The notes beneath the pieces are model-generated. The model made no database searches. It was not told where the DNA came from and was given only the letters and a program-made list of their open reading frames with translations. The translations under genes and the position numbers were made by a program. A stretch of DNA of 64,000 bases from Desulfosporosinus acididurans (GTDB taxonomy: Bacteria; Bacillota; Desulfitobacteriia; Desulfitobacteriales; Desulfitobacteriaceae), in assembly GCF_001029285.1 (NCBI RefSeq), contig NZ_LDZY01000006.1, positions 1-64,000 on the forward strand, in the 5' to 3' direction. This document shows positions 1 through 64,000 of this stretch, one piece after another. Numbering within the stretch: the first letter of the stretch is position 1; every line of letters begins with the position of its first letter.

Positions 1-671
1 TTTTTCTTAATTCCCCAGTGAGGCATCTGCGGGATTTGCTGTTCGATCGCCTTAAAATCAAGAGGAAGTTGTGCTTCAATTTTCTTCTCAAAGAGGGGTC
101 GATTCTCTTCCAGTTCCTGTTGCTCTTTGAGCCATTTCTCCCGTTCCGCTTTCGGTTTTCGTCCGCGTTTTTTGGGGGTTTGCTCGACTGGGGCCTCTTC
201 TTCTTTCTTTTTCTCAGGTTTACGATCTCTCGCTTCAATATGAGTAGCATCGATGGCGATAACATCCCCATCGATGAAGCCTTCTTGAAACGCCTGAGAG
301 ACTAGTTCATTTTGAATGTTTCCTAAAGCAGAAGAGACATGGATTTTTTGAATCATCCGAGTATAAGAGGACTCACTAGGGACTGAATCTGCCATCGTAA
401 AACCGCAGTTGAAACGGAATTCCAAGCTATTTTTTAATCGTTTTCGTAAGTCTTTAATCGTAGGAATTCGTTCGATGACTCGAATGAATAAGGAGTAGAT
501 CATGGCAGAATAGTTAAGTCTTGTTGGAGCTCCGAGTATTGCTCTTTTGGAAACAACTCTCAACAACGAGGTGATGTCAAGTGTATCGAAAATGAGGGGA
601 TATGATTTTTTGGGAGACATTTCTAAAATTTCCTCCAAGGAAAATAGCCTTTCTTGGCGAATACTAAACAT
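1..671 (-). CDS. IS1182/IS4-like transposase, N-terminal part (runs off window)
   Basis: The reading frame opens at the ATG at 671 and stays open for 223 codons to the window edge. The N-terminal half resembles the DUF772-type domain of IS1182/IS5-like transposases. It is followed by an IDATHIEARD motif, which carries the first catalytic Asp of a DDE transposase, and then a Lys/Pro/Glu-rich linker (KKRGRKPK). The remaining catalytic residues would lie beyond position 1. No frameshift is visible, so the element may be intact. Family assignment is from motif recognition, and IS1182 versus another IS4-superfamily group is not certain. Confidence 0.8.
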   Translation of the reverse strand, partial: MFSIRQERLFSLEEILEMSPKKSYPLIFDTLDITSLLRVVSKRAILGAPTRLNYSAMIYSLFIRVIERIPTIKDLRKRLKNSLEFRFNCGFTMADSVPSESSYTRMIQKIHVSSALGNIQNELVSQAFQEGFIDGDVIAIDATHIEARDRKPEKKKEEEAPVEQTPKKRGRKPKAEREKWLKEQQELEENRPLFEKKIEAQLPLDFKAIEQQIPQMPHWGIKK

Positions 672-795
672 TGGGAGTACTCCTATCTACCTCTCGGTGT
701 TGGTTTGGTCGCTTACACTTTTTCGAGGTTTTGGGGAGGTACTCCTCTTTTTGTCCTTAAAAAGATTAGTAATATCAATGGGTTCAAGTTATGAA
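1..795 (-). mobile_element. Insertion sequence, transposase-proximal end
   Basis: The element contains the transposase and about 120 bases upstream of its ATG. The end must lie near 780-795, because the adjacent FkbM-type reading frame loses family similarity there. I cannot mark the exact terminal inverted repeat or the target duplication, since the other end is outside the window. The repeated AGTACTCC/GTACTCCT words around 674-745 may belong to the terminal or promoter region. Confidence 0.55.
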
Positions 796-1292
796 ACTAA
801 TTCAATTTCCGAAGGAAAATACTGATCTAAATCTAAAATTTCTTTGAGATTGGAATCATCAATTTCACATCGAAATTTTATTATATTATTTAGGGTTTTT
901 CTTGACTGATCATCAGTTAAAATTTCTCGTAATAAATTTATTTTCTCTATATTATTTATAATAATTTTTTTGTCATAAAGATTATTAATAAGTCCATGAC
1001 AATAAATAATAGAGTAATCATTAAACCCCATAAGGTCTAATTGGTTTTTAATTTCTGAAAAAAAGTTACTAGCGATAAAAATATGAAGATTAGGCATTAA
1101 ATTAATCAAATTATCTGGCGAAATTATTTTTATTCCGAAAAGAGCTTTTCCCCACTTATTACTATCATTATCAATGAAATAGCTAATGTTTAGACCATTG
1201 TCTTTTAAATAATTAAAAACATATTCTCCACATTTTGATGCGCCGAAAATAACTAACGTATTATTTTTAAATTTATTTAAAGCTGTGCTCAT
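789..1292 (-). pseudogene. Truncated FkbM-type sugar methyltransferase (N-terminal fragment)
   Basis: A 167-residue product starts at 1292 with a good ribosome site (GAAGGAGAG). The N-terminus has a Rossmann-like pattern (LVIFGASKCGEYV, then YFIDNDSNKWG), as seen in proteins that join an NAD-binding/CoA-binding-like domain to an FkbM methyltransferase. The end (DQYFPSEIELV) matches the point where such proteins enter the SAM-binding domain (typically YFP...E.FVD.G), but a stop follows at once. The methyltransferase half is therefore missing, most simply because the neighbouring IS inserted here. The gene is much more AT-rich than its neighbours, which suggests transfer. In a flagellin glycosylation island it would have methylated a glycan. 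The fragment is probably non-functional. Confidence 0.65.
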
Positions 1293-1433
1293 ATTCTTTA
1301 CTCTCCTTCATTTAAAGAAGTTTCAATAGAAATCTCCTGCTACATTACGGAGATTGCCGAAAGTAATTATTTTTACTTTACATCGTTGAAGGGAATCTAG
1401 GAATGATGCTTGTTCAAACTAGTCACTCTCCCG

Positions 1434-2606
1434 CTATTTCGCGCTAATAATACGAGACAACGTACCCACCAGATCATAACCATCCCATATAACATCAATA
1501 TCCATGGCATCCCCTATTGGGACAATTCTATCAATCCCAGGAATCTCATTGGCAATAACAAAGTTCTGCAGTTCATCTTTTTCCAGTCCAAAATAAGTCA
1601 TCGTCTGATATTTTTCAGTTATAAAGGGTATCAAGTCTCTATAATCCTGAATGGCAAATTCATAGAAGTAGCCATTCTTTCCCCTCAAACATGTCAAATC
1701 GTTGGGCAAATTAACCAAATCAATGCGATAAAGCAAGTTGCTTTCATGGTATGTTCCTTGAATAGTATTCATCTCAATAATGTCTTCACAAAGATGACTA
1801 TACTTATCCATTGCTGCGGCCTGTTCGAGAATATAGTGCCGGTTTACATAAGATTTTACCGAGCCCCAGAAACGTTCACGAGCCTCCCTGCTATCCTGCA
1901 GCCAAAAGACAGTTTGCGGTGAAGAACAGGCATTTTGATCCATTAGATACGTATCATTGTAAAATCGTTCAGCAAGTTTATTCATTATGGCTTCATCCGC
2001 CTCGATGATAGCCTCACCGTTTATGATGGCTATCGAATAACGATCAGCAAAGGTAATATCCACACAACGAGGTTTTGAAGGCATGGCCTTAATTAATTTT
2101 ATGGTTTCATCTCCGCCCCAGATCACCCGTGCGTCCGCCATGGCAGAGAAGACGGAGGTGGTATCAGAATTCGCTGGATAAGAGATAATGGCATTTCTCT
2201 CTTTAAGCGTTGGAAATTCTGCGAAGACCTTCTCTATAGCTCTGCAAATGATTTGAACTTGCGGAAACGGCTTCGACGATACTCTGACAATATTGGAATT
2301 CCCGGCGAGCAGAGAAAACATCCAGGAAAAGGAAAAGTTTACGGGAATGTTTGAAGGAGCAATATGAAACGTCAATCCTCTGCCCAACCTGTTCTCATAG
2401 GGGCCATAGTTCTCTTTCAGCTTGGTAATATTTGCTTTTCTGCACCAGAAAGCGAACGACATGATATCCGAATACTCTTTCGCTTCTTTGCTATGCATCA
2501 GTACAGATGACAACCTATAAGCAAATTCACAAGCCATGCCGTTATAAGGCCTGGCGGGGACATTTACGATATTATCTGTGCCAGCCAAACAATTAACGCC
2601 GTTCAT
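1434..2606 (-). CDS. LuxC-like acyl-CoA/acyl-ACP reductase
   Basis: This is a 390-residue member of the LuxC branch of the aldehyde dehydrogenase superfamily, which reduces an enzyme-bound acyl thioester to an aldehyde with NADPH. The motif IAPSNIPVNFSFSW (about residues 85-98) is the nucleotide-binding/oxyanion signature. DQNACSSPQ (about 225-233) contains the catalytic Cys. The ATG at 2606 is preferred because the GGGGGTG ribosome site sits 11 bases upstream; the GTG at 2615 would be only 2 bases from it. The gene overlaps the luxE-like gene by 14 bases, so they are translationally coupled. No luciferase genes (luxAB) are present, so the role is probably glycan or lipid modification rather than light. 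The substrate is unknown. Confidence 0.82.
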   Translation of the reverse strand: MNGVNCLAGTDNIVNVPARPYNGMACEFAYRLSSVLMHSKEAKEYSDIMSFAFWCRKANITKLKENYGPYENRLGRGLTFHIAPSNIPVNFSFSWMFSLLAGNSNIVRVSSKPFPQVQIICRAIEKVFAEFPTLKERNAIISYPANSDTTSVFSAMADARVIWGGDETIKLIKAMPSKPRCVDITFADRYSIAIINGEAIIEADEAIMNKLAERFYNDTYLMDQNACSSPQTVFWLQDSREARERFWGSVKSYVNRHYILEQAAAMDKYSHLCEDIIEMNTIQGTYHESNLLYRIDLVNLPNDLTCLRGKNGYFYEFAIQDYRDLIPFITEKYQTMTYFGLEKDELQNFVIANEIPGIDRIVPIGDAMDIDVIWDGYDLVGTLSRIISAK

Positions 2607-3636
2607 AAGTATCACTGCACCCCCTTATTTCAGCTCCCTTAACCCTGCCATGAACTTTAAAATACTTTCCCAAGCGTCCGCAGGGACAGTCATCAACCCC
2701 TAATAGTTCCCCCTCATCCTCGGTCAGCAGAACGTGTCCCGGATAACTGGTGGGAAGCAGCGAAGTACATTGGATCAGACCTTTTCCGCTTGGCAGCTCT
2801 GAAAAATCGAGGGGATTACGAATGCTTATATCCGAAAAAATTGAGGCGTGCAGATGCCCGTACTCGCATTCCATGAAAATCGAACCGGTTTGTTCCACCA
2901 TACCGTAATAATTCAGAACCTGGTCAATACCCGCTGCTGAGCGGATTTCGTTTTTGAAAGTCTCATTATCGACAGATAAATCTCTAAGTTTCTTCCAGCC
3001 TCCCCCATGAATCATTACCCCGTTCAGGGAAAAGGAAATGCCTCGTTTCTTCAGGGCTAAATAAAAATGCTCCCATATCATGAAGGTAAAGCCAAAGACC
3101 AGGATTTTTTCCCCCGTATGTTTCTGACAAAAATCTTCAATGGCTTGGAGATTAAGGTTCATTTTTTCATCCAAGGCATACGTTATATCTCTGCCCAAGA
3201 TAGAAAAGCCCAATATACCGGCGCCTCGGGCTGAAAACATATCTCTGTTTTTGAGTACTGCGGTTGAATCAATGATCAACATAGGCATACGTGCTTTACC
3301 GGTAAAATCGGATACGATTTTTGCTAATACTTTCGTCTGCCGGGCAGAATTTTCACGATCTAAATAAATTTTCGAGACAGCTTGTCCTGTAGTACCGGAA
3401 GAAGTCATGGTTTTAACGATTTTCTCTTTATCAATACTCAATAATTCATATTTCTTAAAAAGCCGTACGGGCAGAGGCCTTCCTAAACCTAACACTTTTG
3501 AAAGCTTCTTGTATGCCTCGCAATGTTCATAATGGTGGCGGGATAACTCCATGACTGCTTGTTTGTATAAGTCGTCTTTATCAGATTGGCGCAGCCCAAA
3601 AGGCGGCATTACAAACAATGTTTCATAATTTATCAT
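2593..3636 (-). CDS. LuxE-like acyl-protein synthetase/acyltransferase
   Basis: A 347-residue protein of the LuxE/PaaK-like adenylating family. The TSSGTTGQAVS motif (about residues 78-88) is the ATP-binding P-loop of acyl adenylate formers. The C-terminal part keeps the YGMVEQTGSIF segment typical of LuxE. LuxE activates a fatty acid and passes the acyl group to LuxC, so its pairing with the LuxC-like gene implies a functional reductase complex. I place the start at the ATG at 3636, which forms an ATGA overlap with the stop of the acyl-AMP ligase gene. The GTG at 3642 is an alternative. The gene lies in a five-gene block with an acyl carrier protein, so the acyl donor may be carrier-bound. 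Confidence 0.8.
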   Translation of the reverse strand: MINYETLFVMPPFGLRQSDKDDLYKQAVMELSRHHYEHCEAYKKLSKVLGLGRPLPVRLFKKYELLSIDKEKIVKTMTSSGTTGQAVSKIYLDRENSARQTKVLAKIVSDFTGKARMPMLIIDSTAVLKNRDMFSARGAGILGFSILGRDITYALDEKMNLNLQAIEDFCQKHTGEKILVFGFTFMIWEHFYLALKKRGISFSLNGVMIHGGGWKKLRDLSVDNETFKNEIRSAAGIDQVLNYYGMVEQTGSIFMECEYGHLHASIFSDISIRNPLDFSELPSGKGLIQCTSLLPTSYPGHVLLTEDEGELLGVDDCPCGRLGKYFKVHGRVKGAEIRGCSDTYERR

Positions 3637-5024
3637 TTCCACTGCCCCAATTCAGAATATAAAATTTTCCCCGACTCATTGCGCGGAATGCTCTCAATTT
3701 TGCTAATCTCGAAGGCACTTCGATTAAGTCCGGTCAAGCCGGTCATTATTTTCAAAACTTCATCAGGCTCGCCGTGATCAAGATAAATTCTGACATGATC
3801 ATCTTCGCCGGCACAGGCTGCCTCAAACCCGCTTTTCTGGAGCAAACTTTCCAATTCATCCAGATTTACTCTGTTTCCATAGACTTTTAAAAACCGCTTT
3901 TTGCGGCCCACAATATAATAGAACCCATCTTCATCTCTCCTTGCCATATCGCCGGTCCTTAATATACCGCCCAACTCATCGCCCTTGGCTAAATCCTCTT
4001 GGCAGGTAGAATATCCCATCGTTACGTTATTTCCGTGATAAACAAGTTCTCCCGTTATATCGGGTTCATTAATCACCGAACCGTTATCGTTCTCAAGCCA
4101 AAATTTCCCGCCCGGAATCGAGATACCGATACTTCCCGCCTTACTAATTGAATACTCCTGGGGAACGTAAGACATCCGTGCCGTTGCCTCAGTTTGGCCG
4201 TACATGACTATGAAACGAATCCCTTTTTCAGCACAGCCCTGAGCAAACTCAAGATGCAGCTCCTTGCCCAATCTGCCGCCCGCTTGAGTCAGAACTTTTA
4301 GGGAAGGTAAATACATTCTTAAAAATCTCAAGCGCTTGAGCATTTCATAGGTGTAGGGAACGCCGCCGAAGGTGGTTGCCTGTTTTTCTTTAAGCAGTGA
4401 CCAAAATGATTTTTCCATTAGAGAGTCATTCGTTAAAATGATCGCTGCACCTTTGAGTAAATGGCTGTTAATAATTGACAGTCCATAGGTGTAACTCATC
4501 GGCAATGTGGTAATAGGCCTGTCGTCACCGCTAATCGTTAAGTACTGGGCGATGGATTCCGCATTATGATTAATATTACGATATGTTTGACGCACAAGTT
4601 TGGGACTACCCGTACTACCTGAAGTTGTGAGAAGCAAAGCCAGTTCCGGATGAAGTTCAGCCTTCTGCCCATACTCAGTTTTAATAAGAGCATAATCCTT
4701 ATACACATAGCGGGCTTGTCCTGGACAAAACCCTTTTGGGGCCCAAATATAGTTCGGTTCGTAAGTATGCAGCAAGCTAGCAAAGAGCTCTCTGTTAATA
4801 ACCGGGTTGATCATCACCGGAACAACCCGCATCTGCAAAAAAGCAATATATCCTGTAACTGATTCAACATTATTGCTGCAAAGACAAAAGACCAAACACC
4901 GATCATTTATTTGGGCGCGGAGATCATTCACCGCAATCTGTAACTGTGCGTAGCTCAAACACTCTTGCTCAGTAATAAGGGCCTTTTTTTCCCCAAACTG
5001 TTCAAGCTTATCGTAAAACGTCAT
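3633..5024 (-). CDS. Acyl-AMP ligase (AMP-dependent synthetase family)
   Basis: A 463-residue ANL-family adenylating enzyme. LLTTSGSTGSPKLV (about residues 131-144) is the P-loop motif A3, MYGQTEATARM is A5, GELVYHGNNVTMGY is A7, and ILRTGDMARRDEDGFYYIVGR contains the A8 hinge. The C-terminal NESGKILYSEL supplies the catalytic Lys. Such enzymes adenylate a carboxylic acid and load it onto CoA or a carrier protein. The gene starts 2 bases after the acyl carrier protein gene ends, so direct loading of that carrier is the likely job. It is slightly shorter than typical acyl-CoA ligases (about 500-550), as carrier-loading enzymes often are. The acid substrate cannot be read from the sequence. Confidence 0.83.
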   Translation of the reverse strand: MTFYDKLEQFGEKKALITEQECLSYAQLQIAVNDLRAQINDRCLVFCLCSNNVESVTGYIAFLQMRVVPVMINPVINRELFASLLHTYEPNYIWAPKGFCPGQARYVYKDYALIKTEYGQKAELHPELALLLTTSGSTGSPKLVRQTYRNINHNAESIAQYLTISGDDRPITTLPMSYTYGLSIINSHLLKGAAIILTNDSLMEKSFWSLLKEKQATTFGGVPYTYEMLKRLRFLRMYLPSLKVLTQAGGRLGKELHLEFAQGCAEKGIRFIVMYGQTEATARMSYVPQEYSISKAGSIGISIPGGKFWLENDNGSVINEPDITGELVYHGNNVTMGYSTCQEDLAKGDELGGILRTGDMARRDEDGFYYIVGRKKRFLKVYGNRVNLDELESLLQKSGFEAACAGEDDHVRIYLDHGEPDEVLKIMTGLTGLNRSAFEISKIESIPRNESGKILYSELGQWK

Positions 5025-5026
5025 AA

Positions 5027-5266
5027 TTACAGCTCCACTTCATATTTTGTCATGAACTCCTTACCCTTGTCGTAGGAACTGAAGTCAACAATGTCATCGG
5101 TATCGAACATAATGTCAAAAGCATCCTCCAGTGCTGCAATCAGCTGCATATGCCCAACACTGTCCCAGGCCTCAACCGACTGATAAACAAGGTCACTGTT
5201 CAATTGCTCTTCAGTTATATCAAAGGTCTCCATAAATGCCGTATTATATTTTTCCAAGTTTGTCAT
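5027..5266 (-). CDS. Acyl carrier protein
   Basis: A 79-residue acidic protein with the phosphopantetheine attachment motif WDSVGHMQL; the Ser near residue 36 is the expected modification site. It is distinct from the housekeeping fatty-acid ACP, which usually has DSLD at this site. The ATG at 5266 has a strong ribosome site (GGGAGGG) 8 bases upstream. It lies directly before the acyl-AMP ligase and 26 bases after the hydrolase gene. I infer a dedicated carrier for an acyl group that is activated by the ligase and then reduced or transferred by the LuxE/LuxC-like pair. Confidence 0.88.
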   Translation of the reverse strand: MTNLEKYNTAFMETFDITEEQLNSDLVYQSVEAWDSVGHMQLIAALEDAFDIMFDTDDIVDFSSYDKGKEFMTKYEVEL

Positions 5267-5292
5267 CCTTAAACCCTCCCTAGCATCATTCG

Positions 5293-5937
5293 CTAAAACT
5301 GATAGTTCTTAATCAGAAATTTTTCCCCATGCCCCGGATAGACAAGGGTGTCCGGCTGCAATGCCTTTAAAAAAGGTTTTGACGTTTCCTCAAAATCCTT
5401 AGACCCGTTTTTGTAATTCTTAGTCTCTGTTTTAACCTCAGGAAGCAATGTATCCCCGGAAAGGAGAATAGTTTTATCTAGCAGAATACAAATACTTCCT
5501 CTGGTATGGCCCGGTGTTTCTATGAGTTCAATTGTATGGCCCTGCCAGTCAAAGCTCTGATAATCAGAGAAGGTATCATCGGCAGTACAGGAATAGGGTT
5601 CAACCTTTGGCGCCTCCCCTTTTTTTAGGCCATTTTGAATAATACAGTAAGCTTCAAAGTGACGGGAATAATTTAAGCGGGAATCGATAATTCTCTCAGC
5701 ACAAGCTTTACTGCAGAGCACTTGACATTCAAACTCTTTCTTAAAAGCATTAACCCCGCTGATATGATCATAATGTTCGTGGGTAAGAAGCAGATAATCT
5801 ACACTCCCTCCCCATTTCCTTATTTTTTGCAGAAGTTCTTCTGTGGCATAGGGATCTATGATCAGAATGTGTCCGTCTTCAATGAATATATACATGTTTG
5901 ACTTAAGAAATGGTGTAATAAACGTTTTAATTTCCAT
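5293..5937 (-). CDS. Metallo-beta-lactamase-fold hydrolase (glyoxalase II-like)
   Basis: The 214-residue protein has the metal-binding motif THEHYDHISG (about residues 52-61), a later ETPGHTRGSICILL with a His ligand, SGDTLL with the bridging Asp, and a C-terminal YPGHGE His. These are the seven ligands of a dinuclear MBL-fold thioesterase or glyoxalase II-like enzyme. I chose the ATG at 5937 because CAGGAG lies 6 bases upstream; the frame opens earlier at 5976 but overlaps pseG. Its position between pseG and the ACP gene suggests thioester hydrolysis, possibly clearing a mis-loaded carrier or cleaving an acyl intermediate. That role is inferred. Confidence 0.78.
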   Translation of the reverse strand: MEIKTFITPFLKSNMYIFIEDGHILIIDPYATEELLQKIRKWGGSVDYLLLTHEHYDHISGVNAFKKEFECQVLCSKACAERIIDSRLNYSRHFEAYCIIQNGLKKGEAPKVEPYSCTADDTFSDYQSFDWQGHTIELIETPGHTRGSICILLDKTILLSGDTLLPEVKTETKNYKNGSKDFEETSKPFLKALQPDTLVYPGHGEKFLIKNYQF

Positions 5938-5956
5938 AGAAACTCCTGAACCAGAT

Positions 5957-6991
5957 TTAACAATGTTTAATTGCATTAGTGAAGGTACTAACGCTGTTCA
6001 CAATGTTAGCGACTCCTTCTCTGCAAACGAGTTGGAGAATCTTCTGACGAATTCGCTTTCTTTCCGCCGGAGTATCCAGAAGGGTATTCACGGCTTCAGA
6101 CAATGCTGAAGAATCCACATCGGTATAGTTTCCTAAGACAAGAGAAAGATTATATCTCTCTAAAATTTGCTGTAAAGGCAGCTGGTTAGCAGCCTGCAGC
6201 ACAAACAAGGGCACAACTCCCATAGCAAATAATTCTTTGACCGTTCCGCCGCCGGCAGAGATTGCTATATCACATTGGGCCATAAGTTTCGCCATTGACA
6301 CAGGATTCCTGATAATCTCCACTTGGCTTTGGCACAAGTCTGCTGCACGTTCAATAGCGCCGATATTCTCCATGAGCGGCCCACAGATCACTTTTAGATT
6401 AATATTTTCAAGTTTACCCAAAGCCTTTAAAACAACGGGAGTAAAATTCCGGACATCGGCACCGCCCATGGTAATAAGTATCGTTTCGACGTGTTCACGG
6501 AATGGAGCCGGTGAGATTTCCCGAAATTCCTGCCTAAGAATACTAAACTTATGACCCAGAAGCTTTAGTTTTACATTGCTGGAACTATAATCTTTAGCAA
6601 GAGCATCGAAGTTGTCGTTGACAATCACATCACAGTCATAGCGATAAGTTAATGAACTGTCATCAATCGCAGCAACAACCGCTCCCGATTGTTTTAAAAC
6701 TGGGTAATACTCATCAATGAGCCAATAAGAATCAACAAAAACAACATCTGTATTACCTCTGCTTAAATATGAGGCCAATTCAAAGGCTTCCTCCAGCAGT
6801 GAAGAATGTTGTTTAAGTTCAACAGCCTTAAACCCCTTTTCCCGCAGCCAATTCAGGCCCTTCGACTGGTACTCAGAATAAAAAACGACTGAGTCGCCCT
6901 GGCGAATGAACTCAGAGGCAATCGCACTGCAGCGCATAAGGTGTCCCATACCCTTTTTTCCGTCTCCGTCAGCACGAAAGGCAATGTTCAT
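5957..6991 (-). CDS. pseG: PseG, UDP-2,4-diacetamido-2,4,6-trideoxy-beta-L-altropyranose hydrolase
   Basis: A 344-residue GT-B-like protein that removes UDP from the bacillosamine-type altrose precursor in CMP-pseudaminic acid synthesis. The N-terminus (AFRADGDGKKGMGHLMRC) has the Gly-rich loop and GHLMR motif of the PseG family. ITMGGADVRN and ISAGGGTVKELFAMG (about residues 255-270) form the UDP-binding part shared with MurG-like proteins. The length matches the family. It starts immediately after the pseI stop codon, so the two are one transcript. The catalytic His proposed for PseG is retained in GHLMRC. The assignment is firm at family level and is supported by the neighbouring pse genes. 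Confidence 0.9.
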   Translation of the reverse strand: MNIAFRADGDGKKGMGHLMRCSAIASEFIRQGDSVVFYSEYQSKGLNWLREKGFKAVELKQHSSLLEEAFELASYLSRGNTDVVFVDSYWLIDEYYPVLKQSGAVVAAIDDSSLTYRYDCDVIVNDNFDALAKDYSSSNVKLKLLGHKFSILRQEFREISPAPFREHVETILITMGGADVRNFTPVVLKALGKLENINLKVICGPLMENIGAIERAADLCQSQVEIIRNPVSMAKLMAQCDIAISAGGGTVKELFAMGVVPLFVLQAANQLPLQQILERYNLSLVLGNYTDVDSSALSEAVNTLLDTPAERKRIRQKILQLVCREGVANIVNSVSTFTNAIKHC

Positions 6992-8038
6992 TTATTTAAC
7001 CAGCTCCCACCTTAATGGCGTTCCCATCTCGATATCACAAGCTGCTTTTCTGCCCAGAATTTCATAATAATATCGAGTATGCAGCCCTTTTCCCGGCCTT
7101 ACAGAACGAAGATTCTCTGCCGTAAATTCTTCGCCGGACTTAATGTCTTTGCTGACATACAGCGACCGTCTGAACCCCCGGCCATATAATTCGTCCTCTC
7201 CGTAACTATAGGGCGTCTCGCCAATCGCCGCCTGCGTTGCCCTCACCTCATCGACCATCTGCTTGAACTCTTGAGGTTCCATGGAAAAACTGCTGTCGGG
7301 ATTTTTAATACGTCTATCGAGACAAAAATGTTTCTCGATAATCCTTCCCCCAAGTGCGACGGCAATGACTGAGGCCAGCGAACCCATCGAATGATCTGAC
7401 AAGCCGGAAATTACATCAAAGCGTTCTGCTAAATCAGAGACTGTAATCAGATTCATTTTTTGTGGAATTGCCGGATACAGGGTGGAGCATTTAAGCAAAG
7501 CTAACTGATCGTTTCCTGTGCTTCGAACTGCCATCACTGCCTCTTCAATTTCCTCGACACTAGCCATTCCGGTAGAAATAATCATGGGTTTCCCTTTTTC
7601 TGCAGCATATTGAATCAAGGGAATATCAACAATCTCTGAAGAAGCTATCTTATAAAAATCTACATTGAGATCTTCCAGAAAATCAACCGCTGTGTTATCA
7701 AAGGGCGTAGACAAAAAATCGAGACCGATCTTTTCAGCCTCCTCCTTGATCTTGCCTTGCCATTCCCAGGGGGTATAAGCCTCTTTATACAAATCATGGA
7801 GATTGTATCCGCTCCAAGTACCGCTTTGAAGCATAAAATCCGGTTTCCGGCAATCGAGAGTTATGGTATCAGCCGTATAAGTCTGAACTTTGACACAGTC
7901 TGCTCCGCTTTCCTTGGCAGCATGAACGATTTCTAAGGCATTAGACAAAGATCCGGCATGATTAGCGCTCATTTCCGCTATTATATAAGCAGGGTTTTGC
8001 TGGGAGATAATTCTGTTTCCAATTCTTAATTCTTTCAT
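6992..8038 (-). CDS. pseI: PseI, pseudaminic acid synthase
   Basis: A 348-residue NeuB-family enzyme that condenses phosphoenolpyruvate with the hexose released by PseG to form pseudaminic acid. The N-terminal TIM barrel carries AEMSANHAGSL (about residues 21-31), FLSTPFDNTAVDFL, KIASSEIVDIPLI and ISTGMAS. The C-terminal part after about residue 290 is an antifreeze-like SAF domain (RSLYVSKDIKSGEEFTAENL). HCLDRRIKNPDSSFSMEPQEF is the part that binds substrate. It overlaps pseH by 4 bases (ATGA), which indicates translational coupling. Specificity for pseudaminic rather than legionaminic or sialic acid is inferred from the accompanying pseB, pseG and pseH. Confidence 0.92.
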   Translation of the reverse strand: MKELRIGNRIISQQNPAYIIAEMSANHAGSLSNALEIVHAAKESGADCVKVQTYTADTITLDCRKPDFMLQSGTWSGYNLHDLYKEAYTPWEWQGKIKEEAEKIGLDFLSTPFDNTAVDFLEDLNVDFYKIASSEIVDIPLIQYAAEKGKPMIISTGMASVEEIEEAVMAVRSTGNDQLALLKCSTLYPAIPQKMNLITVSDLAERFDVISGLSDHSMGSLASVIAVALGGRIIEKHFCLDRRIKNPDSSFSMEPQEFKQMVDEVRATQAAIGETPYSYGEDELYGRGFRRSLYVSKDIKSGEEFTAENLRSVRPGKGLHTRYYYEILGRKAACDIEMGTPLRWELVK

Positions 8039-8580
8039 AGCTCTATCTCCAGTTTGTTGTATTTAAAACGTGTTTTGCCGGCTGCCCATTCTTCTTTCAG
8101 CATTGAACAAACGATAACATCGAAATATTCACCATTTTTATAGACAGCCTTCCGCAAAACTCCTTCTTGGGTATAGCCATTAAGCACCAACATTTTCGCA
8201 ACTCTTTGGTTGTTGCTCATTACCTCCGCTTGGATACGATTGAGCTTCAAGATGTCAAAAGCAGCCGTTAACAAACCGGTTTCCTGCGCTATCACCGTGC
8301 CAAAATCTCTGTCCTGCCGTTCGGCTATATATCCACCGGATTTGCAGCAAAGATTTTGATAGTCAATTCCAACTAAACTGGCTATACCTACCGGTTTATC
8401 GTGCACCATCGTAATCCAATGCTTTTGTGTAGGGTCAGTTTGAATTCTCCGGAACCACTCGCGCTGTCCGTCTAAGGTGAGAACGGGATCTGTAAACATG
8501 ACCCTGGTAATATCCGGACGCATACGCCAGTTCATAATCATTTCCAAATCAGATTCCTGTATTTTCCTCCATTGAACCAT
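8035..8580 (-). CDS. pseH: PseH, UDP-4-amino-sugar N-acetyltransferase
   Basis: A 181-residue GNAT-fold protein (RimJ/RimL type). MNWRMRPDITRVMFTDP near the N-terminus is typical of PseH. The acetyl-CoA-binding part is near IAERQDRDFGTVIAQET, and the C-terminus has the usual RIQAEVMSNNQRVAKML and GYTQEGVLRKAVYKNGEY. It acetylates the C4 amino group made by the aminotransferase PseC. I chose the ATG at 8580, 8 bases after GGGGGATGG; the frame opens at 8592. A 157-base gap without a gene separates it from pseF, unusual in this otherwise tightly packed operon. A TTGACC...TTTTAT pair in that gap could be a weak internal promoter. Confidence 0.9.
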   Translation of the reverse strand: MVQWRKIQESDLEMIMNWRMRPDITRVMFTDPVLTLDGQREWFRRIQTDPTQKHWITMVHDKPVGIASLVGIDYQNLCCKSGGYIAERQDRDFGTVIAQETGLLTAAFDILKLNRIQAEVMSNNQRVAKMLVLNGYTQEGVLRKAVYKNGEYFDVIVCSMLKEEWAAGKTRFKYNKLEIEL

Positions 8581-8737
8581 TTTTATCACCATCCCCCAAA
8601 AAGCAAGTTTTTGTGAGTCTGTCGGTTAATATCATCTTCCGCTAGGTCTACCTAGGTTGTTTAGAATAAATAAAAATCCAGAGGAAGCCTTAGGTCAAGA
8701 AGTTGTTAGAAGTTTTAACAAGCCCCTGTCAGGAGAA

Positions 8738-9472
8738 TTACTTTTTGGGATCCTTTTGCTGAATATGCCCATTTATGGTCTGCAGTTCAGGACTATGATC
8801 CATTAACTCAATAACTTTTTGCAAATCAATAATTTCGCGCTGACTAAGCAAGATCTCGTAGATACTTCGAATAAGTTGAATATCTGCCGGAGTATCAACA
8901 GTAAGCCTATAATTAGGACGATGCATCCATGCCGGTGCTTCCACAGATGCCAAACGGAATTTTTCCGGGTGTTCATACATATGGATCGTTACATGTTCCC
9001 GTTCGTAGGGCTGATGGGCTGTTTCATGGGCAAGCTTAAGAGCTGCAAAGGTAAAGACTTCACCGGTAAGCCCCCTTGGCAAGGGTTTACTATTAAATGA
9101 TAGATAATCAACGTTTCTTTGTTCAATCTCCCCGATAAGTTCATCAATACCTTCATAATCCACAAGAGGGCAGTCCGCAGTCACTCGCACAACGATATCA
9201 GCCTGATACTGGCAGGCCGCATCGTAATAACGTGCTAAAACATCTAATTCGCTTCCCCGAAAAACAGAAGTGTTTCTTTCTTGACAAAAACGAGCAATTA
9301 AATCATCTTCTGGATTTGAGCTTGTAGCTACAACGACTTCAGTTATACGCTGAGAATGACTGAGCCGGACAAGAATATGATCCAGCATCGGTTTGCCGAC
9401 AATATCCATCAGAACTTTGCCTGGTAATCTCTCCGATCCCATTCTGGCCTGAATTATACAAACGACTCTCAT
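8738..9472 (-). CDS. pseF: PseF-like CMP-pseudaminic acid cytidylyltransferase
   Basis: A 244-residue nucleotidyltransferase of the SpsF/acylneuraminate cytidylyltransferase type. IIQARMGSERLPGKVLMDI (residues 6-24) is the nucleotide-binding signature, with RVTADCPLVDYEGIDELI carrying the metal-binding Asp and LTVDTPADIQLI near the end. The family activates pseudaminic acid with CTP. The call as PseF rests on its place in the pse operon, since SpsF-like proteins are otherwise broadly annotated as glycosyltransferases. Start ATG at 9472, preceded by GGCGGGAACGAG. The length is normal and no damage is visible. Confidence 0.82.
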   Translation of the reverse strand: MRVVCIIQARMGSERLPGKVLMDIVGKPMLDHILVRLSHSQRITEVVVATSSNPEDDLIARFCQERNTSVFRGSELDVLARYYDAACQYQADIVVRVTADCPLVDYEGIDELIGEIEQRNVDYLSFNSKPLPRGLTGEVFTFAALKLAHETAHQPYEREHVTIHMYEHPEKFRLASVEAPAWMHRPNYRLTVDTPADIQLIRSIYEILLSQREIIDLQKVIELMDHSPELQTINGHIQQKDPKK

Positions 9473-9562
9473 CTCGTTCCCGCCTTCCTAAAGACTTAAA
9501 GATTTAAAGTTTCAAGCACTTGCTAAAAACGTTTAGCTTCCTATGTTAATAGGATGGGGATT

Positions 9563-10201
9563 TTAGCGCAGATAGTGGGCGATAACCTTATGGACTGCTT
9601 CAATAACATCTTGAACATCCTGATCCTTCATCGCCGGAAAAGGCGGCAAGGTCACGATCCGTTCATAAAACCTCTCGGTTTGAGGACATTCCGGACGATA
9701 ATCCAGACGAACGCCTTGGTAACTTGCACCATAAGCGTGAGCAGCATCCTCAATAATAGTCAAGCCATACTTTTGCGAGATTTGGCGAATTTTATCTATT
9801 TCTACAGGTCTGCCCGTATAATCTACAGGTATGATAGTCCTGGTTTTTGGCGTAATAAGGTCTTCAATCGTTTCTGGATCAATATTTCCCGTCAGAGGAT
9901 CAATGTCGGCAAACACCGGATGTCCTTTTTGATATAGCACACAATTAGCCGAGGCAGCAAAGGTCATAGGCGTTGTGATTACTTCATCATTTTCCCCAAT
10001 TCCTGCAGCAAAAGCCGCGCCCACATATGCCGCGACCTCCTGTTCAAACTGTGCAATCGCGGGTCCCGTTGTCAAAAAGTCCCCGCGCAGAATCTGAGCA
10101 ACTGCTTCAACATCCTCGTCGCCAATCCACTGTTTGCCATAAGGGAGATAAGTATCACGTACTGGTTTTCCGCCGCAAATAGCTAATTGTTCGGTCATCA
10201 T
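9563..10201 (-). pseudogene. pseC: Degenerate PseC aminotransferase (two in-frame deletions)
   Basis: The 212-residue frame is clearly homologous to PseC/DegT aminotransferases but is only about 55% of the usual 375-390. The start (QWIGDEDVEAVAQILRGDFLTTGP) and middle (ITTPMTFAASANCVLYQ, IIEDAAHAYGASYQG) are normal. Between AAYVGA and FAAGIGENDEV about 20 residues are missing, including the phosphate-binding SNGTAAL-type loop. After GASYQG the protein jumps to the C-terminal VRLDYRPECPQTERFYERI, so about 170 residues are absent, including the SFHPVK-type segment with the PLP-binding Lys. Both losses keep the frame. The product cannot be an active aminotransferase, so UDP-sugar amination must come from another gene or the pathway is dead. 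Confidence 0.8.
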
Positions 10202-10304
10202 CTCATTATTTTTCTCCCATAAACTTAGATAAGATCTGTTTACTATTAATTTGCCATGTTTAAATTTTCAAATATCAACGTTCAGGTATCGACAATTATT
10301 TAAT

Positions 10305-11258
10305 TTAGGTACTTATAACATCGGGTTGCTCACTCATCCAAGTCCTTATCCTTAATAATCCATCCTCAAGACTAACTTTTGGTTCCCAATTTAAGAGTTC
10401 TTTAGCTTTATTGGCATTGCAAAGTAATTTCTGAATCTCACTTTGAGGATGAATATGAGCAATGTGGTTAATTTGACGAGCATCTCCACAAATTTTATAA
10501 GCCAAACCGTTAATGGAAATATCTTTTCCTAAACCGGCATTGATAATTTGACCATTAACAGAATCACTCAGCCCTGCTGCCACGACAAAACGAGCACAAT
10601 CCTCAACGTACAGCAAGTCGCGAGTTTGTTCCCCGGAACCATAAATATTTAATGTTTCATCTTTAAGAGCCTTACTGGTGAAAATGCTGACCACTCCGCC
10701 TTCTCCGGAGGCTTTCTGTCTCGGGCCATAGGTGTTAAAGGGACGTATGACCACAGTAGGCAAACCATAAGCATAAAAATAGGACAGCACCATATTCTCT
10801 CCAGCGATCTTTGAACCGGCATAAGGAGAAGCAGGCTTAATCGGTGAATTTTCATCGATCCCCTTGGTGCCTGTCGCTTTGTCATAAACCATGCAAGTGC
10901 TCATAAACACCATTTTAACACCATGGTTTCGACAATATTCCAGAACATTAAAGGTTCCAATCACGTCATTTTCAAAGGTTGTCTGAGGATCATCAATACT
11001 GTCTTGGACATTGATGCTGGCGGCTAAATGGTAGCATACAGCAAAGTCATTGGCGAACAGTTCCTCAAGGATACGATTATCTTTAATATCGCCGCGTATA
11101 AAGCCTTTAAACCCACTACTCTTAACATAAGATTTCAAGTTCTCCTCTGAACCATTGGATAAATTGTCTAAGGTCCAAACCTCATGTCCATCCTGTAATA
11201 ACTGAGCAACAACCCAAGAACCGATAAACCCGGCGCCTCCAGTAACTAATGCCTTCAT
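10305..11258 (-). CDS. NAD-dependent sugar epimerase/dehydratase (extended SDR)
   Basis: A 317-residue extended short-chain dehydrogenase. TGGAGFIGSWV (residues 6-16) is the NAD-binding Gly motif, HLAASINVQDS follows strand 4, and SPYAGSKIAGENM (about 147-159) contains the catalytic Tyr and Lys of the YxxxK motif. RPFNTYGPRQ and RDLLYVEDCARF are typical of UDP-glucose 4-epimerase-like enzymes. It overlaps the 3' end of pseB by 4 bases, so it is co-translated, yet the standard six-enzyme pseudaminic pathway has no such step. It may make an additional sugar for the flagellin glycan or an epimer of a pathway intermediate. The substrate is not determined. Confidence 0.82.
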   Translation of the reverse strand: MKALVTGGAGFIGSWVVAQLLQDGHEVWTLDNLSNGSEENLKSYVKSSGFKGFIRGDIKDNRILEELFANDFAVCYHLAASINVQDSIDDPQTTFENDVIGTFNVLEYCRNHGVKMVFMSTCMVYDKATGTKGIDENSPIKPASPYAGSKIAGENMVLSYFYAYGLPTVVIRPFNTYGPRQKASGEGGVVSIFTSKALKDETLNIYGSGEQTRDLLYVEDCARFVVAAGLSDSVNGQIINAGLGKDISINGLAYKICGDARQINHIAHIHPQSEIQKLLCNANKAKELLNWEPKVSLEDGLLRIRTWMSEQPDVIST

Positions 11259-12274
11259 TGCCTATCCTCTCCAGTCAAAAGTTCTGCAGCCAGCAAACGG
11301 CGTATCTCGTTATGAGTGAGAACTTGTCCCCTTTCAGAGCTGTAATTTCCCTCAGAAGCTTTCTTAGCCGGATGTTTGACGGTTCTATTGCCGCCAAAAG
11401 GAGCAGGAATAGCATACATATGTGTGTATTCATAAGCATTCTTAGACTCTTCTGAAGTCATGAGTTCCTCATACATCTTCTCACCCGGTCGAAGCCCGAT
11501 CTGCTGGACTTCCACTTCACTAGCTTTAATTCCATATTTTTCGCAAACAAGATCGATAATGACTTCCGCAAAATCGCCTAAGCGTACAATAGGCATTTTA
11601 AATACAAAAACTTCACCGCCAACTGCAAGCTTTATGGCTTCCAGTGTTAAGCGCGTTGCTTCAGAAACGGTCATCATAAAACGAGTCATCTCCGGAGAAG
11701 TTAAGGTAATTCTACGCTGCTTAAGAATCTGCTGCTCAAATAAGGGAATCACAGACCCTCTAGATCCCATAACATTGCCAAAACGCACGGCTGAAAAAAC
11801 AGTAGAACCTGAACCTTTTTGATATTCGGCAGCGACAATTAAACGCTCTGCCATCAGTTTTGTAGCGCCCATCGCATTTGTCGGGCTAATCGCTTTATCT
11901 GTGCTGGTAAAAATAACTTTCTTCGCTTTAGATTCTAAAGCTGCTTGTATTACATTTTGAGTGCCGACAATATTCGTTTGAACTGCTTCAAAAGGATTGT
12001 ACTCACAGGCCGGTACATGTTTTAAAGCAGCTGTATGGAATATATAATCAATTCCCTCAAAGGCTCGCACCAGACGGGAATAGTCTCTTACGTCTCCTAA
12101 TAAGAAGCGAAGATTCGGAGTTCCCTGATATTGTTGCTGCAATTCAAACTGTTTAAACTCATCACGACTGTAAATACGAATAACTTCCGGCCGCTCTGCA
12201 AGCAGGGCCTCCAATAGAGACCGCCCTACAGTCCCTGTTCCACCGGTGATTAAAATTCGTTTTCCTTTAAACAC
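11255..12274 (-). CDS. pseB: PseB, UDP-N-acetylglucosamine 4,6-dehydratase (inverting)
   Basis: A 339-residue SDR enzyme that starts pseudaminic acid synthesis by 4,6-dehydration and C5 inversion of UDP-GlcNAc. TGGTGTVGRSLL (about residues 10-21) binds NADP. STDKAISPTNAMGATKLMAE shows the Met-x-x-x-Lys variation of the YxxxK motif that marks the inverting FlaA1/PseB group, and KHVPACEYNPFEAVQTN is conserved in the family. The reading frame opens at 12406, but I choose the GTG at 12274 because AAAGGAG lies 9 bases before it and the resulting length fits PseB. It overlaps the epimerase gene by 4 bases. Confidence 0.9.
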   Translation of the reverse strand: MFKGKRILITGGTGTVGRSLLEALLAERPEVIRIYSRDEFKQFELQQQYQGTPNLRFLLGDVRDYSRLVRAFEGIDYIFHTAALKHVPACEYNPFEAVQTNIVGTQNVIQAALESKAKKVIFTSTDKAISPTNAMGATKLMAERLIVAAEYQKGSGSTVFSAVRFGNVMGSRGSVIPLFEQQILKQRRITLTSPEMTRFMMTVSEATRLTLEAIKLAVGGEVFVFKMPIVRLGDFAEVIIDLVCEKYGIKASEVEVQQIGLRPGEKMYEELMTSEESKNAYEYTHMYAIPAPFGGNRTVKHPAKKASEGNYSSERGQVLTHNEIRRLLAAELLTGEDRQ

Positions 12275-12460
12275 TGACCGAACTCCTTTCTGCCTTACAT
12301 TCAGACTTCCGAGAAAACCTTCAGAAAAAGAAGTCTTTTTGTGCCGGAAGATGATCACTGAGCTGCCACAGATATACCGATACTGCTGTTGAATGAGATA
12401 AGGCAAGACGTTGTGTGATATAATCAGATGTTGGAAAACACCATTTTTCCAGATCCTCTG

Positions 12461-13642
12461 TTAGCTCATGCTTATTTTCTTCTTCATAGTATAAACTTCT
12501 ACGATTTCAATAATTTTTTCGGCTCTATTCCGCCATGTATGTTTTGTCTCAGCTTTCTTTCTTCCTTTATTTGCAATTGCTGAAATTTGATCAGGCTTTG
12601 AAAGATAGTCTGCAATTTTGTCCGGAAGAATATCAAGATCTCTCCAGTCAAATAAAAGAATTTCCTCCTCGGATTCAAATGCTGAGGCAAAATATTGATT
12701 GTTGTCTGCAACCGCCATTGCTCCGTTAAGCATCGCGGAGAAAACCCTTTCATGGGATCCGTTAGCAAAGTTCGGACCAATATTTAGAACAATTTTCGAC
12801 TTATTCATTAACTTCAACATACTTAAAAAGTCTACCGGCTGATGTATTCTTAATGAGCTTGCACGATAGATATCTTCCCATCCATTCCCATAAATGTCGA
12901 CTTCTATGCCGCTTTTTGCCAAAACTTCGATAACCTTTTCTCTTCTGCGAGCTCGGATAAATTGATCAACTGGACGAAGAAGCAAGTTCAATTTATAAGA
13001 CAATTCGTCATCCACGTATATATCACGGTTTTCGATCAGCTTATTCAGTGAATCCTCCATTGAAATACCATTTTGCCATAAGGTCGCTTCAATTACTTCA
13101 TCTAGAATTCTCTTTATATAGTTTGGTAAATCTTTGATTGGCTCATAAGCATGGTTAGAATTTAGATATGATCCCCCAAAGAGAACATTGATCTTCCTAT
13201 TGCTTTCATCGGAGTCATTATCACCGATCCATTTGCTTCCTCCATGAGGTAGAAAAGCCTTTGTCGCTTGGTGTTTTACCTGCTTTAAATAATTAACATG
13301 ATCACGATCGACACATGTTACAATCATGTTTTTCACTAAGCCAAGCCTTTCTTCATGATACAAAGGGTGATCCACGAGTACCGCTACAAAAGGGATGTCT
13401 AAAACATCATACATGTTTTGATTATCCAAATTAATAGCACCCCCCATAGCATTAAAGGCTACGGCAAATTCACAGGGTTGAGAAAACGCCTTGTTAAGTT
13501 CATCGTTCATATTTGGCGAAAGCAAATCGACAATATAGACTTCTTTTCCTAATTGTTGGCTAAAGGCAGCACCCAGTTGGTCAATAAAAATTCTAAGAAC
13601 ATCATACTGCGATTGCCCTTTTAAAAGCACTATTCTACCCAT
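12461..13642 (-). CDS. CgeB-like glycosyltransferase
   Basis: A 393-residue protein with the layout of CgeB/GT1-like glycosyltransferases: an N-terminal Rossmann-like half with VAVLVDHPLYHEERLG and VTCVDRDHVNYLKQ, and a C-terminal nucleotide-sugar-binding part with VDIYGNGWEDIY, RIHQPVDFLSML, KIVLNIGPNFANGSHERVFSAMLNGAMAV (read in two pieces, about residues 282-310). The start ATG at 13642 has GAGGTAAC upstream. CgeB-type proteins decorate spore or flagellar surfaces. Between the Maf gene and pseB, it is a candidate to transfer a sugar to flagellin or to extend the glycan. Donor and acceptor are unknown. Confidence 0.72.
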   Translation of the reverse strand: MGRIVLLKGQSQYDVLRIFIDQLGAAFSQQLGKEVYIVDLLSPNMNDELNKAFSQPCEFAVAFNAMGGAINLDNQNMYDVLDIPFVAVLVDHPLYHEERLGLVKNMIVTCVDRDHVNYLKQVKHQATKAFLPHGGSKWIGDNDSDESNRKINVLFGGSYLNSNHAYEPIKDLPNYIKRILDEVIEATLWQNGISMEDSLNKLIENRDIYVDDELSYKLNLLLRPVDQFIRARRREKVIEVLAKSGIEVDIYGNGWEDIYRASSLRIHQPVDFLSMLKLMNKSKIVLNIGPNFANGSHERVFSAMLNGAMAVADNNQYFASAFESEEEILLFDWRDLDILPDKIADYLSKPDQISAIANKGRKKAETKHTWRNRAEKIIEIVEVYTMKKKISMS

Positions 13643-13811
13643 TTGTTACCTCATTATAATTATTATTGTTTCATATTTTATACTTCCCATAATACCCCTT
13701 TGTTTAGAAATTTTCTCACACTCTGTACTTCCTTAATAAAATTAGTTTGGGAATATTTTATCAAACATATTACCATCAATATTCTCATCTATATCATCGA
13801 GCCTAATAACT

Positions 13812-15677
13812 CTATTTTTCCTCTTGCGCCAGATTAGAAACAGCATCTTCGAGAATCTTTTTAAGTTTCGCCAGGAAGTCATTTAAATCCAAAAACATTT
13901 CCTGCAATAATTTAGCTTTATTAATAACCATTTCCTCTGTATGATCATCCATAATACCATTATTTAAGTTTATATAATCACCCATCCTGCTGACATATTC
14001 AGGTCTGAACAGGGAGTATATCCAATCATCGGCAATAATGTCATAAGCTATCTGATACATTTGGTTTAAGTACCTTTTTTTAATCTCAATAGAAATATTA
14101 ACATCTCGAACAAATTCATACATATTCGCAGCTCGTATATAAACCTGTTCGGCTATACTCAATTTCTTAATTCTTGTCATAAACGATTGCTTGATTATTT
14201 CAATTCTCTCTTCGTATAGGATATCTTGAGAATAATCATCTAGCCAATTTGCAAAAGAAGTTTTCTTAGGCGAACCTATACCAACATATTCTTCCATAGC
14301 TTCCTGCAAGGTCATTTGAACAGTACCCATAATTTTGGCTCCACCTTCAGTTGCATTAATGAGTAACGTCGGATAGCGCTCCAAGAATATTTCATACCAA
14401 TCTCTGAAAAATTTCCATGTTATTTGCGATGGTACCTTTTCTCCGTAATAGCCCTCTAAATAGACAACTTCAGATAGAGACTCTAAATTTACTTTAGCCT
14501 GATCGTATACACTTCCTGCACTATGAGTATGTCCTTCTTCGCCAAAAGCTAAATCCTGACCAATTAAAATAATTGCCGTAGCGCCAATATGACGGGCAAA
14601 AACAAAGGTAGAATGGGTTACCGATAATCCTAGGGGCATAATACCGTTCCCCAAAGCATGAGCCAACTCGTGCCCGAAATATTCTCCTCCTCCGAAGATA
14701 AATAAATGATGCTTAAACAAACTTGCACTGCGTGAGTCAATAACCGGGTTAGCGACTAAGACAATGGACTCAGGAATTGGTTCATCCCTCTTATAATGCT
14801 TTTCCGGAATAAGAGGGGTTCTATCCACACTAAAAGTAGCATCTGGAACTATCCCATTGTCCAATAATTTATTAAAAACAGTATTCACGCAAAAAATCGT
14901 GACTCGATCTTGCCATTCCTTAAGCACAGCAATATTCTTATTCAGAGATGGTCCCGCCAAAACAATTACCACCGGCTTTTTCCAAGTATTATAAATACGG
15001 TCAAGTGATGGTGAAGCGGCCAAATAAGGGACATGCTTTACGTGATTAGTCAAGCCTTGAACCGGCCAATTCAAATCACTCCCTAGGCCATGACGATGAT
15101 ACTGTAAAGTTTCAAGAACATAATGTCTTATTTCTTGTACTGATGGCAACTCTAAACGGTATTTCGGAGGAAAGTATAAGAAACCGATTCTCTGCAGCTT
15201 AAGCATTACTTTTCCTAAGATAAAAAGTCCGTCCAAAATAGCCCTGATTTCTGATGGTTTGCCAAAAGCCAAGACGACTCGACCGGTAGCTATTATTTCC
15301 TCAAAATCGATTACGTGCATTGCGGCTTTCACGATATCCCAATCTGTCTCTAAGACAAAAATAAGAGTTGATTTTGGTGTTTGATCTAATAACTCGATCA
15401 AATGATAACCTAAGCCTAAACCAAAAAGAAAAATTGAATGATAAGAGGCAATATCCCCTCCGGCAATCAATATTGAGGCCTCTTCCAAAGGGGCATAAGC
15501 GCTATGCAGGAGAATATCCTGCCCTTCTATTCGCTTTGTTGCCGTATAGTACCCCGTCTCACCCATTATTAGACTTACCGAGGAAGGTCTGTGCGAATCT
15601 AAGACCTGTTCTTCGAACCCTTGAGAGATAAGATAGGCTAAATTTTTCTCAAAAAAAGTCACATTAATCATCCTCAT
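13812..15677 (-). CDS. Maf-type flagellin glycosyltransferase (DUF115)
   Basis: A 621-residue motility-associated factor. The central part, about residues 230-420, is the DUF115/MptE-like Rossmann domain: VIVLAGPSLNKNIAVLKEW, FCVNTVFNKLLDNGIVPD, SVDRTPLIPEKHY and ATAIILIGQDLAFGEEGHTH. The N-terminal part LFLFGLGLGYHLIELLD-like segment (about 84-97) is also typical. Maf proteins attach nonulosonic acids (pseudaminic or legionaminic) to Ser/Thr of flagellin in the cytoplasm before export. The gene overlaps the 92-residue upstream gene by 4 bases (ATGA). Placed between fliS and the pse genes, it is the likely end user of CMP-pseudaminic acid. If pseC is truly dead, its donor must come from elsewhere. 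Confidence 0.85.
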   Translation of the reverse strand: MRMINVTFFEKNLAYLISQGFEEQVLDSHRPSSVSLIMGETGYYTATKRIEGQDILLHSAYAPLEEASILIAGGDIASYHSIFLFGLGLGYHLIELLDQTPKSTLIFVLETDWDIVKAAMHVIDFEEIIATGRVVLAFGKPSEIRAILDGLFILGKVMLKLQRIGFLYFPPKYRLELPSVQEIRHYVLETLQYHRHGLGSDLNWPVQGLTNHVKHVPYLAASPSLDRIYNTWKKPVVIVLAGPSLNKNIAVLKEWQDRVTIFCVNTVFNKLLDNGIVPDATFSVDRTPLIPEKHYKRDEPIPESIVLVANPVIDSRSASLFKHHLFIFGGGEYFGHELAHALGNGIMPLGLSVTHSTFVFARHIGATAIILIGQDLAFGEEGHTHSAGSVYDQAKVNLESLSEVVYLEGYYGEKVPSQITWKFFRDWYEIFLERYPTLLINATEGGAKIMGTVQMTLQEAMEEYVGIGSPKKTSFANWLDDYSQDILYEERIEIIKQSFMTRIKKLSIAEQVYIRAANMYEFVRDVNISIEIKKRYLNQMYQIAYDIIADDWIYSLFRPEYVSRMGDYINLNNGIMDDHTEEMVINKAKLLQEMFLDLNDFLAKLKKILEDAVSNLAQEEK

Positions 15678-15952
15678 TCAGTCTTTAATAATGGTTTAAT
15701 TTCATAGATCAATACATCTGAAAGCCGGACATAATCCTTAGCCTCTAGATATTTTAAAGACCGCAACAGTAATTGCTGAAATGTCCCTTGTGCAAGGACA
15801 GGCATTTCTTGGGCAATTACCTCCAATCTCTGAAAAACACACTCAAGCTCTTGGAGGGCCATACTATCCTCATTATGAATAAATAATTCACGAATATAAT
15901 CTAAAGTAAGAATTAATTCCGGTTCTCGCTCTTCATTGTTTGTATTTTGCAT
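15674..15952 (-). CDS. Small helical protein between FliS and Maf (unknown)
   Basis: A 92-residue acidic protein, probably all-helical (ELILTLDYIRELF, MALQELECVFQRLEVIAQEMP, LKYLEAKDYVRLSDVLIYEIKPLL). I do not recognise a family with confidence. It starts 3 bases after fliS ends, with AAAGGT upstream, and overlaps the Maf gene by 4 bases, so it is made together with both. Similar small helical proteins downstream of fliS are often FliT-like export chaperones. An alternative is a Maf partner. Its function is inferred from context only. Confidence 0.6.
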   Translation of the reverse strand: MQNTNNEEREPELILTLDYIRELFIHNEDSMALQELECVFQRLEVIAQEMPVLAQGTFQQLLLRSLKYLEAKDYVRLSDVLIYEIKPLLKTE

Positions 15953-15955
15953 TGT

Positions 15956-16366
15956 TTACCTTTTCCCCAGTCCGTTAGTTTGCTGATTAACAATCTTAGC
16001 GGCCTTTGCCCAAGTTTCACGAAAACTTCTCAAAAAATCTTCAACCGGTTTAAGACGTTCTGAACTTTTTTCGATATTCGCCATGAGCACTTCGTTTTGG
16101 TAAAATTCATAAAGTTTCCTTAAATTAACAGCAATTTCCCCTTGTTCCATGTCTAACGAAATATTTAATTCCGTAAAAATGTCTTGAAGTTTCTGCAGCC
16201 ACTTATTCGTTTCTTCATAATTCCTCTGTTCCATTGCAACACGTGCCTGAATAAGGAACCGGATCGCTCCATCATATAGCATTAATAACAATTTATCCGG
16301 CGTGGCTGTTGATACTGAGGTTTGTCTATAGGCACTATAAGGATTACTGTTTGTTGAGTTAGGCAC
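15956..16366 (-). CDS. fliS: FliS, flagellin export chaperone
   Basis: The 136-residue protein shows the FliS pattern: NPYSAYRQTSVSTATPDKLLLMLYDGAIRFL at the N-terminus (about residues 8-38), then NEETNKWLQKLQDI-type helices and LYEFYQNEVLMANIEKS. FliS binds the disordered C-terminus of newly made flagellin and keeps it export-competent. The start is a GTG at 16366 with GGGAGGATC upstream. It follows fliD in the same direction, as in most Firmicutes. In a glycosylating strain FliS may also hand flagellin to the Maf enzyme encoded two genes downstream; that link is inferred. Confidence 0.92.
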   Translation of the reverse strand: MPNSTNSNPYSAYRQTSVSTATPDKLLLMLYDGAIRFLIQARVAMEQRNYEETNKWLQKLQDIFTELNISLDMEQGEIAVNLRKLYEFYQNEVLMANIEKSSERLKPVEDFLRSFRETWAKAAKIVNQQTNGLGKR

Positions 16367-16423
16367 GATAGAGCGATCCTCCCTTGGCGAATTTTGTTAA
16401 AACAATAGGATGCATATACAACC

Positions 16424-17944
16424 TTAAGATTTTGAACTTGAATAACTTGGAATTGAATTAATCATGTTTGTTAACGAAGTTCCTTGCGAATTAAGTGAAG
16501 ATAATATTGTCTCTAAATTAGAGAATTTTAGATTTAACATATTTTGATAGTCTGTAACCCGTTCTTGAAAATCGCTGATATCACTTTCCAGACCCGAAAT
16601 CTGATTAGTATAATTTGTATTTATCGTACTAAGAACCCCGCCATACTCAATTAAAGGATTGAGATAAGCTGACAAGGTATTTCCCAGCCCTTGGACAGCT
16701 GTGCCGCCTAAACCGTTTGTTGGGAGTACTCCGTTATATGAAGCACTAAACAGGTTGGCGACACTTTGGGGATTGGCAGCATAGGCTGTTTCGAATTTTG
16801 AAGTATCAAAGTTTAAGGATGCACTTTCGCCAAAATTATCACTTGAAGTTGAGATACCAACAGCACTTAAAATATTATCCCCAGTGGTAGGATTATTAAA
16901 TGTTCCCCCCATCATTTCTCTGAGCTTTGACTGGATATTCTCAAGTTCCGCATCTCCATACAATACACCCGCAGTACCTGTTGAGGTATCATAACTAAGG
17001 TCGGTGGAGATTAAACTTTGCACAGAATTATAAGCACTCACGAAGGATTTAATGGCGCTCTCCGCAGTTGATGTATCCGAAGCTACTGTTACCGTTGAGC
17101 TGCCGGGAGCAACCAGGTTCAAGGTAACTCCTGGGATTGCCGTTGTCACCTTATTGGAACCACTTGTTATACCGATACCATTAACGGTAAAGCTGGCATC
17201 CTTTGCAGCTTGAGATATTCCGGCAGGGGTAGCGGACAACGTGTCATAGGTCTGAGGATGACCTGAGCCATCCAAGGTCAATCCGAGCGCACTTAATGTC
17301 CCATTCGGATCTGTAAATGATATTGCATTAGCTTGCCCTGTGCTATTGCTGGTGACGGAAAGACGGTAGCTACTGCTGCCCACTTGGATTACCGATGCGC
17401 TAACTCCAACCTGAGCACTATTAATTGAGTTCGCAATATCCGTCAGTGATGGATCTCCTGAAGAAGAACTTTTCACAGCAATGTTTTTTCCATTAATAGC
17501 GAAGTCCCATGTTGAAGTTCCTGCTGTAGAATTGTAGCTATAATTGTTTGAGCCCATAGCACTTTGAAAAGTAGAATCATCGGTGGCAGCGCTGACCACC
17601 GTCTCGGCTGTTGCCGTATTAGCAACAGCGACTGTATAATTTCCCGCTAAAGCACCAGGTCCTCCCGTTGCATTTACGTAGCTTGTGTTACTGGAAGTTG
17701 CAGTAGTTGCACTCCATGTATCAGAAGACTCAAGTGCCGCAATGGTGTCATTTAAAGCAGATAAACGGGTGTTAATATCCTGCCAGGCAGATTGCTGCTG
17801 TTGCACCGTACTCTCTTGATTTTGCATTTGAGTTAAGGGAAGTTCATAATTTTGAACCATCGCCTGGATAACGCCTGTGAAATCATATCCTGACAACCCA
17901 GTCAGAGCCGTTGAAGATGTAGAGGATGTTGAACTGACGGACAT
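16424..17944 (-). CDS. fliD: FliD, flagellar filament cap protein
   Basis: A 506-residue Ser/Thr/Gly-rich exported protein without a signal peptide. The N-terminus (LSGYDFTGVIQAMVQNYELPLTQM) and the C-terminus (YTNQISGLESDISDFQERVTDYQNML) carry the coiled-coil heptads of FliD_N and FliD_C. The internal GISQAAKDASFTVNGIGITSGSN is the typical central repeat. FliD forms the pentameric or hexameric cap that folds flagellin at the filament tip. The ATG at 17944 has AAAGGGTGTG upstream. It is 17 bases after flaG and 57 bases before fliS, so the three are one operon. Confidence 0.92.
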   Translation of the reverse strand: MSVSSTSSTSSTALTGLSGYDFTGVIQAMVQNYELPLTQMQNQESTVQQQQSAWQDINTRLSALNDTIAALESSDTWSATTATSSNTSYVNATGGPGALAGNYTVAVANTATAETVVSAATDDSTFQSAMGSNNYSYNSTAGTSTWDFAINGKNIAVKSSSSGDPSLTDIANSINSAQVGVSASVIQVGSSSYRLSVTSNSTGQANAISFTDPNGTLSALGLTLDGSGHPQTYDTLSATPAGISQAAKDASFTVNGIGITSGSNKVTTAIPGVTLNLVAPGSSTVTVASDTSTAESAIKSFVSAYNSVQSLISTDLSYDTSTGTAGVLYGDAELENIQSKLREMMGGTFNNPTTGDNILSAVGISTSSDNFGESASLNFDTSKFETAYAANPQSVANLFSASYNGVLPTNGLGGTAVQGLGNTLSAYLNPLIEYGGVLSTINTNYTNQISGLESDISDFQERVTDYQNMLNLKFSNLETILSSLNSQGTSLTNMINSIPSYSSSKS

Positions 17945-17961
17945 AGAATATCACACCCTTT

Positions 17962-18330
17962 CTAAGTAAACTTATTAAGGATCAGCCCCGCTAAACTGCT
18001 AAAAGAACCCATTAATTCCATAAGGCTCTTGGGCGGGACTTCCCCTAGAACTTTACCTGTATCGCTATCTATAACCTTTACCGACACCTGATGGTTCTTA
18101 TCATCGACACTAAATTTCATCCTTTTGTCGACAATCCCCATCATGCGATTCATCTTTTCTGCCGCTTTCTCAACTTCTTCCCGCGAAATTTCTTCTCGAG
18201 ACGATGGAACTTCATCTTTTCGGTCTACAATCGGCACTAATATTTCTTGTGTAGTATTCGACTTCTGGTCAGGAAAAGCGTCGACCGGCAGAACGGCGAC
18301 CCCGTTATTGGGCTGGATCGGATTAACCAC
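17962..18330 (-). CDS. flaG: FlaG family protein
   Basis: A 122-residue protein of the FlaG/YvyC type. The C-terminal half is diagnostic: RMMGIVDKRMKFSVDDKNHQVSVKVIDSDTGKVLGEVPPK (about residues 63-102), with the VIDSDTGKV core. FlaG influences filament length in some bacteria and lies next to fliD and flagellin. Start is a GTG at 18330 with a strong AGGAGGTG site 6 bases upstream. No promoter is visible between the flagellin terminator and this gene, so it is either read through from flagellin or uses a promoter I do not recognise. Confidence 0.88.
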   Translation of the reverse strand: MVNPIQPNNGVAVLPVDAFPDQKSNTTQEILVPIVDRKDEVPSSREEISREEVEKAAEKMNRMMGIVDKRMKFSVDDKNHQVSVKVIDSDTGKVLGEVPPKSLMELMGSFSSLAGLILNKFT

Positions 18331-18374
18331 TCTAGCACCTCCTGCTCAAACTCCATCAAACAGTTTTCTAATTT

Positions 18375-18418
18375 AACAAAAGAGACCGACCGGCTGACCG
18401 CCGACCGGCTCTCTTGTT
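18375..18418 (-). terminator. Flagellin transcription terminator
   Basis: A long GC-rich inverted repeat follows the flagellin stop. The arms are about 19 bases (AACAAGAGAGCCGGTCGGC on the minus strand, with its partner carrying one bulge), joined by a short loop. It ends in TTTTGTT on the minus strand. The strength fits attenuation of flagellin transcript before flaG. Confidence 0.85.
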
Positions 18419-18443
18419 AAGAATAACCTTATTCTAAAAATAC

Positions 18444-19274
18444 CTATTGCAGGAGTTTAAGAATCATTTGAGGTGTTTGGTTAGCCTGAGCCAACATGGC
18501 CGTCCCAGCCTGAGCCAGAACTTGGTTTTGGGTAAAGCTTGACATTTCAGAAGCCATATCTACGTTAGTAATTTGCGATTGGGCAGATGATAAATTTTGT
18601 GCAGCCGTTGTCAAGTTATTCATCGTAAAGTTAAGCCGATTTTCCAAAGCTCCTAACTTTGCCCGTGCCGAAGATACGGAATCAATTGCCGCGCTGATAG
18701 CTCCGATTGAAACGCTTGCACCACCCCTAGTGGTAACAGAGACTTTAGTCGTATCAACCTTCAACCCTGACGCTGTCATTGTGGCAATATTAAGGGAAAT
18801 TGTTTGACCCCCATTAGCACCAATTTGGAATTTTAATGCGGAGCTACTTAAACTTCCATTAATAAGGTTTTTAGTGTTGAATTGCGTTGTATTTGCAATC
18901 CTGGTAATTTCGGATTGCAGAGCTTTTACTTCAAGACTAATTTGGGTGCGGTCAGATGTTGTATTCGTATCATTGGCAGACTGGACAGCTAGTTGTCTCA
19001 TCCGTTGAAGAATAGCTTGAGTTTGACCCATGGCACCTTCAGCAGTCTGAACTAGAGAAATTGCGTCTTGCGCGTTTCTGTTTGCTTGATTCAAGCCATT
19101 GACTTGTGCCGTCATCTTTTGAGAAATGGCTAATCCTGCGGCATCATCTGCAGCCGAATTGATCCGATAACCTGAGGACAGCTTGGCCAGCGAACTTTGA
19201 AGTGAGTTCTCAGTTCTGTTTAAATTGTTTTGAGCAGTTAAGCTGCCCATGTTGGAATTAATAAACATTGACAT
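18444..19274 (-). CDS. hag: Flagellin
   Basis: A 276-residue flagellin. The N-terminal D0/D1 (MFINSNMGSLTAQNNLNRTE, LSSGYRINSAADDAAGLAIS) and C-terminal D1/D0 (MSSFTQNQVLAQAGTAMLAQ and the terminal LLQ) are complete. The variable middle is only about 40-50 residues and contains Thr/Ser-rich DTTKVSVTTRGGASVS. I choose the second-highest ATG at 19274 because GGAGGG lies 8 bases upstream and the 38-residue extension from 19388 is untypical and overlaps the leader. It is the likely target of the glycosylation genes downstream. A SigD-type promoter and CsrA-like sites lie upstream. Confidence 0.95.
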   Translation of the reverse strand: MSMFINSNMGSLTAQNNLNRTENSLQSSLAKLSSGYRINSAADDAAGLAISQKMTAQVNGLNQANRNAQDAISLVQTAEGAMGQTQAILQRMRQLAVQSANDTNTTSDRTQISLEVKALQSEITRIANTTQFNTKNLINGSLSSSALKFQIGANGGQTISLNIATMTASGLKVDTTKVSVTTRGGASVSIGAISAAIDSVSSARAKLGALENRLNFTMNNLTTAAQNLSSAQSQITNVDMASEMSSFTQNQVLAQAGTAMLAQANQTPQMILKLLQ

Positions 19275-19281
19275 TGTTTTT

Positions 19282-19315
19282 CCCTCCATGAATTTAATTT
19301 TCCCACATCCGTGTG
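19282..19315 (-). promoter_or_regulatory. Candidate CsrA-binding sites in the flagellin leader
   Basis: On the minus strand CACACGGATGTG (19315-19304) is a hairpin with GGA in the loop and matches the CsrA consensus ACARGGAUGU at nearly every position. A second GGA lies in the ribosome site GGAGGG (19287-19282). One site upstream plus one at the Shine-Dalgarno is the arrangement known for Bacillus hag. CsrA and its antagonist FliW are encoded just upstream, so translational control of flagellin is likely. Confidence 0.75.
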
Positions 19316-19368
19316 AGAATTTTACCAATCCTCTTACTCGTCGACGAAAGTAAGTAATTACATAGTAT

Positions 19369-19394
19369 TTATCGAATAATCCTTTCACTTTCTA
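19369..19394 (-). promoter_or_regulatory. SigD/sigma28-type promoter for flagellin
   Basis: On the minus strand TAGA is followed after 16 bases by CGATAA within TTCGATAAAT, close to TAAA-N15-GCCGATAT. It lies about 95 bases before the flagellin start, giving a leader long enough for the CsrA sites. The -35 differs from consensus at one base. Confidence 0.6.
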
Positions 19395-19597
19395 AAGGGC
19401 ATTTTTAGGCAAAATATCAATAATTACAATGTTTATCTCTTTTTTTCTCGTATTTTCGCCCCATATTAATAAAGTCAATTCTTTGCCTTACGTTTTTACA
19501 TAGGTTTTAATCAATTAATTATGAATTATCAAAAATAAAACACAATTGATCTCAAAGGAACAGGTTAGTAAGTATTACCACCTATAATGATAATGGG

Positions 19598-20653
19598 TCA
19601 ATATATTAAAATCTGTTTGTTTGCTAACACATCTGGATGATTTGGTTTGTAAAATTCCGCTAAAGAATTGTGTTTTAATGCCTCTGTCATATCGCCTAAT
19701 TTAATAAAACATCTACACATTTGAAAATTTGGTATAAAGTTCATATAGTCAATATTTAAATCCGCGCTTGCAGCACCTGAAGCCAAATAATACCAATATA
19801 AAGCTTCTTCGTAATCTTCCATTTTCATGTAATAACTGCCTAATTCACAACATATTTCAGAGCTAACAACTCCATTTAAGGTTTTTGTTATAACCTTAAA
19901 CAGGTTATGCGCATCTGAAATTAAATTATAATATCTAGCTAAAACGCAATAAGAAAGTCTTTTATCGTCTGGTTTTAAAGTCTCTTCCATTAACGATCTA
20001 TTAAAATAGTCGAAAGCTTTTAAGAAATCCTCATCAGTTCCGCAGATAAATAATTCTCTGGCATACATCATATGCAATCTTGAATTCAAGACTTGACCAT
20101 TACCGGTAGATTTAACAAATATTGAAAGATCTCTTTGAAAATGGCCTTCTTCAGGTTTATGGATTATTTTTATATCACTTGTTAAGACGTTATTGTAACA
20201 ATCGATTACTTCATGTATCGGGTCAATCCATCTAAAAGTCCTCAATCTCTTAAAAAGTTTGGGCCGATTCTCTTCATCAAAATTATAGGTACTACCCTTT
20301 TCCAATTGATTGGTGTATTGCATTTCTACAATATCAACATCAGGGCTGATATCACTTTTTAATAATAAAAATTTTTTAATATTATCATCATCGATAACTT
20401 CATCGGCATCGGCAGTATAAATATAATCCATGGTCGCCTTAGAAAAACAAAAGTTTCTTGCAGCTGCAAAATCATCTACCCATTCGAAATCATAAATCCC
20501 TGGTGTATAATTACCTGCTATTTCTTTAGTTCTATCGGTTGACCCGGTGTCAACTATGATTATCTCATCTGCTATATCTTTTAAACATTCCAGGCAGCGT
20601 TTAATAAACTTTTCCTCATTCTTCACGATCATACATAGGCTAATAGTTGTCAC
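19598..20653 (-). CDS. Family 2 glycosyltransferase with TPR-like C-terminus
   Basis: A 351-residue protein. Residues 1-100 are a GT2 domain: TISLCMIVKNEEKFIKRCL, EIIIVDTGSTDRTKEIA and YIYTADADEVIDDD, the last containing the DxD metal motif. IDPIHEVI (about residue 148) is common to this SunS-like group. The C-terminal half has helical TPR-like repeats (ALYWYYLASGAA, ALKHNSLAEFYKPNHP). The frame opens at 20665, but the GTG at 20653 is better spaced from TAGGGG. It lies between csrA and flagellin on the same strand, so it is a candidate flagellin glycosyltransferase acting before Maf or on another site. Donor sugar unknown. Confidence 0.8.
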   Translation of the reverse strand: MTTISLCMIVKNEEKFIKRCLECLKDIADEIIIVDTGSTDRTKEIAGNYTPGIYDFEWVDDFAAARNFCFSKATMDYIYTADADEVIDDDNIKKFLLLKSDISPDVDIVEMQYTNQLEKGSTYNFDEENRPKLFKRLRTFRWIDPIHEVIDCYNNVLTSDIKIIHKPEEGHFQRDLSIFVKSTGNGQVLNSRLHMMYARELFICGTDEDFLKAFDYFNRSLMEETLKPDDKRLSYCVLARYYNLISDAHNLFKVITKTLNGVVSSEICCELGSYYMKMEDYEEALYWYYLASGAASADLNIDYMNFIPNFQMCRCFIKLGDMTEALKHNSLAEFYKPNHPDVLANKQILIY

Positions 20654-20680
20654 TAAAGTCGTCACCCCTACTTGTGTTCC

Positions 20681-20932
20681 TTAGCTATTTTCTTTTTTAA
20701 CGATCCCAAGATCCCTTAAAATAATTTTAAGGGACTGTTCAAATTCTTCCCCTGTCACCGCTTCACGGTTTTGTCTCTGGATTTCTCCGTAAACCTCACT
20801 TCTAAGAATCCGAATTTCCCGCGGTGCCTCAATACCGAGCCGCACATTATCCCCAGATATGGCCACAACGGTTATCTCTATGTCATCGCCAATCTTGATG
20901 GTTTCATTCAGTTTCCGTGTAAGAACCAGCAT
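20681..20932 (-). CDS. csrA: CsrA, translational regulator
   Basis: An 83-residue CsrA/RsmA protein: [20 protein letters not shown] at the N-terminus, [19 protein letters not shown] in the RNA-binding strand 5 region, with the conserved Arg in REIRILR. The C-terminal tail (residues 60-83) is longer than in E. coli and typical of FliW-regulated Firmicutes. It represses flagellin translation by covering the ribosome site. Start is the ATG at 20932, directly adjoining the fliW stop. The pair is co-transcribed with the flgK/flgL group. Confidence 0.96.
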
Positions 20933-21403
20933 TTAATCAACTGCCCCTTCCTGTCCCTGATTGCCAGCATCATCAAAAATCAAGGGTTGCTTCGTGAGAT
21001 ACTTTTCATCCATTAAAATAAGCTGAACTCCCACTTTTTGAACGTTATTCAAAAGAATCGGAGCCCTCAAATTCACAGTGCTCTGAGCCACATCCTGTCT
21101 ATCCAAAGTTACTATCGACCAGATATCCACATTGATATTTGATCCTTCATCTGAAAGGGCGCCAATGCTTGCAGATCCCTCTGACACTTGATTTAGTTTT
21201 AAGACCTCTGCATTGTCATCATCAACTTCCACACCATAATCCGGGAATAATAACCCTGGTCGAATAAGAATAAAGCCAATTCTTTCTTCATCAACAGAAA
21301 TAAGCCGGGCAAATGGTACACCTTTTTCCTCAATAAGGCGAAACTTTCTATAGTCTTCGAAGCCCGGAATGCCCTTAACAAAATTGTAGACATTATCTAT
21401 CAT
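20933..21403 (-). CDS. fliW: FliW, flagellar assembly factor and CsrA antagonist
   Basis: A 156-residue FliW protein. The N-terminal part has GIPGFEDYRKFRLIEEKGVPFARLIS, and WSIVTLDRQDVAQSTVNLRAPILLN is the conserved C-terminal core, both recognisable family segments (about residues 12-37 and 90-115). FliW binds either flagellin or CsrA, so cytoplasmic flagellin level sets CsrA activity. I prefer the ATG at 21403 because GGAGGA lies 7 bases upstream; the frame opens at 21418. The stop codon touches the csrA start. Confidence 0.94.
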   Translation of the reverse strand: MIDNVYNFVKGIPGFEDYRKFRLIEEKGVPFARLISVDEERIGFILIRPGLLFPDYGVEVDDDNAEVLKLNQVSEGSASIGALSDEGSNINVDIWSIVTLDRQDVAQSTVNLRAPILLNNVQKVGVQLILMDEKYLTKQPLIFDDAGNQGQEGAVD

Positions 21404-21444
21404 TATAAAGTCCTCCACTTCAACCTTTCCCGTCAGGAATTTTT

Positions 21445-22002
21445 CTACATCTTGTCATCAAATACAGAACCCGTGGTATAAAAATGTATATAGGGGTTCT
21501 GCTCCATATAAGCTTGAACCGACCCGTATTGTACTTCTCCCTCTACTGTGCCCGGGGTTACGTTTACTGATACCCCACCCATTTGCGCCTGACATTCAAC
21601 AGATTGAGACGTCACTGAAATCTGTATAGGCTGGGTACAGGCAATTTGAAGCTTTTTCTGACGCGGTGCCGCAGCGTCAGAGACAATCTTGGCTACGGAT
21701 GCCTTTTGGCTAAGATTGCTGAATAGATCTCCTTCTAAGACAATCCGTGAAATCCCGGCTTCACATGCTCTCTTTGCGTCTTGTCCGGCGATCTGCTGCT
21801 CGGCAGCCATACCATAATACCCCAGCGATTCTCGCGCTGGGGTATTATCGATTTCTAAAGTTGCCGCCGGTTGTTGCAGGAAAATTTCCGCGGGACTCTG
21901 CTGCAACTCCAGATCCGCCTGGTTGACTGTTAAGTTATATTGTAAAGGAGTAATCGTCAGTCCTATCTGGCCAAATTGTTGCTGAATCTGCAAATCAATC
22001 AT
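21445..22002 (-). CDS. DUF6470 (YviE-like) flagellar-operon protein
   Basis: A 185-residue protein that resembles the DUF6470/YviE family, found between flgL and fliW in Bacillus and clostridia. It shows the typical opening IDLQIQQQFGQIGLTITPLQYNL (about residues 2-24), then TPARESLGYYGMAAEQQIAGQ. No membrane segment or signal peptide is seen. Function is unknown. The ATG at 22002 has GAGGTGACC upstream. Its constant position suggests a role in flagellar assembly or in the FliW switch. Confidence 0.8.
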   Translation of the reverse strand: MIDLQIQQQFGQIGLTITPLQYNLTVNQADLELQQSPAEIFLQQPAATLEIDNTPARESLGYYGMAAEQQIAGQDAKRACEAGISRIVLEGDLFSNLSQKASVAKIVSDAAAPRQKKLQIACTQPIQISVTSQSVECQAQMGGVSVNVTPGTVEGEVQYGSVQAYMEQNPYIHFYTTGSVFDDKM

Positions 22003-22033
22003 ATGCGGTCACCTCAACCTGATTTTTACAACC

Positions 22034-22999
22034 TTAACTCATAAAACTAACTAAAGAAGGCTGAATAATCTTAGCTCCAACAGACAAGGCGGCCTGATAA
22101 GTATTTTGCTGGCTCTCAAAATTTGAGATAGCTTGCGCCATATCAACACTCTGAACAGACGAAATGGCAGAATTCAAATTCGTTGATGCTACAGTTAATT
22201 GGTTTGAAATAGCGGTTATGCGATTAACGTTAGCGCCTAATGTAGCACGCTCCGTTGAGATAGTGTCAAGACAGGCTGTTATATTATCGATAGCGCCAGA
22301 AATAGTCGAAGAATCCCCGTTCCTTAAGGCATAGCTCAGTCTATCCAAAATACCTGTAGAGGAACCCGGAGGCGTACTGCCAGAGGGATCGAAAGGAGAA
22401 GATGATGACGATAGTAAACCATAGTAAGTAACCCCACTAGGAGCAGTAGGAGCGTTCTTAAAGACATCCTCCCCATTTACTGAAATATTAACCGTCGTTC
22501 CATTGCCAACATCTAATGTAAGCGGCGAGTAAGTAGACGCGAAGTTTGAGCTTGTCGTATCATCTACCGGCGCTTGGTCTGTCGAAGTACCATTAAATAT
22601 ATATCTGTCGCCATATTTGGTATTAGCAAGGGTTCCAACCTGCTTTGTTATCTGATCTATTTCTGCAGCAATGTCTTCTCGAGAACTTGTTGTGTTTGTA
22701 TCATTGGCCGCTTGTATAGCCAGCTCATAAGCGCGTTGAAGCGTTGACTGCACGTCAGACAAGGTTGAATCCGTCGTGCCCATGAAAGACGAAGCTTGGG
22801 TCGCATTGGTCTGGGTTTGCGTAAGCATAGACAAACTTGTTTTAAGACCCAGTACTTTGTTTGCACCTGACGGGTCATCTGACGGTTCTTGAATACGAAG
22901 TCCTGAAGACATTTCGTTTTGAAGGTTCAACAAACTTTCTTGAGATATATTAAGATTTTGGAGAAAATTTCTCGACATCATTCCACTGGTTACCCGCAA
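22034..22999 (-). CDS. flgL: FlgL, hook-filament junction protein
   Basis: A 321-residue flagellin-like protein. The N-terminus RVTSGMMSRNFLQNLNISQ, then SSGLRIQEPSDDPSGANKVL (about residues 31-50), and the C-terminal IQPSLVSFMS are characteristic of FlgL (HAP3). It joins the hook to the filament with FlgK. The start is a TTG at 22999, with GGAGGGAG 4 bases upstream; no nearby ATG fits better. It is 32 bases downstream of flgK in one operon. The middle is Ser-rich (STPPGSSTG) and variable, as expected. Confidence 0.93.
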   Translation of the reverse strand: MRVTSGMMSRNFLQNLNISQESLLNLQNEMSSGLRIQEPSDDPSGANKVLGLKTSLSMLTQTQTNATQASSFMGTTDSTLSDVQSTLQRAYELAIQAANDTNTTSSREDIAAEIDQITKQVGTLANTKYGDRYIFNGTSTDQAPVDDTTSSNFASTYSPLTLDVGNGTTVNISVNGEDVFKNAPTAPSGVTYYGLLSSSSSPFDPSGSTPPGSSTGILDRLSYALRNGDSSTISGAIDNITACLDTISTERATLGANVNRITAISNQLTVASTNLNSAISSVQSVDMAQAISNFESQQNTYQAALSVGAKIIQPSLVSFMS

Positions 23000-23031
23000 A
23001 ATACTCCCTCCTCTAGATACTGGGATTATCC

Positions 23032-24585
23032 TTATCTTGTAACTCCTAAGCCCGTCACAATCGTGTTGAGCATATCATCCAAGGTCGTGACCACCCTCGC
23101 GGCCGCAGTATAACTCTTCTGAAATTGAATCATATTGGTCATTTCTTCATCCAGCGATACCCCTGATACCGAATCTCGCTGATTCGTTAAATTAGTAACC
23201 AAGGTATCCTCTCCGGTTTTCATTCCGGTTGCTTCTTGAACCTTTACCCCAAACCCGGAAACAGTAGAATCATAATAACCTCCTAAGGAGGATGCAGATC
23301 CAAATTCAGATTCCAGATTTGATAAGGCAGTGCCTGATAAAGTGGACCACCCAGACGATAAATTGGCAATTGCTGAAGCAATGCTCCCATCACCTGAGCC
23401 CGAAGTCCCAGCAACAATATTATTAACATTAGTGTCATATTCGGTATCTACAGACGAGTCCAGGGCTATGTCACCTGCAGTAGTATCAGTACCATTAAAA
23501 AAATTAGTACCTGTTCCGGACGGATTGTAAATACCGTTAACAGCCGTAACTATTCCTTGGGCTAAGGTATTATACTTTGACACTAAGTCCGGAATGTCCT
23601 TGTCGCGAATATCAATATCTGATTGAAGGGTACCTGTTCCAGAAGCTAGACTAAGATTGGTACCCGCTTGAGCGGCATGAGGATCAGAAGAATCTATAGT
23701 CACCTGTGTTCCATCCGGAAGATAATAAGAATTTGCCCATTTAATAGAGGTAATAGTGTTCCCCCCTATACCTGATGTATTCGACGAAGTCGCTAATTGA
23801 TAAGCCCGATCATTACTGACAAGCACTTGCGAGCCATCTCCGATATCCAATTCAAAATCCGTAACATTCGCGTTACTATTTGGATCAGTGCTGCGCGATT
23901 CTTTCACGTTAACGTTAACAATTTTAGATAATTCGTCAATCAGATTATCCCTGCTGTCCAGGAGAGAATTCGGATTATCACCCGTTCTTTCCGCTTCTTG
24001 AATTTGCTGTGTGAGAGCAGCAATCTGCTTGGAGTAACTGTTTATTTTGCTCACTTGATCATTAATATCCGAATCAGTGTTACTTTGCTCTGTTTTGAGT
24101 TGATTATAAACAGAATGGAAAGCATCTGTCAGCGTTACACCAGTTTCCTGGACAACGGCACGTGATCCGGAATTTTGAGGGTCTGTAGAGAGATCACTCC
24201 ACGCAGTCCAAAAACTGTTTAGATCTGAACTCAAGCCTGAACCAGACCCTGTACTTGAAGCTTCATTCATGTCACTTTGAATATTAGTTAAACTTGTTTC
24301 CCTGCTCGTCCAATACTGCTGTTTCGACGTTTCGTTTCGGAGCTGCATATCGACGAACTTATCCCGGGCACGAGTAACCGTATCCATTGCTACACCGGAG
24401 CCTAAACTCTCATCTTTTCCCGTTGCCCATATTGTATAGGGGGTAGTTTCTGTTAAATTGGCGATCTGGCGCGAATACCCAGTTGTATTCGCATTAGAAA
24501 TATTATTAGACGTAACATTTAAAGCAGCTTGCTGTGCATTTAACGCTCTGCGTGCAATTTCCAAGCCAAAAAAAGTAGAAGTCAT
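23032..24585 (-). CDS. flgK: FlgK, hook-filament junction protein
   Basis: A 517-residue FlgK (HAP1). The N-terminal flagellar rod signature is ALNAQQAALNVTSNNISNANTTGYSRQ (about residues 14-40), and the C-terminus has the matching VSLDEEMTNMIQFQKSYTAAARVVTTLDDML. The middle is a long variable region. The ATG at 24585 has GGAGGAT upstream and follows flgN by 3 bases. FlgK links the hook to FlgL. Length is within the family range (450-620). Confidence 0.94.
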   Translation of the reverse strand: MTSTFFGLEIARRALNAQQAALNVTSNNISNANTTGYSRQIANLTETTPYTIWATGKDESLGSGVAMDTVTRARDKFVDMQLRNETSKQQYWTSRETSLTNIQSDMNEASSTGSGSGLSSDLNSFWTAWSDLSTDPQNSGSRAVVQETGVTLTDAFHSVYNQLKTEQSNTDSDINDQVSKINSYSKQIAALTQQIQEAERTGDNPNSLLDSRDNLIDELSKIVNVNVKESRSTDPNSNANVTDFELDIGDGSQVLVSNDRAYQLATSSNTSGIGGNTITSIKWANSYYLPDGTQVTIDSSDPHAAQAGTNLSLASGTGTLQSDIDIRDKDIPDLVSKYNTLAQGIVTAVNGIYNPSGTGTNFFNGTDTTAGDIALDSSVDTEYDTNVNNIVAGTSGSGDGSIASAIANLSSGWSTLSGTALSNLESEFGSASSLGGYYDSTVSGFGVKVQEATGMKTGEDTLVTNLTNQRDSVSGVSLDEEMTNMIQFQKSYTAAARVVTTLDDMLNTIVTGLGVTR

Positions 24586-24588
24586 ACG

Positions 24589-25071
24589 TCAAATCCTCCG
24601 ATCTAAAAAATGCAGCACTTTGTTTGTATCCTGAATCTTCTGCTGCGGATGCGAATAGGTGTGACTTCCCTGATATGTGAACAAACCAATAGTAAACTCA
24701 ACGATTTTCATAGATTGCTTCAAAAGCTGGGTATTAAGGCGATGAATCTTTTGCAGTTCTCTTACCTCCTTTTCCAGCTCAAGACGCACTCCCTGTAAAA
24801 CAGGAAAACGATTCGCGAGCACCGCCAGAGTCAGATCCTTAGTCTCCAGACCTAGTACAGAGGCAATTTGCTTCGTAAACAAGAGACGATCCTCTTCCAA
24901 CCGATTAGCAACGAGGAGGAGTTGTTCCTCCCGAGCCGTGAATTCGTCAATTTTTTGAATATCATTTTCTATTAAGGCTTTTTGTTTGCCTATTTCTAAA
25001 CCATTAAGTTCTGTATAATAGGCAACTTGTTCCTTTAAGTTTCTGTCTAAGTCCTCAAGCACTTCAGACAT
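24589..25071 (-). CDS. flgN: FlgN, FlgK/FlgL export chaperone
   Basis: A 160-residue, highly helical, charged protein with the FlgN pattern: LEDLDRNLKEQVAYYTELNGLEIGKQKALIENDIQKIDEF at the start and a coiled coil through LEKEVRELQKIHRLNTQLLKQS (about residues 100-121). FlgN keeps FlgK and FlgL unfolded for export. It lies directly upstream of flgK and downstream of flgM, the standard Firmicutes order. The ATG at 25071 has GAGGAGGAAG upstream. Confidence 0.9.
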   Translation of the reverse strand: MSEVLEDLDRNLKEQVAYYTELNGLEIGKQKALIENDIQKIDEFTAREEQLLLVANRLEEDRLLFTKQIASVLGLETKDLTLAVLANRFPVLQGVRLELEKEVRELQKIHRLNTQLLKQSMKIVEFTIGLFTYQGSHTYSHPQQKIQDTNKVLHFLDRRI

Positions 25072-25105
25072 GGAATCTTCCTCCTCGCATAGACGCTAGA
25101 CGCTC

Positions 25106-25378
25106 TTAGAAATTCGGCGGAAGCAATTTAGCGGCAATTTTTTGGGCATCCACTTTAAACTCTCCCCGTTCAATCTGCTTGGACAGAGTTTGAACACGAT
25201 CTTCGCGAACGTCAGAAACTTCTTTTGCTTTTTGCAATAATGTCTGAAATGTTTGTACTTTGTCTGAAACGGCAACATTATCCGTTTCGCTCGTCGATCT
25301 ATTTTTTGCTGCCGGCTTCAAGCGATTAGCTGCTTGGGTACAGCTCACCAGCGACATAAATGTAGGATCTACCTTCAT
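25106..25378 (-). CDS. flgM: FlgM, anti-sigma28 factor
   Basis: A 90-residue FlgM. The C-terminal part is diagnostic: VSDKVQTFQTLLQKAKEVSDVREDRVQTLSKQIERGEFKVDAQKIAAKLL (about residues 35-85, helices that bind the sigma factor). FlgM holds SigD until the hook is complete and is then exported. The ATG at 25378 is chosen because GGAGTGAATG lies just upstream and a SigD-type promoter (25413-25439) sits inside the longer frame that opens at 25462, which rules out the longer start. It heads the flgM-flgN-flgK-flgL-fliW-csrA operon. Confidence 0.92.
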   Translation of the reverse strand: MKVDPTFMSLVSCTQAANRLKPAAKNRSTSETDNVAVSDKVQTFQTLLQKAKEVSDVREDRVQTLSKQIERGEFKVDAQKIAAKLLPPNF

Positions 25379-25412
25379 TTCATTCACTCCAAGATACATA
25401 GTCTTACTTTGC

Positions 25413-25439
25413 TTATCGAAAAAAACAAGGCAAAACTTA
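25413..25439 (-). promoter_or_regulatory. SigD/sigma28-type promoter for the flgM operon
   Basis: On the minus strand TAAG is followed after 17 bases by CGATAA, very close to the SigD pattern TAAA-N15-GCCGATAT. It is 35 bases before the flgM ATG. Control of flgM by its own sigma factor is standard and gives feedback. Confidence 0.7.
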
Positions 25440-25481
25440 AGAAAAACTTTCTCCATATTCATGACTCATTCTTTTCTCCGA

Positions 25482-25601
25482 CAGTGAACTCGTTCAGCTA
25501 AAGCTGAACATCGGAGTTTCAGATAGGACTCTACCCAACCTGAAGTTAACGAAAAACCAACCCTCACTTATAGAAGCGAGGGCCTAAAAAACCGGATAAA
25601 T
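25482..25601 (+). repeat. Hairpin element A (IS200/IS605-end-like MITE)
   Basis: This 120-base element shares its left end, TGAACTCGTTCAGCTAAAGCTGAACATCG, with element B at 31281. That end has the perfect hairpin GTTCAGC-TAAA-GCTGAAC (25492-25509). The right end has a second hairpin (25561-25582, CCCTC.CTT/AAGCGAGGG), followed by GGATAAAT as in element B. The two-hairpin layout without a gene resembles a palindrome-associated, IS200/IS605-derived non-autonomous element. Confidence 0.6.
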
Positions 25602-25626
25602 ACTTATTTGTATTATGTAGAGATAC

Positions 25627-25654
25627 TAAAGTTTAGAGTAAATTTTGTCGATAT
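25627..25654 (+). promoter_or_regulatory. SigD/sigma28-type promoter for motAB
   Basis: TAAAGTTT at 25627-25634 and GTCGATAT at 25647-25654 match the sigma28 consensus (TAAAGTTT and GCCGATAA) almost completely; the spacing is one base longer than the common 11. It lies about 190 bases before motA on the plus strand. This supports flagellar class III control of motA-motB-yaaR-cheR. Confidence 0.72.
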
Positions 25655-25845
25655 TAATTGTAGGGAGATGTTTTCCGCTTCCCATAATCTAAGCTTCTAC
25701 GCTAAAATCATGTAATAAACGCAAAGGGAGGTATGTCGCAGCCCTTTATTTAGAAAAGCAACTGGGCCAGAGGATCCAGATTATTCTCTTTCTTTTCTCA
25801 CAAACTGGAACTATGATCTCTATTGCTAATGTATAAAGGAGTGTC

Positions 25846-26673
25846 GTGGCAAGAAACATGGATTTATCAACGTTAATTGGCGTTATCGCCGGAATAGGCG
25901 CTCTAGTCATGGGATATCTTTTGGAAGGCGGCGCTCTTGGGGCCCTTTTCCAATTTTCCGCAGCAATTATTGTTTTCGGAGGAACCGCCGGAGCAGTCTT
26001 AACCAGCTTTTCTCTTTCGGACCTCAAACACCTCCCGCATTGGCTTAAGGTTGCTTTTACAAGCCAAACCTTTGGCACCGCAGAAGCTTATGAAGCTCTC
26101 ATTGGTTTTGCTGAAAAAGCCCGCCGCGAAGGTTTATTAAGCCTTGAACAAGAACTCCAGACTGTTAACGATCGCTTTACTCGTCAAGGGTTACAGCTGG
26201 TCATTGATGGCACAGATCCTGAAATCACTGAGGAAATTCTGGAATCAAATATCGCTGTCCTGGAAAAACGCCATAAAGTTGGCATATCCGTCTTTGAAGC
26301 AGCCGGCGGTTTTGGACCAACCATGGGAATTATCGGAACTGTTATGGGACTCGTTAAGGTATTAGGTAATCTATCTGATCCGTCAGCACTCTCTGAATCA
26401 ATTGCATCTGCTTTTATTGCTACCCTTTATGGTGTTTCCTCTGCCAACCTTCTCTGGCTTCCTATTGCCACAAAGCTTAAAATGAAAGACAAGGCGGAGG
26501 TTGCCGCTATGGAAATGGTTCGAGACGGAATCCTCTCGATCCAGGCAGGCGATAACCCATCTATTCTCAGAGAAAAATTAAAAACCCACGTCGGTTCTTT
26601 GCTCCCCTCTGAAGACAATGATGAAGAAGGTGCAGCGGCAGCAGGCCGTCCTGCAGTTAGTGAGAGCCGATGA
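25846..26673 (+). CDS. motA: MotA-like flagellar stator protein
   Basis: A 275-residue membrane protein with four predicted TM segments, the first two near residues 7-23 and 33-52 and the last two near 155-205. VFEAAGGFGPTMGIIGTVMGLVKVL (about 146-170) and the following FIATLYGVSSANLLWLPIATKLK are the conserved TM3/TM4 blocks. Start is a GTG at 25846 with AAAGGAG 4 bases upstream; the ATG at 25858 is an alternative. With MotB it forms the ion-conducting stator. Whether it uses H+ or Na+ (MotP-like) cannot be settled here. It overlaps motB by 4 bases. Confidence 0.9.
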   Translation: MARNMDLSTLIGVIAGIGALVMGYLLEGGALGALFQFSAAIIVFGGTAGAVLTSFSLSDLKHLPHWLKVAFTSQTFGTAEAYEALIGFAEKARREGLLSLEQELQTVNDRFTRQGLQLVIDGTDPEITEEILESNIAVLEKRHKVGISVFEAAGGFGPTMGIIGTVMGLVKVLGNLSDPSALSESIASAFIATLYGVSSANLLWLPIATKLKMKDKAEVAAMEMVRDGILSIQAGDNPSILREKLKTHVGSLLPSEDNDEEGAAAAGRPAVSESR

Positions 26674-27497
26674 GTAGAAAACGCGGAGAAGAAGTTGAAA
26701 AGGAGAACGGGGAACGTTGGCTGCTCACCTATTCAGACCTTATTACCTTACTTATGATTTTCTTCGTTGTCCTTTACTCGATGAGTAAAGTTGATTCTGA
26801 AAAGTTTCAGGCCATGGCTCAGGCTTTGAACTCAGCCTTAAGCGGAGGCAGTTCTGCCAAAATACAATTGGCAACCAGTCCATCAGGACCGGCTGCCATA
26901 CCTCCTAAAACTCCTCAAAGTGATACTGTCAAACCCTCCACGACCACGCAGAATAACAACCAAAAGGCAGGTCAAGGAAATGTGGATGCAGATAACAAGT
27001 CTATCGAAACCATAAAGGCTAAACTCGATAAATTTGCCTCTGATAATGGCATTCAATCCACCTTAGTAACGTCTGTCGAAGAACGCGGCCTTGTCGTTAG
27101 TATTCAAGAAACCTTGCTTTTTGAAAGCGGCTCGGCAGATATAACTCCTTATGCCCGTAATATCTTAGAGAAAGTCTCCACGGTCCTTGAATCATCCTCC
27201 AATCAAATCAGGGTTGAAGGACATACGGACAATTTACCGATTCATACCGCCCAGTTCCCCAGCAACTGGGAATTATCGGTGGTCCGTGCTACTAATGTGG
27301 TGCAAATTTTACAGCATGACGGCGTTGACCCTAATCGTCTCTCCGCAACCGGTTACGGAGAATACCGGCCAATTGCGTCTAACGATACAGAAGCGGGAAG
27401 AGCTAAAAACCGCCGCATCGACCTTGTCATTCTTCGTTCGAAATATGATGTTACGGAACCCACCAGTAACGTTTCTTCAACGACAGCAACGCATTAG
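26670..27497 (+). CDS. motB: MotB-like flagellar stator protein
   Basis: A 275-residue protein with a short cytoplasmic N-terminus, one TM helix (about residues 18-38, WLLTYSDLITLLMIFFVVLYSMS) that contains the ion-binding Asp of the YSDLITLL motif, and a C-terminal OmpA-like peptidoglycan-binding domain (about 140-255, with VEGHTDNLPIHTAQFPSNWELS and RLSATGYGEYRPIASN). The start is an ATG overlapping the motA stop. The Gly/Ser/Pro-rich linker at about residues 60-100 is the usual plug-periplasmic spacer. It anchors MotA to the wall. Confidence 0.94.
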   Translation: MSRKRGEEVEKENGERWLLTYSDLITLLMIFFVVLYSMSKVDSEKFQAMAQALNSALSGGSSAKIQLATSPSGPAAIPPKTPQSDTVKPSTTTQNNNQKAGQGNVDADNKSIETIKAKLDKFASDNGIQSTLVTSVEERGLVVSIQETLLFESGSADITPYARNILEKVSTVLESSSNQIRVEGHTDNLPIHTAQFPSNWELSVVRATNVVQILQHDGVDPNRLSATGYGEYRPIASNDTEAGRAKNRRIDLVILRSKYDVTEPTSNVSSTTATH

Positions 27498-27607
27498 AAG
27501 CCTGGAAAGACACTCCGAGACAAAAGGCTTGCCCCGAGTCCTAACAACGTTTTTGAAAAAGCCCTACGAATTTGCATTATAAATATCCTTTCTAAAGGAG
27601 AATAACG

Positions 27608-28045
27608 ATGGCTATTCGCATTGAGACACCAGCTCAAGCCTCTTCTTCCACGATTGATTCTCAAAATTCCTCAGAACGTACAGTCGATTTTAAAGGAGTC
27701 TTGACCCAAACTCAAAACATTCAAAAGACCGAACTTCAAGCCTTTCTCGAGCGTCTTGAGACCCAGGGCAAAAAGTTAGCTCAATCTCTTTCCATTCGAG
27801 ACTTAAAAGATTTTCGTGATATGGTTAAATCCTTCCTGCGTTCAACCTTTGGTCAAAGCCGAAAAATGCAGGAAGAGTCCTCCTGGGATTTCCACGGCCG
27901 TCCGAAAATTATGGCTCGAATCTCCAAAATCGACCACGCTTTAGAAGATCTTGGAAAACAGCTTCTTGACCAACAAGCTAAGCCCTTGGAAGTTTTAACC
28001 AAGATCGATGAGATTAGGGGACTCATCGTGGATCTTTTTGCCTAA
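27608..28045 (+). CDS. yaaR: YaaR family protein (DUF327)
   Basis: A 145-residue protein of the YaaR type, with a long helical core (VDFKGVLTQTQNIQKTELQAFLERLETQGKKLAQS, about residues 27-60) and the typical KDFRDMVKSFLRSTFGQSRKMQEE. The ribosome site AAAGGAG lies 6 bases before the ATG. No enzymatic motif is present. YaaR is widespread in Firmicutes and of unknown function, often near flagellar or chemotaxis genes. Here it follows motB after 110 bases and precedes cheR, so it probably belongs to the SigD operon. Confidence 0.85.
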   Translation: MAIRIETPAQASSSTIDSQNSSERTVDFKGVLTQTQNIQKTELQAFLERLETQGKKLAQSLSIRDLKDFRDMVKSFLRSTFGQSRKMQEESSWDFHGRPKIMARISKIDHALEDLGKQLLDQQAKPLEVLTKIDEIRGLIVDLFA

Positions 28046-28108
28046 TGTCAGGCTTTGGTGAAGTGACAATATCATACTAATTTATTCAAAGAGAGAGGTG
28101 TCATCCTT

Positions 28109-28897
28109 TTGGCTATAGCACCCATTTCCAATACCTATGAGGACTTTATTAAAGCTTTTCATCCTAAAAGCGGACTTGATCTTAAATTTTATAAACAAAA
28201 CCAAATGCAGCGAAGAATTCTTAGTTTTATGAACTCCCACGGTTACCCAACGTTTCCTGAGTTCTTTAAAGCCCTCAATTCAGATCAAAGTTTATATGAC
28301 GCTTTTTTTAAACATCTCACCATTAATGTCTCTCAGTTTTTTCGCGACACAAATCAGTGGAAAACTCTTAAAGAGTCCATTATCCCCCAGCTCCTTCAGA
28401 GCAAAAGCCCTCTAAAGCTTTGGAGCGCCGGATGTTCGAGCGGACAAGAGCCTTATTCTTTAGCCATGACCTTGATGGAATACTTCCCGAATAGCAAATT
28501 TACAGTCTTGGGTTCAGACATTGACATTAATGTTTTGAATCAAGCTAAGGAAGGCCTTTACAAACAAAATGATTTTGCAAGTACTCCCCCTGAATTCCTG
28601 CAAAAATATTTTATTTCAACTGACAAGGGCTATCAAATTAAAGAATCGGTAAAACGATTAGTCACCTTCCAGCACCAGAACCTCCTAACCGATCGATTTC
28701 AAACCGGCTTTGACTTTATTGCCTGTCGAAATGTTGTCATTTATTTTACAGACGAAGCCAAGGAAATGCTCTATAAAAAGTTCACAGATGCTCTTAAACC
28801 AGGAGGAATCCTTTTTACCGGCAGTACTGAACATCTCTTTGGTATGCAACACCTCGGTTTAAAAGCCGTTTCTTCCTTCTTTTATCAAAAAGGATAA
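28109..28897 (+). CDS. cheR: CheR, chemotaxis receptor methyltransferase
   Basis: A 262-residue CheR. The N-terminal helical CheR_N domain (about residues 10-75) is followed by the SAM-binding domain with LWSAGCSSGQEPYSLAM (about 110-126), VLGSDIDINVL and DFIACRNVVIYF. The final GSTEHLFG is typical. It methylates Glu residues of chemoreceptors using S-adenosylmethionine. Start is a TTG at 28109, 8 bases after GAGGTG; no upstream ATG is available. The other che genes are not in the window. A terminator hairpin follows. Confidence 0.93.
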   Translation: MAIAPISNTYEDFIKAFHPKSGLDLKFYKQNQMQRRILSFMNSHGYPTFPEFFKALNSDQSLYDAFFKHLTINVSQFFRDTNQWKTLKESIIPQLLQSKSPLKLWSAGCSSGQEPYSLAMTLMEYFPNSKFTVLGSDIDINVLNQAKEGLYKQNDFASTPPEFLQKYFISTDKGYQIKESVKRLVTFQHQNLLTDRFQTGFDFIACRNVVIYFTDEAKEMLYKKFTDALKPGGILFTGSTEHLFGMQHLGLKAVSSFFYQKG

Positions 28898-28902
28898 ATA
28901 TT

Positions 28903-28944
28903 AAGAGGAGCTATTCTCGTAAAGCCAAGAGAAAAGCTCCTCTT
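28903..28944. terminator. Bidirectional terminator after cheR
   Basis: Perfect 10-base arms AAGAGGAGCT/AGCTCCTCTT, with an inner stem TTCTC/GAGAA, follow cheR. The plus side continues TCATTATTTC; the minus side faces the convergent small gene at 28972. It probably ends transcripts from both directions. Confidence 0.75.
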
Positions 28945-28971
28945 CATTATTTCATCTTTAGAAAATTCCAA

Positions 28972-29160
28972 TTAAGCAGTAGGACAGATCCTCTCGTATT
29001 GCTGGATAAACTCCTCTAAGGGATAGGTAACACCTTTGCCGTGAACCTCAAGGGATACTTGCTGATCCTTTGAATTATACCCAATAAACTTCATTCCTAG
29101 TAACTTGGCCATTTTGGATAACTCGATCCGTGCTCCGCGCCCAAAATCTTTGAATTGCAT
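28972..29160 (-). CDS. Small conserved-looking hypothetical protein
   Basis: A 62-residue protein (MQFKDFGRGARIELSKM at the start, IQQYERICPTA at the end). I do not recognise a family. The ATG at 29160 has AGGGG about 10 bases upstream. The composition is soluble and mixed alpha/beta, with no TM segment, and a single Cys near the end. It is convergent with cheR and shares its terminator. No function can be given. Confidence 0.55.
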   Translation of the reverse strand: MQFKDFGRGARIELSKMAKLLGMKFIGYNSKDQQVSLEVHGKGVTYPLEEFIQQYERICPTA

Positions 29161-29346
29161 CCAACACACGCCCCTTTTTTTAGTCTAAAGACTTTTTTAA
29201 GTTCTAGGGTTTAGATTATCTTATCCTATTCATATTTTTCTTGCAACTTTCGTTTTCGACAACATTTGCTCTATTTCGCCTCGCCACAGCCCTTTTATTC
29301 TCAAAATCTACACGGATCTTCCGTTGTCAGCAGCTTACAACTGTGC

Positions 29347-29390
29347 TTTAAAGCTCTCTTTAAAGCTCTCTTTAAAGCTCTCTTTAAAGC
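29347..29390 (+). repeat. 12-bp tandem repeat
   Basis: The unit TTTAAAGCTCTC is repeated 3.7 times without mismatch. It begins in the intergenic region and ends at the stop codon of the minus-strand transporter gene. TTTAAA and AAAGCTCTCTTT make it partly palindromic. It may be a slippage product. Confidence 0.85.
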
Positions 29391-29842
29391 TATGTCGCCC
29401 ACAAGCCCAGAACACTAATCCCCGCCAAAATAAGAATGCTGCCCATAATTTTGGGAAATGAAAGATTTTCATGCAGAATCAATGTACCATAAAAGATGGC
29501 GATTACATACCCTAGAGCAACTAGAGGATAGGCATAACTTAATTCCCAGCGTGATATAACCACAAGCCATAGAAACGAGCTTAACCCAAAACACATAAAT
29601 CCTAAAAAAATAGCCGGAGTAAAAATAATCGCTCCCAGTTGCCGCCAAATCCCCGTAACTGTAACTTTTCCATATGTCAGCATGCCTAAGCGAAATAGAA
29701 ATTGTCCCGTGGCCCCCAGCATAATTGAACCTAAGGCCACGGCCATTGGAGAAAGTTCTGAATTAAGACCCATTAGAAAGAGTACTCCTTGTCTTTTTTC
29801 CTTTATAGCCTCTCTTACTTCTCCCCCTAAAAAGATAAACAC
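29390..29842 (-). CDS. EamA/SMR-like small membrane transporter
   Basis: A 150-residue protein with four TM segments, near residues 33-52, 70-92, 100-118 and 126-147. The size and topology match a small multidrug resistance or single EamA half. The motif LGATGQFLFRLGML in TM1 and ISRWELSYAYPLVALGYVIA in TM3 resemble EamA/ArnE-like proteins. An internal ATG giving MGLNSELSP (residue 24) is a plausible later start. A role in exporting a small cation or lipid-linked sugar is possible. The substrate is unknown. Confidence 0.7.
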   Translation of the reverse strand: MFIFLGGEVREAIKEKRQGVLFLMGLNSELSPMAVALGSIMLGATGQFLFRLGMLTYGKVTVTGIWRQLGAIIFTPAIFLGFMCFGLSSFLWLVVISRWELSYAYPLVALGYVIAIFYGTLILHENLSFPKIMGSILILAGISVLGLWAT

Positions 29843-29900
29843 AAAGTTTGTATTTTTAACCTAAGTTTTCGCAGCATCTCTAAAATTTATACCTGCTTTC

Positions 29901-31015
29901 TCATTCGGATTGATTGAATTCTAATCGTTTAATAAAACGAGTTAAGTCTTGCAGTAAATCGACATACATGGTTTGTTTGAAATATTGTCCTTCTTGATCA
30001 TATAAAAGACGAAGGAGTGGCCGAGTCGGCATGTTCAGCGGTATATTGCTGCCACAACTCCAATTTCGCCAGTATTTAAGGTGACTAGGGAACCTTCTGG
30101 GTAGAGAATCAGGGATTCCTGAAAGGCTTTAACGATAAGAGGATTAAAATCAATTCCAGAACCGCCAATGACCATTTCCAAAGCCTGGTATGGAGGAAGA
30201 CCTTTACGATAAGGCCTGTCAGCCGTGAGAGCTTCATAGACATCTGCCACCGCTACAATCTGGGCATCTTGATAAATCTCCTGACCTTTCAAACCAAAGG
30301 GATATCCTCTGCCATTCCAGCGTTCATGATGTTCTTTAATCGTAGCGAGCACTGAAGATCTCAGACGGGCATCTTTCAACATTTCTTCTCCCAAAAGAGG
30401 ATGCTGCTTAATAACATCTCGCTCTTCCTCCGTCAAAATTCCAGGCTTGTTTAAAATTTCCTTAGGCACTTGTAATTTCCCTAAGTCATGAAGCAGGGCT
30501 CCCAAAATTAAATTCTTAAGCTTATTTTCATTGTAACCCAGCTGTAGCCCAATAATTGCAGACAATAAAGCCACATTCAAAACATGCATATAGGTCCCAA
30601 AATCATGTTGTTTATACCTTTCAAGATTAATTCGATTACCTTCCAAATCCAAGAACGTATCTTTCGTCCGTATTTCTTCCATAATTACTTGAACCAAAGT
30701 AAGCATTTTTTCAATATGCTGTGGCTGTAAGAGTTTGGCCTCATGATAGATTCTCCATAAACAGCCAACAAGTTTTACATAAACGTCCTTAGAAAACTCC
30801 TTAATTGTCTTAGAAGCCTTGATTAATGCTCTTTTTTCATTTCGAGTTTCCATCTTATATACTTCTTGTCGCTTAAGCTTCGCCAAGACATTAGAGGTAA
30901 TTAAGCTTCCCTTTGCAAGCAATAACCTACCCTTTGAATCAAATAAGTCTAAAGGTGTTCTTTGCTCTTTTATTGAATTTGGGCTTAACTTTTTCAATAC
31001 CAAATCCACGACCAT
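29901..31015 (-). pseudogene. HD-GYP c-di-GMP phosphodiesterase with C-terminal frameshift
   Basis: The frame 31015-30035 encodes 326 residues with an HD-GYP domain: LLHDLGKLQVPKEILNKPG (about residues 191-209), HHERWNGRGYPFGLKG and VADVYEALTADRPYRK. These enzymes hydrolyse cyclic di-GMP. At the end VTLNTGEIGVVAAIYR stops, but the -1 frame continues directly as SNIPLNMPTRPLLRLLYDQEG to a stop at 29901, which is the family's usual C-terminal strand region. Restoring one A in GGCAGCAAT gives VVASNIPLN and a 371-residue protein. It is either a recent frameshift or an assembly error. The catalytic domain is intact, so activity may remain. Confidence 0.75.
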
Positions 31016-31280
31016 TGATCCCCGCTTTCTTTACCTTAAGAAACAAATATTTGAGCTATTATCGTATAAAATAAGTTCAATCTATCAAATTGCTAATATG
31101 TATATATAATAAGTCAAATTATTGCACAAACCAACATCTTTCTTTCAACATATTTCGACTTTTTGCACTTCGAATTTATACCATATGTTATACTTTGAGT
31201 TTATACCTTAGTTCTTAAAATCCCCCAATGTTTTTTGAAAACCATTCTAATCAGATAAGGGTTTAAAGAACTTCTCTTTT

Positions 31281-31371
31281 TAGTGAACTCGTTCAGCTAA
31301 AGCTGAACATCGAGACTTCGGCGGGGGACCCACTCCCACTTAAAGAAGTGGGAGTCTTACGCTTGGATAAA
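31281..31371 (+). repeat. Hairpin element B (IS200/IS605-end-like MITE)
   Basis: About 91 bases. The left hairpin GTTCAGC-TAAA-GCTGAAC (31291-31308) and flanks are identical to element A. The right hairpin ACTCCCACTT-AAAG-AAGTGGGAGT (31332-31355) is perfect and is followed by CTTACGCTTGGATAAA, also found on the minus strand at 47112-47156. It carries no reading frame. Confidence 0.65.
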
Positions 31372-31379
31372 TGTCTATC

Positions 31380-31436
31380 ATTAAGATCAGAAAAGGGAGA
31401 ATCAAATCCATTGATTCTCCCTTTTCTGATCTTAAT
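31380..31436. repeat. Perfect 26-bp inverted repeat
   Basis: Arms of 26 bases (ATTAAGATCAGAAAAGGGAG and six more, then its complement) flank a 5-base loop (31406-31410). It begins 9 bases after element B. It lies downstream of the RNase P RNA gene on the minus strand and could end its transcript or those from the HD-GYP side, although there is no T-run. Confidence 0.85.
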
Positions 31437-31493
31437 AAAACTGAAGGGAAACGGCTATGTATCATTATACATGAGCAGTTTCCCATAAGAATG

Positions 31494-31933
31494 GCGAAGT
31501 GAACCTATAAGCCGAGTTCTGTCTCTCCTTGCGGAGGTGATGATCATCTATCTCGAACTGCCGTTACCGACAGCCTCCAGCGACCTTACCCGGGAACAAA
31601 AACGGGCCGTTCATCGTTCCCCTATTCGGTCTTGCTCCAGGTGGGGTTTACATGGCCAGCCAGTCACCTGACTGCCGGTGAGCTCTTACCTCGCCTTTCC
31701 ACCCTTACCTATCCGGAAGTCAGTCATCGGAATCCAGATGTCAGAAACAGAACTAATTATATCTGACTTCCATCCTCTGATGACTGGTCTCTGGATAGGC
31801 GGTATATCTCTGTTGCACTTTCCTTGGGGTTACCCCCACTGGGCGTTACCCAGCACCTTGCCCTATGGAGCTCGGACTTTCCTCAGGAGCGACTTTTCAG
31901 TCCCTGCTCCCGCGATCATCTAGCTTACTTCGC
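31494..31933 (-). ncRNA. rnpB: RNase P RNA
   Basis: The minus strand shows the conserved RNase P RNA blocks: GAGGAAAGTCCGAGCTCC near the 5' end, the GGGTAACGCCCAG region and the 3' CCGGCTTATAGGTTCACTTCGC. The 5' GCGAAGT (31933-31927) pairs with ACTTCGC (31500-31494) to form P1, fixing both ends. Length about 440, larger than the usual 350-400, because of an extended arm around 31720-31800. It processes tRNA 5' ends. The hairpin GGGAAAC...GTTTCCC at 31446-31485 may be its terminator. Confidence 0.95.
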
Positions 31934-31939
31934 TCAGTT

Positions 31940-31968
31940 ATTTTACTAAAAAAATCAGTTTTGGTCAA
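31940..31968 (-). promoter_or_regulatory. Sigma-A promoter of rnpB
   Basis: On the minus strand TTGACC (31968-31963), 17 bases and TAAAAT (31945-31940) form a near-consensus promoter. The expected start, 7 bases after the -10, is the first base of P1 (31933). The promoter overlaps the 3' end of the 53-residue gene. Confidence 0.85.
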
Positions 31969-32116
31969 ATGGAGAGTTTTGGTTCTTTTCCATTTCTTCC
32001 ATTTCATCGTCAATGTCCATCAAGGCTGCTAACCATTTTGCCCGATTTGCATTATCTTCTTTAAAATTGGTTAAAACTTTTTCGCGTTCCATGCGGAGAA
32101 CTTCTGCTCGATTCAT
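31955..32116 (-). CDS. Small charged hypothetical protein
   Basis: A 53-residue, strongly helical and charged protein (MNRAEVLRMEREKVLTNF, then LMDIDDEMEEMEKNQNSPF). I prefer the ATG at 32116 with AAGGAG about 11 bases upstream; the frame opens at 32182. A TAAAAT box with TTGTTT 18 bases before it lies at about 32138-32166. The word CAGTTATTTTACTAAAAA occurs both upstream of this gene and at its 3' end. No family is recognised. Confidence 0.5.
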   Translation of the reverse strand: MNRAEVLRMEREKVLTNFKEDNANRAKWLAALMDIDDEMEEMEKNQNSPFDQN

Positions 32117-32371
32117 GATGCTATCAACTCCTTCAGTTATTTTACTAAAAATTTCAGACCAAAAACAATTCAAAATTAACAACTATATTTTGGCCTTAAT
32201 TTTATTTTCTGATTATTTTCTATATACATACAATAACATGATTCCTCATTCAGTGTCAAGTATTAATTATCACTTTCACAAACTTTTTGATTAATTCTTA
32301 ACTACAATTTACTTTTTATAGCTGAGGAACCTCTGACGCAAGCGGCAGGTTAGTAAAAAAAATCCCCTAGC

Positions 32372-33241
32372 TTATAGCCAAGGGGATACATTTTTTGAAC
32401 TAACTTTAAATTCTATACCTTGCAGCGACCTTTCAGAAGACAGGTAATAGTATAATGCCTGAAGCATAGGTGCTTCGCTTAGAAAATGGCCAAGGTCACC
32501 CACAGCCATTCCTCCTTCAAGGGCATCAAGGACCGCATGATGATCCACATCTCCTGTGATTAGTAAATCCGCACCTTTAAACAGTGCCTTCGGCACAAAC
32601 CGACCCCCGCTGCCATTGACAATTGCCACCTTGCGTACATCTTTTTTTAGTGACCCGGCTAAACGTACTCCCGTCAAATTATAAGGATGGGCATAACAAT
32701 TTGACTGCAGCAAACCTTCCAAAAAGTTCTCCCAGACAACTTCCAATGGTTCCGGGCGCTCCAAGTAACCAATAACTCCATATCCACGAAGTTCCTCTGT
32801 GGAATTTGCTGAACTTAAGTTGGCTTGGCGGCTATAGTTACTGCTATTACTTTGCTCTTCAAGAAGCTTTAGTTCTTTTAGGCCCAAAATCTCTCCTAAT
32901 GTAATGCTGGATGACAGCCTCGACTGGTCAAGATTTGTATGTGCCGCATAGTATCCGATCTGATAGTTGAACAATGTTAAGGGAATCTTTGCCGCAGGAT
33001 TATCCGACCTCAAATTTTTCAATGGCCGAAACATAAGCGGATGATGGGCAACAATAAGCTGCGCCCCAAAGTCTTTAGCCTCCTCAATTACCTCTAAAGT
33101 TCCATCTAAAGCAATCAAAATGCGCTCAACGGGCGCAGAACCAGATCCAACTAACAGACCAACATTGTCCCACTCTTCGGCCCAGCATTTCGGGGCAAGT
33201 TTTTCAATATGTTGTGCCACAAGACCTATGGATACTGCCAT
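32372..33241 (-). CDS. Nif3-like dinuclear metal center protein
   Basis: A 289-residue member of the Nif3/YqfO/YbgI family. VAHHPLMFRPLKNL (about residues 62-75) with YYAAHTNLDQS and a C-terminal GDVDHHAVLDALEGGMAVGDLGHF carry the His/Asp/Glu metal ligands. It lacks the roughly 100-residue insert seen in YqfO of Bacillus. It overlaps trmK by 16 bases; the trmK-Nif3 pair is common in Firmicutes. A GTP cyclohydrolase-like role has been suggested for relatives, but function is unsettled. Confidence 0.9.
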   Translation of the reverse strand: MAVSIGLVAQHIEKLAPKCWAEEWDNVGLLVGSGSAPVERILIALDGTLEVIEEAKDFGAQLIVAHHPLMFRPLKNLRSDNPAAKIPLTLFNYQIGYYAAHTNLDQSRLSSSITLGEILGLKELKLLEEQSNSSNYSRQANLSSANSTEELRGYGVIGYLERPEPLEVVWENFLEGLLQSNCYAHPYNLTGVRLAGSLKKDVRKVAIVNGSGGRFVPKALFKGADLLITGDVDHHAVLDALEGGMAVGDLGHFLSEAPMLQALYYYLSSERSLQGIEFKVSSKNVSPWL

Positions 33242-34026
33242 TTTTTGATTCCCTCCACGAAAACCAACTCCTCAGATACATCTCTGATTTTTTCAAGAGT
33301 TTCCGATTTATTGGATAGCTTCATTTGTTCTAATTGTCGCCTAAGCATCTCGCTGTAATCATCCAGATATTCTCTCAGAAGGTCTGCGGCTTCCTCTAAA
33401 ATCAAAGGGCCAAAATACCAGACTAGCTTATCAACGATCATTGAGTGCCCTAAAAACTTGTTATCCTCCGGCTTTTGAGGGCTTAGTCGTTGGAGCCAGA
33501 CATCCTTTTGGCAGGATAATTCAGCCATAGTTTGGCCTTCATCTCTGGAAAAAGCCATAACTGTATAGATGCGCTCATCTTCTTTTACCAATTGTTCTGT
33601 TTTTAATCGCCACCCACTGTTTAAAAGAGACAAACGTAAAGTCCTTTCCCCTCCTTGAGGCTGTACAATTAAATCCGTCACCGCTTGTAATACCTTTGGT
33701 CGAGCAGCGAAGATCTCTAACATGGTCTTTCCACCCATCCCGGCAAGGGTTAAGACATTTACTTCCCCTGCTGCAAGAGGCTTCAGCCCATCTCCCAATC
33801 TTACATCAATAACCGGTTCTAGCTGCCGTATTTTAACCGCATTTAAGGCGGATTTAAAAGGCCCTTCATGAACATCAACGGCAACGGCTTTGGCAATTCT
33901 TTGGGCTTCTACAAGCGCAATCGGTAAATAAGCATGATCTGTCCCAATATCCCCAAGGCTGGCGTTTAAAGGAACAAGGGATGCAACCAACTGAAGACGC
34001 GGACCCAATGTCATTGAAAAGGTCAT
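33226..34026 (-). CDS. trmK: TrmK, tRNA (adenine22-N1)-methyltransferase
   Basis: A 266-residue class I methyltransferase. The SAM-binding loop is LGDIGTDHAYLPIALVE (about residues 22-38), followed by AVDVHEGPFKSAL and VLTLAGMGGKTMLEI, all typical of TrmK/YqfN. It methylates N1 of A22 in tRNA. The C-terminal part is a coiled coil (EEAADLLREYLDDYSEMLRR, about 205-224). The ATG at 34026 has GAGGTGACC upstream. The gene adjoins rpoD and three tRNA genes. Confidence 0.92.
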   Translation of the reverse strand: MTFSMTLGPRLQLVASLVPLNASLGDIGTDHAYLPIALVEAQRIAKAVAVDVHEGPFKSALNAVKIRQLEPVIDVRLGDGLKPLAAGEVNVLTLAGMGGKTMLEIFAARPKVLQAVTDLIVQPQGGERTLRLSLLNSGWRLKTEQLVKEDERIYTVMAFSRDEGQTMAELSCQKDVWLQRLSPQKPEDNKFLGHSMIVDKLVWYFGPLILEEAADLLREYLDDYSEMLRRQLEQMKLSNKSETLEKIRDVSEELVFVEGIKKWQYP

Positions 34027-34162
34027 AGGTCACCTCATAAAAATATTCCTTATTTAAAATTAGATTCTAAAGTATTATATCCAAATACGCATCAGAGAAA
34101 CAAGAAGGATTAAATTAAAAATGGACTCTGGCATAGCTGCCACAGTCCATCATTTGCTTTAT

Positions 34163-34237
34163 TGGTGGGCGATATTGGTCTCGAACCAATGACCTCATCC
34201 GTGTGAAGGATGCGCTCTACCGCTGAGCTAATCGCCC
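34163..34237 (-). tRNA. tRNA-Val (CAC)
   Basis: A 75-base cloverleaf on the minus strand: acceptor GGGCGAT/ATCGCCC, D arm with AGCTCAGCGGTAGAGC, anticodon loop TTCACAC with anticodon CAC, TΨC arm GGTTCGAGACC, encoded CCA at the 3' end. It is the most downstream of three tRNA genes on the strand. Confidence 0.95.
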
Positions 34238-34357
34238 GAATCGATATTTGATATTCATTGTTTGTGGTTCAATCCATTCAAACAAGAACTTTGCGCTTCA
34301 CATTATTAATCTAATTCACCGTTCGAACTACGAACCTCGTATCTCCAACTACGAATG

Positions 34358-34432
34358 TGGTGGGCCCACTAGGATTCGAACCTAGGACCAACCCGTTATG
34401 AGCGGGGGGCTCTACCGCTGAGCTATGGGCCC
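34358..34432 (-). tRNA. tRNA with anticodon CAT (Met or Ile2)
   Basis: A 75-base cloverleaf: acceptor GGGCCCA/TGGGCCC, D arm AGCTCAGCGGTAGAGC, anticodon loop CTCATAA, TΨC loop GTTCGAATC, encoded CCA. The outermost anticodon-stem pair (C/T) is a mismatch. CAT could be elongator Met or lysidine-modified Ile; I cannot separate them without a tRNA model. Confidence 0.9.
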
Positions 34433-34449
34433 TAAAAAGAAAAATAAAT

Positions 34450-34524
34450 TGGCTCCCCGAGTAGGACTCGAACCTACAACCTACCGGTTAACAGCCGGTT
34501 GCTCCACCATTGAGCTATCGAGGA
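34450..34524 (-). tRNA. tRNA-Asn (GTT)
   Basis: A 75-base cloverleaf on the minus strand: acceptor TCCTCGA/.CGGGGA, D arm AGCTCAATGGTGGAGC, anticodon loop CTGTTAA with anticodon GTT, TΨC loop GTTCGAGTC, encoded CCA. It is first of the three tRNAs after rpoD. Confidence 0.95.
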
Positions 34525-34610
34525 ATGCCCTTTGCACGGATTATTATAGTTAATCTTTCCGAAATAGTCAAGCTTTTATTTTAAAAATCTTAAATCTTGA
34601 TATTATTTAA

Positions 34611-35768
34611 CTACTCCAAGTAATCCTTTAACTTCTTACTTCGACTCGGATGACGCAATTTCCTTAAAGCCTTGGCCTCAATTTGCCGAATTCTTTCTCG
34701 TGTTACGCCGAATTCCTGCCCAACTTCTTCCAGGGTACGAGTCCTGCCATCGTCAAGTCCGAAACGAAGCCGAAGGACCTTCTCCTCACGTGGCGTCAGC
34801 GTTTCCAAAACTTCCTCCAATTGCTCTTTCAGGAGAATGAAAGAAGCTGCCTCAGCTGGAGCGGGAGCATCATCATCGGGGATAAAATCTCCCAAGTGAG
34901 AGTCTTCTTCTTCCCCGATGGGAGTTTCTAAAGAGACCGGTTCTTGAGCAATTTTCATAATTTCCCGCACACGTTCAACGGGAATATCCATCACTTTGGC
35001 AATTTCTTCGGGAGCAGGTTCACGTCCCAGCTCTTGTAAGAGCTGCCTGGAAACCCGGATGAGTTTGTTAATCGTTTCAACCATGTGCACAGGAATCCGA
35101 ATCGTACGAGCTTGATCGGCAATTGCACGTGTAATAGCTTGGCGAATCCACCAAGTTGCATAGGTACTGAACTTGTACCCCTTGGTATAGTCGAATTTTT
35201 CTACGGCCTTAATTAAGCCCAGATTGCCTTCCTGGATTAAGTCCAAGAAGAGCATACCCCGGCCAACATAACGTTTAGCAATGCTGACTACCAGCCGTAG
35301 GTTAGCCTCCGCAAGACGGCGTTTTGATTCTTCATCTCCCGCCTCCATGCCTTTGGCGAGCTCAATCTCATCTTCAGCTGATAAAAGAGGAACCCGGCCA
35401 ATCTCTTTCAAATACATGCGGACAGGATCATCAATACCTACCCCTTCTGGAACGGAAAGATCGACTTCTGTCTCTTCTTCGATATCATCCGGATCATCCA
35501 CGAGGTCATCATCATCGTCAACTTTGCCCTTTTTTAAGACTTCCTGTTCAACATCCTCAGGCCCAGGCACAACGTCTATTCCCATTTGAGCAAGTTGTTG
35601 GTAAATATCATCGATTTGATCCGCAGAAAGCTCAATCCCTTGAAGAGCATCCATAATCTCTCCGTAGGTTAGGGAACCTTTCTTTTTGCCATTTTGTATA
35701 AGAGCCTGAACGTTGTCCATTTGCTGCTCTTGTTTCAATTGTCCCCTGTCCTCCTTAGGATCTTTCAT
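34611..35768 (-). CDS. rpoD: RpoD/SigA, principal sigma factor
   Basis: A 385-residue primary sigma factor. Region 1.1 is followed by an acidic stretch ([20 protein letters not shown]). Region 2 has [37 protein letters not shown] in two blocks (about residues 170-206, -10 recognition), and region 4 has [20 protein letters not shown] (about 350-369). I prefer the ATG at 35768 with AAAGG 7 bases upstream; the frame opens at the GTG at 35798, which overlaps dnaG. It follows dnaG as in the classic macromolecular-synthesis operon. Confidence 0.96.
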
Positions 35769-35787
35769 TTGAGTGCCTTTAACCTTA

Positions 35788-37668
35788 CTATTTGCCACGT
35801 TTCAACCGCTCTCCTATCTCTTTCAACAGAGCCATGGCCCCTGCCATGTCACCGGATTTTTCTAAGGCAACCATACGAGCCTGCAGATCTTCAACGGTCT
35901 CCTCTGTTTGAGCAGAGAGAATACCTTGAATGCAATCTTCAAGCAACCGCTCAGTTTGGGATGTATCAAACTCTTCCAGGAGTAGGCTTGCCAAACGACT
36001 TTGAACCGTTTCATTGCTACGGTTAGGTAAACTGCCTTCCTGATCGAGATAATCAAAAATTTGTTGATGCGTGGAAACTCTCCAAAAAGAGGTTCCTAAT
36101 TGCTCCTTAATTTTTTTTATTAAGGAGATATCTTCTAATAACAAGCGCAAAAGTGTCCGTTCCGCTCTATATACCCCCAGATCAACGGTCGGCTGAGGGG
36201 CTTCCGAATCGCTCTTACATATAATGGCATTACTAATATTATCCCTATTTTTCTCAGAACTAATCGGATTTTGTGGCGAATATTCACCAGAACGTTCTTT
36301 TTTACTTTTTTTCTGTCGCAGGCTTTTAATCTCACGCTGTACCGCTTCTAATGTAAGCCCCAGCTCTAAACTTAAGAACCGTTCGTACCCTTCTCTTTCA
36401 ACTGGGCTGACCACCTTAAGGATATCAGGAGCAAGCTTATGCACAAGCTCAGCTTTCTCTAAAATGTTCTGCGGAGGTTGGTTGTGAGTCAATGTTTGAT
36501 ATTTGAACTCAACATACGTCACTGCCTGTTTAACAAGTTTGTCAAAATCCTCACGGCTGTGATTTTTTAAAAACTCATCGGGATCTTTTGCTCCTTTCAA
36601 GATTACGACCTCAACCTGAAGTCCTGTATCGCGAAGGATCTCTCCTCCGCGTATGGCAGCATTGAGACCTGCATCATCAGAGTCATACAGAAGAACGACG
36701 CGCCCTGCATACCTTTTCAGGAGATTAGCCTGTTCCCGTGTTAGAGCAGTCCCTAAGGATGCTACGGCATTAGGATACCCTGCATTCTGAAGCGCAATAA
36801 CATCCATATAACCCTCAGCCAAAAGTGCATAACCTTTTTCTCGAATTCCTTGATGAGCTCGATGCATTCCGTAAAGATGATGCCTCTTATTAAAAAAAGT
36901 CGTTTCAGGTGAGTTTAAATATTTCGGAACAGAATCATCTAAAACACGTCCACCGAAAGCAATCGGTATATTGCGGTGATCAAGAATACTAAATAGTACT
37001 CGATTGCGAAAACGATCGTAAAACTTCCTTCCATTCTTGTCTGACTTTCCTCTTTCCAAGGCCAACCCAGCTTCAGCGACTTCCGGAGGCTGTACTCCGC
37101 GTGTTTGCAAATACTCAAGTAAACCGTCCCACCGATCTGGAGCATACCCTAAACGGAATTTATTCATTGTCTCGGAATCTATACCGCGCTTTTTAAAATA
37201 ACTTCGCCCGGGCTCCCCTTCGGGTGACTTTAACAGAAGATCATGATAGTAGTTGGCTGCCCATTCATTAATTTCTTCAAAGCGACGTCGGAGCCGAGCC
37301 TTTTCTCGCTCTTGAGTCGACATTTCTTTTTCCGGGAGCACAACACCGCACCTCTGCGCTAACCTTTGAACACTTTCTAAAAACGTCCAATTTTCCTTTT
37401 TCATAAGAAAAGAGAAAACATTTCCCCCCGTATGGCAACCGAAACAATAAAACATTTGTTTTTCTGGAGTCACCGTAAAACTTGGTGTTTTCTCAGCATG
37501 AAATGGGCAAAGGCCTAAGAAATTTTTGCCTTTGCGCTGTAAGCTGACATATTCAGATATGACCTCAACGATTTCAGTACGCATACGCACTTCTTCGATC
37601 ACTTCGTCTGGAATTAATTCCTCATGAACCCTGTTTTCCACGTTCTTCGCCCTTCGATTTGCTTTCAC
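35788..37668 (-). CDS. dnaG: DnaG, DNA primase
   Basis: A 626-residue primase. The N-terminal zinc ribbon is [13 protein letters not shown] with [13 protein letters not shown] (about residues 53-85; ligands Cys, His, Cys, Cys). The Toprim core has [17 protein letters not shown] (about 275-291), [15 protein letters not shown] and [15 protein letters not shown], giving the acidic metal residues. The C-terminal DnaB-binding domain is helical. The frame opens at the GTG at 37668; the GTG at 37641 with AAGGGCGAAG upstream is an alternative. Upstream (37669-38027) I see no gene, only an AT-rich divergent promoter region. Confidence 0.96.
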
Positions 37669-38027
37669 AATTCAGATGGTTTGTCAACCCTATCTCTATA
37701 ACAATTCTTCGCCGAAAATTCACGGAATCCTCTTTTTTAAACCCCTTATCAAGAATTAGTTTTAAGAAGGATGCAATTCTCAGTTCAAGATCTATTTAAT
37801 TCTCTCTTTTAGTCCATAATCCCTCTTTTCTTCGACAAATATTTGCCGCATAACTATGACTTTTCTTCTTCAAAAAAGCCCTTAAGGGACTATATGTTAT
37901 GGAATAATTTCCCATACCCTTTAACATTATCAAAAAGCATGTTAGAATAAGCAATAAACTAAATTTGTTGTGGGCATCGTTCTTTATAGGCCTGTTAAAA
38001 CAGCACGATTTTGAGGAAGGAGAAATT
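37669..38027. other. Intergenic region between dnaG and the GerMN gene
   Basis: 359 bases without a recognisable gene. It separates two divergent transcripts and must hold both promoters. It is AT-rich, with the palindrome CCCTTAAGGG near 37880. I cannot assign -35/-10 boxes with confidence. A TTGTTGTGGGC word at 37965 is a possible but unsupported start for a longer GerMN frame. Confidence 0.5.
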
Positions 38028-38630
38028 ATGACTAAAGGTATTCATAAAGTACATAGTTTCATGTTAATAGCCTTATTACTTATCGTCACAGTTTTGGCGG
38101 GATGTAACTCAGCAAAAACTCAGCAAACCCAGTCGTCATCAGATAACCAAACAACTACTACACCATTAACCCCCTCCTCACCTTCAACAAGTGAACCGGA
38201 AAGTTCTGCAACGCAAGCAGAAACAGTAAAACTAACACTTTACTTTCCTAATGCCGATGGGAGCGCTTTAGTTCCTGCTCAACGAACTGTTGAAGTTTCA
38301 AATCAAGAAATTATTAAAGCAATGTTTAAAGAGCTGTCATCTCCTCCTTCAGGTTTAGAACCTCCCCTTCCTAAAGGAACGATCTTGAGGAGTGCTGTTG
38401 TTAAAGACGGTGTTGCTACCCTTAGTCTTTCGAGTCAATTTCGAACGAATTTTGGCGGCGGATCGGACGCTGAATTAATGACTATCTACAGTATCGTAGA
38501 CAGCATAACGAACTTGCCTGGTGTTCAAAGCGTTCAGTTCCTTTTAGAAGGGCAAAAACAAGATGCTATTCTTGGAAGCCTAGATACAAGTGTTCCGCTA
38601 AAGAGTAACCCAAGTTTGATTCGCAAATAA
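38028..38630 (+). CDS. GerMN-domain lipoprotein
   Basis: A 200-residue exported lipoprotein. Residues 1-25 form a signal peptide ending in the lipobox VLAGC (Cys near residue 26). A Ser/Thr/Pro/Gln-rich linker follows (about 27-65), then a GerMN domain (about 70-185) with VKLTLYFPNADGSALVPAQR, EPPLPKGTILRSAVVKDGVATL and ELMTIYSIVDSITNLPGVQSVQFL. GerMN is found in spore germination protein GerM and in Gram-positive lipoproteins. I use the ATG at 38028, with GGAAGGAG 7 bases upstream. It stands between dnaG and dgt on the opposite strand. Confidence 0.85.
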   Translation: MTKGIHKVHSFMLIALLLIVTVLAGCNSAKTQQTQSSSDNQTTTTPLTPSSPSTSEPESSATQAETVKLTLYFPNADGSALVPAQRTVEVSNQEIIKAMFKELSSPPSGLEPPLPKGTILRSAVVKDGVATLSLSSQFRTNFGGGSDAELMTIYSIVDSITNLPGVQSVQFLLEGQKQDAILGSLDTSVPLKSNPSLIRK

Positions 38631-38838
38631 TTACGTAAGTAGTAAGTAGGTCATGTAAATTATAGGTTGTGATTTCAGACTTTTGCCCAAACCTTAGTTT
38701 GGTTCTCTTTTCTAAAACTTATACCCTTGTATAAAAACAATCCTATATTATTGACAATTGCTAAGAGAAAGGTTATAGCAAACGAATTTCAGTTTCTATA
38801 GTCTTTCTTTTTTGCACCCTGCTTTACCCCTGCCGGTC

Positions 38839-39870
38839 TTAGCGCGGGATAAATAAAGTTGTAAAGAGATCAATGGCATAATTATCAGTCAATCCGGAAA
38901 TATAGTCGACTACAGCTTGAGTTTTATCGCCTTCGGCCCAAGCTAAATAATTGCTCGGCAATTTTTCAATATTATTTATATAATAGTCAAACAGAGCTTG
39001 GACAATGTACTGTCCTTTACGACGTTCCTCCCGCAAGGCAGCACTGTTATATACTTTTACAAACATAAACTGTCTAAACTCGTTCATTGCCCCCCCAACT
39101 TCAAGAGTCTGGCGAATCTGAGATTTTCCCTTCGACGCTTCGATCATATCAACGACCATATTCGAAATCATAACACTGGGCTTTTCTCCCAATATCTTCT
39201 TCACGTTTTGCGGCAAATCGTCTTGGGATAATAACCCTGCCCGTAAAGCGTCATCATAATCATGGCAGAGATAGGCAATACGATCACCGGTTTTGACAAT
39301 TTGACCTTCAAGGGTAAACGGAATTCCCTCTCCAGTATGGTTCAAGATCCCGTCAAGAACAGGCTTTGTTAAATTTAAACCTAAGCCGTCACGTGCCAGT
39401 ACCTTCATAATTCGAATCGATTGTTCATTATGTTCAAAGCGCCCAATGATCTTCTGCAAGGCCTCTTCACCAACATGTCCAAAGGGAGTGTGGCCGACAT
39501 CATGCCCTAAAGCAATCGCCTCAATAAGATCTTCATTTAATTGTAAACCTCGTCCAATGGTGCGGCAGATTTGTGAAACCTCAAGACTATGTGTCATTCG
39601 CGTACGATAATGATCCCCTGAAGGGGCGATGTAAACCTGAGTCTTATGCTTTAAACGCCGAAAGGGTTTGCTGTGTAAAATCCGATCCCGATCCCGCTGA
39701 AATTTTGTACGGATGGGGCATTCTTCTTCCATACGTTCTCGAAGGGCCGTTTTACTCTTAGCAGCATAAACCGATAGTCGTTCTTCATTTTTTTCTGTTC
39801 GTTCACGTATAGTTAAGCGAGTATCTAAGTTGGAAGAATCTTCCTTCAAAGGCTCAATTCTGTCACACAT
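38839..39870 (-). CDS. dgt: Deoxyguanosinetriphosphate triphosphohydrolase-like protein
   Basis: A 343-residue HD-domain dNTPase of the Dgt/YpgQ-like group. RRLKHKTQVYIAPSGDHYRTRMTHSLEVSQI (two blocks, about residues 75-105) contains the first His, GHDVGHTPFGHVGEEAL (about 129-145) the HD pair and a further His, and AYLCHDYDDALRAG the last Asp. It hydrolyses dNTPs to nucleoside and triphosphate. I place the start at the ATG at 39870, 8 bases after GAGGAG; the frame opens 6 bases earlier. The dgt-dnaG-rpoD order is typical of clostridia. Confidence 0.9.
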   Translation of the reverse strand: MCDRIEPLKEDSSNLDTRLTIRERTEKNEERLSVYAAKSKTALRERMEEECPIRTKFQRDRDRILHSKPFRRLKHKTQVYIAPSGDHYRTRMTHSLEVSQICRTIGRGLQLNEDLIEAIALGHDVGHTPFGHVGEEALQKIIGRFEHNEQSIRIMKVLARDGLGLNLTKPVLDGILNHTGEGIPFTLEGQIVKTGDRIAYLCHDYDDALRAGLLSQDDLPQNVKKILGEKPSVMISNMVVDMIEASKGKSQIRQTLEVGGAMNEFRQFMFVKVYNSAALREERRKGQYIVQALFDYYINNIEKLPSNYLAWAEGDKTQAVVDYISGLTDNYAIDLFTTLFIPR

Positions 39871-40041
39871 AGACATATCTCCTCACTTTCCAGACAAGCT
39901 AAGTTTCCATCTTGTCTTTATAAGTCATTTCTATTTTAACATATTATTTTGATCTTTTATTGTTCCCCATTTACACGTTCCGCAGAGGAACTCCACCCGC
40001 TCAGCTCTATCATCCGTCGACAATATACCTTTCCTCTGCAA

Positions 40042-40083
40042 TAAAAAAGCCATAACCTCATTGTTGCTCCTTGATTATGGCTT
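40042..40083 (-). terminator. Terminator after the DegV gene
   Basis: On the minus strand AAGCCATAA, a 19-base loop and TTATGGCTT are followed by TTTTATT. It lies about 40 bases after the DegV stop codon. Confidence 0.8.
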
Positions 40084-40120
40084 AAATTTCTATGTTATTA
40101 GAGTAAGATTTTTTTTAAAG

Positions 40121-40972
40121 TTAATTGGTCATAAACATTACGCCAAGTGTATTAGGTCCGCAATGAGAAGAAATCGTACAGCCGGCCTTTGCAATTATGA
40201 TTTCCTTAAAACCCATGATTTCTTCAACATTTTTCCGAACAAGGTTGATATATTCGGAGGATATACCGGAATGAACTATAAATACCCTATCTAAATTAAT
40301 ATCGGGATAGGCATGTAACTTATCTATTGTATAGGATTTCAGAACCTTATCGAAGGCACCTCGATATTTTTTGCCGACCTTCATTTTCCCGCTGCTATTG
40401 TCCACTTCAATACAAGGTTTAATACTAAGGACGTTAGCCCCGAAGACAGCAAGAGCAGAGCATCTGCCCCCTTCATAAAGATAAGTTAAGTTATCCAGGA
40501 CAAAGCTCGCCTGAACCTTGCTCCTTAAAGCTTTAACCTCCTCAAAGATTTTCTCAGCCGACATTCCCTTTGCTAGACGTTCAGCCGCCTCAATTACAAG
40601 AAGACCTATTCCTGTTGAGAGATTGCCTGAATCGATCGGATAGACACCTTTTAATTCCTGTGCAGCTATACAACAATTCTGGTAAGAAGACGAAAGTCCT
40701 GATCCCAAGCTCAAATGGATAACCTCATATCCTTCATCCGTCCACCTTTTAAAATAATTGATGTATTCTGCAGGATTCGGAGCTGCTGTTTTAGGCAAGA
40801 TATGTCTTTTTTGATAAGTATCAAAAATGTCATCTGGTGTAATGTCAATTCCATCCCGAAAATCATTTTCTTCTAAAAGAATATGTAATGGACAACAATT
40901 CAGCTCATATCGTTCTTTTAGTTTATCGTCAAAATCACAGGTACTATCTGCACTTAGAATAATTTTTTTCAT
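40121..40972 (-). CDS. DegV family fatty-acid-binding protein
   Basis: A 283-residue DegV (FakB-like) protein. KKIILSADSTCDFDDKL at the start, LGSGLSSSYQNC (about residues 82-93), the VYPIDSGNLSTGIGLLVIEAA block (about 107-127) and the final AGCTISSHCGPNTLGVMFM are the conserved fatty-acid-binding signatures. DegV/FakB proteins bind a fatty acid and present it to FakA kinase. I use the ATG at 40972 with AAAGGATGAG upstream; the frame opens at 40996. No fakA gene is nearby. Confidence 0.9.
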   Translation of the reverse strand: MKKIILSADSTCDFDDKLKERYELNCCPLHILLEENDFRDGIDITPDDIFDTYQKRHILPKTAAPNPAEYINYFKRWTDEGYEVIHLSLGSGLSSSYQNCCIAAQELKGVYPIDSGNLSTGIGLLVIEAAERLAKGMSAEKIFEEVKALRSKVQASFVLDNLTYLYEGGRCSALAVFGANVLSIKPCIEVDNSSGKMKVGKKYRGAFDKVLKSYTIDKLHAYPDINLDRVFIVHSGISSEYINLVRKNVEEIMGFKEIIIAKAGCTISSHCGPNTLGVMFMTN

Positions 40973-40996
40973 TTTCTCACTCATCCTTTGAAACAT

Positions 40997-41335
40997 CCAT
41001 TTGAAAATCTATTGTCTACTATGCAGGCCTTATACATAGGGAAGAATTTATGAAGCTAATGGATTCTGGAGCATATATCTTTCTTATTGTAATCTATATT
41101 GCTCCATAAACAAAGCAGAAAACTGTCCTGTCAAAATCCTCAATGACATCTCAATTGAATTATTCCTTTGGCGTGCAACATCGTTTAGTTGAAACAGCAT
41201 TGCAAATCATAGGATCTGTATGAAATATGGAAAAATTAATTATTGAAAAAAAATTATAGATATGATATTTTCAACTCATATCTATGCAAAATTGATGCTA
41301 AGGAACTCGCGTTATAATCCATAACATGAGTATTG
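40997..41335. other. Intergenic region between the DegV gene and element C
   Basis: 339 bases, very AT-rich, with no recognisable gene. It holds the perfect inverted repeat ATAGATATGA/TCATATCTAT (about 41261-41290, 10-base loop), possibly a terminator or operator. I see no clear promoter. Confidence 0.5.
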
Positions 41336-41705
41336 ACACTCCCACGGCTAAAGCCGATGGGATTCTTGGGTGATTAAACCGAAGTACATTTCTGCTATCG
41401 GAGTATGACCCCAAGTTCAGGGCTATGCCATTAGCCCGTCCTAGAGCAGTACACAATGGTACTCTAGGCTGATAGCCTGTTACCAGCTACCACAGTTTCT
41501 TTGAAAGCGATCGTTTTAACGTCTTTTTTCTTGACGACACATAGAGTTTTACCTGATAGACGCATTAGCTATCAGAACCTCTTACTCTATCCAGTTTTCA
41601 AAGATCAAACTAATACTAGTTTATCATAGTGCTAAGACATTTACATTTACATGAAATTACGAAGCCGCCTTCATCCCACGATTAAAACTGTGGGCTTTTG
41701 GCTAC
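41336..41705 (-). mobile_element. IS200/IS605-like remnant with structured, omega-RNA-like segment (element C)
   Basis: The segment is framed by hairpins CCCACGGC-TAAA-GCCGATGGG (41341-41361) and CCCACGATTAAAACTGTGGG (41675-41694), like the ends of IS200/IS605 elements. Between them are several stable stem-loops: GGGCTA/TAGCCC (41420-41437), CCTAGAG...CTCTAGG (41440-41468) and CTGATAG/CTATCAG inside TAGAG/CTCTA (41541-41588). No tnpA or tnpB frame is present. On the minus strand it reads into the ATTCTTGG-flanked hairpin, the arrangement of an omega-RNA that ends at the right end. Assignment is by analogy. Confidence 0.4.
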
Positions 41706-41846
41706 GTTTCTGTAATCGAATTAATGTATTCATATAATGAAACGACGTATCACAATAAGAAACGCGCTCTTTTGCGCCTATTTAAGATGAGGAAATGCCC
41801 CTCTGGAACCGCCTTACTTGGCTAATCTTATCTGGGAGGGATTCGT

Positions 41847-43769
41847 ATGAACAATAAACGTGATTTAGATCAACTCAATCTCGCCCTAATTGCCAGCTAT
41901 CCAAAACTATCTGAGGTCTTTGAAAAAACAGTAAAACGCGAAGGCATAAACTATATCAATGTATTTGCTGCCTTCGAGGAAGCTGCAAATCTTGCGCAGA
42001 AAATCGAACCTAAAGTAGATGCAATTTTGAGCCGAGGAGGTACTGCCGAGTATATTAGGCGGGTGGTAGACATCCCTGTTATTTCCGTTCCGATTACCCA
42101 GTTTAATATCGTTCGATCTATGTATCAAGTTCCAAAAGAAGTAAATGACATCGCCTTCTTCAACTATGGGCGAAACATATATGGTATACGAGATATTGAA
42201 GCGATGTTCAACAAAACTCTCCATGAATATATATATTTAAATAAACAAGATATTATACAGGCTGTAAGCGATGTTAAAAAGCGTGGCCTAAAAGTAATTA
42301 TCGGCGGCAATGTTGCCATTCAGTTAGCTCAAGAAGAAGGTTTAGAAGGAATTGAGATATGTTCCGGAGAAGAAACTGTTTACCGTTCGATCCTGGAAAC
42401 GAAACACGTCGTTCAAGTCCATCAACTCGTCAGAAATCAAGCCATTCGCTTAAATGCAGTCTTGAATTCCATAGCTGAGGGAATTATTGTCACGGATGAA
42501 CAAAATCGAATTGTCACCTTCAACCCCTCAGCGGAACGGATTTTCCGTTTGCCGAAAGAAGATGCCCTGGGAAAACAGGTTTTAGACATCGTTCCCAATA
42601 CCGGAATTCCTAATGTCTATAAGAATGGCGAACCGGAAATCGCTTATCTTCAAAAGATCAATGGGGGGATAATAACTGCTACTCGTCAACCCATTTTTCT
42701 CAATGACAAACCGGTCGGTGTCGTGAGTACATTTCAAGACGTTACAAAAGTCCAGAACTTGGAGCAACAAATTCGTAAGCGGATTTATCATAAAGGATTT
42801 ATAGCTAAGCATCATTTTGAAGATATTCTGACAAACAACGCCAACATGCTTGAACTTAAAGAAATGGCTGCTTTGTATGCGACCACCCAATCTTCTGTCT
42901 TGATCGAAGGCGAATCCGGAACCGGTAAGGAACTATTCGCTCAGAGTATTCATAATTCAAGCCAACGTGCTAACGGGCCTTTTATTGCCGTGAATTGTGC
43001 TGCTATTCCTGAACATTTACTGGAAAGTGAATTATTTGGTTATGAAGGCGGCGCCTTTACAGGCGCTAAAAAAGAAGGGAAGCTGGGTTTATTTGAACTG
43101 GCTCACAACGGAACAATCTTTTTGGACGAAATCGGCGAAATACCGAAATCATTGCAAGCCAGGTTATTGAGAGTCTTGCAGGAAAAAGAAATCATGCATA
43201 TTGGCGGCGATAAAATTATACCTGTGGATATTCGAATAATCAGTGCCACAAATAAGAACCTCGAAGAAAAGGTCAAACACGAAGAATTTCGAAATGATTT
43301 ATATTATCGTTTGAAGGTCTTTGGCATCAAACTTCCCCCCTTACGAGAGCGCAAAGAAGATATTCCCTTACTAACGAAAGTTTTCTTCCAGAAATTCGGC
43401 AAAGAGCTCGATGTCAAAACCGAAAACGAATTGCTGCCATTATTGCTCGAATATACTTGGCCGGGAAATATCCGGGAACTGCGTAACGTGATCGAGCAGT
43501 TATCGTTATTAGTTGATCATTTTAAAAACATACCCAGCTGGATTGGAATCTTAAACAAAGTATTAAATAAAGAGATTAAAAAAAATAACAAAATGTTTTC
43601 ACTACAAGTCAATCTTGAAAATGGCCTTAAAGATGCTTTAGATCAAGCTGAAAAACAAATTCTTGATTCGATGTTAGCACAGTATGAGAACGACCGAAAT
43701 CTGGTAGCCCAAAAGTTAGGTATTGGACGTACCACTCTTTGGAGAAAACGTAATGAATTAAAAGACTAG
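41847..43769 (+). CDS. PrpR-type sigma54-dependent transcriptional activator
   Basis: A 640-residue enhancer-binding protein. Residues about 10-185 are a PrpR_N sensor domain ([21 protein letters not shown]). A PAS domain covers about 200-310 ([21 protein letters not shown]). The AAA+ domain (about 330-565) has the Walker A GESGTGKE (about 355), GAFTGA (about 402, contact to sigma54) and the Walker [13 protein letters not shown] Fis-type helix-turn-helix closes the protein ([21 protein letters not shown]). Start ATG with GGGAGGG upstream. A -24/-12 promoter lies about 230 bases downstream, so it likely activates the operon that follows. The ligand is unknown. Confidence 0.92.
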
Positions 43770-43777
43770 TTGTTATT

Positions 43778-43825
43778 TGTTCCAAAGATGAAATGACAAA
43801 TTTCATCTTTGGAACATTTCTTTTT
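43778..43825 (+). terminator. Terminator after the sigma54 activator
   Basis: Perfect 16-base arms TGTTCCAAAGATGAAA/TTTCATCTTTGGAACA with a 7-base loop are followed by TTTCTTTTTG. This is a strong intrinsic terminator 9 bases after the stop codon. The symmetric arms could alternatively be an enhancer site. Confidence 0.8.
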
Positions 43826-43998
43826 GTTGCAAGCATAACTAAGATCATTTTAAGCTATCTGAATTTCCCTGAAAAATTATGTCTAATTAAACTTTGACTC
43901 ATCGATTTAGCTGCAACCTACCAATATCAAAGGATTTTAAGCTGCCCAATTAGAACAAAGGATACCAATAGGTTTTTTTAGGAGAGTCCCTTTAAAAA

Positions 43999-44015
43999 TT
44001 GGCATCAGAATTGCA
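43999..44015 (+). promoter_or_regulatory. Sigma54 (-24/-12) promoter
   Basis: TTGGCATCAGAATTGCA matches the RpoN consensus TTGGCACG-N4-TTGCW: TGGCAT at 44000-44005 and TTGC at 44011-44014 with the required 5-base gap. It lies about 70 bases before the ATG of the Cys-rich protein and directly after the sigma54 activator gene. Confidence 0.85.
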
Positions 44016-44083
44016 ATTCTTAAGCAGCAGTAATTTAAATGAGTTATTCACTTATTAATACCCCAGAAGGAGGGATAAAGAAA

Positions 44084-44269
44084 ATGAACTTCGAGGGTTT
44101 CTGTCTTCAATGTCTATGTGCAAGTTGTGCAGACAGAGGTACCTGCGAAATCCTTCATCCAAGTACGGAAGATTTTTGCATGTATTATTGTCAGGGTGGT
44201 GAATTCTCGGTCATCTCATGTGTCCATTACAAAGAAAAAACAGCGAGTCCACCTCCAGAAGAATCATAG
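44084..44269 (+). CDS. Small cysteine-rich protein
   Basis: A 61-residue protein with eight Cys (CLQCLCASC, then GTC, FCMYYC, SC), suggesting a zinc or Fe-S site. I do not recognise a family. The ATG at 44084 follows GAAGGAGGG by about 8 bases; the frame opens at 44039 but that start lacks a ribosome site. It is the first gene after the sigma54 promoter. A Pro/Glu-rich tail (SPPPEES) ends it. It may be a metal- or redox-sensing partner of the following operon; that is inference. Confidence 0.7.
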   Translation: MNFEGFCLQCLCASCADRGTCEILHPSTEDFCMYYCQGGEFSVISCVHYKEKTASPPPEES

Positions 44270-44294
44270 TATGGACAATCTTTAAAACGTCGTT

Positions 44295-44365
44295 TCACTT
44301 CGACACTATTATTACTTTGATAAATCATTATTACTTCGATTTACTATTATTACTTTAATAAATGT
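44295..44365 (+). repeat. Imperfect AT-rich direct repeats before the sucC-like gene
   Basis: CTATTATTACTTTGATAAAT (44306-44325), CATTATTACTTCGATTT (44326-44342) and ACTATTATTACTTTAATAAA (44343-44362) are related. They lie about 150 bases before the next start codon. They may be regulatory or simply low-complexity DNA. Confidence 0.5.
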
Positions 44366-44501
44366 TAGTTACTATTCAGTTTACAAAAAACATTTCGTTC
44401 AGTGATTTCATGAAAGCTCCAATATTGTTCACTTATTAACAGTCAAGGATATTGACATCGGAACATCAAAAATCAAAATTTTACGTTTTGGAGGAGAAAT
44501 T

Positions 44502-45782
44502 ATGGCAAGATTCTTAGAGTATCAAGGTAAGGAATGGCTTTCTAAAGCCGGTATACCTGTTCCCAAAGGCCGTTCAGCTGCTACGCCCGAAGAGGCAAAG
44601 CAAGCTGCCGAATGGATTGGCGGTCCTGTTGCCGTCAAAGGCCAAGTCCAGGCAGGCGGACGCGGCAAAGCAGGGATCGTAAAATTAGTGAATACTCCGG
44701 AAGAAGCAGCAAGTGCCGCCGCAGAAATCTTGGCTAAGACGGTCAAAGGATTACCGGTGCGTCAGGTACTAGTTGAAGAAAAACTTGATATCAAAAAGGA
44801 ATTTTACGTCTCACTCGTGATTAATGGGGCAAGAGAAGCTCGATCCCCCATGGTCATGTTTAGTACTGAGGGCGGCATGGATATTGAAAGTGTACTCGAA
44901 GAAAAGATTATCAAAATGTTTGTCAACCCAGTAAACGGACTGCAAACCTATGATGGAGTTGATTTAGCAAGTCAAGCGGGAATACCGGCCAAAGACTTGA
45001 GTAAATTTGCTTCCTTCTTTGCCAAACTTTCGCAAACGTATAAAAAATACGATTGTCAGACTCTCGAAATCAATCCTTTAATTATGACAGGAAACGGTGA
45101 ACTTATTTGCGCTGATTGCAAGATGGAAATCGACAATAGTTCCGTTAGCCGGCACCCGGAATTCGGGATTAAGATTGCCCGAGATCTTCCCGGAGAGCCG
45201 ACAGAGCTTGATTATATTGGCTGGAGTATCGAAGAGACAGATGCCCGGGGAACAGGATTTCTGATGAATATGGGGTATGACGAAGTTAGTCCTTACCATA
45301 TCGGTTATCACCCCATTGGCGGCGGTTCCGCCATGATGGGTCTTGATGTCTTGAATCAAGTTGGCTTAAAACCTGCGAACTATGCTGATACCAGTGGAAA
45401 TCCCGTGGGTTCAAAGATATACCGGGTGGCAAAATGCGTCCTCTCGCAGCCAAATATTGACGGTTATCTCCTTGGAGGTTTCATGATGGCCAATCAAGAG
45501 CAATGGCATCATGCTCATGCCATTGTCAAAGTTCTCCGCGAGATTTTGCCGACTCAAAAACCGGGTCTCCCCTGTGTTCTTCTTCTCTGCGGCAATCGGG
45601 AAGACGAGTCCTTGGAAATCCTCAGGACCGGCCTGGCAGATTTAATGACCCCGGATGGACCCGGAAAAAGAATCGAAATATACGGAAAAGAACACGTTAC
45701 GGATACGAAATTTATCGGAGAACGACTCTTAGCCTTAAGCCAAGAATATCGGGCAGAGAAAGATGCCAGGAAGGTAGGATAA
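44502..45782 (+). CDS. SucC-like ATP-grasp acyl-CoA synthetase beta subunit
   Basis: A 426-residue protein. The N-terminal ATP-grasp domain (about residues 1-235) has GGPVAVKGQVQAGGRGKAGIVKL (about 40-62), matching the nucleotide-binding part of succinyl-CoA synthetase beta, and YDCQTLEINPLIM with the Mg-binding residues. The C-terminal CoA-ligase domain has GGGSAMMGLDVLNQVGLKPANYADTSGNP. It is longer than typical SucC (about 385-390) and the C-terminal Gly motif is diverged, so it is not the housekeeping enzyme with certainty. Start has GGAGGAG 7 bases upstream. It is followed by an Fe-S protein and a SucD-like subunit, so the pair probably forms or splits a CoA thioester with ADP/ATP. Confidence 0.85.
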   Translation: MARFLEYQGKEWLSKAGIPVPKGRSAATPEEAKQAAEWIGGPVAVKGQVQAGGRGKAGIVKLVNTPEEAASAAAEILAKTVKGLPVRQVLVEEKLDIKKEFYVSLVINGAREARSPMVMFSTEGGMDIESVLEEKIIKMFVNPVNGLQTYDGVDLASQAGIPAKDLSKFASFFAKLSQTYKKYDCQTLEINPLIMTGNGELICADCKMEIDNSSVSRHPEFGIKIARDLPGEPTELDYIGWSIEETDARGTGFLMNMGYDEVSPYHIGYHPIGGGSAMMGLDVLNQVGLKPANYADTSGNPVGSKIYRVAKCVLSQPNIDGYLLGGFMMANQEQWHHAHAIVKVLREILPTQKPGLPCVLLLCGNREDESLEILRTGLADLMTPDGPGKRIEIYGKEHVTDTKFIGERLLALSQEYRAEKDARKVG

Positions 45783-45786
45783 AATC

Positions 45787-46080
45787 ATGATGGAATTTGC
45801 TGAGAAAAGCTGTACGATTAAAATTGACACCAGTAAGTGCCCAAGTTGTGAAACAAAGGCCTGTGCCGAAGCTTGTAAGAAATTTGCCAGAGGTATATTG
45901 GAAATCGATAGCGAAGGCAAACCTTCTGTTGCCCATCGCAGTCAGGAAGAGATTTTACGGCTGGGTACGGAATGCTTGGCCTGCGAGTTTGCCTGTCAGT
46001 TCAAAGGCAAGGACGCAATTCGAATTGAGGTTCCGATTAACGGATTCGATGAATATCTTCAAAAGCGTCAGCAAGCCTAA
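45787..46080 (+). CDS. Small iron-sulfur protein between the SucC-like and SucD-like genes
   Basis: A 97-residue protein with seven Cys: CPSCETKACAEAC (about residues 18-30; C-x2-C-x4-C-x3-C) and CLACEFAC (about 65-72; C-x2-C-x3-C). This resembles a ferredoxin-like pair of [4Fe-4S] sites but the spacing is not canonical, and the second group has three Cys only. It starts 4 bases after the SucC-like stop codon. Its insertion between two subunits of an acyl-CoA synthetase suggests an added electron-transfer or structural role. No family name is assigned. Confidence 0.75.
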   Translation: MMEFAEKSCTIKIDTSKCPSCETKACAEACKKFARGILEIDSEGKPSVAHRSQEEILRLGTECLACEFACQFKGKDAIRIEVPINGFDEYLQKRQQA

Positions 46081-46117
46081 GTGAACTCAAATTTTTTAGG
46101 AAAATGAGGGATAAAAT

Positions 46118-47014
46118 ATGGGCATTTTGATAAGTAAAGGGACAAAAGTCATAGTCCAAGGGATTACCGGACGAGAAGGATCAGTTCGTACAAACTATAT
46201 GAAAGAGTATGGAACTAAACTGATTGGCGGAACGAGCCCCGGCAAAGCGGGTGAAGAAATCCATGGCGTTCCCGTCTATAATACGGTCAAAGAGATTGCG
46301 CGTGAACACGGAGAGATAGACTTCAGCGTACTCTTTGTCCCGGGAAGGGGGCTAAAAACGGCTGTCATGGAGGCGGCAGATGCTGGAGTTAAATACATCA
46401 TTCCTTGTGTGGAAGGAACGCCAATTCACGATATTATGGAAATGATTGCTTATGCTCAAATGAAGGGCTCGCGCGTTATTGGACCGGGGTCTATCGGGAT
46501 CATTACTCCTGGAGAGGCGGTTGTCGGTTGGCTCGGAGGTAACGTCGATTGGGCGAATAAATTTTTCCAACGAGGCAATATTGGAGTATTTTCCCGCAGT
46601 GGAGGACAGTCAGGGACCATTCCCTGGGTTTTGCGGGAAGGCGGTTTTGGCGTCAGTACCGTCGTCCATACCGGTACGGAACCGGTACTTGGAACATCCA
46701 TGGCAGATCTTCTTCCCTACTTTGAAGCTGATCCAGAAACAGCAGGAGTTGCTGTTTATGCTGAAATCGGGGGATCACAGGAAGAGGAATGTGCTGAAGT
46801 AATTGCCTCAGGCCGGTTTACTAAGCCCTTCGTTATCTATGTCGCCGGCGCCTGGGCTCCGGAGGGACAGCGCTTTTCTCACGCCTCCAATATTGTCGAA
46901 CGAGGACGAGGTTCGGCCAAAAGTAAGATCGATGCGATTAAAAAAGCAGGAGGCTATGTTGCTGAAACTCCAACGGATATTCCGAAAATCTTAAGGGAGA
47001 AGATTAAGGTATAG
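46118..47014 (+). CDS. SucD-like acyl-CoA synthetase alpha subunit
   Basis: A 298-residue CoA-binding/ligase protein. KVIVQGITGREGSVRTNYMKEYG (about residues 9-31) is the N-terminal CoA-binding domain, and FSRSGGQSGTIPWVL (about 156-170) and GTEPVLGTSMADLL the phosphate/CoA site. QRFSHASNIVERGRGSAKSK (about 250-269) holds the His expected to be phosphorylated, equivalent to His246 of E. coli SucD. Length fits SucD. Together with the SucC-like protein it should interconvert an acid and its acyl-CoA with ATP synthesis or use; succinate is not proven as the substrate. A terminator follows. Confidence 0.88.
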   Translation: MGILISKGTKVIVQGITGREGSVRTNYMKEYGTKLIGGTSPGKAGEEIHGVPVYNTVKEIAREHGEIDFSVLFVPGRGLKTAVMEAADAGVKYIIPCVEGTPIHDIMEMIAYAQMKGSRVIGPGSIGIITPGEAVVGWLGGNVDWANKFFQRGNIGVFSRSGGQSGTIPWVLREGGFGVSTVVHTGTEPVLGTSMADLLPYFEADPETAGVAVYAEIGGSQEEECAEVIASGRFTKPFVIYVAGAWAPEGQRFSHASNIVERGRGSAKSKIDAIKKAGGYVAETPTDIPKILREKIKV

Positions 47015-47086
47015 CGCAATCCTTATCCTTAAATCTCAAAAAATCAGCCACAAGTTAAATTCCTGATTTGTAAACCTTAAATAGTT

Positions 47087-47117
47087 ACTCTCATCAGAGA
47101 TGATGGGAGTTTTTTTT
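47087..47117 (+). terminator. Terminator after the SucD-like gene
   Basis: ACTCTCATC/GATGGGAGT pairs (with one G-U pair) and is followed by eight T. It is a standard intrinsic terminator on the plus strand. Hairpin element D begins at its T-run. Confidence 0.85.
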
Positions 47118-47156
47118 ATCCAATCGTAAGACTCCCGCTTAAAGTGGAAGTTATTC
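47112..47156 (-). repeat. Hairpin element D (right end like element B)
   Basis: On the minus strand a hairpin (47151-47131, ACTTCCACTT/AAGCGGGAGT) is followed by CTTACGATTGGATAAA. The same GGGAGTCTTACG.TTGGATAAA ends element B. No left-end hairpin (GTTCAGCTAAAGCTGAAC type) is nearby, so this is a solo right end. A further hairpin AGGACGCC/GGCGTCCT lies at 47173-47190. Confidence 0.55.
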
Positions 47157-47291
47157 CAGTATTTAAAATAATATGAGGACGCCGAGGCGTCCTTTAAATA
47201 GTTGTGATTGAGTATTTAAGCTCTCTTATACCCCTAAAAAAATGAATATACTTTCATTTAGTTCGATTACTGCCTTAAAATCTTTGCTTTG

Positions 47292-47756
47292 CTAACTTTG
47301 CTTGCATTTTTCTACAAATTCAATAGGATGTTGAATGATTTTCGACGTCTCTTCAATGGAGCAGCCCTTAGCAAGATAACGTCTGGCAATAACCTCCATG
47401 GACTCACCGATTTCAATCATGTGATAGTCGGGATCATATATACGAACTACTCTTTGCTGCCATTCATATTTCTTCGGCAGATGAACGTATTCAATTGACT
47501 CATAGGCACTAAGCTTAGCAATAAACGCCTCAAAATCCTCAACCTCAAAATACAATTCCATATTATTTGATTTTTTAATAACTGATCCTGACGATAAGTT
47601 CGTCAACCAGGCAAAATCCTCTTGAATAGCGAAACCACCGCTAAAGGTTACATTTTTGCCCAAATCAAGAACAACTTCTTGATTAAATACCTCTTTATAA
47701 AACTGCTTAGATTTTTCAACATCTTTTACTGCTAGAAGAGCTAACTTAAACTCCAT
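47292..47756 (-). CDS. VOC (glyoxalase/bleomycin resistance) family protein
   Basis: A 154-residue protein with the two beta-alpha-beta-beta-beta repeats of the vicinal oxygen chelate fold: FKLALLAVKDVEKSKQFYKEV at the start, ELYFEVEDFEAFIAKLS (about 72-88) and VVRIYDPDYHMIEIGESMEV near 108-127, the last containing a metal-ligand-like His and Glu. I choose the ATG at 47756, 8 bases after TTAGGAG. Substrate unknown; it may be a lyase or a resistance protein. It has its own promoter region and is convergent with the SucD-like gene. Confidence 0.8.
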   Translation of the reverse strand: MEFKLALLAVKDVEKSKQFYKEVFNQEVVLDLGKNVTFSGGFAIQEDFAWLTNLSSGSVIKKSNNMELYFEVEDFEAFIAKLSAYESIEYVHLPKKYEWQQRVVRIYDPDYHMIEIGESMEVIARRYLAKGCSIEETSKIIQHPIEFVEKCKQS

Positions 47757-48066
47757 CCCTAACACTCCTAACCTTCAATCTGATTTTAACCATTCTCAGA
47801 CGCTAGATATTTTGCCATTGATGCAAGTTGCTAATATATTAGTAAAATTGTACATTTTTGTCAAAGCTCCTGATTTGCTTATTCCCTTTCCAGAGCATCG
47901 CGTCCAATTCATGAAGCTCAGAATTTAGGCGAATTATACCTTTTTACTAAAAAAGAGTGAGCTATGGTTTAATTTAAAATAAATCTGTTGTATAATACTA
48001 GCAAAACTGTTGGGTTATTATATGATCATTCGGCAAACTTTGTAAAGATATAGGAGGATGGTAGGA

Positions 48067-49488
48067 ATGAATGTACCCATGATTATTGTAGCACTTTATA
48101 TCGTTGCCTTATTCGCAATTAGTGCTTATGCCCGCAAACTTGCGGCAAAGGGGAAGGACGGTTATTTACTGGCGGGACGTCAGTTGACAACTCTTCTTGT
48201 GGCTGTATCGATTACTGGTCTCGCCATTGGGGGAGCATCAACGATTGGTGTTTCCGAACAAGCTTACTCAGTGGGATTAGCTGCAGGTTGGTACAATGTT
48301 GCTTGGGGACTCGGGGCAATTATTATGGGATTTGTAGCGGCGGGACATTATCGCAGGCTTAATATTACTACAGTTCCCGAAATGTTTGAGCGTTTCTATG
48401 ATGCTAAAGGCAGAGTCATTAGTGTAGCGAGCCAAATCACCATTCAACTCGTCATCACTTCACTCCAATACCTTGCCGGAGGAGCGATTCTTGCCTCCAT
48501 GTTACCCTCAATCTTTACCCTGAAAAGTGGCATGATTATGAGTGCCATCGTGTTTATCGGCATTACCTTTGTTGGTGGAATGTGGTCTGCGGGGTTAGCT
48601 AATATTTTAAATGTACTCCTCATATATATCGGAATTACAGTTGCTGCGATTTTTACCGTAATTAGTCAAGGAGGAATTCATCAGATTGCCCTGAAACTTC
48701 CCCATAATGTGCCCTATTTTCATCCGGTTGCAGGCTTAGGTTGGGGTATTATTGTTGGCTGGCTTGCTGTAATGATTACCATGGGGATGTCAACCCAAAG
48801 TATCGTTCAAATCTCTTGTGGGGCTAAGGATATAAAAACTGCACGCCGAGGCTTTGTTATCGGCGGAATGCTGATGATTCCAATTGGCTTTTTATCCGCG
48901 CTTATTGGAATGGCTGCCAGAGTTGCCTATCCTTCGATGAGCGCTACTTTAGCGATGCCTAAAATTATTATGAGTTTAAACCCTCTTCTCGCTGGGATCA
49001 CTCTTGCAGCATTATGGGCGGCCGATGTATCAACGGCGGGAAGCTTGTTGCTTGGTTCGGCAACCTTGTTCTCACAGGATATCTATAAACGTTTTATCAA
49101 CCCCAATGTCAGTGAAAAACAATATGCAGCGATCACAAAAGCATCGGTCATCATCCTTGGGCTCCTAACCTTTTTGTTAGCCATGAATGTCGCAGGAATC
49201 TTAAAAACCCTCATGGTTGGTCTTAGCCTGACAACAGCCTTTACTGTGGTTTTCTTATTTACTATTTTTGCCCCAGGGCTTGCACGTAAGAATTCAGCTT
49301 TCTTTACTACCTTAGTTGGGATCATTGTCATAGTCCTATGGCAGCTGGTTCCTGCCATTCGTGTTGTTTCCAATGTCATTTATTTTGAATGGATTGCCTG
49401 TGTCGCTGCCTATTTACTTACGGCCTTCATCGATTCCAAGTCAGCAAATATTACCCCGGAATCCTTAGTCAAAACTTCAGAAATGTAG
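48067..49488 (+). CDS. Sodium:solute symporter (SSS family)
   Basis: A 473-residue protein with about 13 TM segments. The first segments (about residues 4-22, 38-60) and the motif SITGLAIGGASTIGVSEQAYSVG (about 48-70) are typical of SSS transporters, as is LAALWAADVSTAGSLLLGSATLFSQDIYKRF (about 312-342). I use the ATG at 48067, 9 bases after AGGAGG; the ATG at 48058 touches the ribosome site. A TATAAT box lies at about 47992. A strong terminator follows. Substrate is not certain; carboxylates are possible because of the acyl-CoA ligase operon nearby. Confidence 0.88.
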   Translation: MNVPMIIVALYIVALFAISAYARKLAAKGKDGYLLAGRQLTTLLVAVSITGLAIGGASTIGVSEQAYSVGLAAGWYNVAWGLGAIIMGFVAAGHYRRLNITTVPEMFERFYDAKGRVISVASQITIQLVITSLQYLAGGAILASMLPSIFTLKSGMIMSAIVFIGITFVGGMWSAGLANILNVLLIYIGITVAAIFTVISQGGIHQIALKLPHNVPYFHPVAGLGWGIIVGWLAVMITMGMSTQSIVQISCGAKDIKTARRGFVIGGMLMIPIGFLSALIGMAARVAYPSMSATLAMPKIIMSLNPLLAGITLAALWAADVSTAGSLLLGSATLFSQDIYKRFINPNVSEKQYAAITKASVIILGLLTFLLAMNVAGILKTLMVGLSLTTAFTVVFLFTIFAPGLARKNSAFFTTLVGIIVIVLWQLVPAIRVVSNVIYFEWIACVAAYLLTAFIDSKSANITPESLVKTSEM

Positions 49489-49525
49489 CTAAAAGACTTA
49501 GCTAGAAGATGTTATAATAGAGTAA

Positions 49526-49558
49526 AACAGGCCGGCAGCGAAAACTGTCGGCCTGTTT
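49526..49558 (+). terminator. Terminator after the sodium symporter gene
   Basis: Arms of 13 bases, AACAGGCCGGCAG/CTGTCGGCCTGTT (one G-U pair), with a 7-base loop are followed by TATG. GC-rich and strong, with only a short T-run. Confidence 0.75.
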
Positions 49559-49726
49559 ATGTAAACAGAGTATCACTAAACCCGCAACGGTCTAAACGTT
49601 TGCTATCAAAGGAACAACTCCAATTATTGCAATGAGTATTCTTCTACTCTTCATACTCAAATGGTCAAACATTAAGAAAAGTTGCTAGTTAATTAAAATT
49701 CAAGTGTTTTGTACCGAACCTCAGCA

Positions 49727-50899
49727 CTAAATTACAACGTCATAACCATAATAAGCTGCCTTATATACTTGAATCAAATCTTCGACGCTGGGCTGACGTG
49801 GATTAGTTCCGGTGCAGGGATCTTCCAAAGCGGCCTTAGCAAAAGTTTCTACGTTTTCTAAGAAGGAACTTTCGTCCATCCCTAGTTCCTTAAGACTTGC
49901 CGGTATTCCGAGTGAAGAATTTAAATTTTTAATAGTTATGACTAAAGAACTGATCAATTCTTCATTAGAAGAACCTGGTAATTCCAGATATTTAGCAATT
50001 TGAGCATAGCGCTGACCGGCAACCTTAGAATTGTACTGGATGACAGCAGGCATTAGAATCGTATTACAACGTCCATGGGTAGTATTAATTGTCGAGATTT
50101 TATGCGACAAGCTATGGTCTATACCTAAGATTGCATTGGAAAATGACATACCGGCATAGTTTTGGGCAATATGCATTTTAGTTCTGGCTGTGATATCCGA
50201 TCCATCTTTAAATGCTTTGGGAAGCCATTCAAAGATTGTCTTAATAGACTCTAGAGCTAAGGTATCAGTATAGTCATTAGCCATAGTTGATACGTACGCT
50301 TCAAGTGCATGAGACAAGGCATCAACTCCGGTATCAGCAGTAACATTAGGAGGCATCGAAAGACAAATTTCGGGGTCTAAGATTGCAATATCCGGAGTGA
50401 TTTCATAGGAAGCCAGAGGATGTTTTATCCCGCCCTGTTCAGTAATTACTGCTACGCAGGTTACTTCCGTTCCCGTGCCGCTGGTAGAGGGGATAGCAAT
50501 AAATTTAGCCTTATTTCTGAGCGGAGGAATACTAAACGGCGCTTTGATATCTTCAAACCGCTTATCGGGATATTCATAAAATACCCACATTGCTTTAGCT
50601 GCATCAATTGCGGAGCATCCGCCTAAGCCCAAAATTAAATCGGGCGCAAATGCTTTCATTTTCTCTGCGCCGCGATAAACAGTCTCAACAGAGGGATCGC
50701 CCTCAACTCCGTCAAAGATTGTATAGTCGATATTTGCTTCTTTGAGATATCCTGTTACCTTATCCAGTACGCCATTTGCTCTCATTGAATTTTTGCCCAT
50801 GCATATAAATGCTTTTGAACCCTGAACTTGCTTTAGATACTCTAAGGTACCTGCACCGAACACTACATCTCTTGGTACTCTAAACCATTTCAAATCCAA
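49727..50899 (-). CDS. Iron-containing alcohol dehydrogenase
   Basis: A 390-residue group III ADH. The NAD-binding N-terminal half has FGAGTLEYLKQV and IFDGVEGDPSVETVYRGAEKM, then LGGCSAIDAAKAMWVFYEYP and PSTSGTGTEVTCVAVIT. The metal-binding C-terminal half has GVDALSHALEAYVS (Asp and His) and GIDHSLSHKISTINTTHGRCNTILMP (two His, about residues 255-280). I use the TTG at 50899, 8 bases after AAGGAG; the frame opens at 50956. The substrate is not known; relatives act on lactaldehyde, 1,3-propanediol or butanol. Confidence 0.9.
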   Translation of the reverse strand: MDLKWFRVPRDVVFGAGTLEYLKQVQGSKAFICMGKNSMRANGVLDKVTGYLKEANIDYTIFDGVEGDPSVETVYRGAEKMKAFAPDLILGLGGCSAIDAAKAMWVFYEYPDKRFEDIKAPFSIPPLRNKAKFIAIPSTSGTGTEVTCVAVITEQGGIKHPLASYEITPDIAILDPEICLSMPPNVTADTGVDALSHALEAYVSTMANDYTDTLALESIKTIFEWLPKAFKDGSDITARTKMHIAQNYAGMSFSNAILGIDHSLSHKISTINTTHGRCNTILMPAVIQYNSKVAGQRYAQIAKYLELPGSSNEELISSLVITIKNLNSSLGIPASLKELGMDESSFLENVETFAKAALEDPCTGTNPRQPSVEDLIQVYKAAYYGYDVVI

Positions 50900-51064
50900 T
50901 CTTCTCTCTCCTTCACAATCATCCTTTTCGAGTCGACAGTCTCTAATCACCGCCAAAAAAGACTATGTGTAGCTGCTTAAATTTAGAACCATATTCTGCT
51001 AAAAAAATTGAGAGAGTTAGGATTGCCACGAATCCCTTAATCGCTCCAAAAAATATATAAATTG

Positions 51065-51715
51065 CTACTCACTTGATTTCCGTAAAATGATTTCCACGTC
51101 CTTAATGCCAAATTGAGAGAGTGTTAGCCGTAAAGCCTCTTTCATACTTTCGAACTGAGATTGTTCTACGTTTTCCGACTTAAGTGTCACAATTCCAGTC
51201 ATTTCACGGAATTGAATCAATTCTAAAGTTGTTCCCTGGGGAAATGGGTTACTGAAACCTTCTATTGAAGCTTTTATGAGTAACGTAACCGCAGTGATAC
51301 GGGGTGCTTTGATCGAGGTGCGATTCTTATAATTGACTTCCGTTGGTGAGAACTCCCCATTTTTCGGAAGATAAAGGACATACTTTTCTACCGTCTCTTC
51401 ATTTCCTGCCAATTCCGGCATTAAATCTATCTCCTGTTCATTTATCTTTTCTAGGGTATCTATAACAATGTCTGTTTCATGAAAACCTTCCAGACGATAG
51501 AGCTCTCTGCCATTTTCATCAACAAAAAGTATCGTGGGATTTGTTTTAATTCGGTATTGATTGGCTTCATCCACTTGAATTTCTACATATACTCTTTCAA
51601 CCTTTATAACAGGAAATAATGCCGCCACTTCATGTAATACGGTCCCCATTGATCTTCCCATCGGACAAGCATTTAACGTAAAAAGGATGATCTTCTTAGT
51701 TAAGAAACCATTCAT
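51065..51715 (-). CDS. Thioredoxin-like/GerMN fusion protein
   Basis: A 216-residue soluble protein with two parts. Residues about 1-100 are thioredoxin-like: KKIILFTLNACPMGRSM with a single Cys where CxxC is usual, then VYVEIQVDEANQYRIKTNPTILFVDENG with the cis-Pro. Residues about 105-215 resemble a GerMN domain (YVLYLPKNGEFSPTEV, FPQGTTLELIQFREMTGIVTL, then MKEALRLTLSQFGIKDVEII), like the lipoprotein at 38028. There is no signal peptide, so it should be cytoplasmic, which is odd for GerMN. I know of no such fusion family. It lies between a response regulator and an alcohol dehydrogenase. Confidence 0.65.
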   Translation of the reverse strand: MNGFLTKKIILFTLNACPMGRSMGTVLHEVAALFPVIKVERVYVEIQVDEANQYRIKTNPTILFVDENGRELYRLEGFHETDIVIDTLEKINEQEIDLMPELAGNEETVEKYVLYLPKNGEFSPTEVNYKNRTSIKAPRITAVTLLIKASIEGFSNPFPQGTTLELIQFREMTGIVTLKSENVEQSQFESMKEALRLTLSQFGIKDVEIILRKSSE

Positions 51716-51875
51716 TGCCTATTTCTCCTCTCTTTGATTTGCTAATTGAACTGAAAACCAGAAAGAATGTTCATGTTGGTTATGTCCGGCGATTACGTGA
51801 AGAGTCTAAACGATAAAAACGCTCAAACACCTGATCCGCTCATAACTTGATATTGCTTAGTGAGCAAACAAGCCC

Positions 51876-52565
51876 TTAGTAGGCAACAAAACGATACCCC
51901 ATTCCCCTGACCGTTTCAATGATTTCATGGTTACCATCATATCTAAGTTTTTCCCGTAATTTACCGACATGCACATCGACTGTTCTTTCTGTAACGATTT
52001 TTTCCTGATGAGGATAAAGTTCGTCGACAATTTGTTCTCTGGTTAAGATCTGGTCGGGATGACTCATAAAAAAATACAATAAGCGAAATTCATGGTGCGT
52101 TAATGCAAGGGTTTCTCCGTTGTAATGAATTTCTCCCTTTAATGGTTTCAAGGTAAGTCCTCTGTAATTTATTTTCCTGCAGTTCTGTACGGTTCGCCGC
52201 AAAATGACCTCGACTCTTGTCACCAATTCTTGTGGACTGAAGGGCTTGGTGACATAATCATCCGCGCCCATTTTTAAGCCCTGAATACGTTCAGCCTCTT
52301 CAACTTTGGCTGATAACATAATAATTGGCACAGTGCTTCTCAATTCTGTTCGGATTATTATACAAACTTCTTCTCCGCTTAATTTGGGCAACATAAGATC
52401 GAGAATCAGCAAACAGGGATCGAATTGTTTAAACATTTTCAAAGCCTCTTCACCGTCTTCTGCTTCCAAGGCTTCATACCCTTCTCTTTCCAAGTATACT
52501 TTGACCAGTCGGCGGATTTTAGCATCGTCTTCAACAACGAGTACAGATTTCCCCTTGGGTGTCAT
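51876..52565 (-). CDS. OmpR/PhoB-type response regulator
   Basis: A 229-residue two-component regulator. The receiver domain (about residues 8-120) has VLVVEDDAKIRRLV, LLILDLMLPKLSGEEV with the phospho-Asp near residue 53, and GADDYVTKPFSPQELV with the conserved Lys. The winged-helix DNA-binding domain (about 130-228) has LALTHHEFRLLYFFMSHPD and TERTVDVHVGKLREKL, then ETVRGMGYRFV. I use the ATG at 52565, 7 bases after GGAGGC. No histidine kinase gene is adjacent, so it is an orphan in this window. Confidence 0.92.
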   Translation of the reverse strand: MTPKGKSVLVVEDDAKIRRLVKVYLEREGYEALEAEDGEEALKMFKQFDPCLLILDLMLPKLSGEEVCIIIRTELRSTVPIIMLSAKVEEAERIQGLKMGADDYVTKPFSPQELVTRVEVILRRTVQNCRKINYRGLTLKPLKGEIHYNGETLALTHHEFRLLYFFMSHPDQILTREQIVDELYPHQEKIVTERTVDVHVGKLREKLRYDGNHEIIETVRGMGYRFVAY

Positions 52566-52630
52566 GAACACGCCTCCATCCGTTTAACAGTGAATCATAA
52601 CCACGATATCTTATCTTCCACACGGCTGCC

Positions 52631-53245
52631 TTATTTTAGGTTACCCAACATTTCTTGCATAGACTCATTGGTCATAGGTCCGACAATTTTATCACGAATT
52701 ATTCCCTGAGAATCCAGGATGAAGCTGGCAGGGATTGACGATATATTATATAACCGAGCTGCATCTCCATTTTTATCCAGAAGAACCGGGAATGTAATAC
52801 CATCAGCCTTCATAAATGAGGTAACCTCGGCCTGACTCTTTTCTGCTGTCGTTAAATTAACGGCCAGAATTTCAACCCCGGTGTTTCTATTCTTGGTATA
52901 ATAGTTTTCCATTTCCGGCATCTCCAAGCGGCAGGGCGGACACCAACTTGCCCAGAAGTTGACAATAACCTTCTTCCCTCTCAAGCTGGAGAGCTTCACA
53001 GTTTCTCCATTTACACTCTGCAGTTCAAAATCCGGTGCCAAGTTTCCATTTTCCAGGCCGACAGTCACCGGCTGTCCTTGATCTGTATTTGTTGACGCTC
53101 CCGCAGAAGTTGAGGCGGACTTTGTGTTCTGCACACTGGCTGAATTGGCTGCAGTATCCGGGCTCTTACTCTTATTCCCCCCCACATCATACATCCCCCA
53201 AATCACTAAACCAATCAAAGCTGCAATCGCTAAATACTTTTTCAT
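52631..53245 (-). CDS. TlpA/ResA-like membrane-anchored thiol-disulfide oxidoreductase
   Basis: A 204-residue protein with an N-terminal signal anchor (residues 4-19, YLAIAALIGLVIWGMY), a Ser/Thr/Gln-rich linker (about 23-60) and a thioredoxin domain. The active site is WASWCPPCRLEMPEME (about residues 95-110), and SIPASFILDSQG holds the cis-Pro. It reduces extracytoplasmic thiols in cytochrome c or spore maturation. It lies 20 bases downstream of ccdA, which should pass electrons to it. The ATG at 53245 is preceded by GGAAGATT. Confidence 0.9.
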   Translation of the reverse strand: MKKYLAIAALIGLVIWGMYDVGGNKSKSPDTAANSASVQNTKSASTSAGASTNTDQGQPVTVGLENGNLAPDFELQSVNGETVKLSSLRGKKVIVNFWASWCPPCRLEMPEMENYYTKNRNTGVEILAVNLTTAEKSQAEVTSFMKADGITFPVLLDKNGDAARLYNISSIPASFILDSQGIIRDKIVGPMTNESMQEMLGNLK

Positions 53246-53265
53246 TGCTCAATCTTCCTTTCGTG

Positions 53266-53982
53266 CTAATATGTAAGATAGCTTAAACTGAACAGCCAGG
53301 CACTAATCTTTGGCAGCTGATCTGTATATAACAATAAACCCATACCAATGAGAATCCAGCCGTTAATTGTAGAGAGCAGACCCAAACTCCGATTGATTTT
53401 CTTTACAAATCCTAAAGAATAGGTAATGATCACCGAAATCGCCAGAAAGGGAATACCTAAACCCAACGAATAAACAAAAAGCATCATCATCCCACTATAA
53501 ACCGTCTTGGCTGATCCAGCCAAAAGGAGGATCGAGGACAAGGCTAACCCAACACAAGGGGTCCAGCCGGCTCCAAAAGACATACCCAATATAACGGAAC
53601 GCCAAATATTCTTTTCCCCTGTTTGTTTAGCTTCCCAGCGTTTTTCCATCATCAGAAAGCGTAGTTTTAGGATTCCCGCCATTTGTAATCCAAAAATAAT
53701 AATCAAAAGTCCGCTTATCTTTTGAATAATATCCCGGTTATGGCTGAAAATCTGTCCCAAGGCGCTGGCCGAAGCCCCCATCATCACGAAGATTATACTA
53801 AATCCCAGAATAAAACTGAAAGAACGGGCCAGCAACAATCGCTTGGATACCTCAATCTTATTGTTTCCAAATGTTGAACCGGTAAGATTAGCAACATATG
53901 CCGGAATCAGCGGAAATACACAAGGCGATAAAAACGATAACATCCCTGCCGTAAAAGCAAATAGCACCGAAACATTCTCCAC
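53266..53982 (-). CDS. ccdA: CcdA, cytochrome c biogenesis/DsbD-like membrane protein
   Basis: A 238-residue membrane protein with six TM segments. SFLSPCVFPLIPAYVANLTG (about residues 17-36) contains the first redox Cys and GMSFGAGWTPCVGLALSSIL (about 136-155) the second. These Cys pass electrons from cytosolic thioredoxin to TlpA/ResA. Length matches CcdA (about 235). It is the upstream gene of the pair. No cytochrome genes are in the window, so the target of the system is not visible. Confidence 0.92.
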   Translation of the reverse strand: MENVSVLFAFTAGMLSFLSPCVFPLIPAYVANLTGSTFGNNKIEVSKRLLLARSFSFILGFSIIFVMMGASASALGQIFSHNRDIIQKISGLLIIIFGLQMAGILKLRFLMMEKRWEAKQTGEKNIWRSVILGMSFGAGWTPCVGLALSSILLLAGSAKTVYSGMMMLFVYSLGLGIPFLAISVIITYSLGFVKKINRSLGLLSTINGWILIGMGLLLYTDQLPKISAWLFSLSYLTY

Positions 53983-54118
53983 AAAACTTCACCCCCATGC
54001 TAGTATTACTTCGCAGTAACATTTTCTAATCTTAAGATAAGTTACTAATTCATTATGGTCAATCGTATAAACTATACCATCCAATTTTAAAGATTGTATA
54101 AAGATTGAAAATCAGAAA

Positions 54119-54150
54119 AGCAACCGAAGTCTAGTTAAAACTCGGTTGCT
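54119..54150 (-). terminator. Terminator after the DUF4179 gene
   Basis: On the minus strand AGCAACCGA, a 14-base loop and TCGGTTGCT are followed by TTTCTGATTTTC. It lies about 45 bases after the stop codon. Confidence 0.8.
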
Positions 54151-54192
54151 TAGTCAATTTTAGGATCTTAATCTCAAGAGAAATATAATCGT

Positions 54193-55245
54193 TTACTTTG
54201 CAGCTTTCACCAATTTTACAACACTGTTCTTACCGTTAGCATCTTTATACATAAGCTTAAACCAATCAACCTTATCAAAGCTCGAAACTTCGAAGGTCAT
54301 TGAAACCACAGCTTTGTTATTGACCGTAGACATATCTGCCATCCCAGAGCTTTTATAACTATTGCCCTTCGAATCCACTAATTGAACCCTGGATATAATA
54401 GTTTCATCATTAGGATTTGGAGTAGCAAGAGAAAATTTAACATTGAACCCGGTCGGCAATAATTCAGCAGAGTCAATACTAAACACTTCATTATTATTCG
54501 CTGCAGTATAGGTTATACCTTTAGTGTTCGCGAACTGCTTGTCTAAGGAAACCTTCTGCTCCCAAGGCCCCTTGATAACTTTAAGGGGTTTATCTGCTCT
54601 GCCTTTAGCATATAAGGCAATACTCTTAATTTCCACGTTTAGTTGGTCGGTTTGCGGGATACTAGATGACGGAGATTGAAATAAAACATTATATCTTAAA
54701 CTTCCGCTATTCTTGTTGGTATCATCTGTTATGGAATCAAATCCTCCTACCGGCTGATTCGGATAACCATCGCCTGAAATAACGTTTCCCTGACTATCGG
54801 TTATGAGCATATCCAAATTCATTGATTCCACGTTTTTTAGCGCCTTTAAATCATCAAATTTTACATCAACTGAGAGACCAAGTCTTGATTTGTCAATAAC
54901 GACGTTGGTAACCTTAGTCTCTACTCCCTGAGATTTTACCGAAGCAGTTTGCAGTTCCTGCCCATATCCATTTTCGACGGCCCTTTCAACGCCGGTATGA
55001 TTCCCCCAAAATGTTGCTTTTATAGCTGCAATTACCGGCTGATTGAACGTTAAGCCTAAGAAGAGCACAACTGCTGCTGCGGCCATCCAGCGTTCTTTAA
55101 AAGACACAAATTTTTTGGCAGACCTTTGTTTTCTTTGGTTGCGAATTTCATTAAAGGCTCCTTCAGCCTTATCAAGAACACTTTGAGGAATTTCAACATT
55201 ACGACTTAAGGAACTTTTTAATCGCTGCTCAAAATCTCTTTCCAT
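54193..55245 (-). CDS. DUF4179 domain protein, likely anti-sigma factor
   Basis: A 350-residue protein with a short charged cytoplasmic part (residues 1-50, FEQRLKSSLSRNVEIPQSV), one TM helix (about 52-73, WMAAAAVVLFLGLTFNQPVIA) and a large extracytoplasmic part that begins with the DUF4179 core (GVERAVENGYGQELQTA). This layout is usual for membrane-bound anti-sigma factors. It starts 1 base after the ECF sigma factor gene ends, so they are a regulatory pair. The signal it senses is unknown. A terminator follows. Confidence 0.85.
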   Translation of the reverse strand: MERDFEQRLKSSLSRNVEIPQSVLDKAEGAFNEIRNQRKQRSAKKFVSFKERWMAAAAVVLFLGLTFNQPVIAAIKATFWGNHTGVERAVENGYGQELQTASVKSQGVETKVTNVVIDKSRLGLSVDVKFDDLKALKNVESMNLDMLITDSQGNVISGDGYPNQPVGGFDSITDDTNKNSGSLRYNVLFQSPSSSIPQTDQLNVEIKSIALYAKGRADKPLKVIKGPWEQKVSLDKQFANTKGITYTAANNNEVFSIDSAELLPTGFNVKFSLATPNPNDETIISRVQLVDSKGNSYKSSGMADMSTVNNKAVVSMTFEVSSFDKVDWFKLMYKDANGKNSVVKLVKAAK

Positions 55246-55246
55246 A

Positions 55247-55774
55247 TTACTCTACCTCCAATAGTCCGGTACAGCTCAATTTTAACTGTGCTCTGGCCCG
55301 AGATAATCTTGATTTTATAGTTCCTTCCTTCTCATTAAGGATTTCGCTGATTTCTCTGGTATTAAAGCCATTGACATAATAGAGAACAATAACTGTGCGG
55401 TAGTCAATACTTAATCCCATCAGAATTCGCTTGAAGTCCATATCACCCTCTAGATAATCATGATTAACAGCTTCGGTTAACTTGTCCGCTTCTTCATAAG
55501 AGCCAATGCACATTACTCTGCTGTTTTGCTTGATAATATCATTGCATTTGTTAATGAGGATCTTAATAAGCCATGCCTTAAAACTGCCGGGATTTTTCAA
55601 GGACTGCAAACTTTTAAACGCTAAGAGAATGGTTTCCTGAATTGCATCTCCAATGTCCTCTTCAGCGGCAAGCCTAGTTCTTGCCACTTTATACAACATC
55701 GGCATGTAGGAGGTTAAAGCTCGAATAAAAGCTTCCTCATCACCTTTTTGAGCCTTTTTTATTAGAAATTCCAT
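55247..55774 (-). CDS. ECF-type sigma-70 family factor
   Basis: A 175-residue ECF sigma factor. Region 2 covers about residues 8-85 (GDEEAFIRALTSYMPMLYKVA, DAIQETILLAFKSLQSLKNPGSF in parts) and region 4 about 118-170 (YVNGFNTREISEILNEKEGTIKSRLSRAR, helix-turn-helix). I choose the ATG at 55774, 4 bases after GAGGTG. A perfect 14-base palindrome GCATTCCGGAATGC lies at 55792-55805, about 17 bases before the start. The cognate anti-sigma candidate is the next gene. Confidence 0.9.
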   Translation of the reverse strand: MEFLIKKAQKGDEEAFIRALTSYMPMLYKVARTRLAAEEDIGDAIQETILLAFKSLQSLKNPGSFKAWLIKILINKCNDIIKQNSRVMCIGSYEEADKLTEAVNHDYLEGDMDFKRILMGLSIDYRTVIVLYYVNGFNTREISEILNEKEGTIKSRLSRARAQLKLSCTGLLEVE

Positions 55775-55791
55775 ATTGCACCTCATTTATG

Positions 55792-55805
55792 GCATTCCGG
55801 AATGC
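55792..55805. promoter_or_regulatory. Palindrome in the ECF sigma leader
   Basis: GCATTCCGGAATGC is a perfect 14-base palindrome 17 bases before the sigma factor ATG. Its place fits an operator or a transcript hairpin controlling translation. No regulator is assigned. Confidence 0.5.
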
Positions 55806-55923
55806 ACATATCAATTTGTCTTTCTATCTATAAGACTCAGTACCTTAGCAAATAGTTGCATGATGCTCAAATATTTTAGTGCCAACAATATATAAATTTA
55901 CAAACAGCCTGCTTCGACGCTGC

Positions 55924-57837
55924 TTATAGTCCAAAACCCAGCAGTTCTCTTCTCGAATATCTCAGCACCATAACGAATTGAAGCGCCGCTAAGCCTAACC
56001 CGATGAGCAGACTGTAGCCGGCAGCCTGCCAGCCATAGCCATAAAATTCATTAACCGCGTAGCCATAAAGACTCCCCATAAACAGACCGGCGATTACTTG
56101 AGGCATAAAGTAATAGATGTTTTTATGACGTATCATTGTCAACATTTCCTCTGCAGTTACACCCAGCCGGCAGAGGCCGGATAATAGTCTCTGTTCTTCT
56201 TCCCCTTCGGCCTTAATCTTAAAATGAATCATGATATTGGCGGCAGCACAGAATAAAACCTCAACAAAAAACATCACAAACAGCAAAAATTCTGCCGACT
56301 GTTGGGCCAAGGTGTAAGATTCAACCCTCGATGTTGCCCAGTAATAACGTTGCTGTACCGGCTTGTCAACTCGATTCTTTTCTAATAAATAGTTCTGGAC
56401 AGCAGCAATTCCTTTGCCCGAATTCTGCCACTGCTTAAACGAGTACAATTTGAGGATCCCCGCCCAAAAATCGGAGCTCTGCCCGGCTATTTTCCGATAA
56501 TCAGCATCATTCAAAACCAAATTACGATCAGCCAAAGTCGGATTTCGATTGAATAAGATACGTACATCACTTCCTGCGGACTTTAATTCCATTGTCTCCT
56601 GACCGCAATCAAAACCGACCGTTGACGGTGAAGTCAGATCATGCCGGTATCCATCCTGAAAGTCAAACTGAAAAACCGTCAAAAACTCACCTTGGGGAAT
56701 TTGATAGCTAGTGCCAAATTCCTTATTTACTTCGGAAAGCGGAAGCAAATTATAGACCCCGTTGCGCAAATAATCCACCTGCTTGACCCCTTGAACGGTT
56801 ACCCCATTTTGAGCCAATAGGTTAACGATATTCCTGTCAGCCACCTGATTTTTACCGAAAATCTGTGAATACACCAAATCATAGGGAGAATTGCTGATAG
56901 CATCCTTGGTAAGAGCCTGATACATAATCCCGGTCGATCCGGCAAAAAAAACGCAAAATCCAACCAGCCAGGCAGCTATTATGCCAATCCTGCTTCTTGA
57001 CCCGGCATGCTGCCTGTTAAAAGCAATCCCGAGAAAATGATGATCCCGAAACCCCGGAATTATTTTAGCCCAAACGTTATCCAACGTCTCCACCTGGGCC
57101 AAAATAAAACCGGAGCCTGCCAAGATAACGCCAAAACTAATTTCCAGCCAAAGCACTGAATTAGCCTGAACATAACCAATAAGCATCATCGGAACAGAAA
57201 CGGAGACTAAGATCACGCCAAAGATTAATTGTCCCCTGCTTGATTTTCTTTTCCTTTCGCCTCGAAATTTTTCTTTGATCAGATCGATAAGTTCCATCTT
57301 TTTGAATCCTATGACACTCATTACCAGGGTAAAAAGGATCGTCAAGCCATAGAGCAAAGCCGTCCATTGATAAGACTCGACGTTAAAATACCAATGCAAT
57401 CCGGATACCCCAATCACGTGTTGAATGACGAAATAAAAGACAAAGGCTATCAATGTGCCCAGGAGCAACCCAGCGAGCAGCGATATCCCAGCAATCAGGC
57501 ACTGCTCTAAGAGCATATTGGTTAGGACTTCTGTTTCACTCATTCCCATGGTCATTAAAATACCATAGTCATGTTGGCGGAGTTTCATAAATTGCTGATA
57601 GGAATAGGGAATAAAGAGAACGAAAAAAATGCCGACAAATAGGCTTGGGGCATAAATATTGCTGGAAATATAGCTGTTTACGCTTTTAGGGTTCATAAAC
57701 GCCTGATTCGTAAATATGGCGGCAAAGCTATAAAACAGGACAAGAGAAAAGACATTGCCTAAAAAATACAACCGGTAACGCCGAAAGTTAGCCCTTAACA
57801 TTTTTCGGGAAATATCAAAAAAGGTCATCCTGCTCAC
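55924..57837 (-). CDS. BceB-like ABC transporter permease
   Basis: A 637-residue FtsX-type permease with about 10 TM segments, the first at residues 21-42 and the next groups near 60-80, 105-185 and 200-300. The large extracellular loop between about residues 305 and 510 is the mark of BceB-type peptide antibiotic transporters. FtsX-like parts are YDFRLRQHDYGILMTMGMSE (read as FMKLRQHDYGILMTMGMSE, about 84-102) and the C-terminal helices. It overlaps the ATPase gene by 23 bases. No BceRS pair is adjacent. Confidence 0.85.
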   Translation of the reverse strand: MSRMTFFDISRKMLRANFRRYRLYFLGNVFSLVLFYSFAAIFTNQAFMNPKSVNSYISSNIYAPSLFVGIFFVLFIPYSYQQFMKLRQHDYGILMTMGMSETEVLTNMLLEQCLIAGISLLAGLLLGTLIAFVFYFVIQHVIGVSGLHWYFNVESYQWTALLYGLTILFTLVMSVIGFKKMELIDLIKEKFRGERKRKSSRGQLIFGVILVSVSVPMMLIGYVQANSVLWLEISFGVILAGSGFILAQVETLDNVWAKIIPGFRDHHFLGIAFNRQHAGSRSRIGIIAAWLVGFCVFFAGSTGIMYQALTKDAISNSPYDLVYSQIFGKNQVADRNIVNLLAQNGVTVQGVKQVDYLRNGVYNLLPLSEVNKEFGTSYQIPQGEFLTVFQFDFQDGYRHDLTSPSTVGFDCGQETMELKSAGSDVRILFNRNPTLADRNLVLNDADYRKIAGQSSDFWAGILKLYSFKQWQNSGKGIAAVQNYLLEKNRVDKPVQQRYYWATSRVESYTLAQQSAEFLLFVMFFVEVLFCAAANIMIHFKIKAEGEEEQRLLSGLCRLGVTAEEMLTMIRHKNIYYFMPQVIAGLFMGSLYGYAVNEFYGYGWQAAGYSLLIGLGLAALQFVMVLRYSRRELLGFGL

Positions 57838-58579
57838 CTCCCATCAAGGTCAGCATTTCTGTCAGAGAATCCAGAAATTCCTTACGGCCGCCTGTCCGCT
57901 GTTCTTCGGCCACAAATTCACCGTCTTTTAACAAAACGGTTCTGTGACAATGGCTGGCAGCAAAGGTATCATGAGTGACCATTAAAAGAGTCGTGCCAAA
58001 TTCGCGATTAATCCGCAGAAAATAGTTCATCACTTCCCGAGTGTGCTTAGAGTCCAGATTTCCCGTCGGTTCATCAGCCAAAATAAGAGCAGGATTGTTG
58101 ATAAGCGCCCTGCCAATAGCTGTCCGCTGTCTCTCTCCGCCGGATATTTCCGTGATACTTTGATCCCGGATATCTTCGATGCCCAGAATCTTGAGGATTT
58201 TTTCTGCTTGTTCTTCCTGTTCCTCCGCCGGCTTTTTCTCCAGGATCATCGGCAGCAGGATATTTTCTTTCACGGAAAGGCTTTCAATCAGATTAAAGTC
58301 CTGAAAGACCATTCCTAAACTTCTCCTGCGGAATAAGGCTGTTTCCGCTTTATTCATCTCTGCCAGATACTGACCGTCAATCCAAACGCTTCCCTGATCA
58401 GAACAGTCCACGCCGCTGATAATATTTAAGAAAGTTGTCTTGCCGCTTCCCGACGGTCCCATGACAGCAACCATTTCCCCTTGTTTTACCTGCAAATTAA
58501 GGCCTTTTAAGATTGTATTTTTTTGGCCATTCCTAGTTTGATAATATTTCCATACATCTCGCATTTCTAAACTGATCAT
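57815..58579 (-). CDS. BceA-like ABC transporter ATP-binding protein
   Basis: A 254-residue ATPase. Walker A is GPSGSGKTTFLNI (about residues 41-53), the signature motif is ISGGERQRTAIGRAL (about 145-159) and Walker B is LILADEPTGNLDS (about 167-179), with the H-loop at MVTHD. The domain is of the MacB/LolD/BceA type. It pairs with the permease downstream to export or detoxify lipid-II-binding peptides. The ATG at 58579 lacks a strong ribosome site, which is not unusual here. Confidence 0.92.
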   Translation of the reverse strand: MISLEMRDVWKYYQTRNGQKNTILKGLNLQVKQGEMVAVMGPSGSGKTTFLNIISGVDCSDQGSVWIDGQYLAEMNKAETALFRRRSLGMVFQDFNLIESLSVKENILLPMILEKKPAEEQEEQAEKILKILGIEDIRDQSITEISGGERQRTAIGRALINNPALILADEPTGNLDSKHTREVMNYFLRINREFGTTLLMVTHDTFAASHCHRTVLLKDGEFVAEEQRTGGRKEFLDSLTEMLTLMGGEQDDLF

Positions 58580-58621
58580 ACCCTTATCCCCAATCTTTTA
58601 ATAAATCCGCACACTAAAATA

Positions 58622-58640
58622 AAGCCGGAAGATCCGGCTT
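58622..58640 (-). terminator. Terminator upstream of the ABC transporter
   Basis: On the minus strand AAGCCGGATCTTCCGGCTT is followed by TATTTTAG. It lies between the small exported protein gene and the ATPase gene and should end transcripts from the former. Confidence 0.75.
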
Positions 58641-58666
58641 AAAAAACTGTTATGATTGGGCAGGGT

Positions 58667-59032
58667 TCATTCGTCCATACGAACGCACAAAGATACAAGG
58701 GTATCGTTTCTTCTCCAGAGCAATTTGCTCTGGTTTTTCCAAATAAGACATAGTAATGGCAAATGCAAAAGGATATCAACTCTACCATCAGATCCAATAC
58801 CCTTGATATTGTCTCTGCTATAGGTATCCTTAATCTTTTCCCAGCCATATGTATCCGTTAACATAGTATGATTTAATACGATTGACTGATTGCTTGAAAT
58901 TCCTTCGTGATCGCCACTATTAGAAGTAGTCCCGCTTGAGACAGTCAGGTTTACAGCCAAGAAAAGAATAAAAACCAACGGAATCAAGGCGATTCTCGTT
59001 ATACATTTTTTACTTCTGTAGATTAATGTCAT
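58667..59032 (-). CDS. Small exported hypothetical protein
   Basis: A 121-residue protein with an N-terminal hydrophobic segment (about residues 12-32, ITRIALIPLVFILFLAVNLTV) that is a signal peptide or anchor. A Ser/Asn-rich part and YGWEKIKDTYSRDNIKGIGSDG follow. After about residue 85 (ILLHLPLLCLIWKNQ) the composition changes and a second frame (58639-58848) is also open, so a frameshift near 58790 is possible. I do not recognise a family. Start ATG at 59032 with AAAGGA upstream. Confidence 0.5.
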   Translation of the reverse strand: MTLIYRSKKCITRIALIPLVFILFLAVNLTVSSGTTSNSGDHEGISSNQSIVLNHTMLTDTYGWEKIKDTYSRDNIKGIGSDGRVDILLHLPLLCLIWKNQSKLLWRRNDTLVSLCVRMDE

Positions 59033-59153
59033 CCTATCAAAATCCTTTAACTAAAACGTACATTCATTTACACCTATTATGAAGTCTGATTCCGCATTTA
59101 TTATATCATAAGCAAAAAATTTCAGTTCAAAAATACGTAATCGCTGCACGATG

Positions 59154-60050
59154 CTATTTTAATACCTTTCTTGATACATGTTTATCCTTAGCTGCACAAT
59201 TATAAAAATTGTCAATTATTAATACCGAAAGGTACGTCCAACAAATTGAAATTGTTGAGACCAATACAAACCGACCTTCCTTAACCAAAACAATATTCAG
59301 CTTGCAGCCAATATAATAAATTATATATAGCAAGATTATCACTAAGGCTTTCCAAATCCCTTTAAGTCGCAAAAAATGAATCAGCATAACTGAACCCGAT
59401 AACAAAAAGAAATGTCCCAAGGCTCCATAAAGGCGACTAACTTCCGGATCAGAAATTAAAGTTGTGTTGAAATCCTGAAGTCTAGATAACATCAGTAAGC
59501 CCCATACCAAAGTAATAACATTACATGTATAAAGAGCCAAAAAGATATAACCATAATAAAATACAGGCTCAATACCCTGTATTGCTTTTACATACATTTT
59601 TTTAACTACCCAGAAAAAAAGCGGAATACCCATGACAGTCATCCAAGTTTCGTACCAGTTATGGCGATAAATACCCAAACTTAAAAACAATTCCTCAATA
59701 AGACCATATATCAAGCCAACTATAATAAACCAATAAAATTTTAAATTTAGAACTACAACTAATAAGGCTGAAGCCCCTACAGAAAATTGAGAAAATAAAT
59801 TACCCGCCAGTACATCGTCAAACGGGCGTGGGGGATTTTTCAGTATCATAGGATAATAGACATATGCTTTTAGAAAAAACAGGACCATCGTTTCAAATAC
59901 AAGAGCAATCCCTGTTATCGTCAGGTAAAATGCAATTGTCATTTTACGGCGGTTTTTGGCCTTATTCACTGTAAAAATTAATTCTATAATAGTTGAGAGA
60001 CCTAAAAGTATGTACCATATTGTATTAGTCCAAAATGTATTGTCATGCAT
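59154..60050 (-). CDS. Polytopic membrane protein of unknown function
   Basis: A 298-residue protein with about seven TM helices (near residues 8-28, 33-53, 60-75, 95-135, 165-195, 220-245 and 250-285 of the longer frame). There is a Pro-rich loop (MILKNPPRPFDD) and HNWYETWMTVMGIPLFFWV. It may be a CBO0543-like sporulation membrane protein, but I cannot confirm it. I use the ATG at 60050; a TTG at 60071 in the same frame has GGGAGG 15 bases upstream. An 11-residue frame (60043-60078) starts at a GTG and overlaps the ATG. Confidence 0.65.
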   Translation of the reverse strand: MHDNTFWTNTIWYILLGLSTIIELIFTVNKAKNRRKMTIAFYLTITGIALVFETMVLFFLKAYVYYPMILKNPPRPFDDVLAGNLFSQFSVGASALLVVVLNLKFYWFIIVGLIYGLIEELFLSLGIYRHNWYETWMTVMGIPLFFWVVKKMYVKAIQGIEPVFYYGYIFLALYTCNVITLVWGLLMLSRLQDFNTTLISDPEVSRLYGALGHFFLLSGSVMLIHFLRLKGIWKALVIILLYIIYYIGCKLNIVLVKEGRFVLVSTISICWTYLSVLIIDNFYNCAAKDKHVSRKVLK

Positions 60051-60240
60051 ACGACCACCAGAAAAATACAAGCAGCACGTTTAATTCCTCCCAAAGTCAT
60101 TTTTCATAGCTTGCCCAATATTTTCAGAAAAGCACAATGGGCAATCAATATTATCCTTGATTTTAAAGTTTACGATTTTTCACCCCATAAAATAGGGTAT
60201 TGTCTCTTAAGATCATAAAAGACAATACCCTTTCTCAAGT

Positions 60241-60813
60241 TTATAGATAGGAATAATCCCTGATTATCACACTCCGACGTCTCTTTTCTCTCATTGCGCC
60301 TGCGATAACATCAGAATTGACAATTCTTAAAGCATCTGTCGGACACACTTCCATACAGGCCGGTCCGCCTTCTCTTCCTAAGCATAAGTCGCATTTATTC
60401 GCAACCATTTTCTCTTTAAAGCAGAGCTTGCCGCCGTCATCACATTTTAATCCCGCTTGCTGTTTTTTCTCTCCGCCTTCATAGCTTGCAGCCATCTCTA
60501 TAGCACCAAAAGGACATGCCAAGATACAGGTTTTACAGCCGATACAAGTCCTCTGATTGATATAGATAACACCCTCCTTATTCACAATGCACCCTTCGGA
60601 ACAAGCATTGGCACAAGGAGCATCTTCACAGTGCCGGCACTGGATGGGAGCGCTGACAGCTGCAGTTTTTACGACACTCAGCCTTGGATTAAATTCAATT
60701 TCCCGCTTTGTTGAGGTAAATATATTCTCACTCGAATGCGCCACAACACAGGCTACTTCACAAGTTCTGCAGCCGATGCACTTATTGGGAGCTGCGACAA
60801 CGAAGCTATTCAT
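60241..60813 (-). CDS. HycB-like four-cluster ferredoxin subunit (hydrogenase-side)
   Basis: A 190-residue electron-transfer protein with four [4Fe-4S] sites: CIGCRTCEVAC (about residues 14-24), CRHCEDAPCANAC (about 55-67), CIGCKTCILAC (about 84-94) and CDLCLGREGGPACMEVC (about 133-149). It resembles HycB/HydN, which carry electrons between formate dehydrogenase and hydrogenase. The ATG at 60813 overlaps the stop of the [FeFe] hydrogenase gene by one base, so the two are translated together. It is the last gene of the cluster on the minus strand. Confidence 0.88.
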   Translation of the reverse strand: MNSFVVAAPNKCIGCRTCEVACVVAHSSENIFTSTKREIEFNPRLSVVKTAAVSAPIQCRHCEDAPCANACSEGCIVNKEGVIYINQRTCIGCKTCILACPFGAIEMAASYEGGEKKQQAGLKCDDGGKLCFKEKMVANKCDLCLGREGGPACMEVCPTDALRIVNSDVIAGAMREKRRRSVIIRDYSYL

Positions 60814-62201
60814 TAGTTTTGCCCCTTTCTGGCAACATATTCCGTATGCAATAGATGGTGAGATTGATGTCCCAAAGGTTCCCCCAAGAATTCCTCATAC
60901 AGTTTTTGAATATCCGGATTTTCATGGGACTTCCTTATTTTCAGCCGGGAATCATGTTCATAAATTGAAGCTTTTCTGCTTCTTACCGCCTCTTCTCTGT
61001 ACTCAGGTAAAAGAAATTTCGGCTGTCCTCCGCCATTGATACATCCTCCCGGACAAGTCATTACCTCAATAAAGTGGTATTGGCATCTTCCTGCTTTCAC
61101 ATCTTCAAGGATCTTAGCAGCATTCTTTAAGCCCGAAACTACAGCAACCCTAAGTTCCAGCTCACCCGCCCGTACCATTGCGGTCTTGATTCCCTCTCCG
61201 CTCCTTACAAAATTCAGTTCTATCCTGGGGGCCTTCTCTTTGGTTATTAATTCATAACACGTTCTCAAGGCTGCCTCCATGACTCCGCCGGTTGTACCGA
61301 AGATAGCACCTGCTCCTGAATAGTTTCCTAACGGTAAATCAAAGGCTTCATCCGGCAGATTGGCAAAGTCAATTCCTTTGTCCTTGATCAGCTGTGCTAA
61401 CTCCCTTGTTGTTAAAACAACATCCACATCCCTATAGCCGCTGTCTGCCATCTCTTCTCGCGTACATTCAAATTGTTTGCAGGTACAAGGCATTATTGCG
61501 GCACTCAAGATTTTAGCGGGATCCATAGTATCAATCTTGGCCCCATAAGTCTTGAAAATAACTCCGGACATCTGCTGAGGCGATTTACAGCTTGATAAAT
61601 GATGAAGCAATTCCGGATATTCCTGTTCAGCATAGTTTACCCACGCGGGACAGCAGGAGGTAAACATCGGCAGATCCTTACCCTCGGTTATCCGTTTTAC
61701 AAGCTCATTGCCCTCCTCCATAATCGTTAAATCAGCTCCGAAATTTGTATCATATACACGATCAAAACCTAATCTGCGCAGTGCCGCAGCCATCTTACCG
61801 GGCGTGAGTGAACCATAAGGAAAGCCGAATTCTTCTGCCAAAGAAACTCTCACAGCCGGTGCACATTGCACAACCTTATACAGCTCGGAAGAGGCCAACG
61901 CCTCCTTTACTTGTAGAGCATGTCCAACGTTGTAAGCTGCAAAAAGGGGCTCTTTGACAGTTTCCAGCATTCCCCTTTCCCTAAGTTTAATGGCTCTTGG
62001 TGTCAAGCTTTCGTCAAAGGCCGAAGCATAAGCACTGCATATCTGCACACATTGGCCGCATAAGACACAGCGTTCCGAATTGATGAATTGCGGGGCGTCT
62101 TGTTCCCCTTCAATAGCGTTCAAAGGACAAACTTCTGCACAGCGTCTGCATCCTGTACATAATTCACAATCTATATTCATTAAATAATTTCTGCTGACCA
62201 T
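60813..62201 (-). CDS. hydA2: [FeFe] hydrogenase catalytic subunit (HydA2-like)
   Basis: A 462-residue hydrogenase. Two N-terminal [4Fe-4S] sites are CELCTGCRRCAEVC (about residues 11-24) and CVLCGQCVQIC (about 42-52). The H-cluster motifs are FTSCCPAWVNYAEQ (L1, about 180-193), MPCTCKQFE (L2, about 237-245) and EVMTCPGGCINGGGQP (L3, about 385-400), all intact. The short N-terminus and partner ferredoxins fit the HydA2 of a hydrogen-dependent CO2 reductase rather than a bifurcating hydrogenase. The ATG is at 62201. HydEFG maturases are outside the window. Confidence 0.9.
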   Translation of the reverse strand: MVSRNYLMNIDCELCTGCRRCAEVCPLNAIEGEQDAPQFINSERCVLCGQCVQICSAYASAFDESLTPRAIKLRERGMLETVKEPLFAAYNVGHALQVKEALASSELYKVVQCAPAVRVSLAEEFGFPYGSLTPGKMAAALRRLGFDRVYDTNFGADLTIMEEGNELVKRITEGKDLPMFTSCCPAWVNYAEQEYPELLHHLSSCKSPQQMSGVIFKTYGAKIDTMDPAKILSAAIMPCTCKQFECTREEMADSGYRDVDVVLTTRELAQLIKDKGIDFANLPDEAFDLPLGNYSGAGAIFGTTGGVMEAALRTCYELITKEKAPRIELNFVRSGEGIKTAMVRAGELELRVAVVSGLKNAAKILEDVKAGRCQYHFIEVMTCPGGCINGGGQPKFLLPEYREEAVRSRKASIYEHDSRLKIRKSHENPDIQKLYEEFLGEPLGHQSHHLLHTEYVARKGQN

Positions 62202-62251
62202 CGTTATTTTTCCCTTCCCTTAGCTGCAATTATCGTTTCCGGTTAACCCTG

Positions 62252-62830
62252 TTAGTTTAAGGCTGACAGAAGATTTACAGCAGCCTGACGATTTCGCCGC
62301 TTTTTTTCTTCCGCAGGAATTACCAGAGTTAAGGCTTGCTGCGGACAGGCAGTAACACACGCCGGTTCACCATGGTCTTGACATAAATCACACTTATAGG
62401 CGATGGTTTTAACCTTTTCTTCCAGACCGAATTCGCTTTCTTCTTTCAGGTTGGCCTGTATTACAGCTTCACCATCCTTAAACTGCGGCAGTAAATCTAT
62501 AGCGCCAAAAGGACAAGCGAGCAGACATGTTTTGCAGCCGATACAATCATTCTCGTCAATTACAATCCTCTTGTCCTCCTGCTTAATTGCTCCAATGCGG
62601 CAGGAATTGGCACAGGGTGCATCTTCACAGTGCCGGCATTGAATCGGCATTGTAAAGGTTTCACCCCTCACCAGGTATAATCTTGGAATGACCGGGGCTG
62701 CTATAGTTCCCACAGACATCGCCACTTGATTATTCTTGTTATGAACTGCAAAGCAAACTATTTCACAAACTTTGCAGCCAATACATTGATTCGGGTTTGC
62801 CACTACAAATGAATTTAAAGTTCCACTCAT
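62252..62830 (-). CDS. HycB-like four-cluster ferredoxin subunit (FdhF-side)
   Basis: A 192-residue paralogue of the ferredoxin at 60241, with sites CIGCKVCEIVC (about residues 17-27), CRHCEDAPCANSC (about 60-72), CIGCKTCLLAC (about 91-101) and CDLCQDHGEPACVTAC (about 148-163). Cys spacing is the same. It lies between fdhF and the hydrogenase gene, 51 bases from each. It probably passes electrons from the FdhF selenium or cysteine active site to the hydrogenase. The two paralogues share both outline and order with known HDCR clusters. Confidence 0.88.
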   Translation of the reverse strand: MSGTLNSFVVANPNQCIGCKVCEIVCFAVHNKNNQVAMSVGTIAAPVIPRLYLVRGETFTMPIQCRHCEDAPCANSCRIGAIKQEDKRIVIDENDCIGCKTCLLACPFGAIDLLPQFKDGEAVIQANLKEESEFGLEEKVKTIAYKCDLCQDHGEPACVTACPQQALTLVIPAEEKKRRNRQAAVNLLSALN

Positions 62831-62881
62831 CTTGCCTCGACCTTTCCTCTGCCATCTTTAACCTTTTATCCAACGTAAGAC

Positions 62882-64000
62882 TCACACGTTTACACCCATC
62901 TGTTTCCTTAATTTAGCGTACTCGTCTCTTACGTGCTGCTCCGCCCCTGCCTGGTCCTTAATTCTTTCCACTTTAACTGCGCAATACTTAAATTCGGGGG
63001 TTTTGGTAATTGGATCAACATGATCACTGGTCAATTCGTTGCATGCCCCAATCCACCACTGATACGTCATATAGGTTGCACCTTTTTTCACTCTTTCAGT
63101 GACAAGAGCCCTGGCCATAACGCTTCCCCTTCGTGAACTGATGCTTATCAGCTCCTGGTCTCTGATATGAAGTTCTTCAGCGTCTTCGACACTCAGCTGT
63201 ACATATCCGGGCTCATCTGCAAGCTGCTGCAGAGCACGGCAGTTTCCCGTCATCGTTCTGACAGAGTAATGCCCGACTTCCCGTACCGTTGACAGGCTCA
63301 GGGGAAATTCCTCATCTACCCGTTCCAGAGGAGGTCTCCAGTCACAGGCAAATAATTGTCCTTTCCCATTGGGCGTTGAAAATTTATTTCCTTCATATAA
63401 ATAGGGAGTTCCGGTATGCTCCTCCGTCGGACATGGCCATTGAATGCTTCCCAATTCATCCAAGCGCTTATAGCTTGCTCCTGCAAAACTTGGACAGAGA
63501 CCTCTCATCTCATCCCATATTTCCTCCGTATCCTCATACTTCATCTCATACCCCATAGCCGTAGCAATTTCACATATAATCTGCCAATCGGGCTTGCAGT
63601 CTCCCTTGGGTTCCACGGCTTTTTTGAATCTTTGGAAGCCGCGGTCAGCAGAGGAATATACCCCTTCATGCTCTCCCCAGGAGGTCGCCGGCAGTATAAC
63701 ATCGGCGTGAAGTGCCGTCTTGTTCATAAAAATATCCTGAACAATGACCAGCTCCATCTTATCAAGAACTTCTCTTACCTCACCGGCGTTAGGATCACTC
63801 TGCACAGGGTCCTCTCCCATGATGTAATAGGCTTTAACCTTATCCTCTTGGAGCACCAAATGAGGAATTTCCGTAAGCTTATAGCCGATCCGCCCGGATA
63901 ATTTCACTCCCCAGGCCTTCTCAAATTTCCTCCGTGCTTTTGCATCCGTCACCGCTTGGTAACCCGGAAAGACATCAGGAAGCGTTCCCATGTCACAAGT
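62882..64000 (-). CDS. fdhF: FdhF-like formate dehydrogenase, C-terminal part (runs off window)
   Basis: The frame is open from the stop at 62882 to the window edge (372 residues). CDMGTLPDVFPGYQ at the edge is the typical internal segment of FdhF. Then AYYIMGEDPVQSDPN, LVIVQDIFMNKTALHADVILPATSWGEHEGVYSSADR, and the C-terminal molybdopterin-binding domain with TVREVGHYSVRTMTGNCRAL and SVEDAEELHIRDQELISISSRRG. It binds bis-MGD. The active-site Cys or selenocysteine and the N-terminal Fe-S part are outside. With HycB-like and HydA2-like proteins it should interconvert CO2 and formate with H2. Confidence 0.9.
   Translation of the reverse strand, partial: TCDMGTLPDVFPGYQAVTDAKARRKFEKAWGVKLSGRIGYKLTEIPHLVLQEDKVKAYYIMGEDPVQSDPNAGEVREVLDKMELVIVQDIFMNKTALHADVILPATSWGEHEGVYSSADRGFQRFKKAVEPKGDCKPDWQIICEIATAMGYEMKYEDTEEIWDEMRGLCPSFAGASYKRLDELGSIQWPCPTEEHTGTPYLYEGNKFSTPNGKGQLFACDWRPPLERVDEEFPLSLSTVREVGHYSVRTMTGNCRALQQLADEPGYVQLSVEDAEELHIRDQELISISSRRGSVMARALVTERVKKGATYMTYQWWIGACNELTSDHVDPITKTPEFKYCAVKVERIKDQAGAEQHVRDEYAKLRKQMGVNV

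Follow-up and report, generated by a model that had tools for sequence, protein, structure and literature searches.

A LuxE/LuxC-type cassette in a flagellin-sugar island of Desulfosporosinus acididurans and its candidate partners in carbon-carbon bond formation

The cassette and the surrounding island

The window, the whole stretch of 64,000 nucleotides of Desulfosporosinus acididurans DNA analysed here (positions 1 to 64,000 of contig NZ_LDZY01000006.1, called C6), comprises near its start five minus-strand genes encoding (i) a LuxC-like acyl reductase, (ii) a LuxE-like acyl-protein synthetase, (iii) an AMP-forming acyl ligase, (iv) an acyl carrier protein (ACP), and (v) a hydrolase of the metallo-β-lactamase (MBL) fold (Table 1). 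The original prediction of one tight five-gene block directly following pseG holds, and nowhere in it does an overlap or gap exceed 26 bases: according to the open reading frame coordinates, the genes of LuxC and LuxE overlap by 23 bases and those of LuxE and the ligase by 10, the ligase and ACP genes are separated by 2 bases and the ACP and MBL genes by 26, and the MBL gene overlaps pseG by 20. An alternative inner ATG of the MBL reading frame, at 5937, matches the end point given in that prediction. The reading frames of all five cassette genes and of pseB, F, G, H, and I are uninterrupted in the window.

Table 1. Features of the cassette and of the adjoining island in the window
Feature	Position	Strand	Basis or remark
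Insertion sequence, 5' part (DDE-type transposase)	1..807	(-)	Cut by contig end; 86% identical to full copy on contig C10
FkbM methyltransferase, N-terminal half	789..1292	(-)	167-aa frame; gene split by insertion sequence
LuxC-like acyl reductase	1434..2615	(-)	PF05893, 108 bits (cut-off 21); acyl-cysteine C230
LuxE-like acyl-protein synthetase	2593..3642	(-)	PF04443, 166 bits (cut-off 24.9); acyl-cysteine C342
AMP-forming acyl ligase, likely loads ACP	3633..5024	(-)	PF00501 (AMP-binding), 140 bits (cut-off 29.9); K453 in C-terminal motif
Acyl carrier protein	5027..5266	(-)	Ser36 in W-D-S; PF00550, 17.7 bits, under cut-off of 20.8
Glyoxalase-II-like hydrolase of the MBL fold; putative module thioesterase	5293..5976	(-)	PF00753 (Lactamase_B), 66 bits (cut-off 22.7)
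PseG	5957..6991	(-)	TIGR03590, 179 bits (cut-off 153.6)
PseI, pseudaminic acid synthase	6992..8038	(-)	TIGR03586, 473 bits (cut-off 340)
PseH N-acetyltransferase	8035..8592	(-)	TIGR03585, 101 bits, over cut-off
PseF-like cytidylyltransferase	8738..9472	(-)	Operon position; similarity to genus-mate gene, E 7e-55
PseC remnant, 212 aa, internally deleted	9563..10201	(-)	Comparison with 386-aa PseC of two genus-mates
NAD-dependent sugar epimerase	10305..11258	(-)	PF01370, 208 bits
PseB-like dehydratase	11255..12406	(-)	Similarity to PseB of genus-mate, E 8e-131
Glycosyltransferase (Glyco_trans_1_2)	12461..13642	(-)	PF13524, 86 bits
Maf flagellin glycosyltransferase	13812..15677	(-)	PF01973, 115 bits; PF20157, 37 bits

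The residues expected to carry the chemistry are conserved throughout the homologues, including C342 of LuxE (81 of 81), C230 of LuxC (80 of 80), K453 of the AMP ligase (80 of 80), and the metal ligands H66, H68, D70, H71, D175, and H216 of the MBL hydrolase (11 of 11), whose nearest relatives with a solved structure are hydroxyacylglutathione hydrolases. The serine site predicted for the ACP is likewise present, D35 and S36 being retained in all 61 homologues although the Pfam score falls below the cut-off. An end-to-end alignment with the LuxE of the LuxC-LuxE complex (PDB code, 7xc6) places C342 opposite its C-terminal cysteine; in the same complex, the counterpart of C230 is the DQQAC cysteine of LuxC. 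These intact catalytic residues argue for the carrier-bound acyl or aldehyde chemistry that had been proposed for the block. Compared to the LuxCDE fatty acid reductase of luminous bacteria, the window proteins share the LuxE and LuxC families and both acyl cysteines but are very distant (31 to 46 bits), and the cassette includes an AMP ligase and an ACP of its own and stands outside any luciferase context. Against the long-chain equivalogs of bioluminescence, LuxC and LuxE score 44.3 (cut-off 750) and 46 (cut-off 550), and by sequence they form a branch distinct from that of the long-chain enzymes in luminous bacteria.

The placement of the cassette in a flagellin-sugar island, also part of the original prediction, is supported by the flagellin gene (FliC), fliD, and fliS, which lie upstream of the cassette beyond maf and were identified on reading their sequences, and by the Maf and pse genes nearby. 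The pse set is damaged at one point: against two genus-mates, PseC displays three in-frame gaps, with some 170 residues gone including the pyridoxal-binding lysine, so that PseB, C, H, G, I, and F are not all intact. No second PseC in the genome scores over the cut-off, and rescue of the pathway from elsewhere was rejected, the best other DegT protein reaching 333 against a cut-off of 423.5 and lying outside any pse cluster. Pseudaminic acid may therefore not be made by this genome, unless the assembly is faulty at pseC. Flagellin-linked pse genes without the cassette were seen in the pse operons of two genus-mates, and for this reason the cassette is probably an acquired insertion.

On its other side the island is interrupted by the contig end, since position 1 of the window is the start of C6 and lies inside an insertion sequence. 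Contig C42 takes up this element again after a further 45 bases and continues with the second half of the FkbM gene (L125, 727-1284; PF05050, 57 bits). Both flanks contain a 4-base target duplication, AATT, and joined without the element they yield one FkbM reading frame of 349 aa; C42 therefore very likely follows C6. A longer, 8-base duplication was considered and rejected, as the remainder is the terminal repeat of the element itself. The next genes on C42 are a complete DesI-like DegT aminotransferase (289 bits, below its cut-off) and the start of an apparent acetyltransferase gene, recognized from its first codons and interrupted by another copy of the insertion sequence. The idea that the five genes constitute a complete pathway was accordingly dropped, the contig being cut at an insertion sequence and the transketolase, reductase, and aminotransferase genes being located on contigs other than that of the cassette. 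Both circumstances lay beyond the view of the original prediction.

Related loci and the enzymes that accompany the cassette

LuxE of this type occurs in two of 46 genomes of the family, that of the window and G005 (75% identical), where the gene order within a surface-sugar cluster is MBL-ACP-ligase-LuxE-LuxC-SDR-SDR-transketolase N half-transketolase C half (SDR, short-chain dehydrogenase/reductase). A sample of 398 genomes of the phylum gave a match in six, three besides that of the window at 50% identity or more. Among 84,980 species genomes scanned, confirmed loci numbered at least 526, and the 80 highest-ranking of these, at 53-66% identity and from many phyla, were read. These 80, four loci drawn from the family and phylum sets, and the window make up the 85 clustered loci; the sample is the top of the similarity ranking and consists mostly of metagenome-assembled genomes of gut Clostridia, and cluster names without a check by hidden Markov model rest on the reading of representative sequences. 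Plasmid records with this LuxE number 13, of which 10 are from Rhizobium, and among the phage records there were none.

Across the 85 loci the AMP ligase is found in 80, LuxC in 77, the ACP in 60, and a FabG-like SDR in 55, followed by the transketolase halves (34 each), a DegT aminotransferase (30), NeuB and FabZ (15 each), a type II thioesterase (13), the MBL hydrolase (11), and a ThDP enzyme (10). In 72 loci LuxC and LuxE lie on one strand, and in 71 of these they adjoin each other, so that chance cannot explain the arrangement seen in the window; the MBL hydrolase and the type II thioesterase share no locus, which at such numbers could be. At least one sugar-cluster marker is present in 46 of the 61 long loci besides the window. 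The link to pse or flagellar genes was rejected as a general feature: only a handful of the 84 other loci contain a flagellin, a Maf, or a close pse homologue, and nearly all of the 84 lack such genes. The family thereby shows what the original prediction had named as its refutation, a cassette unlinked to these genes in most genomes. The cassette family is wider than flagella, and surface-sugar module is the better name for it, here within a flagellin island.

Half of the loci add either the split transketolase (34) or a pair of ThDP enzyme and NeuB (10). The two kinds of partner never share a locus (35 loci with at least one transketolase half, 10 with the ThDP enzyme; Fisher P=0.004), and the ThDP gene is accompanied by NeuB in 10 of 10 loci and by FabZ in nine of them. 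A further locus, L083, encodes an acetaldehyde dehydrogenase and a 4-hydroxy-2-oxovalerate aldolase, both over cut-off. Transketolase transfers a two-carbon ketol unit to an aldehyde acceptor, NeuB joins phosphoenolpyruvate to an aldehyde, and 4-hydroxy-2-oxovalerate aldolase joins pyruvate to an aldehyde. Since all three kinds of partner use aldehydes and LuxC makes them, the simplest common reading is that LuxE and LuxC would supply the aldehyde acceptor for carbon-carbon bond formation.

Of the three split transketolases in the genome of the window, two are housekeeping-like. The other is encoded on contig C10, where the gene row SDR-transketolase-fliS-maf-maf-FkbH-ACP-acyltransferase adjoins the main fli/flh genes. 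In a tree, the C10 transketolase falls among the lux-linked ones, apart from those of housekeeping, and among the 46 family genomes this specialised transketolase is present in exactly the two with LuxE (P=0.001 if independent). The transketolase and luxE/luxC genes lie in one gene row in G005 and on different contigs in the genome of the window; strains such as Butyrivibrio proteoclasticus and Rhizobium anhuiense likewise have the genes in a contiguous row. The confinement of both to the same two genomes is good evidence that LuxE/LuxC and the C10 transketolase work together although they are encoded apart.

Precedents in known systems

Comparable enzyme sets have been reported from Gammaproteobacteria, and the gene orders of Aeromonas are taken here from the published papers. 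In the group II flagellar island of A. piscicola AH-3, pseH is directly followed by orf1 (ACP), orf2 (FabG-type), orf3 (AMP synthetase), luxE, and luxC, and the occurrence of these five next to pse genes has been published for 98 Aeromonas strains (PMC7874193). Flagellin islands of Enterobacteriaceae with Acp, LuxE, LuxC, CaiC, and FabG have been read as fatty acid synthesis or liposugar genes (PMC4875605). The original prediction was right to name Aeromonas as a precedent, but in view of these published equivalents its claim that the block was the best candidate for an undescribed system is not supported: the cassette is real and its outline already known.

The likeness to the Aeromonas group II island extends to ACP, AMP ligase, LuxE, and LuxC in one direction by pse and maf genes. 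The differences comprise (i) the MBL hydrolase, present in the window block, whereas the Aeromonas block has orf2, a 3-oxoacyl-ACP reductase, for which the window block has no counterpart; (ii) the Firmicute host, with its specialised transketolase and FabG-like SDR at a second flagellar site on C10; and (iii) the gene after luxC, the glycosyltransferase fgi-1 in Aeromonas and a split FkbM gene, then DegT, in D. acididurans. The enterobacterial islands share five equal enzyme types, and the difference lies in the reading, their authors favouring fatty acids or a liposugar and the present analysis arguing for a short aldehyde intermediate. In the literature searched, no experimental test was found for the lux-type genes of flagellin islands, long ascribed to fatty acids, the Clostridium and Geobacillus flagellin-island papers do not mention such genes, and no paper was found that links them to transketolase. 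What looks new here is the set of partners, which gives a testable mechanism.

The chemistry itself has a published precedent in azinomycin biosynthesis, where a semialdehyde, a transketolase pair, and an aminotransferase act in the azabicycle pathway shared with vazabitide (PMC9570651). That pathway resembles the one considered here in converting a carboxylate into a semialdehyde, in the two-carbon extension by the transketolase pair, and in the aminotransferase, but activates its substrate through a kinase and a phosphate reductase (or an amino-group carrier protein) instead of AMP ligase, ACP, LuxE, and LuxC. The Shewanella sfmABCDE operon (NeuB, ThDP enzyme, SDR) contains a NeuB and ThDP pair that resembles the alternative partners in ten related loci, but it lacks LuxE, LuxC, ligase, and ACP (PMC3765264).

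A candidate route and the competing explanations

In the route proposed, the AMP ligase would adenylate a small carboxylic acid and load it onto the ACP, in keeping with the site residues seen in both proteins, and LuxE and LuxC would then hold the acyl group on their conserved cysteines, LuxC reducing it to the aldehyde as Lux enzymes do. The MBL hydrolase may free or edit the thioester, a task that would fall to the type II thioesterase in other loci. The aldehyde would take a two-carbon ketol from the split transketolase and the product would be reduced by the FabG-type SDR, probably in this order; both enzymes are encoded on C10 beside fliS and maf. The hydroxylated product would then be built into the flagellin glycan that Maf adds, most probably in the form of an acyl or chain group attached to an amino sugar, with the DegT aminotransferase, the FkbM methyltransferase, and the acetyltransferase of C42 presumably belonging to the same sugar path. 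We judge this scheme of an aldehyde followed by extension to be probable, if by a narrow measure, and any given end product less so. The original prediction of an acyl or aldehyde group decorating the flagellin sugar is supported as regards the carrier-bound chemistry; the transketolase and NeuB partners, which it had not taken in, suggest that the aldehyde is an intermediate of carbon-carbon extension rather than the final decoration.

Several observations run against the scheme. The cassette and the transketolase lie on different contigs here, with differing neighbours; some relatives have neither a transketolase nor a ThDP gene, including L010, L011, and L012, the last a nonulosonate cluster with its own NeuB for the sugar; and the damaged pseC together with the two insertion sequences downstream may be signs of an island that has ceased to function.

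An island that is dead or in decay, whose genes are remnants that make nothing, would account for the loss of the PseC lysine through three in-frame gaps, with no other PseC over the cut-off, and for the splitting of the FkbM gene and of the next transferase gene by insertion sequences. We consider this improbable: neither the cassette genes nor pseB, F, G, H, and I have lost their reading frames, the cassette active sites are intact, three in-frame gaps in a single gene could be an assembly fault, and an ancestor in which the island worked would require a mechanism of the proposed kind in any case. A little more credit, though it too is unlikely, goes to the supply of an N-acyl donor for pseudaminic acid, in which the ligase and the ACP would give a short hydroxyacyl group (dihydroxybutyryl would fit) that PseH or a relative would transfer to the sugar instead of acetyl, with LuxE, LuxC, and a reductase helping to make the acid. 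The cassette directly follows pse genes both here and in A. piscicola AH-3, and an fgi-1 mutant of AH-3 in which the pse and lux-type genes are still in place has a single pseudaminic derivative of 376.14 Da; by our arithmetic Pse5Ac7Ac (316.127), found plain in A. caviae Sch3, plus C2H4O2 amounts to 376.148, the equivalent of a change from acetyl to dihydroxybutyryl. However, A. hydrophila AH-1 has a derivative of 403 Da and other routes to heavier sugars may exist, pse genes are absent from most homologous loci, and the PseH of the window scores as an ordinary PseH. The explanation is kept as a rival because the mass arithmetic is supported by one strain pair only. The literature search found no report of a lux gene deletion in Aeromonas.

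The reduction of a fatty acid to a fatty aldehyde, giving a flagellin glycan with a lipid part, has in its favour the homology to LuxC/LuxE and FabG and the liposugar proposed in the Aeromonas and enterobacterial papers. It appears very improbable, given the low scores of LuxC and LuxE against the long-chain enzymes (44 and 46 bits versus cut-offs of 750 and 550), the lack of elongation genes in most loci, where aldehyde-using transketolase or NeuB/ThDP genes are common, and the AH-3 flagellin, for which no mass of a long acyl chain has been reported.

Extended beyond the window, the aldehyde-and-extension scheme leads to a more tentative proposal, which we consider possible and rather doubtful: a widespread, undescribed route to unusual glycan building blocks in which a carrier-bound small, perhaps dicarboxylic, acid would be converted into a semialdehyde by LuxE/LuxC and extended by a dedicated two-subunit transketolase or a NeuB/ThDP pair. 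In many phyla, flagellin and capsules would then bear hydroxylated acyl chains or higher-carbon sugars of a new class. The aldehyde-and-extension scheme itself, if true, would add to bacterial glycan biosynthesis a carbon-carbon extension chemistry that annotation at present conceals under 'acyl-CoA reductase, bioluminescence'; with the exchange of partners between loci, and with LuxE and transketolase matched in their presence within one family, it is a clear chemical proposal.

A side observation concerns L010 and L011, from two genomes of one genus, where 4-hydroxybutyrate genes lie beside the cassette and the dehydratase of L011 was matched to PDB code 1u8v. They point to a C4 acid, but as a hint only, since they are oriented opposite to the cassette and the two loci do not count as independent cases.

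Partner genes at related LuxE loci

Besides the transketolase and the NeuB/ThDP pair, the acetaldehyde dehydrogenase and 4-hydroxy-2-oxovalerate aldolase of L083 constitute a third kind of aldehyde-using partner. The L010 and L011 blocks, from two genomes of one genus, adjoin a sigma-54 regulator and RpoN-type genes. Nearby are genes for a CoA-transferase, an alcohol dehydrogenase and a 4-hydroxybutyryl-CoA dehydratase that scores 782 bits against 1u8v, neighbours hinting that the cassette substrate may be a C4 acid. The L129 region contains no polysaccharide polymer genes, and may represent a small-molecule cluster.

Coordinates of the features discussed
Feature	Location	Positions	Remarks
Acetaldehyde dehydrogenase, 4-hydroxy-2-oxovalerate aldolase	L083	4667-6591	Upstream of ligase-LuxE-LuxC
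Transketolase halves, ACP, ligase, DegT, LuxE, LuxC, SDR, GMC oxidoreductase, FabZ	L129	5203-17386	Rhizobium anhuiense plasmid, single region
MBL-LuxE-LuxC-ligase	L010, L011	6300-10750	Without ACP
FkbH, ACP, AAC(3)-like acyltransferase	L110 (contig C10)	783-3652	Following two maf genes
Radical SAM/SPASM protein	L110	10923-12302	Flanked by glycosyltransferase and SDR-transketolase genes
Shortened PseC	Window	9563-10201	212 aa, three in-frame gaps
DDE-type insertion sequence	Window	1-807	Also contigs C42 (L125), C10, C18, C19, C2

Flagellar locus on contig C10

The FkbH-ACP-acyltransferase set resembles a glyceryl-ACP module that would decorate a flagellin sugar. The Radical SAM/SPASM protein is encoded at this locus too.

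PseC remnant and insertion sequence

The PseC gaps measure 16, roughly 130 and roughly 40 residues, with neither stop nor frameshift in the remnant; such a pattern is odd for simple decay, and the gaps are perhaps an assembly fault. The several diverged copies of the insertion sequence (84-100% identity) break the assembly and split two glycosylation-operon genes.
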